A stretch of DNA of 41,052 nucleotides. Origin: Acidobacteriota bacterium (GTDB lineage Bacteria > Acidobacteriota > Thermoanaerobaculia > UBA5066). How positions within the stretch are numbered: the first letter of the stretch is position 1; the number at the start of each line of letters is the position of its first letter. The DNA is taken from positions 69,620-110,671 of the forward strand of contig PLZI01000132.1 of assembly GCA_003152095.1 (NCBI GenBank), in the 5' to 3' direction. The translations under genes and the position numbers were made by a program. The notes beneath the pieces were generated by a model. That model worked only from the letters and a program-made list of their open reading frames with translations, was not told the origin of the DNA and searched no databases. This document shows positions 1 to 41,052 of this stretch, in pieces.

Positions 1-867
1 CTAGGGAAGGCGGACCGTTTCTTCGCGGACGGCAAGAACGCCGAAACGGCCGAGGCGTACCGCGCGGCACTCGAGGGCATGGCGCCGTCCTCGAGGTCCT
101 ATGCGCGCGCCGTCGAGTCGCTCCTCTTCGCGCTCTCGGCGAGCCACCAGCCGGAGCCCTGCGCCGCCGTCGCCCGCGAAACCTTTCCGAACCTCCGCTT
201 CTCGCCCTCGGCCGCGAACGTGGCCGGCTCGGGCCTCGACTGCGCGGTCTCGCTTCCGAAGGACGCGCCCCCAAAGGCCGCCCTCGTTCAGGCTCTCGCC
301 GCGGACACGCGCGAGGTCCTCACCGGAAAGCGCGTGGGCCTTGCCGCGGACGACGTCTCGGCGCTCTACCAGACGCTCGTCGGCGAGCGCGAGGCGGCGG
401 GCGACGAGGCGGGGAAGAAAAAAACGCTCGAGGACTGGGCCGCCTACCTCGATGGCGAGGCCGCGAAGACGAAGACGAAAGACGCCCGAGCGGCGTTCGA
501 CGCCCATCGCCTGACGGCATATCTCGAGCTGGGCCAGCCGGAACGTGCGATCCCGATGCTCGAGGCCGCCGAGCGCGACTTTCCCGATGACTACAACCCG
601 CCCGCGCGCCTCGCCCTCGCGTACCGCGCCATGAAAAAGTACGACGAGGCCCTCGCGGCGTCCGACCGCGCGCTCGCCCGTGCGTACGGTCCGCGGAAGC
701 TCGTCATTCTGTCGGCACGTGCCGACATCTACGCGAAGAAGGGAGACCGAGCGGCGGCACGCAAGACGCGTGAGGACGCTCTGGCGTGGGCCGAGGCGCT
801 CCCGAAGGAGCAGGTCTCGGAACGACAGATCGCCGCGTTGAAAAAGCAGCTCGAAACGCACGAGTAG
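1..867 (+). CDS. TPR-repeat protein, C-terminal part (5' end outside window)
   Basis: The frame is open from the first base and ends at TAG 865-867, so this is the C-terminal 288 residues of a longer protein. It is helical and Ala/Arg/Glu-rich. The clearest tetratricopeptide repeats lie around window residues 178-225 (an AIPMLEAAERDFPDDYNPPARLALAY hairpin followed by MKKYDEALAASDRALARAYG), and a repeat-like helix pair is at residues 5-25 (FFADGKNAETAEAYRAAL). TPR domains bind partner proteins, so no enzyme activity can be read from this part. Similar TPR tails occur behind thioredoxin-fold domains in secreted bacterial proteins, but no such domain is visible here, so that is only a possibility. 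An internal ATG at 79 is a poor start because the first repeat lies upstream of it. Confidence 0.7.
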   Translation, partial: LGKADRFFADGKNAETAEAYRAALEGMAPSSRSYARAVESLLFALSASHQPEPCAAVARETFPNLRFSPSAANVAGSGLDCAVSLPKDAPPKAALVQALAADTREVLTGKRVGLAADDVSALYQTLVGEREAAGDEAGKKKTLEDWAAYLDGEAAKTKTKDARAAFDAHRLTAYLELGQPERAIPMLEAAERDFPDDYNPPARLALAYRAMKKYDEALAASDRALARAYGPRKLVILSARADIYAKKGDRAAARKTREDALAWAEALPKEQVSERQIAALKKQLETHE

Positions 868-932
868 AATTCGCCCCGAACCGGAAGGTCCGTGAGTGCC
901 GCTGTCGAGGTGCACCCGCGCGCCGACGGGCT

Positions 933-1421
933 TCATTTCACGGGGGCCGAGGGAGTCGGGTTGGTCCCCCGGCATTGGAACGTGTAGTCCACGTCCAGGA
1001 ACTTCGTCGCCAGCGTCACGGGCCCGACGGGACCTTTCGTCATGAGCGCGACCTTGATCCGCTTGATCTCGTACTTGGCGCTCTTCCCGTCACACAGGAC
1101 CGAGAAGCGCTTCGCACCCTTGCCCGGACCTTCGTCCGAGATCTCGAAAACGGTTTCGAGACCCGTGTGGGAGGGATTCGGTGGCACGCCCGTGAAAACC
1201 GCGACATAGCCCGTGGTCGCGGAGTCGAGGTTGTAGTGGAAGAGCACCTCGACCGAATTCGTCGCGTTCCACGGGGCTGCGGGAGTCCGGCCCTTGAGCG
1301 TGGCGGACGACACGGGGCTTCTCGCATCCACGGTAATCGAGTCGATCGCGGCGCGGGCCGGGCCCGAGGCAAGGGAAAGCCCGAGGAGAGAAGTGAGGAG
1401 CGAACGCCTGGATCGACTCAT
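933..1421 (-). CDS. Secreted hypothetical protein with signal peptide
   Basis: This 162-residue protein starts at ATG 1421, with an AGGAAG Shine-Dalgarno about 8 nt upstream. The N-terminus (MSRSRRSLLTSLLGL...GPARA, cleavage likely after ARA near residue 24) is a Sec-type signal peptide with an Arg-rich n-region. The mature part is about 138 residues, looks beta-rich, and has two cysteines (LCDG and FQCRG) that could form a disulfide outside the cytoplasm. I do not recognise a family. It lies downstream of the DUF4337 gene on the same strand with a 65-bp gap and converges on the TPR gene. A longer reading of this frame to 1949 runs antisense-frame through the DUF4337 gene and is Arg/Gly-rich, so the 1421 start is preferred. 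Confidence 0.72.
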   Translation of the reverse strand: MSRSRRSLLTSLLGLSLASGPARAAIDSITVDARSPVSSATLKGRTPAAPWNATNSVEVLFHYNLDSATTGYVAVFTGVPPNPSHTGLETVFEISDEGPGKGAKRFSVLCDGKSAKYEIKRIKVALMTKGPVGPVTLATKFLDVDYTFQCRGTNPTPSAPVK

Positions 1422-1486
1422 TCTCGTTCTTCCTGGAGGATAGCGCCCATCCCGAAGGCGAAGGACGCGACGCCCGCGGGGACCTT

Positions 1487-2068
1487 TCAGCCGAGGAGGG
1501 CCATCGCGAAGAGAACGAGGCCTATCAGCCCCACGCCCATCGACCCGAACCACACGGGCTTGTTGCGCGTGAGCGCGGCCACGGCGCCGAGCGCGATCGA
1601 CACCTGGAAGAGCGCGACCGTGTTCGCGAAGCCGTGGTGCTTGTGCAGCAGATGGTCCGCCTCCTTCGATTTCTCGTCCCGCTCGTGCTCCTTCTCCTCG
1701 GCCTTCTTCTTGATCTCGACCTGGTCCTGTTTGTAGCGCTTCTGTTCCTCCGTGAATTTCGCCGGAGCTTCCTTCCCGATCGCGAGCCACGAGGCGGCCG
1801 ACGCCTCCTGAACCGCGGCCTTCAGGCCCTTGGCCTGGTAGTACGCCCACTGGTCCGAGGCCTCCGCCTGCAGGCGCGTCGCCTCCGTCTTCAGCACGAG
1901 CGCCTCGTTCACGGTCGCGCCGGCGCGCAGCGCGGCGACGGCCGCGCACGCCGCGAGGATCGCCGTCGTGAGCGCGATCCGCTTCAAAAACGAGCCGCCG
2001 TCGTGCTCCAGCTCTTCCTTGATCGTCTCGTGCAGATTCTCCGTCTCGATTTCAGGGCCTTCGGGCAT
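1487..2068 (-). CDS. DUF4337-family membrane protein
   Basis: This 193-residue protein starts at ATG 2068 with AAGGAG 7 nt upstream. Residues 30-47 form a membrane helix. Residues 55-145 are a long charged, probably coiled-coil stretch, with the DQWAYYQAKGLK motif at 72-83 and a Lys/Glu-rich run at 108-140. Residues 147-166 and 171-192 form two closing membrane helices. This helix / coiled-coil / two-helix plan with the DQWAYYQAK motif is characteristic of the DUF4337 family, whose function is unknown. The coiled coil probably sits on one face of the inner membrane. It is divergent from the lipoprotein gene at 2153, sharing an 84-bp intergenic region, and may be co-transcribed with the secreted protein downstream. 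Confidence 0.85.
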   Translation of the reverse strand: MPEGPEIETENLHETIKEELEHDGGSFLKRIALTTAILAACAAVAALRAGATVNEALVLKTEATRLQAEASDQWAYYQAKGLKAAVQEASAASWLAIGKEAPAKFTEEQKRYKQDQVEIKKKAEEKEHERDEKSKEADHLLHKHHGFANTVALFQVSIALGAVAALTRNKPVWFGSMGVGLIGLVLFAMALLG

Positions 2069-2152
2069 GAACCGCTCCTTATCTGGACCGGAAGACTAGC
2101 GCGAACGACGTCCGGGTGCGTCCGCTCCGCCCTCTGGGCGAGAATCGCAGTC

Positions 2153-2599
2153 ATGCTCAGGTTCCTCCGAACCGCCGCGGCCCTGTTGTTGCTCGCCTCT
2201 TGCAGCCGCGAGCCGCGTGATCCGGTCCGCGAGACCTTGAAGCGTGTCGTCGCCTCCGCCGAGGCGCGCGATGCCGGAGCGGTCGCCGGGTATCTTTCCG
2301 CTTCGTTCCGCGACGCGGAGGGCGGGAACAAGGCGGACGCCGCCGATCTACTCCGCCGCACTCTGGCGGCCTACGAGAGCATCTCGCTGAGCCTTTCGGA
2401 CGAGGTCATCGCGAAGGGTCCCGAGGCTGCGAACGCGACCTTCAAGGTCAGGATGTCGGGCAAACCCCGCGCCGTCGCCGGCCTCGAAGGTTTTCTGCCG
2501 CGGATGTCGACCTGGCGTTTCGAACTGCGCCTCGAGCTCGAGAAAGGGAGCTGGAGGATCACGTCGGCGGCCTGGAGGCGGCTGGAAGAGAGCCTTTAG
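2153..2599 (+). CDS. Small lipoprotein, possibly NTF2/SnoaL-like fold
   Basis: The product has 148 residues. Residues 1-18 form a short lipoprotein signal peptide ending in the lipobox LASC, with the cysteine followed by Ser-Arg. The rest has an N-terminal helix (DPVRETLKRVVASAEARDAGAVAGYLS), a middle section and a C-terminal beta strand (WRFELRLELEKGSWRITSAAWRRL). This pattern resembles NTF2-like or DUF4440-type small domains, but the match is only structural intuition. No Shine-Dalgarno is visible; instead an AGAAT box ends 7 nt before the ATG, hinting at a leaderless transcript. The stop codon overlaps the stop of the convergent permease gene by 3-4 bp. Confidence 0.68.
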   Translation: MLRFLRTAAALLLLASCSREPRDPVRETLKRVVASAEARDAGAVAGYLSASFRDAEGGNKADAADLLRRTLAAYESISLSLSDEVIAKGPEAANATFKVRMSGKPRAVAGLEGFLPRMSTWRFELRLELEKGSWRITSAAWRRLEESL

Positions 2600-3936
2600 C
2601 GCGGGCCGCCGCTCAGCTTTCGCCCGACGAGGAACAGCGGACCGCCCGTGAGAAGGATCGCCGTCCCCGCCAGCGCGAGTCGCGGCTCGGTGAACGCCAC
2701 GTGCGCTGCGACGGCGGCCAGCGCGAGGATGTAGAGCGCGGGGAGGACGGGGGGGCCCGGGATCCGGAACGCGCCGTCGCCGCCCTCGCCGCTCCTCCTC
2801 AGGACGAACAGCGTCGAGGAGACGACGACGAGGGTGAGCATGTCCGTGAAGATCACGTAGCTGACGAGCTTCTCGAACGAGCCGAGGAGGAACGCGGGCA
2901 CGAGCATCGTCGCCCCGAAAAGGAGAAGCCCGGCCGTCGACACCTGCGTCCGCGGCTGGACGCGCCGGAAAACCGGCGGCAGGACGCCGTCCTCGGCCAT
3001 CGCGTAATAGCTCCGCGGCATCTGCAGGACGGTCGCGTTCACGAACCCGGCCGCCGAGAGGAAGATCAGCGCCGACACGACCGCTTCGCCGGCCGCGCCG
3101 AAGCTCGCGCGCGCGAGGGCGGCCGCGACGAGTTTCGACTCCGCGACGCCGCCCACCCCGAGCGTCCTCACGTACGCGAAGTTCAGGACGAGGTAGAGGC
3201 CGACCACGGTGAGCATCCCGGCCGTCACGGCGAGCGGGAACCGCCTCTTCGCGTCCTTCACGTCCGCGCCGAGGTTCATCGTCATGTGGTAGCCGCCGTA
3301 CGTGTAGAAGACCGGGATCAGCGCGGCTGCAAGGCCCGTGAGGCCCGCGGCGGGCGCGGCGGGCGCGGCCGCGGGCGCCAAACCCGCCGCCTTCGGCGCG
3401 AGGGCCAACGCGGCGGCGGCGAGGCCTACGATCATCACGATCTTCAGCATCGAGAGGACGTTCTGCGTTTCCGCGCCGATCTGGATCCCGAGGGCGTTCA
3501 AGAGCAGCAGGACGAGCATCAGGACGAGCGCGACGAGGAGGACGCTGTTTCCGCCGCGCCTCTCCGGCGGCAGGAGCAGCCCGACGAGGTACTCGGCCCC
3601 GATGAACGCGACGCCCGCCGCGCCTGCGCCCTGCATGAGCGTCTGCGCCCAGTTGAGCATGAAGGCGAGCGCTGGGTGATAGCAGTCGGCGACGACGCGG
3701 TAGTAGCCGCCCGCACGCGGGTGGTTGGAGCCGATTTCCGCGAACGTGAGCGCGCCGACGAAGCTCACGAGGCCGCCGATTCCCCAGGCGAGAAGGAAGA
3801 GGCCCGGCGTCCCCGCATCACGCGCGACGATCGCGGGCGTCCGGAAGATCCCGATCCCCACGACGAGGCTCACGACCACCATCGCCGTGTCGAACGTCCC
3901 GAGCTTCGCGTCGATCCTTCCGGCTTCAGCCTTCAC
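2596..3936 (-). CDS. APC-superfamily amino-acid permease / exchanger
   Basis: An inner-membrane transporter of 446 residues with about 12 hydrophobic helices. The first helix contains the APC signature VVGIGIFRTPAIVARDAG, with the GIGIF unwound segment that binds the amino-acid backbone in LeuT-fold carriers. Later landmarks are FAEIGSNHPRAGGYYRVV and YTYGGYHMTMN. The substrate cannot be told; serine/threonine exchangers and cationic amino-acid carriers look alike here. The chosen start is GTG 3936 (VKAEAGRIDAKLG). An upstream start at 4026 would read deep into the aminotransferase gene. The GTG lies inside the last codons of that gene, so the two overlap by 11 bp and are translationally coupled, which suggests that the carrier imports or exports the aminotransferase's substrate or product. 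Confidence 0.88.
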   Translation of the reverse strand: MKAEAGRIDAKLGTFDTAMVVVSLVVGIGIFRTPAIVARDAGTPGLFLLAWGIGGLVSFVGALTFAEIGSNHPRAGGYYRVVADCYHPALAFMLNWAQTLMQGAGAAGVAFIGAEYLVGLLLPPERRGGNSVLLVALVLMLVLLLLNALGIQIGAETQNVLSMLKIVMIVGLAAAALALAPKAAGLAPAAAPAAPAAGLTGLAAALIPVFYTYGGYHMTMNLGADVKDAKRRFPLAVTAGMLTVVGLYLVLNFAYVRTLGVGGVAESKLVAAALARASFGAAGEAVVSALIFLSAAGFVNATVLQMPRSYYAMAEDGVLPPVFRRVQPRTQVSTAGLLLFGATMLVPAFLLGSFEKLVSYVIFTDMLTLVVVSSTLFVLRRSGEGGDGAFRIPGPPVLPALYILALAAVAAHVAFTEPRLALAGTAILLTGGPLFLVGRKLSGGPR

Positions 3937-5119
3937 GCAGCGCCTCGGCGAGGAGGCCCGCGAGCCTGACGAACTGCCCTGCGGTGTTGTAGAGCTGCGC
4001 CGAGACCCGCACGAGTTTTCCGCCACTTCCGCCGCCGAGCGGCCAGTCGTAGAACCACGCCTCGACGCCGCGCGCGCGCGTCCAGTCCGCCAGCTCCTCG
4101 CGGTCGAGACGCGCGGCGGGGCTGCCGGGTGCGACCGCGGGCAAGGGCACCGACGCCATCGCGCCGATCATCGGCTCGGGCGCGGGCGTCGAAACGCCCA
4201 GCGCCTCGCACAAGATGGCGCGCGCCTTCAGCGAGAGCGCGCGGTTCGCCTCCATCAGGGCCGTCCAGCCGCCGGGCAGGAGGCCGCCGAGATACGCGAT
4301 GCAGTCGGGGATCGAGAGCGCAGCCGTTGGGTCGACCGTCCCCGTCCAGTCGAACTCGTCCTTGAACCGCGCCTCGCCCCCGGCGTAACCGTGGCTGATC
4401 GCGATGGGGTGCAGGCCTTTCTGCCGGTCCTTCCTAACGTGCAGGAACGCAGCGCCCTTCGGCGCACAGAGCCATTTGTGGGCGTTCGCGGTGTAGTACG
4501 CCGCCCCGAGGCGTTCGAGGTCGAGCGGGACCATCCCGAGCGCATGGGCTCCGTCCACGAGCGTGTCCACGCCGCGTGCAAAAAGCCCGGCGACGAGCCG
4601 TTCAATGGGAAAGACGAGCGCCGTCGGGCTCGTGACGTGATCCAGCATCGCGAGGCGCGTTCTCGGCGTCACGGCCCCGAGGACCGGCTCGATCACGTCC
4701 TCCTCGCCGCCCAGCGGGAACGGCACCTGCGCCACGACGACGCGCGCGCCCGTCCGGGCGGCCACGTAGTCGAGCGTCTTTTTGCACGCGGCGTACGCGT
4801 GGTTCGTCGTGAGGATCTCGTCGCCGGGAGAGAACGCCAGAGAGCGCACGACCGCGTTCACGCCCGCGGTCGCGTTCGGGACGAAGGCGAGATCGTCGCC
4901 GTCCGCCCCGACGAACCCCGCCAGCGCCGCGCGTGCCTCCGCAAGGAGGCCCGGCAGCGCGCGCACGAGGAAGTCGACGGGCTCGCGCTCGAGCCGCATC
5001 CGCAGCTCCGACTGCTTGTCGAGGATCGCCTTCGGGCACGCCCCGAACGAGCCGTGGTTCAGGTAGTCGACGGCCGGGTCGAGGGGCCAGAGATCGGCCC
5101 ACGTACTTCTTGCGGGCAT
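3926..5119 (-). CDS. Aminotransferase class V family (isopenicillin-N epimerase / cysteine desulfurase-like)
   Basis: This 397-residue fold-type I PLP enzyme starts at ATG 5119. Landmarks in order: NHGSFGACP at residues 21-29 (typical of the isopenicillin-N-epimerase-like subgroup), NATAGVNAV at 82-90 (cofactor phosphate loop), NHAYAACKKT at 106-115, VDGAH at 188-192 with Asp189 for the pyridine nitrogen, and Lys215 in ANAHKW as the Schiff-base lysine. The subgroup includes epimerases, C-S lyases and cysteine-desulfurase relatives, and the sequence alone does not decide between them. It overlaps the permease gene downstream and is divergent from a periplasmic rhodanese 70 bp away, so a role in sulfur amino acids is possible but inferred. 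Confidence 0.87.
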   Translation of the reverse strand: MPARSTWADLWPLDPAVDYLNHGSFGACPKAILDKQSELRMRLEREPVDFLVRALPGLLAEARAALAGFVGADGDDLAFVPNATAGVNAVVRSLAFSPGDEILTTNHAYAACKKTLDYVAARTGARVVVAQVPFPLGGEEDVIEPVLGAVTPRTRLAMLDHVTSPTALVFPIERLVAGLFARGVDTLVDGAHALGMVPLDLERLGAAYYTANAHKWLCAPKGAAFLHVRKDRQKGLHPIAISHGYAGGEARFKDEFDWTGTVDPTAALSIPDCIAYLGGLLPGGWTALMEANRALSLKARAILCEALGVSTPAPEPMIGAMASVPLPAVAPGSPAARLDREELADWTRARGVEAWFYDWPLGGGSGGKLVRVSAQLYNTAGQFVRLAGLLAEALREG

Positions 5120-5189
5120 GCGAGCGCGCAATGTTACGCGCCCGCCCCGGCCTCGCGCCGGCGCAGAATATACCCCGGCCGGAGGTCTC

Positions 5190-6095
5190 ATGAAGAACGT
5201 CCTCGCCAGCCTCGTCCTCGTTGCGTCCTCGTCGCTCGCATCCGCGACGGACATGCTCGTGACGCCCGACTGGCTCGTCGAGCACCGGGGCGAAAAAAAC
5301 CTCGTCCTCCTGCACGTGGGGGTGCCGGCCGACTTCGAGAAGGAGCACATCCCCGGCGCGATCCCCGTGAACCCGCAGGACCTTTCGATCCCGCGGGCCG
5401 AGGGCGCGCTCATCCTCCGGCTTCTGCCGCCCGACCAACTGCGCACGAAGCTCGAGAGCTTCGGAATCGGCGACGACTCGCGCGTCGTCGTCTACTTCGG
5501 CAAGGACTGGGTCTCGCCCACGACGCGCGTTTATTTCAGCCTCGACGCGGCGGGCCTCGGCGACAAGACCTCCATCCTCGACGGCGGCATGCGGGCGTGG
5601 AAGGCCGCTGGCGGCGCGGTCGTCGCATCGACAGCCGACTCCACGTCGGCAATCCAGCGCAAGCCAGGGAAGATCACGGCGAAGCCGCATCCCGAATTCG
5701 TGGCCGACCTCGACTTCGTGAAGGCGAACCTCGGCACGACCGGCGTCGCGATTGTCGATTCGAGCAATACGAAGTTCTTCGACGGCGCCGATCCGGGCGC
5801 GATGCCCCGCGCCGGCCACATCCCCGGCGCGCGCAGCCTGCCCTTCAACACCCTCGTCACCGAGGACAACCGGATGAAGAGCCCTGCCGAGACGGCGAAG
5901 CTTTTCGAGGCGGCCGGCATCAAGCCCGGCGACACCGTCGTCAGCTACTGCCACATCGGCCAGAAGGCCACCGTCATGTACTTCGCGGCCAAGCGCCTCG
6001 GCTACAAGGCGCGCCTTTACGACGGCTCGTGGGACGAGTGGAGCCGAAAGAGCGAGTTGCCCGTCGAGAAGGGCCCGGCGAAGCCGCAGAGCTGA
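5190..6095 (+). CDS. Periplasmic two-domain rhodanese (thiosulfate/3-mercaptopyruvate sulfurtransferase type)
   Basis: This 301-residue protein starts at ATG 5190, with a GGAGG site 4 nt upstream. Residues 1-19 are a Sec signal peptide (ending LASA), so it acts outside the cytoplasm. Residues 23-145 are a first rhodanese domain without an active-site cysteine (the loop reads YFGKDWVSPTT), as usual for the inactive domain. Residues 165-290 are the catalytic rhodanese domain, with Cys254 in the loop CHIGQKA and the flanking AGHIPGARSLPF motif. The loop differs from the CRKGVT and CGSGVT loops of classical thiosulfate and mercaptopyruvate transferases, so the donor is unsure. The next gene downstream, a short repeat peptide, follows 43 bp later. 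Confidence 0.9.
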   Translation: MKNVLASLVLVASSSLASATDMLVTPDWLVEHRGEKNLVLLHVGVPADFEKEHIPGAIPVNPQDLSIPRAEGALILRLLPPDQLRTKLESFGIGDDSRVVVYFGKDWVSPTTRVYFSLDAAGLGDKTSILDGGMRAWKAAGGAVVASTADSTSAIQRKPGKITAKPHPEFVADLDFVKANLGTTGVAIVDSSNTKFFDGADPGAMPRAGHIPGARSLPFNTLVTEDNRMKSPAETAKLFEAAGIKPGDTVVSYCHIGQKATVMYFAAKRLGYKARLYDGSWDEWSRKSELPVEKGPAKPQS

Positions 6096-6109
6096 GCCTC
6101 GGCACGCGG

Positions 6110-6127
6110 GTTGCAACATCTTGTAAC
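6110..6127 (+). promoter_or_regulatory. Imperfect inverted repeat before the small repeat peptide
   Basis: GTTGCAA, four bases CATC, then TTGTAAC form an inverted repeat with one mismatch, ending one base before the GGAGG ribosome site of the next small gene. It could be a hairpin controlling access to that site or a protein-binding operator. The arms are AT-richer than anything around them. No T-run follows, so it is not a standard terminator for the rhodanese gene. Confidence 0.3.
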
Positions 6128-6138
6128 GGAGGCACCTC

Positions 6139-6312
6139 ATGCCGAACAGCACTCATCCCGACAAGAACAAGCCCACGCCGCCCGTAAAAACCGCCGTGCC
6201 GCCTGTAAAAACTGCGCCGATGCAGCAGCCCGCGCAGCCCGTGAAGACCGTGCCCGCGCCGCCCGTGCAGCCCGCGAAGACCGTGCCCGTGCAGCCCCAA
6301 GGCAAGCCGTAG
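6139..6312 (+). CDS. Short Pro/Val/Lys/Thr repeat peptide (57 aa)
   Basis: This small gene starts at ATG 6139 with GGAGG 6 nt upstream and ends at TAG 6310-6312. The product has 57 residues and is built from copies of a PPVKT / QPVKTVP / QPAKTVP unit spaced 9-14 residues apart, with few other residues and no Cys, Trp or aromatic core. It should be disordered and basic, like linker or cell-envelope spacer segments. It has no signal peptide. The good ribosome site and the repeat conserved at residue level support it being a gene. The repeats at DNA level (ccgtgaagaccgtgcc-like units) would allow expansion or contraction. Function unknown; it may be co-transcribed with the rhodanese. Confidence 0.55.
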   Translation: MPNSTHPDKNKPTPPVKTAVPPVKTAPMQQPAQPVKTVPAPPVQPAKTVPVQPQGKP

Positions 6313-6317
6313 CGCGT

Positions 6318-6410
6318 TCACGGCTCACCCGCCGCCCGCGAGGCGGCAGTGCGCAGGGCCTCTATCGCCTCGGCGTACTTGTCGCGTTCGTGGGCGACGA
6401 GCTGGGGAAG
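6318..6410 (-). pseudogene. Truncated C-terminal gene fragment (31 codons, unknown family)
   Basis: Reading leftward from 6410, 30 sense codons (LPQLVAHERDKYAEA then IEALRTAASRAAGEP) end in TGA at 6318-6320. The helical, charged composition looks like the end of a real small protein. It has no start codon, and its upstream side stops exactly where the DUF433 remnant on the other strand begins, so it appears to be cut by a rearrangement. The family is not recognised. Confidence 0.25.
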
Positions 6411-6565
6411 CCGCGTGCTCGTCTCCGTCGTCCTCGATAGCCTGGCGTCCGGCGAGACGGAAGACAGGATTGCGCGAGACTATCGAATCTCCAGATGAGG
6501 ACGTGCGCGCCGCGCTCCTCTACGCTGGAAAGCTGCGCCTCGCGGGGACGAGTCCTCAGGCGTAG
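6402..6565 (+). pseudogene. Degraded DUF433-family antitoxin gene
   Basis: Three pieces in different frames together read like a DUF433 (VapB-type) antitoxin. LGKPR (around 6402-6415) corresponds to the family's GKPxIxGTR start. VLVSVVLDSLASGETEDRIARDY (6415-6483) corresponds to the conserved VxxVLDxLASGxSxExIxxDYP core. After a one-base shift near 6492, DEDVRAALLYAGKL (6494-6535) corresponds to the closing DIRAALAYAAEL helix; this frame runs to TAG 6563-6565. The segment between GKPR and VLVS is shortened, so the gene has both a deletion and a frameshift and cannot make the normal protein. DUF433 antitoxins normally pair with a DUF5615 (PIN-like) toxin, and none is seen here. Confidence 0.6.
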
Positions 6566-6694
6566 GCGAGACGCCCGCGAGCCTCCGGAATCGGCCGGCC
6601 GAGCGCCTTCGCGGTTTCGATCCACTCGCGAATCACGACTTCGGCGGCGGCGATAGGCACCTCCGATGAGGCTACACGAATACCGTGTAGTCAT
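6556..6694 (-). pseudogene. Degraded HicB-type antitoxin gene
   Basis: From ATG 6694 the reading MTTRYSCSLI matches the usual first strand of HicB-like antitoxins. After loss of the middle of the gene and a frame change, the stretch EVVIREW, IETAKALGRPIPE and RGRLAYA, ending in TGA 6556-6558, matches the end of the HicB partial RNase-H fold, where an AIxxWIExAxxxGxPIPEP motif is characteristic. Only about 45 codons remain of the usual 70-130. No HicA toxin lies beside it. Its 3' end overlaps the 3' end of the DUF433 remnant on the opposite strand. Confidence 0.55.
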
Positions 6695-6726
6695 AAGAAG
6701 GTTGGGCCTGGCCGCCGTCGGCGCCC

Positions 6727-8151
6727 TCACTCCCCACCCGCCTCCTCCCCGTGCTGGCTTACGTTGTCGCCGTCTCCCGGCTTCAGCTCCCGGAACACGA
6801 CCGCGGAGAGGACGGTCATCGCGCCGAGGACGAGAAGCGCGCGGTGGATGCCGTGGAGCAGCTCGCCCGGGTGTGACCGGAACCGGTCGGGAATGAAGAT
6901 CGCCGTCGCGATCGACGCGGCCGCGACGCCGAAGCTCAGCGACATCTGCTGCATGGTGCTCGCGATCGTGCTCGCCATGCTCGCTTCGGGCGCGGCGACG
7001 TCGGCGAAAGCGAGCGTGTTCATGCTCGTGTACTGCAGCGAGGCGACGGAGCCGAAGAGCAGCGCGAGGACGACGATGAGGGTGACGGGGGTGCCGGTGC
7101 CGATCGTCGCGAAGAGCGCGATGGCGCCGCCCATGATGATCGTGTTCGCGAGCAGCACGCGCCGGTAACCGAAGTGCCCGAGGATGCGCGGCATCCACGG
7201 CTTCAGCGCCATCGCGGCGATCGACTGGGGCATCAGCAGGAAGGCCGACTGCACCGGCGTGTAGCCGAGGCCGACCTGATAGAGGAGCGGGAGAAGGAAC
7301 GGGATCCCGCCCGCGCCGAGCCGCGTGATGAAGCTGCCGATCACGGCCGACCGGAACGTCCGGAGGCGGAAGAGGCCGAGCCTGAGGAGGGGATGCGCGT
7401 CGACGAGGGCGTGCCGGAAGTAGCCGGCGAGGAGGACGAGCGAGAGCGCGAAAAGGCCGAGGATCGCGCCCGTGCCCAGCGTGTGCTCGCCGAAGACCTC
7501 GAGGATGTAGGAGAGGAGGCCGATGCCGCAGCCGAAGAGGATTCCGCCGAGGACGTCCATCTTGTCGACGCGCTCGGAGCGGTAGTCCGGCAGGCGGCGG
7601 TAGACGAGGGCGAGGCCGAGGAGGCCGATCGGTAGGTTGACGAAGAAGATGACCCGCCAGTGGAAGTAGCCCACGATGAACCCGCCGGCCACCGGCCCGA
7701 GCATCGGCCCGATGAGCGCGGGGATCGACACGAAGCTCATCGCGCGCACGAGCTCGGACCTCTCGAACGTGCGCACGATCATGAGGCGGCCGACCGGCAC
7801 CATCAGCGCGCCGCCCATGCCCTGCAGGATGCGGCAGCCGACGAGGACGTGGATGTTCGTGGAGAGCCCGCAGAGGAGCGACCCGAGCGTGAAGAGGGCG
7901 ATCGCGGACGCGAAGACGCGGCGCGTCCCGAACCGGTCCGCCATCCACCCGCTGACCGGGATGAAGACGGCGAGGCTCAGCGTGTAGCTGGACAGCACCG
8001 CTTTCATGCTGAGAGGCACCACGCCCAGCGCCTCGGCGATCGTCGGGACGGCTGTGTTCAGGATCGTCGTGTCGAGCGACTCCATCAGGAACGCCACCGC
8101 CACCATCCAGGGCAGCAGGCGCTTGACGGAGGGATCGGGGGGAGCGGGCAC
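6727..8151 (-). CDS. MFS multidrug exporter, DHA2 (EmrB/QacA-like) family
   Basis: An inner-membrane proton-coupled exporter of 474 residues with about 14 hydrophobic helices, the DHA2 count. Family signatures seen: MESLDTTILNTAVPTIA in the first helix (motif D1 with the LDTTIVN core), GWMADRFGTRRVF (motif A) near residue 70, RILQGMGGALMVP (motif B), and GPMLGPVAGG in helix 5 (motif C of drug:H+ antiporters). The start is GTG 8151, with no good ribosome site; the N-terminus it gives (PSVKRLLPWMVAVAF) fits the family. It is divergent from the AbiE operon, 95 bp away, and no regulator is adjacent. The substrate cannot be predicted. Confidence 0.92.
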   Translation of the reverse strand: MPAPPDPSVKRLLPWMVAVAFLMESLDTTILNTAVPTIAEALGVVPLSMKAVLSSYTLSLAVFIPVSGWMADRFGTRRVFASAIALFTLGSLLCGLSTNIHVLVGCRILQGMGGALMVPVGRLMIVRTFERSELVRAMSFVSIPALIGPMLGPVAGGFIVGYFHWRVIFFVNLPIGLLGLALVYRRLPDYRSERVDKMDVLGGILFGCGIGLLSYILEVFGEHTLGTGAILGLFALSLVLLAGYFRHALVDAHPLLRLGLFRLRTFRSAVIGSFITRLGAGGIPFLLPLLYQVGLGYTPVQSAFLLMPQSIAAMALKPWMPRILGHFGYRRVLLANTIIMGGAIALFATIGTGTPVTLIVVLALLFGSVASLQYTSMNTLAFADVAAPEASMASTIASTMQQMSLSFGVAAASIATAIFIPDRFRSHPGELLHGIHRALLVLGAMTVLSAVVFRELKPGDGDNVSQHGEEAGGE

Positions 8152-8192
8152 GGGGGGATTGTGACGTGGGGGTCACCGGGAAATCTGCTTTC

Positions 8193-8247
8193 TACCTCTC
8201 TTGCTGCGCAAATCTAGTTAAAGTATATTAACGTGGTACGAGAGGTA
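8193..8247 (+). promoter_or_regulatory. Outer inverted repeat around the abiE promoter
   Basis: TACCTCTC (8193-8200) and its exact reverse complement GAGAGGTA (8240-8247) flank the promoter of the AbiE operon. One arm lies immediately upstream of the -35 box and the other touches the start codon. This is the arrangement expected of paired operators for autorepression by the AbiEi antitoxin, which is known in AbiE systems to bind inverted repeats at its own promoter. Assignment to AbiEi is inference. Confidence 0.5.
8201..8232 (+). promoter_or_regulatory. Promoter of the abiE operon with nested palindrome
   Basis: A -35 box TTGCTG (8201-8206), a 17-bp spacer and a -10 box TATATT (8224-8229) form a sigma-70-like promoter, unusually AT-rich for this window. 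The inverted repeat GTTAA (8217-8221) / TTAAC (8228-8232) straddles the -10 box. Transcription would begin about 8236, leaving a leader of roughly 10 nt before ATG 8247, too short for a normal Shine-Dalgarno. Confidence 0.6.
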
Positions 8248-9113
8248 TGAGAAAGAAGACGCCATACGGCCAGACCGGGGGCTTGGCGATTCTGGGTGAG
8301 CTCGTCGACTCTGGTCGTCTAATCTTCACCTCTGCGGAGGCGCAAGCAGCCGGCAGGAGGAGACGCCTGGGGCTCGCTCGAACGAACCTCCTTCTCGCCC
8401 TGATGGCCGATGCGGGACTGATTCGTCGCCTCAAGCGCGGGCTGTACGCCGTCACCGGCAAGCTGCCCGGAAGCCGCGCACCTCACGACTTCGCGATCGC
8501 GACCTCGATGTTCACTCCGTCGGCCATCAGCCACGCATCGGCCTTGAACTTTCACGGACTATCCGACCAGGCTCCGCAGGCGATCACATGCATGACGACG
8601 AAGAAGATCATGACGCCATCCATGCGCAGCAAGAGGCGGTCGCTTGCCAACGCATCCCGGACGTGGGTCGTCGATGACCTCCGCATCATGTTCTTCTCGG
8701 TGTCGCCGACCAGATTCATCGGTATCGAGCAGGTTTGGGTGGATGCGGAGAACAAGGTGCCGATCACGGACCGTGAACGGACGATGCTGGAGCTGTTTCT
8801 TTCTCCGAGGACGTTTGGTGGCCTTGCTGAGGCCGTTTCCGTGCTGGACGAGCACCGCCGGACGTTGGACCTGGAAAAGCTGGCGCGCTACGCCCTCGAA
8901 ATCAAGGTTGTCGTCACGGCGAAGCGTCTGGGCTGGGCGCTCGAGGCGGCGGGCGCCCCTCGCGCGGTCCTCAAGCCGCTGCGGGCGGTGCCGGTGAAGC
9001 GCGTTCAGTCGCTCGATCCGACGAGGCCGGCAGAAGGGCCTGTCATCCGCGACTGGATGCTGCAGGACAACTTTACGAATGCCCGGCGGGCATCATCGTC
9101 ATCATCATCATGA
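8247..9113 (+). CDS. abiEi: AbiEi-type antitoxin (type IV toxin-antitoxin, transcriptional regulator)
   Basis: This 288-residue protein starts at ATG 8247. The N-terminal part (about 12-75) is a winged-helix region (ILGELVDSGRLIFTSAEAQAA ... LIRRLKRGLYAVT), where the GLYAVT wing strand is typical of AbiEi. The middle and C-terminal part (about 85-260) has the AbiEi_1-type features SAISHASALNFHGL and ITDRERTMLELFL. In this family the N-domain binds the operon's own promoter and the C-domain counteracts the toxin's activity. Its TGA overlaps the ATG of the toxin gene (ATGA, 9110-9113). The last six codons are all Ser, made from a CAT/ATC triplet repeat running into the coupled start, which is odd. 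Intact and probably functional. Confidence 0.85.
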   Translation: MRKKTPYGQTGGLAILGELVDSGRLIFTSAEAQAAGRRRRLGLARTNLLLALMADAGLIRRLKRGLYAVTGKLPGSRAPHDFAIATSMFTPSAISHASALNFHGLSDQAPQAITCMTTKKIMTPSMRSKRRSLANASRTWVVDDLRIMFFSVSPTRFIGIEQVWVDAENKVPITDRERTMLELFLSPRTFGGLAEAVSVLDEHRRTLDLEKLARYALEIKVVVTAKRLGWALEAAGAPRAVLKPLRAVPVKRVQSLDPTRPAEGPVIRDWMLQDNFTNARRASSSSSS

Positions 9114-9979
9114 TCCCGCTCCAGAAAGTACTTCAGCAGCACGCCCGCAAGGCTGGTCTTCCGCTCGACACGGTCGCCAAGGACTACGTCGTCGGCCATG
9201 TTCTCGCGGCCATCAGCGCCGAGCCCGAGCTCCGATCAGCGCTCGTCTTCAAGGGCGGCACGGCTCTGAAGAAACTCTACTTCGGCGAGTACCGCTTCTC
9301 CGAGGATCTGGACTACACCGCCGTTAACGCCCCTTCCGGGAAAGCCCTCGATACAACGCTTCGGCGAGCAGCGGATGAAAGTGCGCGCACGCTGGCTGAG
9401 CGAGGGCCCTTTACCGTGGATCTCGAGCGGGACGACCACCGCGATCCGCATCCCGGAGGCCAGGAATCGTTCAAGGCGCGCGTGCAACTCCCGTGGCAGA
9501 GGTCACCACTCTGCTCGATCAAGATCGAAATCACGGTCGACGAACCGGTCATCCTGCCGGCGCCCCGCCGGCCGCTCCTTCACAACTATGACGACGGACT
9601 TCAGGCCCAGGTGCTCGTCTATGCGTTGGAAGAAATCGTGGCGGAAAAGCTCAGAGCACTTCTTCAGAGCGAGGCTCTGCGGGTGAAGCGCGGCTGGACC
9701 CGCCCACGGGCAAGAGACTTTTACGATTTATGGCGCGTTCTCGGTGACCGTCAGAAGGGCATCGATGCCGGTGTGATTCCCGCCGTTCTTCGGAAGAAAT
9801 GCGAGATGAGAGATGTGACGTTTACGTCTGTGGACGACTTCTTCGCCAAGGGACTGCTCGCAGAGGTGGACGTAGCCTGGACGCAGTCACTCGCCGCGCT
9901 CGTCTCCGACCTTCCGTCCCTTTCGACCGTCTTGTCGGAACTTCGACCCGCCGTAGGCCGCCTGCTTGCCGGTTCGTGA
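9110..9979 (+). CDS. abiEii: AbiEii-type nucleotidyltransferase toxin
   Basis: This 289-residue protein starts at ATG 9110 inside the overlap with the antitoxin gene. It has the AbiEii/AbiGii (DUF1814) nucleotidyltransferase motifs: KGGTALKKL at residues 48-56, with the Gly-Gly-Thr of motif I, and RFSEDLD at 62-68, with the paired aspartates 66 and 68 for metal. The later EEIVAEKLRALL, followed by RARDFYDLW, holds the family's conserved Lys and Asp. Such toxins transfer nucleotides to tRNA acceptor ends or other targets and cause reversible growth arrest, which can abort phage infection. All key residues are present. The exact target cannot be told from sequence. Confidence 0.9.
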   Translation: MIPLQKVLQQHARKAGLPLDTVAKDYVVGHVLAAISAEPELRSALVFKGGTALKKLYFGEYRFSEDLDYTAVNAPSGKALDTTLRRAADESARTLAERGPFTVDLERDDHRDPHPGGQESFKARVQLPWQRSPLCSIKIEITVDEPVILPAPRRPLLHNYDDGLQAQVLVYALEEIVAEKLRALLQSEALRVKRGWTRPRARDFYDLWRVLGDRQKGIDAGVIPAVLRKKCEMRDVTFTSVDDFFAKGLLAEVDVAWTQSLAALVSDLPSLSTVLSELRPAVGRLLAGS

Positions 9980-10000
9980 AAGAGACACCGCGACCGACGT

Positions 10001-10306
10001 TCAGGGCACGCGGCCGGCCATGTCGAGGCGGGCGAGTTGGGCCACGCCTGCGAGCGCGTCGTCGAGCGTCGGCCCCGTCGCCTCCTCGTAGTCTTCGCCC
10101 CGCTTGGCCTCGGCGCGCCAGGTCAGGCCCCACCGGACCGTCCAGCCGTCCTCCTTCAGCTGCCTAACGAGGCCCTCCCATTCGCGCCCTTTCTCGCATC
10201 GGAGAGCCACGAGCGCCTGGAAACTCGCCTTGAGCAGCTCGAGGTCGACGTCGTTCAGGACGACGCACTCCGGAAGCGGGACCTCGAGAGTTCGTCTCGC
10301 GAGCAT
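10001..10306 (-). CDS. Small hypothetical protein downstream of kbl
   Basis: This 101-residue protein starts at ATG 10306 with a strong GGAGGAGG site about 7 nt upstream, 24 bp after the stop of the Kbl-type gene, so it is probably the last gene of that operon. It begins with a helix-rich stretch (LNDVDLELLKASFQALVALR), then a Trp-rich middle (REWEGLVRQLKEDGWTVRWGLTWRAEA) and a closing helix (TLDDALAGVAQLARLDM). There is no signal peptide, membrane segment or recognisable family motif. Operon position is the only hint to function: a possible accessory to the carrier-protein / oxoamine synthase module. Confidence 0.6.
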   Translation of the reverse strand: MLARRTLEVPLPECVVLNDVDLELLKASFQALVALRCEKGREWEGLVRQLKEDGWTVRWGLTWRAEAKRGEDYEEATGPTLDDALAGVAQLARLDMAGRVP

Positions 10307-10330
10307 GTTCGCCTCCTCCGGTCTCTCTCG

Positions 10331-11587
10331 CTAGAGGCCGTATCTGTCCACGATCTCGTTCTTCGACTTGCCGAGGATGTCGTGCTTCTTCCCGACTTTG
10401 CGGAATGCTTCGATAGCTTTGTCGAGATGCGCCGTCGTGTGCCCGGCCGAGAGCTGCGTCCGGATGCGGGCCTGCCCCTTCGGGACGACCGGGAAGAAGA
10501 AGCCGACGACGTAGACCCCTTCCGCGAAGAGATCGCGCGCAACGTCCTGCGCGAGCTTCGCGTTGTAGAGCATGACCGGGACGATCGGGCTCTCGCCGGC
10601 CTTGATGTCGAAGCCGGCCTGCGTCAGGAGGCCCCTCCAATACCGCGCGTTGTGCTCGAGCCGGTCGCGCCGCTCGGTCGTGGCGGAGACGAGGTCGAGC
10701 ACCTTCAGCGTCGCGGCCACGATGACCGAGGCCAGCGTGTTGGAAAAGAGGTACGGCCGCGCCCGCTGGCGGCACAGCTCGACAATCTCCCTCCGCCCGC
10801 TGACGCAGCCGCCCGAAGCCCCGCCGAGCGCTTTGCCGAACGTCGTGGTGATGACGTCGATCTTCCCGAACACGCCGAAACGCTCGGGCGTGCCGCGCCC
10901 CGTCCTCCCGATGAAACCGGAAGCGTGCGAATCGTCGACGAAAACCATCGTGTCGTGCTTCTGGCAGAGGGCCACGATCTCGTCCAGCTTCGCGAGGTCG
11001 CCGTCCATCGAGAAAACGCCGTCGGTGATCACGAGGCGGAAGCGCTTGCCGGCGTGCTCGACGAGCTTCTCCTCGAGGTGCCCCATGTCGGAGTGCTTGT
11101 ACGTGTCCTGCATCGCCTTGCAGAGGCGCATCCCGTCGACGATCGAGGCGTGGACGAGCCGGTCGGCGATCATCACGTCCTTGTCGGAGAGGATCGCCTC
11201 GAAGACCCCGGCGTTGGCGTCGAGGCAGGAAGAAAACAGGAGCGTGTCTTCGGTCCCGAGGAACTCCGTCAGGCGGTTCTCCAGCTCGCGGTGGATGTCC
11301 TGCGTGCCGCAGATGAAGCGGACCGACGACATGCCGTAGCCCCGGCGGTCGAGCCCGGCGTGCGCGGCCGCGAGCACGTCGGGGTGCGAGGAGAGGCCGA
11401 GGTAGTTGTTCGAGCAGAGGTTCAGGACCTTCTTGAGCGGAGCGCCCGCGGGGAACTCGACCTCGATCTCGGCCCCCTGCGGCGCGTGGATGTACCGCTC
11501 CTCCTTGAAGAGGCCGGCGGCCTTCAGGGCCTCGAGCTCGGCGCGGGTGATGTCGCGGAAGGTCGCGGGGAGAGTCTCGGTGGCCAT
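10331..11587 (-). CDS. kbl: Kbl-type alpha-oxoamine synthase (glycine C-acetyltransferase family)
   Basis: This 418-residue PLP enzyme starts at ATG 11587, with GGAGG 6 nt before it. Family landmarks: NLCSNNYLGLSSHP (57-69), MSSVRFICGTQDIH (86-99), His146 in the LVHAS segment, VDDSHASGF (217-225) with the cofactor-nitrogen Asp and stacking His, and Lys252 in TTTFGKALGGASGG as Schiff-base lysine. The RFICGTQ and VVPKGQARIR segments match true 2-amino-3-ketobutyrate CoA ligase closely, which joins acetyl-CoA and glycine. However, it sits one base downstream of a stand-alone acyl carrier protein gene and no threonine dehydrogenase is present, so the acyl donor may be a carrier-protein thioester. 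Serine palmitoyltransferase fits less well because its own signatures are missing. Confidence 0.88.
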   Translation of the reverse strand: MATETLPATFRDITRAELEALKAAGLFKEERYIHAPQGAEIEVEFPAGAPLKKVLNLCSNNYLGLSSHPDVLAAAHAGLDRRGYGMSSVRFICGTQDIHRELENRLTEFLGTEDTLLFSSCLDANAGVFEAILSDKDVMIADRLVHASIVDGMRLCKAMQDTYKHSDMGHLEEKLVEHAGKRFRLVITDGVFSMDGDLAKLDEIVALCQKHDTMVFVDDSHASGFIGRTGRGTPERFGVFGKIDVITTTFGKALGGASGGCVSGRREIVELCRQRARPYLFSNTLASVIVAATLKVLDLVSATTERRDRLEHNARYWRGLLTQAGFDIKAGESPIVPVMLYNAKLAQDVARDLFAEGVYVVGFFFPVVPKGQARIRTQLSAGHTTAHLDKAIEAFRKVGKKHDILGKSKNEIVDRYGL

Positions 11588-11588
11588 T

Positions 11589-11846
11589 TCAGACCTCCAC
11601 TGCTTTGAACCGCTCGACGAGCTCGACGATGCTGTCGACGGTGTTGAAGGCCTCGGGCGTCGCGTCCGCGTCGGGGATCTTCACGGCGTACTTCCTCTCG
11701 AGAAAGCGCTTGAGGGAGACCATCGAGAAGGAGTCGACGATCCCGCCGGTGATGAGCGGCGTGTCCGTCTTCAGCTCGCGCTCGTCCCCCTCCTCGAGGT
11801 ACTCGCGGCGGACGTAGTCGAGGATGGTCTTCTTGAGCTCGTCCAT
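11589..11846 (-). CDS. Stand-alone acyl carrier protein
   Basis: This 85-residue acidic, helical protein starts at ATG 11846, immediately after the TGA of the ligase gene (TGAATG), with GGAGG ahead. The phosphopantetheine site is Ser39 in GGIVDSFSMVSL. The motif has DSF instead of the DSL usual in fatty-acid AcpP, as found in specialised carrier proteins of secondary pathways. The family carries acyl groups as thioesters between enzymes. Flanking genes supply everything needed: AcpS for the phosphopantetheine arm, an AMP-forming ligase for acyl loading and an oxoamine synthase as acceptor enzyme. This is therefore likely a dedicated carrier rather than the housekeeping AcpP. Confidence 0.88.
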   Translation of the reverse strand: MDELKKTILDYVRREYLEEGDERELKTDTPLITGGIVDSFSMVSLKRFLERKYAVKIPDADATPEAFNTVDSIVELVERFKAVEV

Positions 11847-13580
11847 TCAGTCCTCCATCAGGGTCGAAAGGTCGCCGACCGGCTCGCCCCACTCCAGCGC
11901 GCGGAGGACCCGGCGGACGATCTTGCCGCTCCGGTTCCGCGGGAGCGACGCCACGAAGGCGATCTCCTGCGGCATCGCGATCGGGGAGAGCCGTTTCCGG
12001 ACGAAGTTCATGATCTCGAGCTCGAGGTCCGGGCCCGGAGTGAAGCCCGGCTTGAGCGCGACGAACGCCTTGACCACTTCCATGTTCACGGGGTCGGGCT
12101 TGGCTACCACCGCCGACTCGGCGACGGCGGGATGCTCGAGGAGCGCCGATTCGACCTCGAACGGACCGACGAGGTGCCCTCCCGTGTTGATCACGTCGTC
12201 GTCCCGACCCACGAACCAGAAGTAGCCGTCGGCGTCCACGGTGGCGCGGTCGCCGGTGAGGTACCAGCCATTTGTAAACTTCTTTGCATAGCCGTCGGGA
12301 TTGTTCCAGTAGCCGCGGATCATCGAGGGCCAGCCGGGGCGGAGGCCGATCACCCCGACGCGCCCCCGCTCCTCATGCGGCTCGAGCGTCGTCGGGTCGA
12401 GGACGGCCGCGGTGATGCCCGGGAAGGGCTTCCCCATCGAGCCCGGCTTCACCGGCATCCCGGGGTAGTTGGAGATGACGATGCATCCCGTCTCCGTCTG
12501 CCAGTAGGTGTCGTGGAAGGGGAGGCCGAACGCCTCACGCGACCAGTGGACCGCCTCGGGATTGAGCGGCTCGCCGACGCTCGCGAGATGCCGGAGAGAG
12601 GAGAGGTCGTGGCGCTTCGCCGTCTCCGTCCCCTCGCGCATCAGAAGGCGAATGGCCGTCGGGGCGGAGTACCAGACGCTGATCCGCCGCCTTTCGATGA
12701 AGCCGTACCAGCGGTCGGCCCCGAAGCCGGAGTCGAGGACGGCCTGCGTGATGCCGTTCGACCAGGGGCCGATGATCCCGTACGATGTCCCGGTCACCCA
12801 GCCGGGATCCGCATTGCACCAGTAGACGTCGTCTGATCTCAGGTCGAGCACCCACTTGGCTGTCAGGTACTGCGAGACGAGCGAGCGGTGGACGTGCTGC
12901 GCCCCCTTGGGCTGTCCGGTCGTTCCGGACGTGTAATGGAGAATGGACGGCGTCTCGGCCGTCGCGGGGAAGATGGGGAATCTTTCGGGGCGTGGCTCGG
13001 AATCGAGGTCGAGCCCGACCTCGCCGTCCCTCAGTGCGAATCCCTCCGCGTCGACGACGACGACCGTGCGGAGGGCCGGGAGCTTCGCTCGGATCCGCCG
13101 CAGCTTCGGCAGGTGCTTCTTCTGCGTCAGGACGGCCGCCGTGCCGGCGTCGAGAAGGCGCGTCAAGAGCGACTCTTCGCCGAAGGCGGAGAAGAGAGGC
13201 TGGACGATCCCTCCCATCTTGAGGATCCCGATGAAAGCGATGTAGAGCTCCGGCACGCGGTCGAGGAAGAGGCAGACCCGTTCGGACGGCCGCAGGCCGA
13301 GGCGCGAGAGGGCGGCGGCGACGGCGTTCGAGAGAAGGCGCAGGTCGCCGAAGGTGTACGTCCTCTCGCGCCCGTCGGAGCCTTCCCAGAGGAGCGCGGG
13401 TTTCTTCGCGAGGCCGAGCCGGCAGATCCGGTCGGTCAGGTGCCAGCCGATGTTGAGCGGATCGCCGCGGCCCCACCCCATCTCCTTCTCGGCGATCGCC
13501 CAGTCGAACTCCCTGAGTCTTTCTTCGTACGAGCCGATGTTGCAGAGCCGTTTCTCCTCGAGGATTTCCATCGCGTACAT
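11847..13580 (-). CDS. acsA: AMP-forming acetate/acyl-CoA ligase, AcsA-like
   Basis: This 577-residue ANL-family enzyme makes an acyl-adenylate from ATP and a carboxylate, then a thioester. The P-loop YTSGTTGQPKG, the substrate/ATP segment YWQTETG, the hinge region TGDRATVDADGYFWFVGRDDDVI and the C-terminal catalytic Lys553 in RNRSGKIVRR are all present. The segment WCNADPGWVTGTSYGI is typical of the Bacillus AcsA subgroup, and the length (about 570) matches it. The chosen start is ATG 13580 with an AGGGGTGA site; ATG 13571 is an alternative. A longer open frame upstream is not coding, since it runs antisense-frame through acpS. It lies between acpS (5-bp gap) and the carrier protein gene (no gap). 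Whether it loads CoA or the carrier protein needs biochemical proof. Confidence 0.88.
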   Translation of the reverse strand: MYAMEILEEKRLCNIGSYEERLREFDWAIAEKEMGWGRGDPLNIGWHLTDRICRLGLAKKPALLWEGSDGRERTYTFGDLRLLSNAVAAALSRLGLRPSERVCLFLDRVPELYIAFIGILKMGGIVQPLFSAFGEESLLTRLLDAGTAAVLTQKKHLPKLRRIRAKLPALRTVVVVDAEGFALRDGEVGLDLDSEPRPERFPIFPATAETPSILHYTSGTTGQPKGAQHVHRSLVSQYLTAKWVLDLRSDDVYWCNADPGWVTGTSYGIIGPWSNGITQAVLDSGFGADRWYGFIERRRISVWYSAPTAIRLLMREGTETAKRHDLSSLRHLASVGEPLNPEAVHWSREAFGLPFHDTYWQTETGCIVISNYPGMPVKPGSMGKPFPGITAAVLDPTTLEPHEERGRVGVIGLRPGWPSMIRGYWNNPDGYAKKFTNGWYLTGDRATVDADGYFWFVGRDDDVINTGGHLVGPFEVESALLEHPAVAESAVVAKPDPVNMEVVKAFVALKPGFTPGPDLELEIMNFVRKRLSPIAMPQEIAFVASLPRNRSGKIVRRVLRALEWGEPVGDLSTLMED

Positions 13581-13585
13581 GGCGC

Positions 13586-13960
13586 TCACCCCTGAAGCAC
13601 GACGCTCGCCGCGGCGAGGCTGGCGGTGTGTGAGAGGGAAACCAGAATGTTCTTCACGCCGAGGCGGGCTGCTGCTTCCTTCATGCCGCCGTGGAGGAGC
13701 AGGCGGGGCGGCTCGCCCTCCGTCCGGGCGACCTCGACCTCGCGCCAAAAATCGCGCGACGCCGAGCCCGCGAGGGCCTTGAAAAGCGCCTCCTTGGCCG
13801 CGAAGCGGGCCGCGAAATGCCGCGCCGGATACCGCTTCGCCTCGCAATACGTGATCTCGGACGGCGTGAAGACCGTGTTCCGGAACCCGGCCCCTTTCCC
13901 CTCCAGCTCCTTCGCCATTCGGGCGACGTCGAGGAGGTCGGTACCGATCCCGAGGATCAT
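13586..13960 (-). CDS. acpS: Holo-[acyl-carrier-protein] synthase
   Basis: This 124-residue 4'-phosphopantetheinyl transferase moves the phosphopantetheine arm of CoA onto the conserved Ser of carrier proteins. The start at ATG 13960 gives the classic N-terminus MILGIGTDLLD, with the metal-binding Asp. FAAKEALFKAL carries the second metal ligand Glu, and VSLSHTASLAAASVV is the closing motif. A TTG six codons upstream is possible but the family begins at MILGIG. It is the first gene of the acpS-ligase-ACP-kbl operon. acpS more often sits near pdxJ or nnrD, so its position at the head of a carrier-protein operon supports in-operon activation of the ACP. The promoter must lie in the 56 bp shared with the peptidase gene. 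Confidence 0.93.
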   Translation of the reverse strand: MILGIGTDLLDVARMAKELEGKGAGFRNTVFTPSEITYCEAKRYPARHFAARFAAKEALFKALAGSASRDFWREVEVARTEGEPPRLLLHGGMKEAAARLGVKNILVSLSHTASLAAASVVLQG

Positions 13961-14016
13961 GGGCGTGGCTCTGTCCAAACGTCTGGCCCCCGGGCGGCCG
14001 GCCGCAATGATTCAAG

Positions 14017-14967
14017 ATGATCATGCCGGGGGTGGGGAGGGCGGTGAGGCGCAGTACCCTAGTCGTCATCTCGAAGTGCTGGGTCCTGGCCGGTCTCCTC
14101 GCCTCCTCGCTCCTCGCGGCGGCTGAACCCACACGCCTCGTCATCGAGCCCCAGCCCGGCCTCCCACCGTCCGCGAACCGCCTCTTCGCCGGGCCGCGTC
14201 CATGGGTCGCGAGCGTGATGGAGCTGGTGGGCCTCGATGTGCCAGGGCCGGACATCCGCGTCGTCCTCGCGCCGGAGTCGTCGCCGCTCGCGCGCGCCGT
14301 GCCGGCGTGGGTGTCGGGGTACACGGACGGCGTCTCGAACGTCGTCGTCCTTCTGGCCGAGCGCACGCCGTCGTACCCGGACGGCGGCCTCGAGGAGGTG
14401 CTCGCGCACGAGGTCGCGCACGTCCTCATCCACCGGGCGAGCGGCGGGCGGCGCGTGCCGCGGTGGTTCGACGAGGGCCTCGCGATGCTCGCGGCGCGCT
14501 CGTGGCGGCTGCGCGACCAGACCGAGCTGGCGCTGGGGCTGTTGTCGGGCCCGCGGGTGCCGCTCTGGAAGCTGGACGACCTGTTCCAGGGGGACCGGCG
14601 GCAGGTGGAGCACGGATACGCGCTGTCGGGCACGCTCGTGCAGGACCTCCTCGAGCGCTACGGCCCGGCGGTGCCGCGCATCGTCCTCGCGCGCGTCGCG
14701 CGCGGAGACACGTTCGACGAGGCGATGCGCGGCGCGACGGGCGCGACGCTCCTCGATATCGGCGAAGCGTTCTACGCGCGGCAGGCGACGCTGAAGCGCT
14801 GGATCCCAATCCTCACGAGCAGTGCGGTGCTCTGGTTCGGAATCTCGCTTCTTGCGATCGTCGCGGCGATCCGGAAGCGGCGGAGAAGGGTGGAGTTGGA
14901 GGAAGAAGCGGCGGAGCTGGAGGCGGGGTCGGAAGCGGACCAGCCCCCGGACGAGACGGTGAACTGA
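14017..14967 (+). CDS. Membrane-anchored gluzincin-type zinc metallopeptidase (peptidase MA-like)
   Basis: The product has up to 316 residues (ATG 14017 or 14023). Residues 18-37 form a signal peptide or anchor. The catalytic core has HEVAH at 131-135 with Glu132 as general base, and WFDEGLAML at 150-158 with Glu153 as third zinc ligand, the pattern of peptidase MA / gluzincin families. A hydrophobic helix at about 264-288 (ILTSSAVLWFGISLLAIVAAI) is followed by an Arg-rich then Glu-rich cytoplasmic tail, so the peptidase faces the periplasm and is held at the inner membrane by its C-terminus. The substrate is unknown. The ribosome site is weak. It is divergent from acpS and followed 37 bp later by a methyltransferase gene with its own promoter box. 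Confidence 0.85.
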   Translation: MIMPGVGRAVRRSTLVVISKCWVLAGLLASSLLAAAEPTRLVIEPQPGLPPSANRLFAGPRPWVASVMELVGLDVPGPDIRVVLAPESSPLARAVPAWVSGYTDGVSNVVVLLAERTPSYPDGGLEEVLAHEVAHVLIHRASGGRRVPRWFDEGLAMLAARSWRLRDQTELALGLLSGPRVPLWKLDDLFQGDRRQVEHGYALSGTLVQDLLERYGPAVPRIVLARVARGDTFDEAMRGATGATLLDIGEAFYARQATLKRWIPILTSSAVLWFGISLLAIVAAIRKRRRRVELEEEAAELEAGSEADQPPDETVN

Positions 14968-14992
14968 GGACGGCCTCTTCGTGCGCCGTCTA

Positions 14993-14998
14993 TAGACT
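14993..14998 (+). promoter_or_regulatory. -10-like box TAGACT, leaderless start
   Basis: TAGACT is preceded by TA (TATAGACT) and lies 6 nt before the GTG at 15005, with no Shine-Dalgarno in between. The same hexamer stands 7-8 nt ahead of the starts at 17529 and 27762, so it probably is the -10 element of promoters producing leaderless mRNAs. Confidence 0.45.
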
Positions 14999-15004
14999 GA
15001 ACCC

Positions 15005-15742
15005 GTGGACTCCTCCGCGGACGGTGCCGTGACGGACCTCGCGTCGCTTGTCGGGTCGATCGACATCTACCTGTTCGATCAGCTTCTGCGCGGAAGGATC
15101 CCCGCGGGAAGCGCCGTGTTCGATGCGGGCTGCGGTCAAGGTCGCAACCTCGTCTTCTTCTTGCGAGCGGGCTACGACGTCCGGGCGGTCGACCCCGACC
15201 CCGACGCGATTCGTGCCGTGCGCGCGCTCGCCCGGACGCTCGCGCCGCGCCTTCCCGCCTCGAATTTCAGGGCGGAGCCGGTCGAGGCGAACGGCTTCCC
15301 GGATCGCTCCGCGGACGTCGTCATCAGCAGCGCCGTCCTCCATTTCGCACGCGATGAGGCGCACTTCCGCGCGATGCTCGATGGCACGTGGCGGCTCGTC
15401 AGGCCGGGCGGCGTCCTCTTCTGTCGTCTGGCCTCGACGATCGGAATGGAGGACCGCTTCACGCCGCTGGGAAAAGGGCGCTTCCACCTTCCCGACGGCA
15501 GCGAGCGCTTCCTCGTCGACGAGCAGAGGTTGATGGCGCTCACCGGCGAGCTCGGCGGCGAGCTGATGGATCCGCTGAAGACGACCGTCGTCCAGGACCG
15601 CCGCTGCATGACCACGTGGGTCGTGAGGCGGAGTCGAACCTTTTCCGGATCCGGACGTCCCGGAAGGAGAGGAGTCAACCCTCTCAGGTCCCCTTCAAAC
15701 TCGCGATGTCGATCACGAAGCGGTAGCGGACGTCGCTTTTGA
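15005..15742 (+). CDS. Class I SAM-dependent methyltransferase (type 11)
   Basis: This 245-residue protein starts at GTG 15005. Residues 36-48 (SAVFDAGCGQGRN) are motif I for S-adenosylmethionine; VRAVDPDPDAI is the acidic strand-2 motif; VVISSAVLHFA and LVRPGGVLFCRLAST complete the Rossmann fold typical of Methyltransf_11. The substrate is unknown. The normal fold ends at about residue 205 (RCMTTWVVRR). The last 40 residues are Arg/Ser/Gly-rich without structure, and their codons overlap the 3' end of the convergent dehydrogenase gene by 59 bp. The tail may come from a lost stop codon or a frameshift and is probably dispensable. A TAGACT box 6 nt upstream suggests leaderless expression. Confidence 0.82.
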   Translation: MDSSADGAVTDLASLVGSIDIYLFDQLLRGRIPAGSAVFDAGCGQGRNLVFFLRAGYDVRAVDPDPDAIRAVRALARTLAPRLPASNFRAEPVEANGFPDRSADVVISSAVLHFARDEAHFRAMLDGTWRLVRPGGVLFCRLASTIGMEDRFTPLGKGRFHLPDGSERFLVDEQRLMALTGELGGELMDPLKTTVVQDRRCMTTWVVRRSRTFSGSGRPGRRGVNPLRSPSNSRCRSRSGSGRRF

Positions 15743-16739
15743 TCATCCGCTCGTAGGCCTCGTTGATCTTCTGGATTGGGATCACCTCGACGTCCGCGAC
15801 GATCTTCTTCGACGCGCAGTAGTCCAGCATCTCCTGGGTCTCGGCGATGCCGCCGATCATGGACCCGGCCAGCTTTTTGTTGCCGTGGATCAGCGACATG
15901 CCGGCGACGGACGCCGGATGCGGCGGGACGCCGAGGACGACCATCGCCCCCTCCGTCCGGAGAAGACCGAGGTATGCGTTGACGTCGTGATCGACCGAGA
16001 CGGTATCGATCAGGATGTCGAACCGTCCGGCCAGCTTCTTGAACGTCTTGGGCTCGTTCGTCAGCTCGAAGGCATGGGCGCCGAGCCTTCGCGCGTCCGC
16101 CTCCTTGGCGCGCGACGTGCTGAGCATCGTGACCTCGGCCCCCATCGACGCGGCCAGCTTCACGGCCATGTGGCCCAGGCCCCCGAGCCCCACGACCCCG
16201 ACGCGGTTTCCGGGCGCACACTTCCACCGCCGGAGGGGCGAATAGGTGGTGATCCCGGCGCAGAGGAGTGGGGCCGCCGCCGCGAGCTCGAAGCCGGACG
16301 GGACCTTGATCGTGTACCTCTCCGCGACGACGATTTGCGTCGAGTAGCCGCCGTACGTCGGCGTTTTGCGGTCCATCTCGGTGCCGTTGTACGTGAAGGC
16401 CGCCCCTTGCTGGCAAAACTGCTCGAGGTGGCGCAGGCACGGGTCGCACGAGTGGCACGAGTCTACGAAGCACCCGACGCCGGCCAGGTCTCCCACGGCG
16501 AACTTCGAGACGCCGGAGCCGACCTTCGTCACGCGGCCGACGATCTCGTGGCCCGGCACCATCGGGAAGATCGAGCCGCCCCACTCGTCGCGGACCTGGT
16601 GGATGTCGGAGTGACAGACGCCACAGTAGAGGATCTCGATCTGGACGTCGCGCGGCCCCGGCTCGCGGCGTGTGATCGGGTGCGGAACGAGCGGCGCCTT
16701 CGCGGAGGGTGCGGCCCAGGCGGGTACGGGAGTGGTCAT
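15684..16739 (-). CDS. Zinc-dependent NADP alcohol dehydrogenase (YahK/CAD-like)
   Basis: This 351-residue medium-chain dehydrogenase starts at ATG 16739, with an AAGGA site 8 nt upstream. Catalytic zinc ligands are Cys42 (GVCHSD) and the His64-Glu65 pair (GHEIVG). Structural zinc ligands are Cys95, Cys98, Cys101 and Cys109. GLGGLGHMAVKLA is the dinucleotide-binding loop, followed by STSRAKE, where Ser/Arg after the second strand favour NADPH. This is the pattern of YahK / cinnamyl-alcohol-dehydrogenase-like aldehyde reductases, usually broad-specificity enzymes that reduce aldehydes. It is a single-gene unit, convergent with the methyltransferase gene, whose tail it overlaps. A start further upstream at 16826 would add unstructured residues and is not favoured. 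Confidence 0.93.
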   Translation of the reverse strand: MTTPVPAWAAPSAKAPLVPHPITRREPGPRDVQIEILYCGVCHSDIHQVRDEWGGSIFPMVPGHEIVGRVTKVGSGVSKFAVGDLAGVGCFVDSCHSCDPCLRHLEQFCQQGAAFTYNGTEMDRKTPTYGGYSTQIVVAERYTIKVPSGFELAAAAPLLCAGITTYSPLRRWKCAPGNRVGVVGLGGLGHMAVKLAASMGAEVTMLSTSRAKEADARRLGAHAFELTNEPKTFKKLAGRFDILIDTVSVDHDVNAYLGLLRTEGAMVVLGVPPHPASVAGMSLIHGNKKLAGSMIGGIAETQEMLDYCASKKIVADVEVIPIQKINEAYERMIKSDVRYRFVIDIASLKGT

Positions 16740-17067
16740 CGTGGATTCCTTAGGCGAGTTGCTGCGGTCGTCCTTCATTCCTCGCCAGACCGGCTGAAGG
16801 TTATGCCGCCCGACAAGCTGGAGCAACTGTCGGATCTGAGTGGCGACCAGCCGTTCCTTGGGGGTCCATCCGGACGAGGATTCCGCAGCGCCGTCCTCTC
16901 CGATGTGAAGCCACGCGGGAATGCGCTATACTCCCCCTGTTCGCCCTTTCTCGTACTGACGGAGCGGACCGAGAACCGAAAGGTCCCCGTCGACCCTTAC
17001 CGTACCTTTCATCACCATCTTCCAGCCGCACTCGTCCTTCTGGACGGGCGTTCAACAAAGGAACCCC
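16740..17067 (+). promoter_or_regulatory. Promoter and long leader of the RRM gene (gene-free 328 bp)
   Basis: No gene is seen in this interval. On the plus strand TATACT (16927-16932), with a weak TGTGAA 17 bp upstream (16904-16909), is the likely promoter of the RNA-binding protein gene. That gives a leader of about 130 nt, long for this window. The leader holds a GGACC (16966-16970) / GGTCC (16982-16986) stem and a pyrimidine-rich run before the AAAGGAA ribosome site. Long structured leaders are common in cold-shock and RNA-binding protein genes, where they mediate temperature or auto-regulation; here that is inference. The part next to 16740 holds the dehydrogenase's ribosome site on the minus strand. 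Confidence 0.45.
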
Positions 17068-17361
17068 ATGAAGCTCTACGTTGGAAACCTCTCTTATTCC
17101 GTCAACGACTCCACCCTCCGCGCCCTCTTCGAGCCCTTCGGCAATATCGAGTCCGCGCGCGTCATCTCCGACCGCGACACCGGCAGCTCGAAGGGCTTCG
17201 GCTTCGTCGAAATGTCCGACGCGGACGGCCAGAAGGCCATGGGCGCCCTGAACGGCAAGGACAATGACGGCCGCGCGCTCAAGGTGAACGAGGCGAAGCC
17301 CCAGGAGAACCGCGGCGGCGGCGGTGGATACGGCGGCGGCGGCGGCCGCGGTCGCTACTAA
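17068..17361 (+). CDS. RNA-binding protein, single RRM with glycine-rich tail
   Basis: This 97-residue protein starts at ATG 17068, with an AAAGGAA site 5 nt upstream. It is one RNA-recognition motif: RNP2 is LYVGNL (residues 3-8) and RNP1 is KGFGFVEM (42-49), with the aromatic residues that stack on RNA bases present. Residues 82-97 form a Gly/Arg/Tyr tail (RGGGGGYGGG type). Bacterial proteins of this plan, like cyanobacterial Rbp proteins, bind single-stranded RNA and are often cold-induced. The gene stands alone behind a long leader. The tail is encoded by a GGC-repeat that could change length. Confidence 0.95.
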   Translation: MKLYVGNLSYSVNDSTLRALFEPFGNIESARVISDRDTGSSKGFGFVEMSDADGQKAMGALNGKDNDGRALKVNEAKPQENRGGGGGYGGGGGRGRY

Positions 17362-17391
17362 GCTCTTAGCTCTTCGCTTTCAGCTTTTTTT
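17362..17391 (+). terminator. Possible weak terminator after the RRM gene
   Basis: Directly after the stop codon, AGCT (17368-17371) can pair with AGCT (17382-17385) and is followed by seven T (17385-17391). The stem is only 4 bp, so it is weak as an intrinsic terminator, but the T-run is striking in such GC-rich DNA. Confidence 0.3.
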
Positions 17392-17515
17392 CGCCGGCGC
17401 CGGACTGGGATCACTTCGGCGCCGGTTCCGTTTTCCGCGGCCTGACGCCCGTCACGAACCGGGCGCTTCGCGCACCTTCGAGGCGAGCGCGGACCTCCGC
17501 TCGGCCGCCGCCCGT

Positions 17516-17521
17516 TAGACT
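17516..17521 (+). promoter_or_regulatory. -10-like box TAGACT, leaderless start
   Basis: TTAGACT ends 7 nt before ATG 17529 with no Shine-Dalgarno between. It is the same hexamer and spacing as seen before the starts at 15005 and 27762. Confidence 0.45.
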
Positions 17522-17528
17522 GGCGCCG

Positions 17529-18167
17529 ATGGCTTCTCCGAAGAGTTCGCGGGTCGAGGCCCGCTGGCCCGCGCTTCTCGCGCTCATCGCCGTGGGCGTC
17601 CTCAACCTCGCGCTCCCGCCCACGCTCACGGTCGGCCCGCGCTGGGTGCTCCTCGCGCTCGTCGTGACGCTGCTCGTTCCGACGGTGATCGCGCATCGCG
17701 CGGGCCACGCTTCTCTCAACCGCGCGCTCGGCCTTCTCGTGAGCGGAATCGTGACGCTGGCTCTCGTCGGCTCTCTCGTCCTCCTCATCGTGGGCCTGCC
17801 GGAGAAAAGCGAGACGCCCGCCGAGCTGGCGAAGTCCGCCGCATGCCTATGGATCACGAACGTGCTGGTCTTTGCGCTCTGGTACTGGAGGCTCGACGCG
17901 GGCGGGCCGCACGCGCGCGCCGGCCGCGGCGCCCATACGGAGGGAGCCTTCTTCTTCCCGCAGATGATGGAGGGGGCGCCGGGGCCGCCGGACTGGTCGC
18001 CCCGGTTCGTGGACTACGTCTTCATCGCGTTCAACAACAGCACGGCCTTCTCGCCGACCGACACGCCCATCCTCTCGCGCTGGGCGAAGGTCCTGACGAT
18101 GCTCCAGTCGCTGATCTCGCTTCTCATCGTCGCGGTTCTCGCCTCGCGCGCCGTCGGACTGCTCTAA
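17529..18167 (+). CDS. Integral membrane protein with pore-like C-terminal region
   Basis: This 212-residue protein starts at ATG 17529 and has about five hydrophobic helices: roughly 12-30, 36-55, 66-87, 103-120 and 189-210. The C-terminal part (FVDYVFIAFNNSTAFSPTD, then LSRWAKVLTMLQSLISLL) has the layout of the pore helix, filter and last helix of two-TM potassium channels (Ion_trans_2), where the filter is TVGYGD followed by PLxRLLAxLEAxxG. Here the filter position reads STAFSPTD and lacks GYGD, so potassium selectivity is not expected. I do not recognise a named family with confidence; DUF1345-like membrane proteins are also similar. It is a single-gene unit between a TAGACT box and a terminator. 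Confidence 0.75.
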   Translation: MASPKSSRVEARWPALLALIAVGVLNLALPPTLTVGPRWVLLALVVTLLVPTVIAHRAGHASLNRALGLLVSGIVTLALVGSLVLLIVGLPEKSETPAELAKSAACLWITNVLVFALWYWRLDAGGPHARAGRGAHTEGAFFFPQMMEGAPGPPDWSPRFVDYVFIAFNNSTAFSPTDTPILSRWAKVLTMLQSLISLLIVAVLASRAVGLL

Positions 18168-18218
18168 ACCGCTGGCTTTTCCCCCTCCGCACTCTTTCGG
18201 ACCCTCCTCCGGAATCTG

Positions 18219-18241
18219 CCCGAGGCGCCTCGGGTGTTTTT
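18219..18241 (+). terminator. Rho-independent terminator after the membrane protein gene
   Basis: CCCGAGGCGCCTCGGG (18219-18234) is a perfect palindrome that folds as a six-pair stem with a GCGC loop, followed by TGTTTTT. It lies 52 bp after the stop of the upstream gene on the plus strand. Confidence 0.75.
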
Positions 18242-18323
18242 CCCTGGCGATTCGGGTCCCGTCCCTATTGAGGAAAGCCTGCCCGGGCCGCACATTGTCC
18301 CTGTCAGCAGCAAGGAGGACGCC

Positions 18324-18629
18324 ATGAGAACAGACAAGAAAGAAACCAGAGGCGGAAACAAGGTCGACGGGGGCTTCTATCTGAACCGCAAGACGTGGGA
18401 CCTCGTGACCGTAAACGGGAAGAAAGGCGTGCTGCCCGGCAAGGCGAATGACCTCTATCTGAAAGTTCCGACGCTGGCGATGCTGGTGGCCGCGCCGCTT
18501 CTGGGCGCCACGCTCGTCATTTTCCTGCCCTTCGTCGGTTTTGCGCTCTTCGCCGCGGCCGGCCTCCGCAAGGTGGCGGGACTCGACAAGGCCAAAAAGA
18601 CCGCCGAACCGGCCCGTGAGACCCGCTGA
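18324..18629 (+). CDS. Small membrane protein, first copy of a tandem pair
   Basis: This 101-residue protein starts at ATG 18324 with AAGGAGG 5 nt upstream. Residues 1-48 form a polar N-domain (GGNKVDGGFYLNRKTW, then TVNGKKGVLPG and LYLKVP). Residues 49-78 are hydrophobic with a central Pro-Gly break (LLGATLVIFLPFVGFALF), likely one long or two short membrane helices. The tail is Lys/Ala-rich. It is about 60% identical by eye over 70 residues to the next gene (MKRIEG...), so the two arose by duplication. I do not recognise the family; similar small proteins are known to me only as hypothetical proteins. It could form a hetero-oligomer with its paralogue. Confidence 0.78.
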   Translation: MRTDKKETRGGNKVDGGFYLNRKTWDLVTVNGKKGVLPGKANDLYLKVPTLAMLVAAPLLGATLVIFLPFVGFALFAAAGLRKVAGLDKAKKTAEPARETR

Positions 18630-18681
18630 ACCGGCAAGCGTCGCAACGTCGCATGAGAAGAGAAACGAAAAGGAGTACGTC

Positions 18682-18972
18682 ATGAAACGGATCGAAGGCG
18701 GCAGCAAGGTCAAGGGTGGGTTCTACTTCAATCAGAAGGGCTGGAACCTCGAGACGGTGAGCGGTAAGACCGGCGTCCTGCCCGGGACGGCTGCCGACGT
18801 CTATCTGAAGGTGCCGATGCTCCTCATGCTCCTCGGGGCGCCGATCTTCGGCGCGACCCTCGTGATGTTCCTGCCCTTCGTCGGCATCGCGCTTTTCCTC
18901 CACGCGATGTTCCAAAAGGCCGTGAAGCCCCTCACGGCCGCGAAGCCGCAGCCCGCGCCCGCGAGGGACTGA
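18682..18972 (+). CDS. Small membrane protein, second copy of a tandem pair
   Basis: This 96-residue paralogue of the preceding gene starts at ATG 18682, with AAAAGGAG 7 nt upstream and 52 bp after the first copy. Shared blocks are GG-KV-GGFY-N-K-W, TV-GK-GVLPG, YLKVP and GATLV-FLPFVG-ALF; the differences concentrate in the C-terminal tail, here Pro/Ala-rich. The conserved N-domain with invariant Gly, Trp and Lys-Val-Pro suggests a folded polar domain before a membrane hairpin. The pair is transcribed together and ends at a strong terminator. Each copy has its own good ribosome site, suggesting high expression. Confidence 0.78.
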   Translation: MKRIEGGSKVKGGFYFNQKGWNLETVSGKTGVLPGTAADVYLKVPMLLMLLGAPIFGATLVMFLPFVGIALFLHAMFQKAVKPLTAAKPQPAPARD

Positions 18973-19000
18973 CGCCCTCGATCAAGATCCAGGGGACGGG

Positions 19001-19027
19001 GGGAGGCGCGGCGCGCCTCCCTTTTTT
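19001..19027 (+). terminator. Strong Rho-independent terminator after the paralogue pair
   Basis: GGGAGGCGC (19001-19009), loop GGC, GCGCCTCCC (19013-19021), then TTTTTT (19022-19027). A perfect nine-pair GC-rich stem and six T make this the clearest intrinsic terminator in the window. It ends at the stop codon of the convergent response-regulator gene. Confidence 0.92.
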
Positions 19028-19680
19028 CACGCCTGAATGATCCCGCGGCGGAGGGCGAAGCGGATGAGCTCGGTGCGCCCATGGACGCCGAGCTTGCCCA
19101 TGACGTGCTCGCGATGGGACATCGCCGTCTTCACGCCGATGCCGAGCAGCTCGGCGATTTCCTTGTTGCTGTGCCCCTCGGCGACGAGCTTCAGGACCTG
19201 CTTCTCGCGGTCGGTGAGCGTCTCGTACGCGTCCACGGTCTCCGTGCCGGCGGCCGCGGCCTCGCGCTCCTCGAGAGCGACGCGCGCGACCTCGGGAGCG
19301 AGCACGAGCCCGCCGCGGGCGACGGCGCGGATCGCCGAGGCCAGCTCGGCGCCTGCCGCCTTTTTCAGGACATAGCCCGAAACGCCGATCTTGAGGAAGC
19401 GCGCGACGTACTCGCGGTCCTCGTACTGCGTGAGGACGATGATCTTCGTGCGCGGGCAGAGCCTGCGGATCTCGAGCGCGGCCTCGAGGCCGCCGAGGTT
19501 TGGCATCGCGATGTCGAGGAGAAGGACATCGGGCAGGAGCTCGACGCAACGATCGATCGCCTGCCGTCCATCCTCGGCTTCGCCCACAACCTCGATGTCG
19601 TCGGCCTTCTGGAGGAGAGCCCGCACGCCTTCGCGCATGAGAGCGTGGTCGTCGGCGATGACGATGCGCGTCCTAGGCAT
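19027..19680 (-). CDS. NarL/FixJ-family response regulator
   Basis: This 217-residue protein starts at ATG 19680 and overlaps the end of the kinase gene by 8 bp. The receiver domain (residues 4-120) has the acidic pair Asp10-Asp11, phospho-acceptor Asp56 in LLLDIAMP, and Lys in GYVLKKAA. The C-terminal LuxR-type helix-turn-helix (about 150-210) is TLTDREKQVLKLVAEGHSNKEIAELLGIGVKTAMSHREH with its usual conserved Glu, Gly and Val residues. Phosphorylation by the adjacent kinase should control dimerisation and DNA binding. It closes the cytochrome c / b / kinase / regulator operon, so respiratory or electron-acceptor genes are natural targets, by inference. Confidence 0.95.
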   Translation of the reverse strand: MPRTRIVIADDHALMREGVRALLQKADDIEVVGEAEDGRQAIDRCVELLPDVLLLDIAMPNLGGLEAALEIRRLCPRTKIIVLTQYEDREYVARFLKIGVSGYVLKKAAGAELASAIRAVARGGLVLAPEVARVALEEREAAAAGTETVDAYETLTDREKQVLKLVAEGHSNKEIAELLGIGVKTAMSHREHVMGKLGVHGRTELIRFALRRGIIQA

Positions 19681-21490
19681 GGAAGACCTCTGGCGGAATC
19701 GGTATCTCGAGCGTGATGTGCGCGCCGTTCCCGGGCGCGGAGTCGAGGCTCATCTTCCCGCCGAGGATCTCCACGCGTTCGCGCATGCCGAGGAGGCCGA
19801 GGCCGCGTCCCGTCTCGGACGGCCGTTCCGCGCTCTTCGGGTCGAACCCCCGGCCGTCGTCCTCGATCTCGATGAGCAACCGCTTCTCGTCGGCGGCGAT
19901 CTGCAGGAGGACGTTCTCGGCCTTCGCGTGGCGGGCCACGTTGAGGAGCGCCTCCTGAACGATGCGGAAGACCGCGGTCGCGACTTCCTTGGGCACGCGG
20001 CTCTCGACGTCCTCGAACTCGCACCTGACGGCGATGCCGAGCGGCTCGATGTGGCGCGCGGCGTACCAGCGCACGGCGGCGAGGAGGCCGAGGTCGTCGA
20101 GGATCGACGGGCGCAGGTCGAAGATGACGCGGTGCAGGTCGTCAAGGGCGCGTCCCGCGAGGACCTTGACCTCCTCGAGGCGCGCGCGCGTCCCGCCTTC
20201 GGGCAGCTCGCCAAGCGCGCTCTCGAGCCGAAAGGACAGGGCGGAGATGGTCTGGCACGTCTCGTCGTGCAGCTCGCGCGCAATGCGCATGCGCTCGCGT
20301 TCCTGCGCGCTCAGGAAGCGCTTGAGCAGCTCGGCGCGCCGGTCATCGCGGTCGCGAAGCTCGGCGTACAGGCGCTGAAGCTCCTGCGTGCGCCTCGCGA
20401 CGCGCGCCTCGAGCTGCTCGTTCGCGCTTCGGATCTCGTCGAGCGAGGCGCCGAGACGCACCCGCATCGTCTCGAGCGAGCGGCCGAGCCGGCCGACCTC
20501 GTCGTCGGGGAGAGGCGGAATGGGCTCTGCGAGGTCGCCGCCCGTGATGCGTTCGGCGGCGCGCGTGAGGACGAAGAGCGGCCGGAGCACGCTGCGCGCC
20601 GCGCCCCACGTGAACAGCGCGGCGAGCGAGAGGAAGACGGGCGTCAGCGCGAGCATCCGACGCCGAAAGGTGAACGCGGGCGCGAACGCGTGGGTCGCCC
20701 GCTCGCGTACGACGACGCCCCAGGGGAAGAGCTTCAGCGGCGCGAACGCGACGGCGTCGTCTCCCACGCGGCCGGCGAACGGTCGGCGGTCTTGGAGAAG
20801 CGGCTTCAGGAATTCGGGGTCGACGGGTGGGGTCCGCGCGGGGCCGGCGTCCGTCGTCGCGACGACCTCGCCCGCCGCATCGACGAGCTCGGTCGTCAGG
20901 CCCTCGCCCGTCTGCGCGGCGGGCAGGAGGTTCGCGAAGGCCGGCCGCGCGGGGTCGAGACTCGCGCCGGCCATGCCCGTGGCCTTTCCGTCGAGATCCA
21001 CGAGCGGGATGAACAGAAAGAGGCGCCGCGCGCCGTTCTTGAGCGTCGTCAGCGCGGACGCGGCGCGGCGGCCTGTCGCGATCGCCTCTTGCGCGGCGGG
21101 CATCGCCAACAGGCGGTCATCGCGATGCCCGCCTTCCGGCTCCTCCCACAGGATCTCGCCGCCTGGGCTCAAAAGGAAAACACTCGAGAAGAGGCGTGAG
21201 TGGCGATACGTGGCAAGGAGCGCGGCACGGCGGGCGGGACTGTCGGGCTCGACGCCGCCGCCGTAGAGGCCTTCGAGCTCGTCGCGGACGATCTCCTCGA
21301 CGTGGGCGACGGCGCTGCGGGCGAGAAGCTGCTGGTCGCGAACGACGCGGGCGGAAAGGTCGTCGAGGGCGCTCGAGATCAGAAACCCGAGGATGACGAG
21401 CGGCGCGAGCAGGCCGAAGGCGACGAGAAGGAGAGCGCGCGTCTGCAGGGCATTGCGGACCCCGGGACGCGGGCGATCTCCCGAGATCAC
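19673..21490 (-). CDS. NarL-type membrane sensor histidine kinase with extracytoplasmic sensor
   Basis: This 605-residue protein starts at GTG 21490; GTGA overlaps the stop of the cytochrome b gene. TM1 is about 18-41; a large extracytoplasmic Cache-like sensor spans about 45-270 (VFLLSPGGEILWE, then FLFIPLVDLDGKATG); TM2 is about 279-297. A HAMP domain follows (about 300-352: LRPLFVLTRAAERITGGDL), then a coiled coil. HisKA_3 has the phosphorylated His408 in RIARELHDETCQ. The HATPase domain has the N-box EALLNVARHAKA and the G-boxes DDGRGF and GRGLGLLGMRERV. The sensor is outside the membrane, next to the cytochromes, so it may sense a redox partner or electron acceptor. It pairs with the response regulator immediately downstream. 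Confidence 0.93.
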   Translation of the reverse strand: MISGDRPRPGVRNALQTRALLLVAFGLLAPLVILGFLISSALDDLSARVVRDQQLLARSAVAHVEEIVRDELEGLYGGGVEPDSPARRAALLATYRHSRLFSSVFLLSPGGEILWEEPEGGHRDDRLLAMPAAQEAIATGRRAASALTTLKNGARRLFLFIPLVDLDGKATGMAGASLDPARPAFANLLPAAQTGEGLTTELVDAAGEVVATTDAGPARTPPVDPEFLKPLLQDRRPFAGRVGDDAVAFAPLKLFPWGVVVRERATHAFAPAFTFRRRMLALTPVFLSLAALFTWGAARSVLRPLFVLTRAAERITGGDLAEPIPPLPDDEVGRLGRSLETMRVRLGASLDEIRSANEQLEARVARRTQELQRLYAELRDRDDRRAELLKRFLSAQERERMRIARELHDETCQTISALSFRLESALGELPEGGTRARLEEVKVLAGRALDDLHRVIFDLRPSILDDLGLLAAVRWYAARHIEPLGIAVRCEFEDVESRVPKEVATAVFRIVQEALLNVARHAKAENVLLQIAADEKRLLIEIEDDGRGFDPKSAERPSETGRGLGLLGMRERVEILGGKMSLDSAPGNGAHITLEIPIPPEVFHA

Positions 21491-22206
21491 GGCGTCGGCG
21501 GTGTCTCCGGCGCCGGAGGTGCGGGCTCGTCGTGCGCGGGCTCACCATAGAGACGCGCGTACTCGAGCGGGTGCTCGTGCTTGAGCCGTTTCTTGCTGAT
21601 TCGGCCGGTGAAGATGCTCGAGTCGTACGGGAAGATGCCGGGCGCCAGGTGGGCGTTGTAGATGTGCCAGGTGATGACGACGAGGAAGGCCATGAGGCCC
21701 TCGTTGCTGTGCGCGACCTTCGACGCGGGAATCAGCTCGCCCGGCAAGAAGCGCGTCACGAGCATGGGGAAGTAGAGGACGAGGCCCGTCATGATCATCA
21801 CGAGGCCGCCGAGGACGAGCCCCCAGTACTCGAACTTCTGGCGGTAATCAAAGCGGTCGAACGCGGGCTGCGACTCCACGAGGCCGAGGTCGTAGCGGAG
21901 CTGCTGGACGGCGTCCTTGAAGTCTTGCCGGTTCGGCAGCAGCGTGAGCTTCATCTTCCGCTGCGCCGCGAGAATGACGGCCACGCCGATGTGCCACATC
22001 GTGAAGAGCGAGAACACGATGCCCGAGACGCGATGGATGAAGCGGAGGTGGTCGAGGCCTCCGATGAGGCTCACGATTCCGCGCGCCCAGCCCGTCTCGA
22101 AGAACTTCTGCGGGAAGCCCGTCACCGCGAGGAGGACGAACGTCGTCATGACGATGGCGTGCTCGAAGCGCTGTCTCTTCGAGAAGCGGATGGCGTATTC
22201 GGTCAT
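21487..22206 (-). CDS. Membrane cytochrome b (formate-dehydrogenase-gamma / cytochrome b561-like)
   Basis: This 239-residue protein starts at ATG 22206, overlapping the cytochrome c stop as ATGA. It has four main membrane helices, with histidines suited to two b hemes: His15 in RQRFEHAIVMTT, two in RFIHRVSGIVFSLFTMWHIG, and one in VVITWHIYNAHLAPG. The N-terminal RFSKRQRFEHA, GFPQKF and FIHRVSG segments are typical of the HydC/FdnI-like diheme cytochrome b superfamily. It would take electrons from menaquinol (or give them to menaquinone) and exchange them with the nine-heme cytochrome encoded upstream. Geobacter CbcL joins these same two units in one polypeptide; here they are separate, overlapping genes. 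The C-terminus is a Pro/Glu-rich tail. Confidence 0.9.
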   Translation of the reverse strand: MTEYAIRFSKRQRFEHAIVMTTFVLLAVTGFPQKFFETGWARGIVSLIGGLDHLRFIHRVSGIVFSLFTMWHIGVAVILAAQRKMKLTLLPNRQDFKDAVQQLRYDLGLVESQPAFDRFDYRQKFEYWGLVLGGLVMIMTGLVLYFPMLVTRFLPGELIPASKVAHSNEGLMAFLVVITWHIYNAHLAPGIFPYDSSIFTGRISKKRLKHEHPLEYARLYGEPAHDEPAPPAPETPPTP

Positions 22207-23258
22207 CGGTTCACCAGCACGCGCCAGAGGTGAAGGAGGATTTGCAGACAGAGCCCTCCGATGATGAAGGGGATGAAGATCTTGTAGAAGACGCCGACGG
22301 CCCACACGAGAGGCGCCCGTTTCATGCTCGGCTCGTAGTGCGAGAGCCACGCGGCTGGAAAGTTCTTCGAGGCTCCCGCATGGCACTTCGTGCAGGTCTT
22401 CTGGAGGTTCGCTTTCAGCACCTGCGAGCTGCCGTCCTTCGCCTTCGTGATGTCGTGCGTGCCATGGCAGTCGATGCAGAGCGCGGTGATGATTTTCGGT
22501 TTCTCGCCGGAGGCGGCGAGCTTCGCGCTCATCCCGTGAAAGTCGGAAAGGTAGGACGCGAGGACGTTCGTCGAGAGGCCGTACTTTCCCATCATCGTCT
22601 TGTTCGTGTGGCACTTCGCGCAGAGGTCGATGGTGGTGAGGCGCCAGTCCTTCGTGCGCGGGTCCGCGATGTCGTGCGCGTGATGGCAGTCCGTACACAC
22701 GGGCACGTCGGGGTTGCCCGCGGCGAGCGCCAGGCCGTGGACGCTCTTCGCGTACGTCTCGGCCATGTCGCCGTGGCAGGTCCCACACGTCTCGGAGACC
22801 CTCGTGCGCGGCACGGTTGGGCTCGCGATGTCGTGGGCGCCGTGGCAGTCCACGCAGAAGGGCGCGCTGCCCCCCTTCGTCAGGATCTGGTAGTGCACGC
22901 CGTCGAGAGCCTTCGTGTAGTTTTCGAAATGGCAGGTCTTGCAGAGGTCCTTGAAGCCGGCGACGAAGGCGGCTTTGTCTCTTGCCTTCAGCTCGGGGTG
23001 CGGGACCTCGGCCTGCGCGGGATGGCAACCGGTGCAGCCCTGCCGCGCGCCGTGAACGGACTTCTCGAAAACGTCCCGCTGCACGTAGAGCGACTGCTTC
23101 TCGCCGCTCGGAAGCGTGAGTGACGCATCCTTCTCACCATGGCAGCTCAGACAGGTTTCGATCTCTTCGTTGCGCGTCGAGGCCTCGGCCCTGAGCGGGG
23201 GAGACGCAACCAGCGGGATCACGAAAAGAAAAAAACAGACACCACGGGTCGACTTCAC
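22203..23258 (-). CDS. Nine-heme c-type cytochrome with C-terminal membrane anchor
   Basis: This 351-residue protein uses GTG 23258 with a GGAGG site 7 nt ahead; a longer frame to 23312 lacks such a site. Residues 1-24 are a signal peptide. Nine CXXCH motifs bind heme c at residues 36-40, 75-79, 106-110, 135-139, 158-162, 188-192, 213-217, 261-265 and 289-293. Many further His residues, including repeated HG(A/T)HDI and HHAHDI motifs, can serve as distal ligands. Residues 317-346 are a membrane helix, so the heme domain is periplasmic and tethered at its C-terminus. It should pass electrons between the cytochrome b partner and a periplasmic or outer acceptor. It is the first gene of the operon with cytochrome b, kinase and regulator. 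Confidence 0.95.
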   Translation of the reverse strand: MKSTRGVCFFLFVIPLVASPPLRAEASTRNEEIETCLSCHGEKDASLTLPSGEKQSLYVQRDVFEKSVHGARQGCTGCHPAQAEVPHPELKARDKAAFVAGFKDLCKTCHFENYTKALDGVHYQILTKGGSAPFCVDCHGAHDIASPTVPRTRVSETCGTCHGDMAETYAKSVHGLALAAGNPDVPVCTDCHHAHDIADPRTKDWRLTTIDLCAKCHTNKTMMGKYGLSTNVLASYLSDFHGMSAKLAASGEKPKIITALCIDCHGTHDITKAKDGSSQVLKANLQKTCTKCHAGASKNFPAAWLSHYEPSMKRAPLVWAVGVFYKIFIPFIIGGLCLQILLHLWRVLVNR

Positions 23259-23331
23259 GGATGCGCCTCCAACCTCAAACTGAAGGCAAGCCGCTCTCGT
23301 CACAATAATCAAGGCGCACTAGAGCTTCGGA

Positions 23332-23337
23332 CATAAT
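23332..23337 (+). promoter_or_regulatory. -10-like box CATAAT just before mfd
   Basis: CATAAT ends 6 nt before GTG 23344 and no Shine-Dalgarno lies between, which fits a leaderless mfd transcript. No convincing -35 box is seen. Confidence 0.45.
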
Positions 23338-23343
23338 CCCTGC

Positions 23344-26300
23344 GTGACGCGGCGGAGGGATCCGCTCTTGAAGACGCTTGCCGCCGCGCCCGCGGTGCAG
23401 CGTCTGGCCGGGCGCATCGAGGCGGGGGTCCTCGGGACGTCGACGGGATGCGTGTCTCTGACAGGGGCGCCCCTGGGCCTGCTGCCGTATCTCCTCGAGG
23501 CGGTCGGCGTGCCGCTCGGGCTGAAATGGCTCGTCGTGTTCGCGCACGAGCGCGATGCCTCGGCCTTCGCGCGCGACGCCGCGAGTGTTCTCGGCGACGA
23601 GCGTGTGGCGTTTTTTCCCGCGCCGGCGCTGTCGCCTTACCAGCAGATCGCGCCTTCGCTGAAGGTCAGGCGGGAGGAGTTCGGGACGCTGACGCGCCTC
23701 GCGGAAGGGTCCGTGGAGCTTCTCGTCATCCCGGCGCGCGCGCTGCTTCGGCGCCTGCCGCCGCCGGACGACTTCCGGAAGCGAACGCGCATGCTCGCCA
23801 CGGGCGACGAGGTAGCGCCCGGGCGCATCACCGAGACGCTCCTCGACGAGGGGTATGCGCGCGCGGATCTCGTGACCGAGACCGGCGACCTCGCCGTGCG
23901 CGGCGGTCTCGTCGACGTTTTCCCGCCGCATCTCTCGGAGCCCGTGCGCATCGAGTTCGACCTGAACGCGATCGCGTCGATCCGCTCCTTCGACCCGGAC
24001 ACGCAGCGCTCGACAGGTGCGCTCTCGATGGTGTCGCTCCCGCCCATGGCGCTCGCACCCGACACGCGCGCCACGCGCGAGACAGCGCTGCGCGTGCTCG
24101 CGGACTGCCGCACGGCGGACGACGACCCGCCGGTGCCGCGCGACCTCTCGCTCGCGCGCCGCAACGACGGCCTCGATGAGCTGCTGCCTCTTCTCGCCGG
24201 AGAAGAAGCCCATGTCTTCGACCACGCAAGGAATTTCATCCTCGCCGTCGACGACGCCGACGCCATCGCCGCGGAGCTCGTCCGTGCGGCGGATGTCCTC
24301 AACCTCGACTACGAGAAGGCCCGAAAGGCCGGGCGCGTCGTGCCGGATCCGACGCGCCTCGCGGGCGACGCGGATCGCCTTACGGAGGATCTCCAGGCCC
24401 GCGCCCTCGTGGCCCTCGCCGCGGCCGTGCCGGTCGGCGAGACGATCGCGATCGGAGCGGAGTCGGTCCTCTCGTACGAGGACCGGCTGCCGGACGTGAC
24501 GAAAGAGATCTCTCGCGCGCGGAAGGACGGTCTCGCCGTCTTGCTCGCCGCGGCGACGAAGGGCGAGCGCGAGCACGTGGAGCGCCTCCTCGCCGAATAC
24601 GAGATCGAGCATCAGGGGAAGGCCGAGGACGTGGTCTCGCCGCTCGCGCCGGGCGCGTGTCGCGTCGTCTCGGGCGGCCCGCGCTCGGGTTTCCTGTTCC
24701 GTCCGGCGGGCGTCCTCCTGCTCACGGCGACGGACCTCTTCGGAGAGCCGCGCTCGCAGGCGCCGCGGCGGAAGTCCGCGTCGGAGGCGTTCCTGTCGGA
24801 CCTGCGCGACCTGAAGGTGGGCGACGTCGTCGTGCACCGCGACTACGGCCTCGGAAGGTTCGCGGGGCTCGCGCGCATCGAGGACGCGGGGCTGACGCGT
24901 GAGATGGTGGACCTGCGCTACGCTCTCGACGCGAAGCTGCTCGTGCCTGTCGAGCGGTTGGACCTCATTCAGAAATACGCGTCCGCGGGAGATGGGGCGT
25001 TGCCCGCGCTCGACAAACTCGGCGGCCTCGGCTGGGAGAAGCGAAAGTCATCCGTCAGGAAGGCCGTCAAGGACATCGCCGATCAGCTTCTGAAGCTCTA
25101 CGCGCGGCGCGCGGCCGCGCCCGGACACGCGTTCTCGAAGGACTCGCCGTGGCAGAAGGAGTTCGAGGAGGCGTTCGAATACACGGAGACGCCCGACCAG
25201 GCGGGGGCGATCCGCGACGTGAAGCGGGACATGGAATCGGACAAGCCGATGGACCGGCTGCTGTGCGGCGACGTGGGATACGGGAAGACCGAGGTCGCGA
25301 TGCGGGCGCTGTTCAAGTGTGTGCTCGACGGAAAGCAGGCCGCGCTCCTCGCGCCGACGACGATCCTGGCGGACCAGCACTTCCGCACGTTGAAGCGGCG
25401 GTTCGCCGCCTTCCCCGTCTCGATCGACATCCTGTCGCGCTTCCGCGGGAAGGACGACCAGAAGGAGCTGCTCAGGCGATTGGCAGAAGGGACGCTCGAC
25501 GTCGCCGTGGGGACGCACCGCCTTCTGAGCAAGGACGTCGTGTTCAAGGATCTCGGCCTCCTCGTCGTGGACGAGGAGCAGCGCTTCGGCGTGGCGCAAA
25601 AAGAGCGCATCAAGGAGTGGCGCGCCTCGGTGGACGCCCTCGCGATGTCCGCGACGCCGATTCCGCGCTCGCTGCATCTGTCGCTCGCGGGCATCCGGGA
25701 TCTCTCCGTGATCGAGACGCCGCCGAAAGACCGCCTCGCGATCGCGACGCACGTCGTACCCATGGACGATGCCGTCATCCGCGACGCGATCCGCGCCGAG
25801 GTGGACCGCGGCGGGCAGGTGTACGTCGTCCACAACCGGATCGAGTCGCTGGGATTCTGGCGCGAGAAGCTCGCGGAGCTCGTGCCGGACGTCCGGGTGG
25901 TCACGGCCCACGGGCAGATGTCGGAGGGTGAGCTCGAGCGCGCCATGCGCGCGTTCGTGACGCGTGCGGCCGATCTTCTCCTCGCGACGACGATCGTCGA
26001 GAATGGCCTCGACATCCCCTCTGCGAACACGATGCTCATCGACCGAGCCGAGATGTACGGGCTTTCGCAGCTCTATCAGCTGCGCGGGCGCGTGGGCCGC
26101 AGCGACAAGGCCGCGTCGTGCTGGCTGCTCGTGCCGCCCGGGATGCCGCTTTCGGACGACGCGCGCCGGCGCCTGCGCGCGATTCAGGAGTTCTCGGACC
26201 TCGGCGCGGGGTTCCGCATCGCGGCGAAGGACCTCGAGATTCGCGGCGCGGGTAACCTCCTCGGCGGCGAGCAGTCGGGACACATCGAGTCCGTGGGCTT

Positions 26301-26859
26301 CGAGACGTATGTGAATCTCCTCGAGGAGGCGATGGCCGAGATGAAGGGCGAGCCGGTGCCCGAGACGCGCGACGTGACGCTTCAGCTCGGCCTGCCGCTC
26401 GCGCTGCCGGCGGCGTGGATTCCGGAGGAAAGCCTGCGCATGGCGCTGTACAAGAAGATCGCGGCCGCATCCGACGAGGAGACGCTGCAGCTCGAGGCGG
26501 CGAATGCGTCCGACCGTTATGGATCCCCGCCGCCCGCGTTCGAGCGGCTTCTCGACCTCGCGCGCCTCCGGCTCCTCGCGCGGTCGCTCGGCGTCAAGGC
26601 GATCCAGCGCCGGGGCGACGAGCTCGCCGCGTCGCTCGAGAAGGACCACCGCCTCGATCCGGATAAAGTCGTCGCGATGTTGCGGAAAGGGGAGCTCCTC
26701 GCCTCTGGCCCCGATGCATTTCGTCTTCCGAATGTATTCGGCGGAATCCCGGCGGACGGCGCTGGGGTCTCGAGCCGCGCGGCGCGAGCCCTCCTCGATC
26801 TCGCCCGGGTGAACGCGCGCGCGGTGCTGCCGGTCTCACTCCTCGAGGGGGCCAATTGA
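23344..26859 (+). CDS. mfd: Transcription-repair coupling factor Mfd
   Basis: This 1171-residue ATP-dependent translocase releases stalled RNA polymerase and recruits UvrA for nucleotide-excision repair. Domain order is normal: N-terminal UvrB-like homology region (about 1-330); RNA-polymerase-interacting domain (about 475-540, beginning DLKVGDVVVHRDYGLGRFAGL); helicase domain with Walker A GDVGYGKT at 642-649 and Walker B DEEQRFGV near 743-750; ATATPIPRSLHLS-type motif III region; second RecA domain with TTIVENGLDIPSANT and QLRGRVGRS; and the TRCF C-terminal domain (about 1000-1110). The start is GTG 23344, apparently leaderless; a TTG at 23368 is an alternative. It is translationally coupled to the PPIase gene (TTGA overlap). 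Confidence 0.97.
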   Translation: MTRRRDPLLKTLAAAPAVQRLAGRIEAGVLGTSTGCVSLTGAPLGLLPYLLEAVGVPLGLKWLVVFAHERDASAFARDAASVLGDERVAFFPAPALSPYQQIAPSLKVRREEFGTLTRLAEGSVELLVIPARALLRRLPPPDDFRKRTRMLATGDEVAPGRITETLLDEGYARADLVTETGDLAVRGGLVDVFPPHLSEPVRIEFDLNAIASIRSFDPDTQRSTGALSMVSLPPMALAPDTRATRETALRVLADCRTADDDPPVPRDLSLARRNDGLDELLPLLAGEEAHVFDHARNFILAVDDADAIAAELVRAADVLNLDYEKARKAGRVVPDPTRLAGDADRLTEDLQARALVALAAAVPVGETIAIGAESVLSYEDRLPDVTKEISRARKDGLAVLLAAATKGEREHVERLLAEYEIEHQGKAEDVVSPLAPGACRVVSGGPRSGFLFRPAGVLLLTATDLFGEPRSQAPRRKSASEAFLSDLRDLKVGDVVVHRDYGLGRFAGLARIEDAGLTREMVDLRYALDAKLLVPVERLDLIQKYASAGDGALPALDKLGGLGWEKRKSSVRKAVKDIADQLLKLYARRAAAPGHAFSKDSPWQKEFEEAFEYTETPDQAGAIRDVKRDMESDKPMDRLLCGDVGYGKTEVAMRALFKCVLDGKQAALLAPTTILADQHFRTLKRRFAAFPVSIDILSRFRGKDDQKELLRRLAEGTLDVAVGTHRLLSKDVVFKDLGLLVVDEEQRFGVAQKERIKEWRASVDALAMSATPIPRSLHLSLAGIRDLSVIETPPKDRLAIATHVVPMDDAVIRDAIRAEVDRGGQVYVVHNRIESLGFWREKLAELVPDVRVVTAHGQMSEGELERAMRAFVTRAADLLLATTIVENGLDIPSANTMLIDRAEMYGLSQLYQLRGRVGRSDKAASCWLLVPPGMPLSDDARRRLRAIQEFSDLGAGFRIAAKDLEIRGAGNLLGGEQSGHIESVGFETYVNLLEEAMAEMKGEPVPETRDVTLQLGLPLALPAAWIPEESLRMALYKKIAAASDEETLQLEAANASDRYGSPPPAFERLLDLARLRLLARSLGVKAIQRRGDELAASLEKDHRLDPDKVVAMLRKGELLASGPDAFRLPNVFGGIPADGAGVSSRAARALLDLARVNARAVLPVSLLEGAN

Positions 26860-27722
26860 GGCGCGCCGCGACTCTGCTCGTCCTCGCCGCTTTCGCGGCG
26901 GTACTTGCCACAGAGGCCTGCGCGAAGAAAAGCGGCCCGCGCGCCGCGGCGCGGCTGGAAACCGTCGCGATGGCGGGTAACAGGCCCGTCACGCTGGACG
27001 AATTCATGGCCTGGGCGAAAAAGGCGACGAGCGAGGACCCGAAGAACGTCTCGCCGCGCGTCCTGTCGAGCCTTCTCGACCAGTACCTCGACGAAGTGCT
27101 GCTCGCGCGCGCCGTGGAAGCCGCCGAGCCGCCGGCTCCGGGGGCGACTCCCGCGGAGCGTCGCCGCGCCTTCCTCACGCGCGCGGCCGGGCTCGAGACG
27201 CTTCAGGCCTCGGACTTCAGATTGGAATACGACGCGCACCCCGAACGCTTCAAGAGGCCGGCTCTCGTGCGGGTGTCGCAGCTTCTCTTTCGCGCGAAGG
27301 GTGATGCCGACGCCGCGGTGAGGCGTCTCGCACAAGGCGTGCCGTGGGCGGACGTGTCGCGTGAGTCCAGCATCGCGGCGAATGCCTCGTCCGGCGGCTC
27401 GCTGGGCCTGCTCGCGCGCACGGACCTGCCGCGTGAGTTCGAGAAGGTCGTGTGGAGCCTTCCCGCGGGCAAGACGAGCGCGGTGCTCGCGACGCCCCAC
27501 GGCTTTCACGTGCTCCGCGTGGACGAACGGCTGGACGGGCGCGACGTGACGTTCGAAGAGGCGCTGCCGGCGCTCCGTATGGCCGTGGCCGAGGATCGCA
27601 GCGGGAAGGCCCTCGAGAACGCGATTGCCGGGGCCCGCTTGCGCTTTCCCGTGACCGTAGTCGAAGACCACCTCCCGTTCCCGTACGTCGGAACGAACGC
27701 GCGCGACGCCGAACCGCAGTAA
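26856..27722 (+). CDS. Exported parvulin-type peptidyl-prolyl isomerase (PpiC/SurA family)
   Basis: This 288-residue protein starts at TTG 26856, overlapping the mfd stop (TTGA), with a GAGGGGG site ahead. Residues 1-22 form a signal peptide that ends TEAC, a poor but possible lipobox. An N-terminal helical chaperone region (about 38-130: PVTLDEFMAWAKK, then VLSSLLDQYLDEVLLARAV) precedes a parvulin domain (about 145-235: VRVSQLLFRAKGDADAAVRRL, GGSLGLLARTDLPREFEKVVWSLPAG, TPHGFHVLRVDE). It would help fold exported proteins in the periplasm. Together with the next gene it forms the mfd-ppiase-surA arrangement seen in several Gram-negative lineages. Confidence 0.9.
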   Translation: MRRAATLLVLAAFAAVLATEACAKKSGPRAAARLETVAMAGNRPVTLDEFMAWAKKATSEDPKNVSPRVLSSLLDQYLDEVLLARAVEAAEPPAPGATPAERRRAFLTRAAGLETLQASDFRLEYDAHPERFKRPALVRVSQLLFRAKGDADAAVRRLAQGVPWADVSRESSIAANASSGGSLGLLARTDLPREFEKVVWSLPAGKTSAVLATPHGFHVLRVDERLDGRDVTFEEALPALRMAVAEDRSGKALENAIAGARLRFPVTVVEDHLPFPYVGTNARDAEPQ

Positions 27723-27747
27723 AAGCGGGCTCCGGCCCGGATTTCGC

Positions 27748-27753
27748 TAGACT
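27748..27753 (+). promoter_or_regulatory. -10-like box TAGACT before the SurA-like gene
   Basis: TAGACT ends 8 nt before GTG 27762, and no Shine-Dalgarno is seen. It is the third copy of the same hexamer at this position relative to a start codon, and it suggests a promoter inside the mfd operon. Confidence 0.4.
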
Positions 27754-27761
27754 GCGCCCCT

Positions 27762-29405
27762 GTGAAGTCATTCCGGCGTCCCCGTGTCCTCTTTTCCGTC
27801 GTGTCCGCCGCTCTCGCGCTCGCCTCCGCGCCACTTCGGGCCGGCGAGGTCGTCAACCGCATCCTCGTGCACGTGAACTCGCGCATCATCACGCAGAGCC
27901 AGTTCGACGCGCGCATCGACCAAAACGTGCATGAGGCCGGCCCCCCGCCCACCGCTGCCAAGGGCGAGGAGATGAAAAAGAGTGTCATGGAAGAGCTCGT
28001 GAACGAGGCGCTCCTCGAGGACCGCGCCAAGGAGCTCGACCTCGTCACGTCCGACGCCGAGATCGAGGACCAGATCAAGCGGCTCAAGGACCAGAACAAC
28101 GTCACGACGGACGAGGACTTCAGCAAGGCCCTCGCGCAGTCGGGGCTCACGATCGAGCGGCTGCGCGACCAGCTCCGCCGCACCGTGACGCTGCAGCGCG
28201 TCGTGGGGCGCGAGGTGAACAGCAAAGTGGACCTATCGGACGACGCCCTGCGCGTCATCTACGAACGCGAGAAGGAATCGTGGCGCGTGCCGGAGAAGGC
28301 GCATCTCGCCGAGATCCTCGTTTCGAACGGCGACGATCCCGCCCGGGCGGCGCGCCGGGCGAAGGAGGCGTCGGACCTCATCAAGGGCGGCGCGAAGTTC
28401 GAGGCCGTCGTGAGGGACTACTCGGATGGGGCCACGAAGAGCCGCGGCGGCGATCTCGGAATCGTCACGAGGGGCGAGCTGACGTCCGAGATCGACAAAG
28501 CCGTGTTTTCGCTACCCGTCGGCACGGTGTCGGATCCGATCGGGACGAAGTTCGGCTGGCACCTCGTGAAGGTGATCGAGAAGATCCCGGTTTCGTACAA
28601 GCCGTTCGCCGACGTGAAGGCCCAGCTGCTCAAGCGCGAGCAGGACACGCAGTTCCAGAAGAAGCTCGCCGAGTATCTCGACAAGCTGAAACGCGAGGCC
28701 GTCATCCGCGTCTCGCCGGACGGCAAGGTCTACTACACGCCACCCGTGGCTCCCGCGGCCTCGATGGAGGTCATGGCCGTCCCTGGCGGCGATGGGAGCG
28801 GCGCTTCCCGGGCGGCCTCCCCGCCCGAGCGCCGCTTCGAGCTCGCGCCGACCGTCGGTTGGCGGGTCGGCGGCACGACGTCGAGCGTCGCGAACACCTA
28901 CGTCGAGAGCGTGAAGGTCCCGGACTCGCTCAGCTTCGGCATGACCGCGGAGTACGCGGTGCGGCCGTGGGGCTCGCTCGAGATCCTCTGGAGCCATCAG
29001 GACTCGGAGCTGAAGGCGAGCCTCAAGGCGGCCAGTGCCGGGGCCGACGACAAGCTCTCTCACCTGAACATCGATACGCTCCAGATTGGCGGGCTCTTGC
29101 AGTCGGGTGACACCTCGAGCAAGACGCGCCTTTTCTTCGACCTCCTCTTCGGCGTCACAGTCCTGACGCCCGCGCCCGAGCTCACGGCGCTGAAGCGCTT
29201 CTCGGCGAGTCTCGGAGCCGGCATCAAGTTCTACGTCAACGACTCCCTCGGGGCGCGCGTCGGACTGCGCTGGATGCCCGTGTACCTCCACTCCAGCAAC
29301 AGCGGATTCGACACGTGCGGCACGCTCTACGGCTGCACCACGTACTACGGCACGAACTATCTCTTGCAGGGAGACGCGTCCGCCGCGCTGCTCATGAGGT
29401 TCTGA
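27762..29405 (+). CDS. SurA-like chaperone/PPIase fused to a C-terminal outer-membrane beta-barrel-like domain
   Basis: This 547-residue protein starts at GTG 27762. Residues 1-27 are a signal peptide (ending PLRAG). Residues 30-165 are a SurA N-terminal helical domain (VNRILVHVNSRIITQSQFDARI). Residues 175-275 are a parvulin domain (KAHLAEILVS, SRGGDLGIVTRGEL, GTKFGWHLVKV). Residues 276-325 are a closing helix, where SurA normally ends. After a Pro/Ala-rich linker (326-355), residues 356-547 carry amphipathic beta strands (FELAPTVGWRVGG, SFGMTAEYAV, SLEILWSHQDS, TRLFFDLLFGVTVL, SASLGAGIKFYV, GARVGLRWMPVYL) and end in LLMRF, the terminal-Phe signature of outer-membrane proteins. The fusion is one uninterrupted frame. 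The usual SurA role is delivering outer-membrane proteins to BAM. Confidence 0.85.
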   Translation: MKSFRRPRVLFSVVSAALALASAPLRAGEVVNRILVHVNSRIITQSQFDARIDQNVHEAGPPPTAAKGEEMKKSVMEELVNEALLEDRAKELDLVTSDAEIEDQIKRLKDQNNVTTDEDFSKALAQSGLTIERLRDQLRRTVTLQRVVGREVNSKVDLSDDALRVIYEREKESWRVPEKAHLAEILVSNGDDPARAARRAKEASDLIKGGAKFEAVVRDYSDGATKSRGGDLGIVTRGELTSEIDKAVFSLPVGTVSDPIGTKFGWHLVKVIEKIPVSYKPFADVKAQLLKREQDTQFQKKLAEYLDKLKREAVIRVSPDGKVYYTPPVAPAASMEVMAVPGGDGSGASRAASPPERRFELAPTVGWRVGGTTSSVANTYVESVKVPDSLSFGMTAEYAVRPWGSLEILWSHQDSELKASLKAASAGADDKLSHLNIDTLQIGGLLQSGDTSSKTRLFFDLLFGVTVLTPAPELTALKRFSASLGAGIKFYVNDSLGARVGLRWMPVYLHSSNSGFDTCGTLYGCTTYYGTNYLLQGDASAALLMRF

Positions 29406-29440
29406 AAACCCGTCCAGCGGGGGTCTGTCCGAATCGCCGG

Positions 29441-30586
29441 TCAGCTCGCGAGGAGCTCGGCACGCCAGCGCGAGAGCCCGCCTTCGGTGACGAGGAGATC
29501 GGCTGTCAGGCGTCCCTTCTCGCGGCGCGTCTTCGCCGCCGCCGTAAGGATCGCTTTCGAGGCGAGGACGCGAGGGTCGAGGCCGAGCGACGCAGCCTTC
29601 GCGTCGCGAGACTTCTTGAGGTTCTCGACCTCGCGGTCGAGCGCGGGATCGGCTCCCACCCGCTCGCCGCGGCGGGGTTTCGGCCATTCGGCCGGCGCGA
29701 GGGCTGCAGCGCGCGCGAGCGCCTCGCGCAAGGCGTGCGCGAAGGCATCCGGCAACGCGCGCGGACCTGGAAAGAGCTTCCCAAGATCTCTTTCACCGGC
29801 GGCGGCTGGCTTGGCGGCGAGGAGCAGGCGCTCGTTCGTGAGAACGCGGAACGCAGGACGGTCGAGAGACCGGGCGCGGGCGTCGCGCGCTTCCCAGAGG
29901 GCACGCGCGAACGCGCGCTCCTTGTCCGTGAAAGCGTTCGTCCCTTTGATCCGCCAGTCGTTCTCGGAGTCGGCCTCGCGCGTGGCGGGAAAGCTCGTCG
30001 CGGCCAGCCGTGCGCACTCCTCGGCGTGCCACGCGAGGCGGCCTTTCGTCTCGAGGTCGCGCGTGAGCGACTCCACGAGCGCGGCGAGGTGGAGGACGTC
30101 CGCCGCCGCGTAGGCGACCATCGGCGGCGTGAGCGGCCGCTCGCTCCAATCGGCGCGCTGGTGCGCCTTGTCGAGCGTCACGCCGGCGCGGGCGGAGAGG
30201 AGCGCGGCGAGTCCGATCTCCTTCTCGCCGAGAAGCTGCGCCGCGAGCATGGAGTCGAAGAGGGACGTCGCGCGGAAGCCGTACCCGCGAAGGAGGAGGC
30301 GGAGGTCGTAGTCGGCGCCGTGCATGAGGAGCCGCCGCGGAGCAAGGCGCGCGAGGAGAGCGGCGATGTCGAGGGGTTGGAGAGGGTCCACGAGATAGGC
30401 CGTGCCGTCCCAGGCGAGCTGCAGAAGGCAGACCTTCTCGAAGTAGTGGTGGAAGGAGTCCGCCTCCGTGTCGAGCGCGATGTCGGCTCCGGGCCGCGCG
30501 TCGAGCGCGGCGAGAAGGGCGCCGAAGGAGTCCGGGTCGAGCACGAGGCGCGCGTTGGCCGGCGAGAGGGTTGGGACGGTCACCAC
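29441..30586 (-). CDS. rnd: Ribonuclease D
   Basis: This protein has about 381 residues. The 3'-5' exonuclease domain (about 15-185) has the DEDDy motifs: Exo I DTEADSF, Exo II near HGADYDLRLL and Exo III YAAADVLHL with the catalytic Tyr and Asp. An HRDC domain follows (about 205-285), with a second helical region at the end. RNase D trims the 3' ends of tRNA and other small RNAs. The start is uncertain: tandem GTG codons at 30586 and 30583 follow a TACCCT box by 5-8 nt without a ribosome site, and a TTG at 30622 is also in frame. It is transcribed away from the dcw cluster, sharing an intergenic region with mraZ. Confidence 0.93.
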   Translation of the reverse strand: MVTVPTLSPANARLVLDPDSFGALLAALDARPGADIALDTEADSFHHYFEKVCLLQLAWDGTAYLVDPLQPLDIAALLARLAPRRLLMHGADYDLRLLLRGYGFRATSLFDSMLAAQLLGEKEIGLAALLSARAGVTLDKAHQRADWSERPLTPPMVAYAAADVLHLAALVESLTRDLETKGRLAWHAEECARLAATSFPATREADSENDWRIKGTNAFTDKERAFARALWEARDARARSLDRPAFRVLTNERLLLAAKPAAAGERDLGKLFPGPRALPDAFAHALREALARAAALAPAEWPKPRRGERVGADPALDREVENLKKSRDAKAASLGLDPRVLASKAILTAAAKTRREKGRLTADLLVTEGGLSRWRAELLAS

Positions 30587-30680
30587 CGGGGAGGGTACAC
30601 CGCCGCGCCGGTACACCCGCAACGTGCTTCGGCGCAGGGATTTCGCTTGACGCCGCCCCGATTCGAGCCGGATACTCGCG

Positions 30681-30724
30681 GTGGAAATAAGTGGTTAGAC
30701 GTGGCGGTTCGTGGGTCCTAGGGG
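30681..30724 (+). promoter_or_regulatory. MraZ operator: five boxes at 10-bp spacing
   Basis: GTGG occurs at 30681, 30691, 30701 and 30711, and GGGG at 30721, each exactly 10 bp after the last. MraZ proteins bind direct TGGG/GTGG-type repeats at one-helical-turn spacing ahead of their own gene, usually three or four boxes. The array lies 43-86 bp upstream of mraZ and should mediate autorepression of the whole dcw operon. A TTAGAC -10-like sequence lies between the second and third boxes. Confidence 0.85.
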
Positions 30725-30766
30725 ATTCCGTGACGTCAACGCGAGCTGCTTTTCCAGGGGAAGAGT

Positions 30767-31213
30767 ATGGACCGCCTTCGAGGCAGCGCGGAAACGACGG
30801 TGGACGAGAAGGGCCGTTTCAAGGTCCCGTCCGTCTTCCGCGCGTCGATCGAGGAAACGTTCGGGCCTGATTTCTTCCTGACGTCCATTTCCGGTGCCGA
30901 CGTTTTGATCTTCCCGATGCCGGTATGGAACGCGCTCGAGGAAAAGCTCGCCGCGATGCCCCCGATCCATCGCGCGAAAGCGAAGTTCCAGGAGCGTTTC
31001 AACACGTACGGGCAGGTGGCACGCATGGACGCGCAGGGGAGGCTCCTCGTGCCGTCGCTCTTACGCGAGGTCTCGGCGATCGAGGGCGACGCGCTCGTTC
31101 TCGGCCAGACCGATCACTTGAAGCTCGTCGACCGCACGAAGCATCTCAAGAGCCTGCGCACGGTCACGATCACGGATGAGGACTACGACGAACTCGCACG
31201 ACATCTCGTCTGA
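30767..31213 (+). CDS. mraZ: Transcriptional regulator MraZ
   Basis: This 148-residue protein starts at ATG 30767 with an AGGGGAAG site 4 nt upstream. It has two tandem AbrB-like MraZ repeats. The first (about 4-60) starts LRGSAETTVDEKGRFKVP, and the second (about 80-140) has RMDAQGRLLVPSLLRE. The DxxGRxxxP core of each repeat is the DNA-contacting signature. MraZ forms a ring-shaped oligomer that binds spaced repeats and represses the cell-division and wall operon it heads. The matching operator is 43 bp upstream. Confidence 0.97.
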   Translation: MDRLRGSAETTVDEKGRFKVPSVFRASIEETFGPDFFLTSISGADVLIFPMPVWNALEEKLAAMPPIHRAKAKFQERFNTYGQVARMDAQGRLLVPSLLREVSAIEGDALVLGQTDHLKLVDRTKHLKSLRTVTITDEDYDELARHLV

Positions 31214-31219
31214 CGCGCC

Positions 31220-32191
31220 GTGGCCGACGCCGGCGCGGTCCACGTCCCCGTCCTCCTCCGGGAGGTGGTCGCCGCGCTCCGGCCGGAGCGCGGCGGTGTC
31301 TACGTCGACGCGACCCTCGGCCTCGGCGGACATGCGCGGGCTCTCCTCGAGGCCTCGCCGGATGCGCGCGTCGTCGGGATCGACCGCGATCCCGAGGCCT
31401 TGCGCCTTGCCCGAGAGCGCCTCGCGGCGTTCGGCGCGCGCCTCGTCACGGTGGAGGGGCGTCACGAGGATCTCGCGGAGCACCTCGATCGGCTCGGCCT
31501 CGCGCGTGTCGACGGGATCCTCGCGGATCTCGGCGTCTCGTCGATGCAGCTCGACCGCGCGGAGCGGGGGTTTTCGTTCATGAAAGAAGGCCCGCTGGAC
31601 ATGCGCATGGGCGCCAGCGGACCGACGGCCGCCGATCTCGTGGCGGCGGCCTCACGGGAAGAGTTGACGCGGATTTTCCGCGAATGGGGGGAGGAGCGTA
31701 TGGCGGGACCGATCGCCCGTACGGTGGTGGAGGCTCGAAAGACGGCTCCAATCGGAACGACCGGCGAGATGAGGCGGCTCGTACTGAAGGTCTTAGGACC
31801 CAAGCGCGAGATGCACAAGGACCCCGCGACTCGGGTTTTCCAGGCGCTGCGCATCGCGACGAACCGCGAGCTCGTCGAGCTCGAGCGCTTCCTCGACGAC
31901 GCGGTTGCGCGCCTCGCGCTCGGCGCACGGCTCTCGGTCCTCTCCTATCACTCCCTCGAGGATCGCATCGTCAAGCACGCCTTCCAGCGCCACACGGCGG
32001 GCTGCACCTGCCCGCCCTCGTTCCCGGTGTGCGTGTGCTCGCGGCGCCGCGTCATGGCCCTCGTCACGCGCAAGTCCGTTCGTCCTACGCTCGCCGAGCT
32101 CGGCGAAAATCCCCGCGCGCGCTCGGCGCGGATGCGCGTCCTCGAGCGCGTCGCCGAAGATGGCGCCGGTCCGGGCACGCCTTCGCGTTAA
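31220..32191 (+). CDS. rsmH: 16S rRNA (cytosine-N4)-methyltransferase RsmH
   Basis: This 323-residue enzyme methylates N4 of C1402 in 16S rRNA using S-adenosylmethionine. It starts at GTG 31220, six bases after mraZ. Motifs: HVPVLLREVV at the N-terminus, the SAM loop DATLGLGGHARALLE, GIDRDPEAL, the insert ADLGVSSMQLDRAERGFSF, DMRM, TRVFQALRIATNREL and LSYHSLEDRIVKHAF. All are standard for RsmH (MraW), and the length is normal. It is the second gene of the dcw cluster. Confidence 0.97.
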   Translation: MADAGAVHVPVLLREVVAALRPERGGVYVDATLGLGGHARALLEASPDARVVGIDRDPEALRLARERLAAFGARLVTVEGRHEDLAEHLDRLGLARVDGILADLGVSSMQLDRAERGFSFMKEGPLDMRMGASGPTAADLVAAASREELTRIFREWGEERMAGPIARTVVEARKTAPIGTTGEMRRLVLKVLGPKREMHKDPATRVFQALRIATNRELVELERFLDDAVARLALGARLSVLSYHSLEDRIVKHAFQRHTAGCTCPPSFPVCVCSRRRVMALVTRKSVRPTLAELGENPRARSARMRVLERVAEDGAGPGTPSR

Positions 32192-32199
32192 GGCCCCTC

Positions 32200-32619
32200 G
32201 TGGCATACGCGGTTCGCCGGCCGGTCGAAAACATCTATCTCGTGCGGGAGCGCGACCGGCAGCGAACACGCGAGCTCGTCGGCCTCGCGCTGGCGGCGGT
32301 GCCGCCTGCCGTCGTCCTCTTCCTCGCCATCTGGGCGAACGTCGAGACCGTGCGCCTCGGGTACCAGATCACGAATCTCGCGCGCATGAAGGAGACGCTG
32401 GTCGAGAGGAAACACCAGCTCGAGATGGACCGTGCCCAGGCCGCGGCGCTCGCGCGCGTGGAGCCCATCGCGCGCGGCATGCTGGGCCTCGTGCCGCCCA
32501 CACTGGACCAGGTCATCCTCGTGACGGACGTGGCCCTCGGCTCCCCGTTCGTCTCTCCGCCCGTTCCCAAGAGTGACGCCAAGGCGCCGGCGCACGCGCC
32601 GGGAAAGGTCGTGCCCTGA
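32200..32619 (+). CDS. ftsL: FtsL-like division protein
   Basis: This 139-residue protein uses GTG 32200, 8 bp after the rsmH stop. Residues 1-25 are a short cytoplasmic part, residues 26-45 a single membrane helix, and residues 50-88 a heptad-like coiled coil (VETVRLGYQITNLARMKETL, then VERKHQLEMDRAQAAAL). Next come the GMLGLVPP turn typical of FtsL/DivIC proteins and a Pro/Ala-rich tail. FtsL bridges FtsB/FtsQ to FtsW-FtsI at the septum. Sequence conservation is low in this family; position between rsmH and ftsI plus topology make the call. Confidence 0.85.
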   Translation: MAYAVRRPVENIYLVRERDRQRTRELVGLALAAVPPAVVLFLAIWANVETVRLGYQITNLARMKETLVERKHQLEMDRAQAAALARVEPIARGMLGLVPPTLDQVILVTDVALGSPFVSPPVPKSDAKAPAHAPGKVVP

Positions 32620-32663
32620 GCGCCGCGCCGCGCCCGGACCGCCGGGCTCTTCTCCTGCTCGCG

Positions 32664-34661
32664 GTGGTTGGTCTCTGGATCCTCGTGCTGCTCGTGCGGC
32701 TCGTGGACCTTCAGGTCCTCAGGCGCGACGAGTTCACGCGCCGCGCCCGCAAGCAGCAGGAGCGCACGGTCGAGCTCGCGCCCCGGCGCGGCGTCATCCG
32801 CGACGCCGACGGCACGCTGCTGGCGGTGAACGCGCGCGCCGAGTCGGTCTTCGCGATCCCATCGGACGTGGCCGATGCCGCTCAGGAAGCCGCGCTCCTC
32901 GCGCCCCTCCTTCGGCACCCGGCGAACGAGCTCGCGAAGAAGCTCGCGAGCCCGGATCGCGACTTCGTATGGCTCTCGCGACGCGTGAGCGACGGAGTCG
33001 CCGCGCGCGTCCGGGCCCTCGTCGCCGAGAAGCGCCTCCCGGGCATCCAGCTCGTGGCGGAGTCGACGCGTCGCTACCCGGAGGGGACGCTCGCGGCCGC
33101 CGTGCTGGGCTACGTCGGCACCGACAACCAAGGGCTCGCGGGCCTCGAATATCGCTTCGACGCCGACGTGCGGGGCAAGCCCGCGCGCGTGACGCTTCTG
33201 CGTGACGCCGCGCAGCGCTCCTACGCCACACGCGCGCGCGCGGGCGGCGAAGCGTCGCCGGAGGGCAACGAGGGCGCGCGGCTCACCCTCACCCTTCGGA
33301 CTGGTATTCAGCACGCGGCCGAACGCGAGCTCGCGAAGATCGTGGCCGAGTCGCACGCGCGCGGGGCCTCGGCCGTCGTCCTCGATCCGGCGTCGGGCGC
33401 GATTCTCGCGCTCGCCTCGTGGCCCACGTTCGACCCGAATCGCTTCGGCGACGTCGACGCCGAGGCGCGGCGCTGCCGGCCGCTCGCGGACGTCTACGAG
33501 CCGGGCTCGACGTTCAAGATCGTCGCCGCCGCGACGGCACTCGACTCCGGAACGATTGGGCTCGACGACCTGATCGACTGCGGCGGCGGCACGCTCACCG
33601 TCGGATCCAACACGATTCACGAGCATGGCGGCAAAGGCTGGAGTACGCTCAATATCGGCGACATCCTTGCGCACTCCTCGAACATCGGAATCGCGCACGT
33701 CGCGATGACCCTCGGCCGTGTGCCGTTCTACAACTCGGTGCGCGCGTTCGGGTTCGGCCAGAAGACCGGCGTGGAGCTCGAGGGCGAGACCGCGGGAATC
33801 CTCGAGGACAAAGCCGCGTGGAGCGCCCTCACGCTGCCGACGATGGCGTTTGGCCAGGAGATCGGCGTCACGGTGCTCCAGATGGCGCGTGCCTACGCGG
33901 CGATCGCGAACGGCGGCGTGCTCCCGCCCGTGCATCTCGTGGATTCGATTCGGAGCCCCGATGACGCGGATCGGAGAATCGATCGGCCTACTCCACGGCG
34001 GCTCATGAGCGAGGAGACGGCACGCCAGATGCGAGTCCTCCTTCAGAGGGTCGTCGAGATGGGAACGGGAAAGGCCGCCGCGATTCCGGGCTACACCGCC
34101 GCCGGCAAGACCGGTACGGCGCAAAAAGCGGTGCAGGGCGGGGGCTATTCGAAAGACCGCTACGTTGCGTCGTTCATCGGATTCACGCCCGCCGAACGGC
34201 CGCGCGTCGTGGTTGCCGTCGTCGTGGACGAGCCGAGGGGAAAGACTTACGGCAGCGAGGTCGCGGCGCCGGTGTTCGCCGCGATCAGCGCGGACGCGCT
34301 CAGAATCCTGCGCGAGCCCTCCGCTCCCGCCGACGCCACGCGCCCCTCCGTGCTCATCGCGGATCTCGGCGCGGGCGTCGTCGCGGCCTCCGTGCTCAGC
34401 GCCCGCCTCCACGCCGACGACCTCGTACCCGCCGTGAACCGGGTGGATCGCGGCGGCGACGGAGAGGACAGGGTGCCGGACGTCTCCGGCAAGGGCGCGC
34501 GCGACGCCGTGCGCTTCCTCGCCTCGCGCGGCCTCTCGGCGCAGCTTTCGGGGACGGGCTTCGTGGTGTCGCAGGATCCGCCGGCGGGAGCGCCCGCCGA
34601 GCGCGGCGCCGCCTGTGCGCTCGTTCTCCAACCGTCACGGGCGGCGGGAGACACGCCATGA
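32664..34661 (+). CDS. ftsI: Septal peptidoglycan transpeptidase FtsI (class B PBP) with one PASTA domain
   Basis: At least 665 residues. An N-terminal membrane helix is followed by the dimerisation region (APRRGVIRDADGTLLAVN), then the transpeptidase domain: Ser282 in STFK, Ser338-Ser-Asn340 (SxN), and Lys482 in KTGTAQK. A C-terminal PASTA domain (about 605-662: VPDVSGKGARDAVRFLASRG) follows, which is uncommon in Proteobacterial FtsI but found in Gram-positive and acidobacterial types. It crosslinks septal peptidoglycan with FtsW. GTG 32664 is the only conventional start, but it cuts into the membrane helix. A CTG at 32616, overlapping the ftsL stop as CTGA, would add the expected basic residues (RPDRR) before it. 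It overlaps murE as ATGA. Confidence 0.95.
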   Translation: MVGLWILVLLVRLVDLQVLRRDEFTRRARKQQERTVELAPRRGVIRDADGTLLAVNARAESVFAIPSDVADAAQEAALLAPLLRHPANELAKKLASPDRDFVWLSRRVSDGVAARVRALVAEKRLPGIQLVAESTRRYPEGTLAAAVLGYVGTDNQGLAGLEYRFDADVRGKPARVTLLRDAAQRSYATRARAGGEASPEGNEGARLTLTLRTGIQHAAERELAKIVAESHARGASAVVLDPASGAILALASWPTFDPNRFGDVDAEARRCRPLADVYEPGSTFKIVAAATALDSGTIGLDDLIDCGGGTLTVGSNTIHEHGGKGWSTLNIGDILAHSSNIGIAHVAMTLGRVPFYNSVRAFGFGQKTGVELEGETAGILEDKAAWSALTLPTMAFGQEIGVTVLQMARAYAAIANGGVLPPVHLVDSIRSPDDADRRIDRPTPRRLMSEETARQMRVLLQRVVEMGTGKAAAIPGYTAAGKTGTAQKAVQGGGYSKDRYVASFIGFTPAERPRVVVAVVVDEPRGKTYGSEVAAPVFAAISADALRILREPSAPADATRPSVLIADLGAGVVAASVLSARLHADDLVPAVNRVDRGGDGEDRVPDVSGKGARDAVRFLASRGLSAQLSGTGFVVSQDPPAGAPAERGAACALVLQPSRAAGDTP

Positions 34662-36268
34662 GGCTCTCGGCGCTCGCCGCGGACCTTCCGCACCGGAGCG
34701 CGGGCACCCCCGGAGACCCCGAGGTTCTCGCGGTGACGCACGACTCGCGCGCGGCGTCGCCCGGAACGCTGTTTGCCGCGCTGCCCGGCCTGAAAGCCGA
34801 CGGCCGCCGCTTCGTGGCCGACGCGGTCGCGCGCGGCGCCGTCGCGGCGCTCGGCCTTGCACCCGCACCGACGGCCGTCGGCGTGCCCTACCTCGAGGTC
34901 GAGAATCCCCGGCGCTCCGCGGGCCTCGTGGCCGCGCTCCTCGCGAGCCGGCCCTCGGAGCGGCTCGTGATGGCAGGCGTGACGGGCACGAGCGGAAAGA
35001 CGACGACGACGTATCTCCTCGACCGCCTTCTCGCGGGGCGCCACGCGAAGCGCGGTTTTTTCGGCACGATCATCTACCGGGGCGCGGGCGGCGACGCGGC
35101 GATCGTCCCCGCGCCGCACACGACGCCGGAGGCGACGGAGCTGCAGCCCATGCTCGCGGCGCTCGTGAAGGACGGCGGCACGGCCGCGGTCATGGAGTGC
35201 TCCTCGCATGCGCTCGTCCTCGAACGCCTCGCGGGCTGCTCGTTCGACGTCGCGGTCTTTCTCAACCTCTCGCACGAGCATCTCGATTTCCATCGCGACA
35301 TGGACGACTACTTCGAGGCAAAGGTGCGCCTCTTCGGCTTGTTGAAGCCGAAGGGAAAGGCGGTCGTCAATCTCGGCGACCCGTATGGTCTTCGCCTCGC
35401 GAGCGGACTGGACGCAAGACGAACCGTTGGTTTTTTCTTAGAAGGGGAAGAGGGGAAAGTACAAAGTGCGGGCGCAGCACCGCGAGGGGAGGATCTCTTC
35501 GCGACGGTCGTCGGGCGCGCGACGCTCACGATGACCGGAACCAGGCTCGAGGTCTCGACCCTTGCTCCATTCACCTTCAAAGAAAAAACACCCTTACAGT
35601 CGGCCCCACTGAAGCGTGAAAAGACGGACCAATCGGCAACCCTCTTAACAATAAATTCCTCTCTCCTCGGCCGGCCGAACGCCGAAAACCTGCTCGCCGC
35701 CGCCGCCGCCGGCCTCGCACTGGGTCTTTCGCCCGCCGAGATCGAGGTGGGCCTCGGCGCCGTGACGATCGTCCCGGGACGCCTCGAAGCCGTTCCGAAT
35801 GAGCTCGGATTCACCGTGCTCGTGGACTACGCGCACAAGCCCGCCGCCCTGGAGGGCGTGCTGAAGACGGTCAGGCCGATCGCCGCGGCGCGCGGCGGCC
35901 GCGTGATCGCCGTGTTCGGGTGCGGCGGCGACCGCGACAAGGGCAAGCGCCCCGAGATGGGCCGCATCGCGGTGATGCTCGCCGACGAGGTCGTGGTGAC
36001 GTCCGACAACCCACGATCCGAGGATCCCGAAGCGATCCTGAGGGACGTCCGCGCCGGCGTGGAGGCCGCCGGAAAGAGCGCGCGCTACGTGGCGGATCGC
36101 CGCGAGGCGCTCGCCCAGGCTTTCGCGCTCGCGCGCGCGGGGGACGTCGTCCTCGTCGCGGGCAAGGGGCACGAGACGTATCAGGTCGTGGGCGGGCGCA
36201 GGCTGCCGTTCGACGACCGCTCCGTGGCGAAGGAGCTTCTCGCGAAGCGTGCGGGGGCGACGCGATGA
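34658..36268 (+). CDS. murE: UDP-MurNAc-tripeptide synthetase MurE, probably meso-DAP type
   Basis: This 536-residue cytoplasmic ligase adds the third residue to UDP-MurNAc-L-Ala-D-Glu. It starts at ATG 34658, overlapping ftsI. Landmarks: HDSRAASPGTLF in the N-domain, P-loop GVTGTSGKTTTTYL near 105-118, HTTPEA, MECSSHAL, the carbamylated Lys region FEAKVRLF, YAHKPAALE, FGCGGDRDKGKRPEMG and DNPRSEDP at 450-457. The DNPR sequence marks meso-diaminopimelate specificity; lysine-type enzymes differ there. It is about 40 residues longer than E. coli MurE because of odd, AT-rich segments around residues 258-280 and 304-335. The next gene should be murF but is mraY. Confidence 0.96.
   Translation: MRLSALAADLPHRSAGTPGDPEVLAVTHDSRAASPGTLFAALPGLKADGRRFVADAVARGAVAALGLAPAPTAVGVPYLEVENPRRSAGLVAALLASRPSERLVMAGVTGTSGKTTTTYLLDRLLAGRHAKRGFFGTIIYRGAGGDAAIVPAPHTTPEATELQPMLAALVKDGGTAAVMECSSHALVLERLAGCSFDVAVFLNLSHEHLDFHRDMDDYFEAKVRLFGLLKPKGKAVVNLGDPYGLRLASGLDARRTVGFFLEGEEGKVQSAGAAPRGEDLFATVVGRATLTMTGTRLEVSTLAPFTFKEKTPLQSAPLKREKTDQSATLLTINSSLLGRPNAENLLAAAAAGLALGLSPAEIEVGLGAVTIVPGRLEAVPNELGFTVLVDYAHKPAALEGVLKTVRPIAAARGGRVIAVFGCGGDRDKGKRPEMGRIAVMLADEVVVTSDNPRSEDPEAILRDVRAGVEAAGKSARYVADRREALAQAFALARAGDVVLVAGKGHETYQVVGGRRLPFDDRSVAKELLAKRAGATR
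35431..35670 (+). other. AT-rich insert inside murE with rare codons
   Basis: Two patches stand out against roughly 70% GC surroundings. Bases 35431-35460 are about 40% GC with a polypurine run; 35581-35640 about 52%; 35641-35670 about 43%. They encode low-complexity, Lys/Glu/Thr-rich segments (LEGEEGKVQS, and FKEKTPLQSAPLKREKTDQS) that do not align with MurE's core. They contain TTA leucine codons (35437, 35592, 35645), otherwise almost absent from this window. The reading frame is kept. It looks like inserted DNA domesticated as a surface loop between the central domain strands and the GRPNAENLLAA segment. Confidence 0.6.
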
Positions 36269-37350
36269 TCCTCTGGCTGCTCTATCCGCTGCACGGCCGG
36301 GTGCCGCTTTTCAACGTGTTCCGGTACATCACGTTCCGGGCGGCGAACGCGGCGCTCATGGCGCTCCTCCTCTCGATCTTTCTCGGCCCGGCCCTCATCC
36401 GCTGGCTGCGCTCCCGTCAGATCGGTCAGTCGATCCGCGAGGAAGGGCCGAAGGGCCACCACGTGAAAGCCGGCACGCCCACGATGGGCGGCGTCCTCAT
36501 CAACCTCGCGATCGTCGTGCCGACGCTCGTTTTCGCCGACCTTTCGAACCGCTATGTGTGGGTCGCCCTCGCCGCCACGATGCTCGCGATGCTCATCGGC
36601 ATCGGCGACGACTTGCGGAAGGTGTCGCACAAGAGCAACCGGGGCCTTTCGGGCCGGCAGAAGCTGGTCCTGCAGACGGCCATCGGCCTCGGCGTCGCGT
36701 GGGCGTCCGTGAAGCTCTTCGAAGCGCGCGCGGACGCGACGCACGTCGCCCTGCCGTTTCTGAAAAACGTTCATCCTGACCTCGGCATTTTCTACATTCT
36801 CCTCGCCACGATCGTCGTCGTAGGCTCGTCGAACGCCGTGAACCTGACGGACGGCCTCGACGGCCTTGCGATCGGCGCGACGCTCGTCGCGTCGGCCACG
36901 CTTGCGATCCTCGCGTACATCGCCGGAAACGTGAAGGCCGCGAGCTATCTCCTCGTGCCATCCGTGCCGGGCACGGGCGAGCTCGCGGTCTTCTGCGCCG
37001 CCATCGTGGGCGCGTCGCTCGGGTTTCTCTGGTTCAATGCGCATCCGGCCGAGGTCTTCATGGGCGATACGGGCTCGCTCGCGCTCGGTGCGGCGCTCGG
37101 CACCGTCGCCGTACTCATCAAGCAGGAGATTCTGCTCGTCCTCGTGGGCGGCCTCTTCGTCGTCGAGGCCGCTTCCGTGATCCTGCAGGTGAGCTCCTAC
37201 AAGCTGCGCGGAAAACGCATCTTCCGCATGGCGCCGCTCCACCACCACTTCGAGCTCGGCGGATGGCCGGAATCGAAAGTCATCATCCGGTTCTGGATCG
37301 TGGCCATCCTCTTCGCGCTCTTCGCGCTCTCCACGTTGAAACTCCGATGA
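36265..37350 (+). CDS. mraY: Phospho-N-acetylmuramoyl-pentapeptide transferase MraY
   Basis: This 361-residue integral membrane enzyme makes lipid I from UDP-MurNAc-pentapeptide and undecaprenyl phosphate. It starts at ATG 36265, overlapping the murE stop (ATGA). Ten or so helices are visible. Signatures: KAGTPTMGG, GIGDDLRKV with the metal-binding aspartates, AVNLTDGLDGLA, NAHPAEVFMGDTGSLALG and the APLHHHFE loop. Length is normal. It follows murE directly, with no murF in between. Confidence 0.97.
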   Translation: MILWLLYPLHGRVPLFNVFRYITFRAANAALMALLLSIFLGPALIRWLRSRQIGQSIREEGPKGHHVKAGTPTMGGVLINLAIVVPTLVFADLSNRYVWVALAATMLAMLIGIGDDLRKVSHKSNRGLSGRQKLVLQTAIGLGVAWASVKLFEARADATHVALPFLKNVHPDLGIFYILLATIVVVGSSNAVNLTDGLDGLAIGATLVASATLAILAYIAGNVKAASYLLVPSVPGTGELAVFCAAIVGASLGFLWFNAHPAEVFMGDTGSLALGAALGTVAVLIKQEILLVLVGGLFVVEAASVILQVSSYKLRGKRIFRMAPLHHHFELGGWPESKVIIRFWIVAILFALFALSTLKLR

Positions 37351-38750
37351 CGCTCTCGCTCGGACCCGACCTGCCCGAGATCCGCTCCGCGGCGGTCTTC
37401 GGCCTCGCCCGCTCGGGCCGCGCCGCCGTTGCGGCCCTCGCGGAGCGCGGTGTCGAAGTGACGGGCTCGGACGCGAAGGCCGATCCCGAGGGCCTCGTGG
37501 AGCGCCCCGGCGTGCGCTATGTCCTGGGCGGGCATCCCGAGTCGCTTCTCGAGGGCGTCGACCTCGTCGTCGTGTCGCCCGGAATCCCGTTGACGCTTCC
37601 CGTTTTCGACGCGGCGCGGGCGCGTGCGCTCCCCGTGCTGGCGGAAGTCGAGCTTGCCTCGCGCCTCTTGCCGGGCGTCGTTGTGGGCATCACGGGCACG
37701 AACGGGAAGTCCACGACGACGGCGCTCGCCGCCGCGCTTCTCAAGGCCGCGGGCCATTACGCGGTCGCCTGCGGGAATTTCGGGACGCCGTGGATCCACT
37801 TCGCGACGAAGGAGGGCGCGAACGGGAGCGGCACGGTGCCACGCACGTGGGTCGTGGAGCTGTCGTCCTTCCAACTCGAAGGCATCCGGCGCTTCGCGCC
37901 CGACGTGGCGGTACACCTCAACCTCACGCCCGACCATCTCGACCGCTACCGTTCCATGGACGACTACGGCGCGGCCAAGGCACGCATCTTCGAGAACCAG
38001 CGGGAGGCGCAGGTCGCGGTCCTGAACGGCGACGACCCGCTCGTGGCGCGCATCCGCCCGCGCGCGCGGCGCCTCGCGTTCTCGCGGCGCATTGCACCGC
38101 GCATGGGCGCCTGGCTCGCCGACGACCTCTTTCTCGCGGACGTGACGGGAAAGGGGCCGCGCGTCGTCGCCAAGCGGTCGGATCTCTCGCTGCCGGGCGC
38201 GCACAACGTGGAGAACGCGCTCGCGGCCCTCGCCGCGACGCTCCCGCTCGGCGTCACGCCCGAGTCCGTCGTCGAGACGCTGCGCACGTTTCGCGGCCTG
38301 CCGCATCGGACGGCGCTCGTGCGTACGGTGAACGGCGTCGGCTACTGGAACGACTCGAAGGGCACGAACGTAGACGCAACCCTGAAGAGCCTCGAGGGAT
38401 TCCCGGATGGAAAGGTGCATCTCATCCTCGGCGGGAAGGACAAGGGCGACGATTTCTCGCGCCTGGGCCCGCTCGCCCTCAGGAAAGCAAAGCGCATCCT
38501 CGCCATCGGCAAGGCGGCGCCCGGGATCGCGAAGGCGCTCGGCAGCCTCCCCGGCGTGGCGCTCGAGGTCGCCGGTACGCTCGAAAAAGCCCTCGAAAAC
38601 GCCGCCGCGCATGCCGAGCCGGGCGACGCCGTGCTCCTGTCGCCCGCGTGCGCGTCGCTCGACCAGTTCCGCAACTTCGAGCATCGCGGCGAGGTGTTCG
38701 AGGCGCTCGTCAGGGCGATGCCCGAGCCGGCCGCGGCGGGGAGGCGCTGA
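37347..38750 (+). CDS. murD: UDP-MurNAc-L-alanine:D-glutamate ligase MurD
   Basis: This 467-residue cytoplasmic ligase starts at ATG 37347, overlapping mraY (ATGA). The N-domain starts AAVFGLARSGRAAV; VVVSPGIP follows. The P-loop is GITGTNGKSTTT (near 112-123); NFGTPW and VELSSFQLE are family motifs; the C-domain has HRTALVRTVNGVGYWNDSKGTN and ILGGKDKGDDF. It adds D-Glu to UDP-MurNAc-L-Ala. Lengths and motifs are normal. Its TGA shares the A with the ATG of ftsW. Confidence 0.97.
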   Translation: MTLSLGPDLPEIRSAAVFGLARSGRAAVAALAERGVEVTGSDAKADPEGLVERPGVRYVLGGHPESLLEGVDLVVVSPGIPLTLPVFDAARARALPVLAEVELASRLLPGVVVGITGTNGKSTTTALAAALLKAAGHYAVACGNFGTPWIHFATKEGANGSGTVPRTWVVELSSFQLEGIRRFAPDVAVHLNLTPDHLDRYRSMDDYGAAKARIFENQREAQVAVLNGDDPLVARIRPRARRLAFSRRIAPRMGAWLADDLFLADVTGKGPRVVAKRSDLSLPGAHNVENALAALAATLPLGVTPESVVETLRTFRGLPHRTALVRTVNGVGYWNDSKGTNVDATLKSLEGFPDGKVHLILGGKDKGDDFSRLGPLALRKAKRILAIGKAAPGIAKALGSLPGVALEVAGTLEKALENAAAHAEPGDAVLLSPACASLDQFRNFEHRGEVFEALVRAMPEPAAAGRR

Positions 38751-39856
38751 TGGCCAAGAAGCTCGCCTTCGACCGCCTTCTCTTCGGCTCCGTCGTGCTG
38801 CTCGTGTTCACGGGCCTCCTCATGATCTACAGCGCGTCGGCGATGCAGATCTACCTGCCAACCTCCGCGGCCCCGGCTGGCGCGTACTTCTTCGTGATCA
38901 AGCAGACGGTCGCCGTCGTCGTCGGCGCGCTCCTCGCGTTCCTGGCGATGTCGATCGACTACCGCCGCCTGAACGACCCGCGCCTCATCGGCGCGGGGCT
39001 CGTTCTTCTGACGGGCGCGCTCGTCGCCGTCCTTTTCCGGGCTCCCATCAACGGCGCGCGGCGGTGGCTGTCTCTCGGCGTCATCAAGTCGATTCAGCCC
39101 TCGGAGTTCGCGAAAATCGGGCTCGTCGTCGCGCTCGCGGCGCTGCTCTCGCGGCGGGAGCGGGAGATCACGCACCCGACGCGCACGCTGCTGCCGGTCC
39201 TCGGGCTCGTCGCCCTCCTCGCGGGTCTCGTCCTCCTCGAGCCGGACCTCGGCACCGCCCTCACCTACTTCGTGATCGCCGGCGCGATGCTCTATTTCGC
39301 CGGCCTGCCGCTGAAGTACTTCCTCGGCTCCGCGCTGCTCCTCGTGCCCACGCTCTCGGCGTTCGTGTGGACGGCGCAGTATCGGCGCGACCGCATCGCC
39401 GTGTTCCTTCATCCCGAAGCGGATCCGCTCGGCAAGGGCTTCCACGCGATCCAATCGCTGATCGCCGTCGGCACGGGCGGCCTCACGGGCCTCGGCCTCG
39501 GCCACGGGAAGCAGAAGCTCTTCTTCCTGCCTTACCCGTACACGGACTTCATTTACGCGATCGTGGGTGAGGAGCTGGGCCTCATCGGTTGCGCCGCGGT
39601 CCTCGGACTGTTCGGCTTTCTCTTCGCCCGCGGTGTGCGCGCGGCGGCGAACGCGCCCGACTCCTTCGGGCGCCTTTTGGGAATCGGTTTCTCGGTGATG
39701 ATCGTCGTGCAGGCGCTCGTCAACATCTCCGTCGTGCTTTCGCTCCTCCCGACCAAGGGAATCCCGCTGCCGTTTCTCTCGTACGGCGGGTCGGCGCTCT
39801 GGGCCGACCTCCTTGCGGTCGGGATTCTCCTCAACCTCTCGCAGCACGCGTCATGA
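38750..39856 (+). CDS. ftsW: Septal peptidoglycan glycosyltransferase FtsW (SEDS family)
   Basis: This 368-residue membrane protein with about ten helices starts at ATG 38750 (TGATG overlap with murD). SEDS landmarks: GLLMIYSASA in helix 1, NGARRWLSLG with SIQPSEFAKI, LLEPDLGTAL, the catalytic-loop region QSLIAVGTGGLTGLGLGHGKQKLFFLPYPYTDFIYAIVGEELG and the closing LPFLSYGGSAL. It polymerises lipid II into septal glycan together with FtsI. It overlaps murG (ATGA). Confidence 0.97.
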   Translation: MAKKLAFDRLLFGSVVLLVFTGLLMIYSASAMQIYLPTSAAPAGAYFFVIKQTVAVVVGALLAFLAMSIDYRRLNDPRLIGAGLVLLTGALVAVLFRAPINGARRWLSLGVIKSIQPSEFAKIGLVVALAALLSRREREITHPTRTLLPVLGLVALLAGLVLLEPDLGTALTYFVIAGAMLYFAGLPLKYFLGSALLLVPTLSAFVWTAQYRRDRIAVFLHPEADPLGKGFHAIQSLIAVGTGGLTGLGLGHGKQKLFFLPYPYTDFIYAIVGEELGLIGCAAVLGLFGFLFARGVRAAANAPDSFGRLLGIGFSVMIVVQALVNISVVLSLLPTKGIPLPFLSYGGSALWADLLAVGILLNLSQHAS

Positions 39857-40953
39857 CGGAGCGCGGATTCCTCATCGCGGGTGGCGGGACCGGCGGCCAC
39901 GTGTTCCCGGCGCTCGCGCTGGCCGGCGAGATCCGGCGGCGGCGGCCCGGCGTGCCGATCGTGTTCGTGGGAACCGTGCGCGGGCTCGAGACGACGCTCG
40001 TGCCGAAGGCCGGCTTTTCCCTCGAGCTCGTGCGCGCGAAGGGCCTCGTGGGAAAGGGCTGGCGCGCCCGCCTCGACGGCCTCCGGGCGCTCCCGCTGGC
40101 ATTTCTCGATTCGCTTCGCCTTCTCGCGCGGCACGCCCCGCGTGCCGTCGTCGGCGTCGGCGGGTACGCCTCGGGCCCGCTCGTGGCCACGGCGTGGGTT
40201 CGGAGAGTCCCGACCCTCATCCACGAGCAAAACGCGGTTCCGGGTCTTACAAATCGACTTCTCGCCCACGTGGCCAAACGCGTCGCGGTCGGCACCGCGC
40301 GCGGAGCCGCGGCGTTGCCCGGCGCGATCGTGACGGGCAATCCGGTGCGCGAGGAATTCTTCGGAATCCTGTCTCTCTCCCCGCGGGCGAAGGATCGCCG
40401 GCTGCGAATTCTCGTCGTCGGCGGCAGCCAGGGCGCGCAGATCCTGAATCGGCTCGTCCCTTTGGCGCTGGCGCGGGTGGCCGCGGCGGGCATCGCGTTC
40501 GATGTCGTCCACCAGGCGGGGAAGGACCGCGCGAAGGGCGTCGTGGAGACCTACGCGAAGCTCGGCCTCTCGGCGGATCGCGCCGCCGTCGAGGAGTTTC
40601 TCGACGACATGCCGGCCGCATACGCAGCCGCGGATCTCATCGTCGCGCGCGCGGGCGCGATGACCGTCGCGGAGATTGCGGCGGCCGGACGACCCGCGCT
40701 TCTCGTGCCGTTCGCCGCCGCGACGCATGGGCATCAAGACGCGAACGCGCGCGCGCTCGAGTCGGAAGGCGCGGCTGTCGTCCTCTCGGAGGCGGAGTTG
40801 GAAGGCACGGACGAGACGCTCGTGGCAGCCTTGATGGGCCTCTTGGGCGATCCGCTGCGCCTTCTCGCGATGGGCGAGGCGGCGCGCCGATCGGCCGAGC
40901 CGGACGCGGCGGCGCGCCTGTGCGACCTTTTGTTCGAAGTGGAGGCGGCCTGA
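39853..40953 (+). CDS. murG: UDP-GlcNAc:lipid I GlcNAc-transferase MurG
   Basis: This 366-residue GT-B enzyme starts at ATG 39853, overlapping ftsW. Signatures are the N-terminal glycine loop [61 protein letters not shown], and the UDP-GlcNAc site around [23 protein letters not shown] followed by [10 protein letters not shown]. It acts on the cytoplasmic face of the inner membrane, converting lipid I to lipid II. murC begins 4 bp after its stop. Confidence 0.97.
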
Positions 40954-40957
40954 GCTC

Positions 40958-41052
40958 ATGAATTTCCTTCGCGTGAAGCGCCTCCACTTCGTCGGCATCG
41001 GCGGCATCGGGATGTGCGGCCTCGCCGAGCTGCTGAAGAGCGTCGGGCTCGA
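40958..41052 (+). CDS. murC: UDP-MurNAc:L-alanine ligase MurC, N-terminal fragment (cut by window end)
   Basis: Starting at ATG 40958, 31 complete codons run off the end of the window. They contain [18 protein letters not shown], the Rossmann-type glycine loop that opens MurC (FVGIGGxGMxGLAE). Position directly after murG is the canonical one. Nothing can be said of the rest. Confidence 0.93.

Follow-up and report, generated by a model that had tools for sequence, protein, structure and literature searches.

A SurA-type chaperone joined to a predicted outer-membrane beta-barrel in a family of Acidobacteriota

The surA-barrel gene and its neighbours

The window, a stretch of 41,052 nucleotides from an Acidobacteriota bacterium, carries at 27762-29405 on the forward strand a single uninterrupted frame of 547 codons with a GTG start. 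Its 547-residue product begins with a Sec signal peptide, continues with a SurA-like chaperone that has a single parvulin domain and ends, after a Pro/Ala-rich linker of about 40 residues, in a predicted barrel domain of about 190 residues. The features of the gene and its surroundings are the following.

23344-26859, forward strand: mfd, the upstream neighbour, kept in relatives
26856-27722, forward strand: PpiC-type lipoprotein gene (PF13145, 64.4 bits; lipobox ..ATEAC)
27762-27842, forward strand: Sec-type signal peptide, residues 1-27, sequence MKSFRRPRVLFSVVSAALALASAPLRAG followed by EVV; GTG start; no lipobox
27852-28202, forward strand: SurA N-terminal chaperone domain, residues 31-147 (PF09312, 44.8 bits; PF13624, SurA_N_3, 61 bits)
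28236-28619, forward strand: single parvulin (PpiC) domain, residues 159-286 (PF00639, 73.5 bits; PF13145, 65.7 bits)
28605-28718, forward strand: C-terminal SurA helix, residues 282-319 (helix 282-312 in the AlphaFold2 model)
28719-28832, forward strand: disordered Pro/Ala/Gly-rich linker, residues about 320-357 (pLDDT below 50 at 329-356)
28833-29402, forward strand: predicted eight-stranded outer-membrane beta-barrel, residues 358-547 (AlphaFold2, Foldseek)
29316-29336, forward strand: C-x5-C (C519, C525) in the strand 7-8 loop, predicted extracellular; both Cys invariant in eight barrels
29379-29402, forward strand: C-terminal beta-signal-like strand SAALLMRF, compared below with the other four fusions
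29441-30622, reverse strand: rnd-like (ribonuclease D) gene, convergent, downstream of surA-barrel

The N-terminal domain scores above the Pfam cut-off for SurA_N (PF09312, 30.8 bits) in the window protein and in the four other fusions found in relatives (37-45 bits); the cut-off for Rotamase (PF00639) is 21.7 bits. Homologues have an equivalent N-terminus and are also GTG-started. The SurA part matches E. coli SurA (9hg5/1m5y) with an E value of 5e-22 in phmmer, and in both proteins the SurA N-domain, parvulin and C-terminal helix follow in the same order on a Sec-exported chain. E. coli SurA, however, has two parvulins and no barrel and is soluble, whereas the window protein has one parvulin only and a predicted C-terminal barrel; the equivalog model of the E. 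coli protein (NF008038) gives 68 bits against a cut-off of 394, and Pfam has no strong match in the window protein after residue 286 or so. A further difference lies within the parvulin domain, where Glu184 (28311-28313) aligns with the His before 'ILV' of E. coli SurA. This Glu is kept in all 12 aligned homologues, fused or unfused, and its presence in place of the parvulin His suggests that the prolyl isomerase activity of this SurA may be altered, weak or absent, a matter separate from the fusion.

The earlier note had read one frame running from the SurA-like part through a Pro/Ala linker into about 190 further residues, and this reading stands; its domain limits have shifted, with the SurA part ending at about residue 318 and the barrel covering about 358-547. 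GC3 is alike in the SurA part (0.90), the barrel part (0.92) and mfd (0.89), so the barrel tail is not a compositional intruder.

There is a four-base overlap between the PpiC lipoprotein gene and the mfd stop codon, and the order mfd, PpiC lipoprotein, surA (with a barrel or without) is the same throughout the family. No PpiC lipoprotein gene was found at the corresponding place in the order-mates G016-G018. Two consecutive parvulin proteins, one apparently lipid-anchored and one predicted to be barrel-anchored, are an unusual arrangement. The downstream gene, which we take to be rnd from a reading of its protein, follows surA or surA-barrel in G002, G003, G004, G005, G007 and G009, and in most family members rnd, mraZ and rsmH lie downstream of surA. 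Besides the fused protein, only two parvulin proteins were found in the window genome, one PpiD-like and the other the PpiC lipoprotein, which leaves the fusion as its sole SurA. The genome also encodes BamA-type POTRA proteins, one of which has a Skp gene nearby.

Predicted fold and constraint of the C-terminal domain

AlphaFold2 run on the tail alone (eight sequences) predicts an eight-stranded OmpA/OmpW-like barrel with a pLDDT of 80.2 and a pTM of 0.75, in agreement with the barrel-like tail proposed in the earlier note. In a Foldseek comparison with the PDB, the best matches of this model include the OmpA transmembrane domain (E 3e-8), OmpW (TM 0.68-0.69), NspA and OmpX. The likeness to OmpA/OmpW-type barrels (PF13505, OMP_b-brl) is one of predicted fold; the window barrel differs from them in scoring below the Pfam cut-off (18.5 against 28.7 bits, E = 0.0025) and in having a chaperone in front instead of its own signal peptide. 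A close stand-alone relative of the barrel in G007 clears the same cut-off with 33.5 bits, and the only NCBIfam match to the window barrel, OMP_myx_plus, is sub-threshold. The full-length AlphaFold2 model (five fused sequences) is moderate (pLDDT 67.6, pTM 0.36), so the placement of the SurA part relative to the barrel is not fixed by it. This model recovers the SurA helices and the parvulin fold, disorder at 329-356 and strands at 359-374, 384-401, 404-415, 435-448, 455-469, 478-491, 496-511 and 530-546, and its top structural match is the SurA of BAM-SurA complexes. Sequence, predicted structure and the four fused homologues agree in showing an outer-membrane barrel attached to a SurA-like chaperone.

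The beta-signal of outer-membrane proteins follows the pattern polar-x-G-x-x-aromatic-x-aromatic. The C-terminal strands of the other fusions are SLGLTFRF, YTGLTYRF, HTGMTFRF and YTGLSFRF. All five fusions end in RF, and four of the five have Gly at -6 and an aromatic residue at -3; the strand of the window copy departs from this, having lost the Gly and one aromatic of the pattern. C519 and C525 are invariant in the eight barrels compared, fused and stand-alone. Small outer-membrane proteins with two invariant Cys in a strand 7-8 loop like CDPWYGCYTYY (seen also in L023, L030 and L031) form a family of their own, with stand-alone members in the window organism's family and more distant ones across the class.

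Pairwise identity among the four fusions other than that of the window is 60-69% in the barrel, about 55-72% in the SurA part and 25-35% in the linker. The barrel is as conserved as SurA in these genera, which argues for purifying selection there. Across all five fusions the linker is 17-35% identical and 41-51 residues long, a variable sequence of nearly constant length, as expected of a spacer. The best conserved part is the C-terminal SurA helix (282-319), with 69-92% identity between fusions, and codon-position counts show a constraint on the barrel weaker than that on SurA and stronger than that on the linker. At positions where the other four fusions agree, the window copy differs at 21 of 90 barrel positions (23%) against 8 of 129 SurA positions (6%; p = 4e-4), and none of the other four fusions shows a comparable barrel excess. 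These changes, the loss within the beta-signal and the absence of the barrel in three congeners suggest that the constraint on the barrel is relaxing in the window genus; judged by these substitutions, the window gene may be on its way to losing the function of the barrel or the barrel itself. Since the window barrel may be decaying, the other genera offer better experimental material.

Distribution among relatives and history of the fusion

The earlier note had called for a search for the same two-domain protein in relatives, and it was found at full length in G004, G008, G009 and G013, which are other genera of the window's family, at 56-59% identity over the alignment. The records behind these four fusions are the separate Acidobacteriota MAGs CAIMWE, JAKOVQ, RHKY01 and CALMDF. 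The three congeners have a SurA that is 86-88% identical to the window protein over residues 1-345 and ends after 343-358 codons in a short Lys-rich tail, the barrel being absent there. Unfused surA genes also occur in G005, G007 and G010-G012, and G006 gave no match. G004 carries (L085, 7507-10085) a surA-barrel gene and directly after it a second surA without barrel; recombination between such tandem copies is a possible route of barrel loss.

The possibility had been raised that relatives would have a stop near residue 325 and the barrel as a separate gene. Such stops do exist, the SurA of the three congeners and of some other genera ending at 322-360 residues. Separate barrel genes do not adjoin these short surA genes, and other genera keep the fusion. 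Merging of a separate downstream gene in the window species only was rejected as an origin of the barrel, as the congeners have after surA either rnd (two of the three, immediately downstream) or an unrelated exported-protein gene, followed by the contig end (G001).

Neither the 149 genomes of the class nor the 396 genomes sampled from the phylum yielded a fusion outside the window's family. Coverage beyond the phylum consisted only of a contig scan with barrel patterns, which gave seven loci; these lie in five MAGs, each of which matches a genome of the window's family. Separate homologues of the barrel do exist as stand-alone small outer-membrane proteins in the family and the class: relatives of the barrel are present in 90 of the 149 class genomes at E<=1e-12, and in the class and phylum genomes surveyed related barrels are separate small proteins of this kind. 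A literature search, with partial coverage of subscription papers, found no natural SurA-barrel fusion, in line with the earlier note, whose author knew of no described protein of this architecture. The SurA-barrel architecture is genuine and inherited, and within the reach of these searches it is undescribed.

At least five changes are needed for the fused state on the flanking-gene tree, the backbone of which is poorly resolved, and the outgroup families are without the fusion. All fused barrels fall into a single clade (94/96 support), which sits in a family-specific group with stand-alone barrels, some of these with signal peptides of their own. Because the nearest species are barrel-less and one genome has fused and unfused copies in tandem, the simplest reading is one early gain in the family, by joining of surA to a duplicate of a small outer-membrane protein gene, and then several losses. 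Regain of the barrel by recombination is possible. The suggestion that the fusion is recent does not hold, since it is common to five genera. Recent acquisition from a close donor was rejected, since identity between the window barrel and the other fused ones reaches only 51-57% and leaves no known donor of that kind; recombination at the 3' end is a possible source of the window barrel.

Probable anchoring of SurA in the outer membrane and its alternatives

The chaperone-barrel protein is a variant of SurA, not a new system. Among the readings of its function, tethering is plausible and the best supported, and it is fairly probable that the C-terminal eight-stranded barrel serves as a permanent outer-membrane anchor for the SurA-type periplasmic chaperone to which it is fused. 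The signal peptide would lead the chain through Sec, and the barrel with its C-terminal beta-signal would be folded into the outer membrane by BAM. An even-stranded barrel such as this one has both its ends on the periplasmic side; to judge from the predicted structure, the SurA domain would therefore be suspended under the membrane on a flexible leash of 41-51 residues. There it would receive unfolded outer-membrane proteins and hand them to BAM, and it may dock on a BamA POTRA domain like E. coli SurA; linkers of the natural length may allow it to reach POTRA-1 after insertion of the barrel. The tether would raise the local concentration of the chaperone and prevent its shuttling from the inner membrane, a task that would fall to Skp, to PpiD or to the PpiC lipoprotein encoded next door. 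The full-length fusion of five genera, at the same place relative to mfd and the PpiC lipoprotein gene, supports a tether. Several close relatives keep SurA without a barrel, which makes tethering dispensable, and the linker could be cut after export.

BamA, TamA and LptD have an N-terminal periplasmic module and an anchoring barrel last. The fusion shares this order and differs from them in that their periplasmic modules are unrelated to SurA and their far larger barrels do the actual work of an insertase or transporter. The fusion is best explained as nature's equivalent of the SurA-OmpX construct that was engineered for cryo-EM of BAM. In the engineered SurA-OmpX and SurA-EspP chains (8qpv, 8qp5; PMC11366764) the SurA C-terminus is likewise joined to the barrel N-terminus, and one of the two barrels is eight-stranded. 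These chains are man-made and cysteine-trapped, and SurA-OmpX has no added linker, whereas the fusion of the window's family is natural, has a linker of 41-51 residues and carries a barrel of a different outer-membrane protein family. Engineered SurA-OmpX docks and is trapped on BAM with SurA still engaged, and its insertion is, according to the authors, incomplete without an added linker; SurA-EspP with a 76-residue linker (76 extra residues) reaches late stages (PMC11366764). The natural linkers fit this requirement in kind, and in the fusion evolution has supplied ready-made the SurA-barrel chain that structural studies could obtain only by engineering, with the kind of linker judged necessary.

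Among the alternatives, the SurA part may mainly escort the attached barrel, the barrel being the functional product. The wide occurrence of stand-alone barrels in the class indicates that the barrel has a value of its own, and the C-terminal strand and the two loop cysteines are kept in the fusions as in the stand-alone proteins. However, the fused protein, as the only SurA of the window genome and encoded at the ordinary surA locus, must serve other outer-membrane proteins too; relatives keep SurA without barrel at this locus and never the barrel without SurA, and barrels as small as eight strands can usually do without a chaperone of their own. This reading is unlikely. Quite unlikely is a polyprotein whose linker is cut after export into soluble SurA and a small outer-membrane protein in equal amounts: a long, disordered linker of low conservation would suit it, and SurA alone suffices in sister species, but the linker, at 17-35% identity, reveals no conserved cleavage motif and its length is held within narrow bounds. 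That the barrel is a near-neutral leftover of an ancient accidental fusion, of little use and tolerated as SurA still works, is very unlikely; its repeated absence, in all three congeners among others, and its faster change in the window lineage would fit, but in the other four genera barrel identity is similar to that of SurA and conserved sites change no faster. The auto-folding porin offered in the earlier note is a weaker rival, as an eight-stranded barrel is usually without a large pore and in several relatives the barrel is gone although SurA is retained. An assembly or sequencing artefact is a negligible prospect: the named records of relatives are MAGs and the closest relatives are without the fusion, but five separate genomes have it with the same upstream neighbours, and the four independent homologues, so distant from the window copy, exclude chance, frameshift, read-through and local mutation or sequencing error.

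Docking of E. coli SurA on BamA POTRA-1 occurs through its N-terminus, and a 2026 review has posed it as an open question whether SurA shuttles or is a receiver resident at BAM (PMC13067283). The chances are about even that several acidobacterial genera have as their sole SurA a protein leashed by its barrel next to BAM, with no shuttling, in which case diffusion of SurA across the periplasm would not be needed for outer-membrane biogenesis. Overall, the barrel probably anchors a normally free-floating SurA in the membrane it serves, although some relatives have lost it. If this is true, the shuttle question could be approached through a natural experiment, in which species that have their only SurA attached to the outer membrane stand next to sister species whose SurA is free, and the patchy loss of the barrel, together with one genome that has both forms in tandem, would allow a direct comparison of tethered and free SurA.
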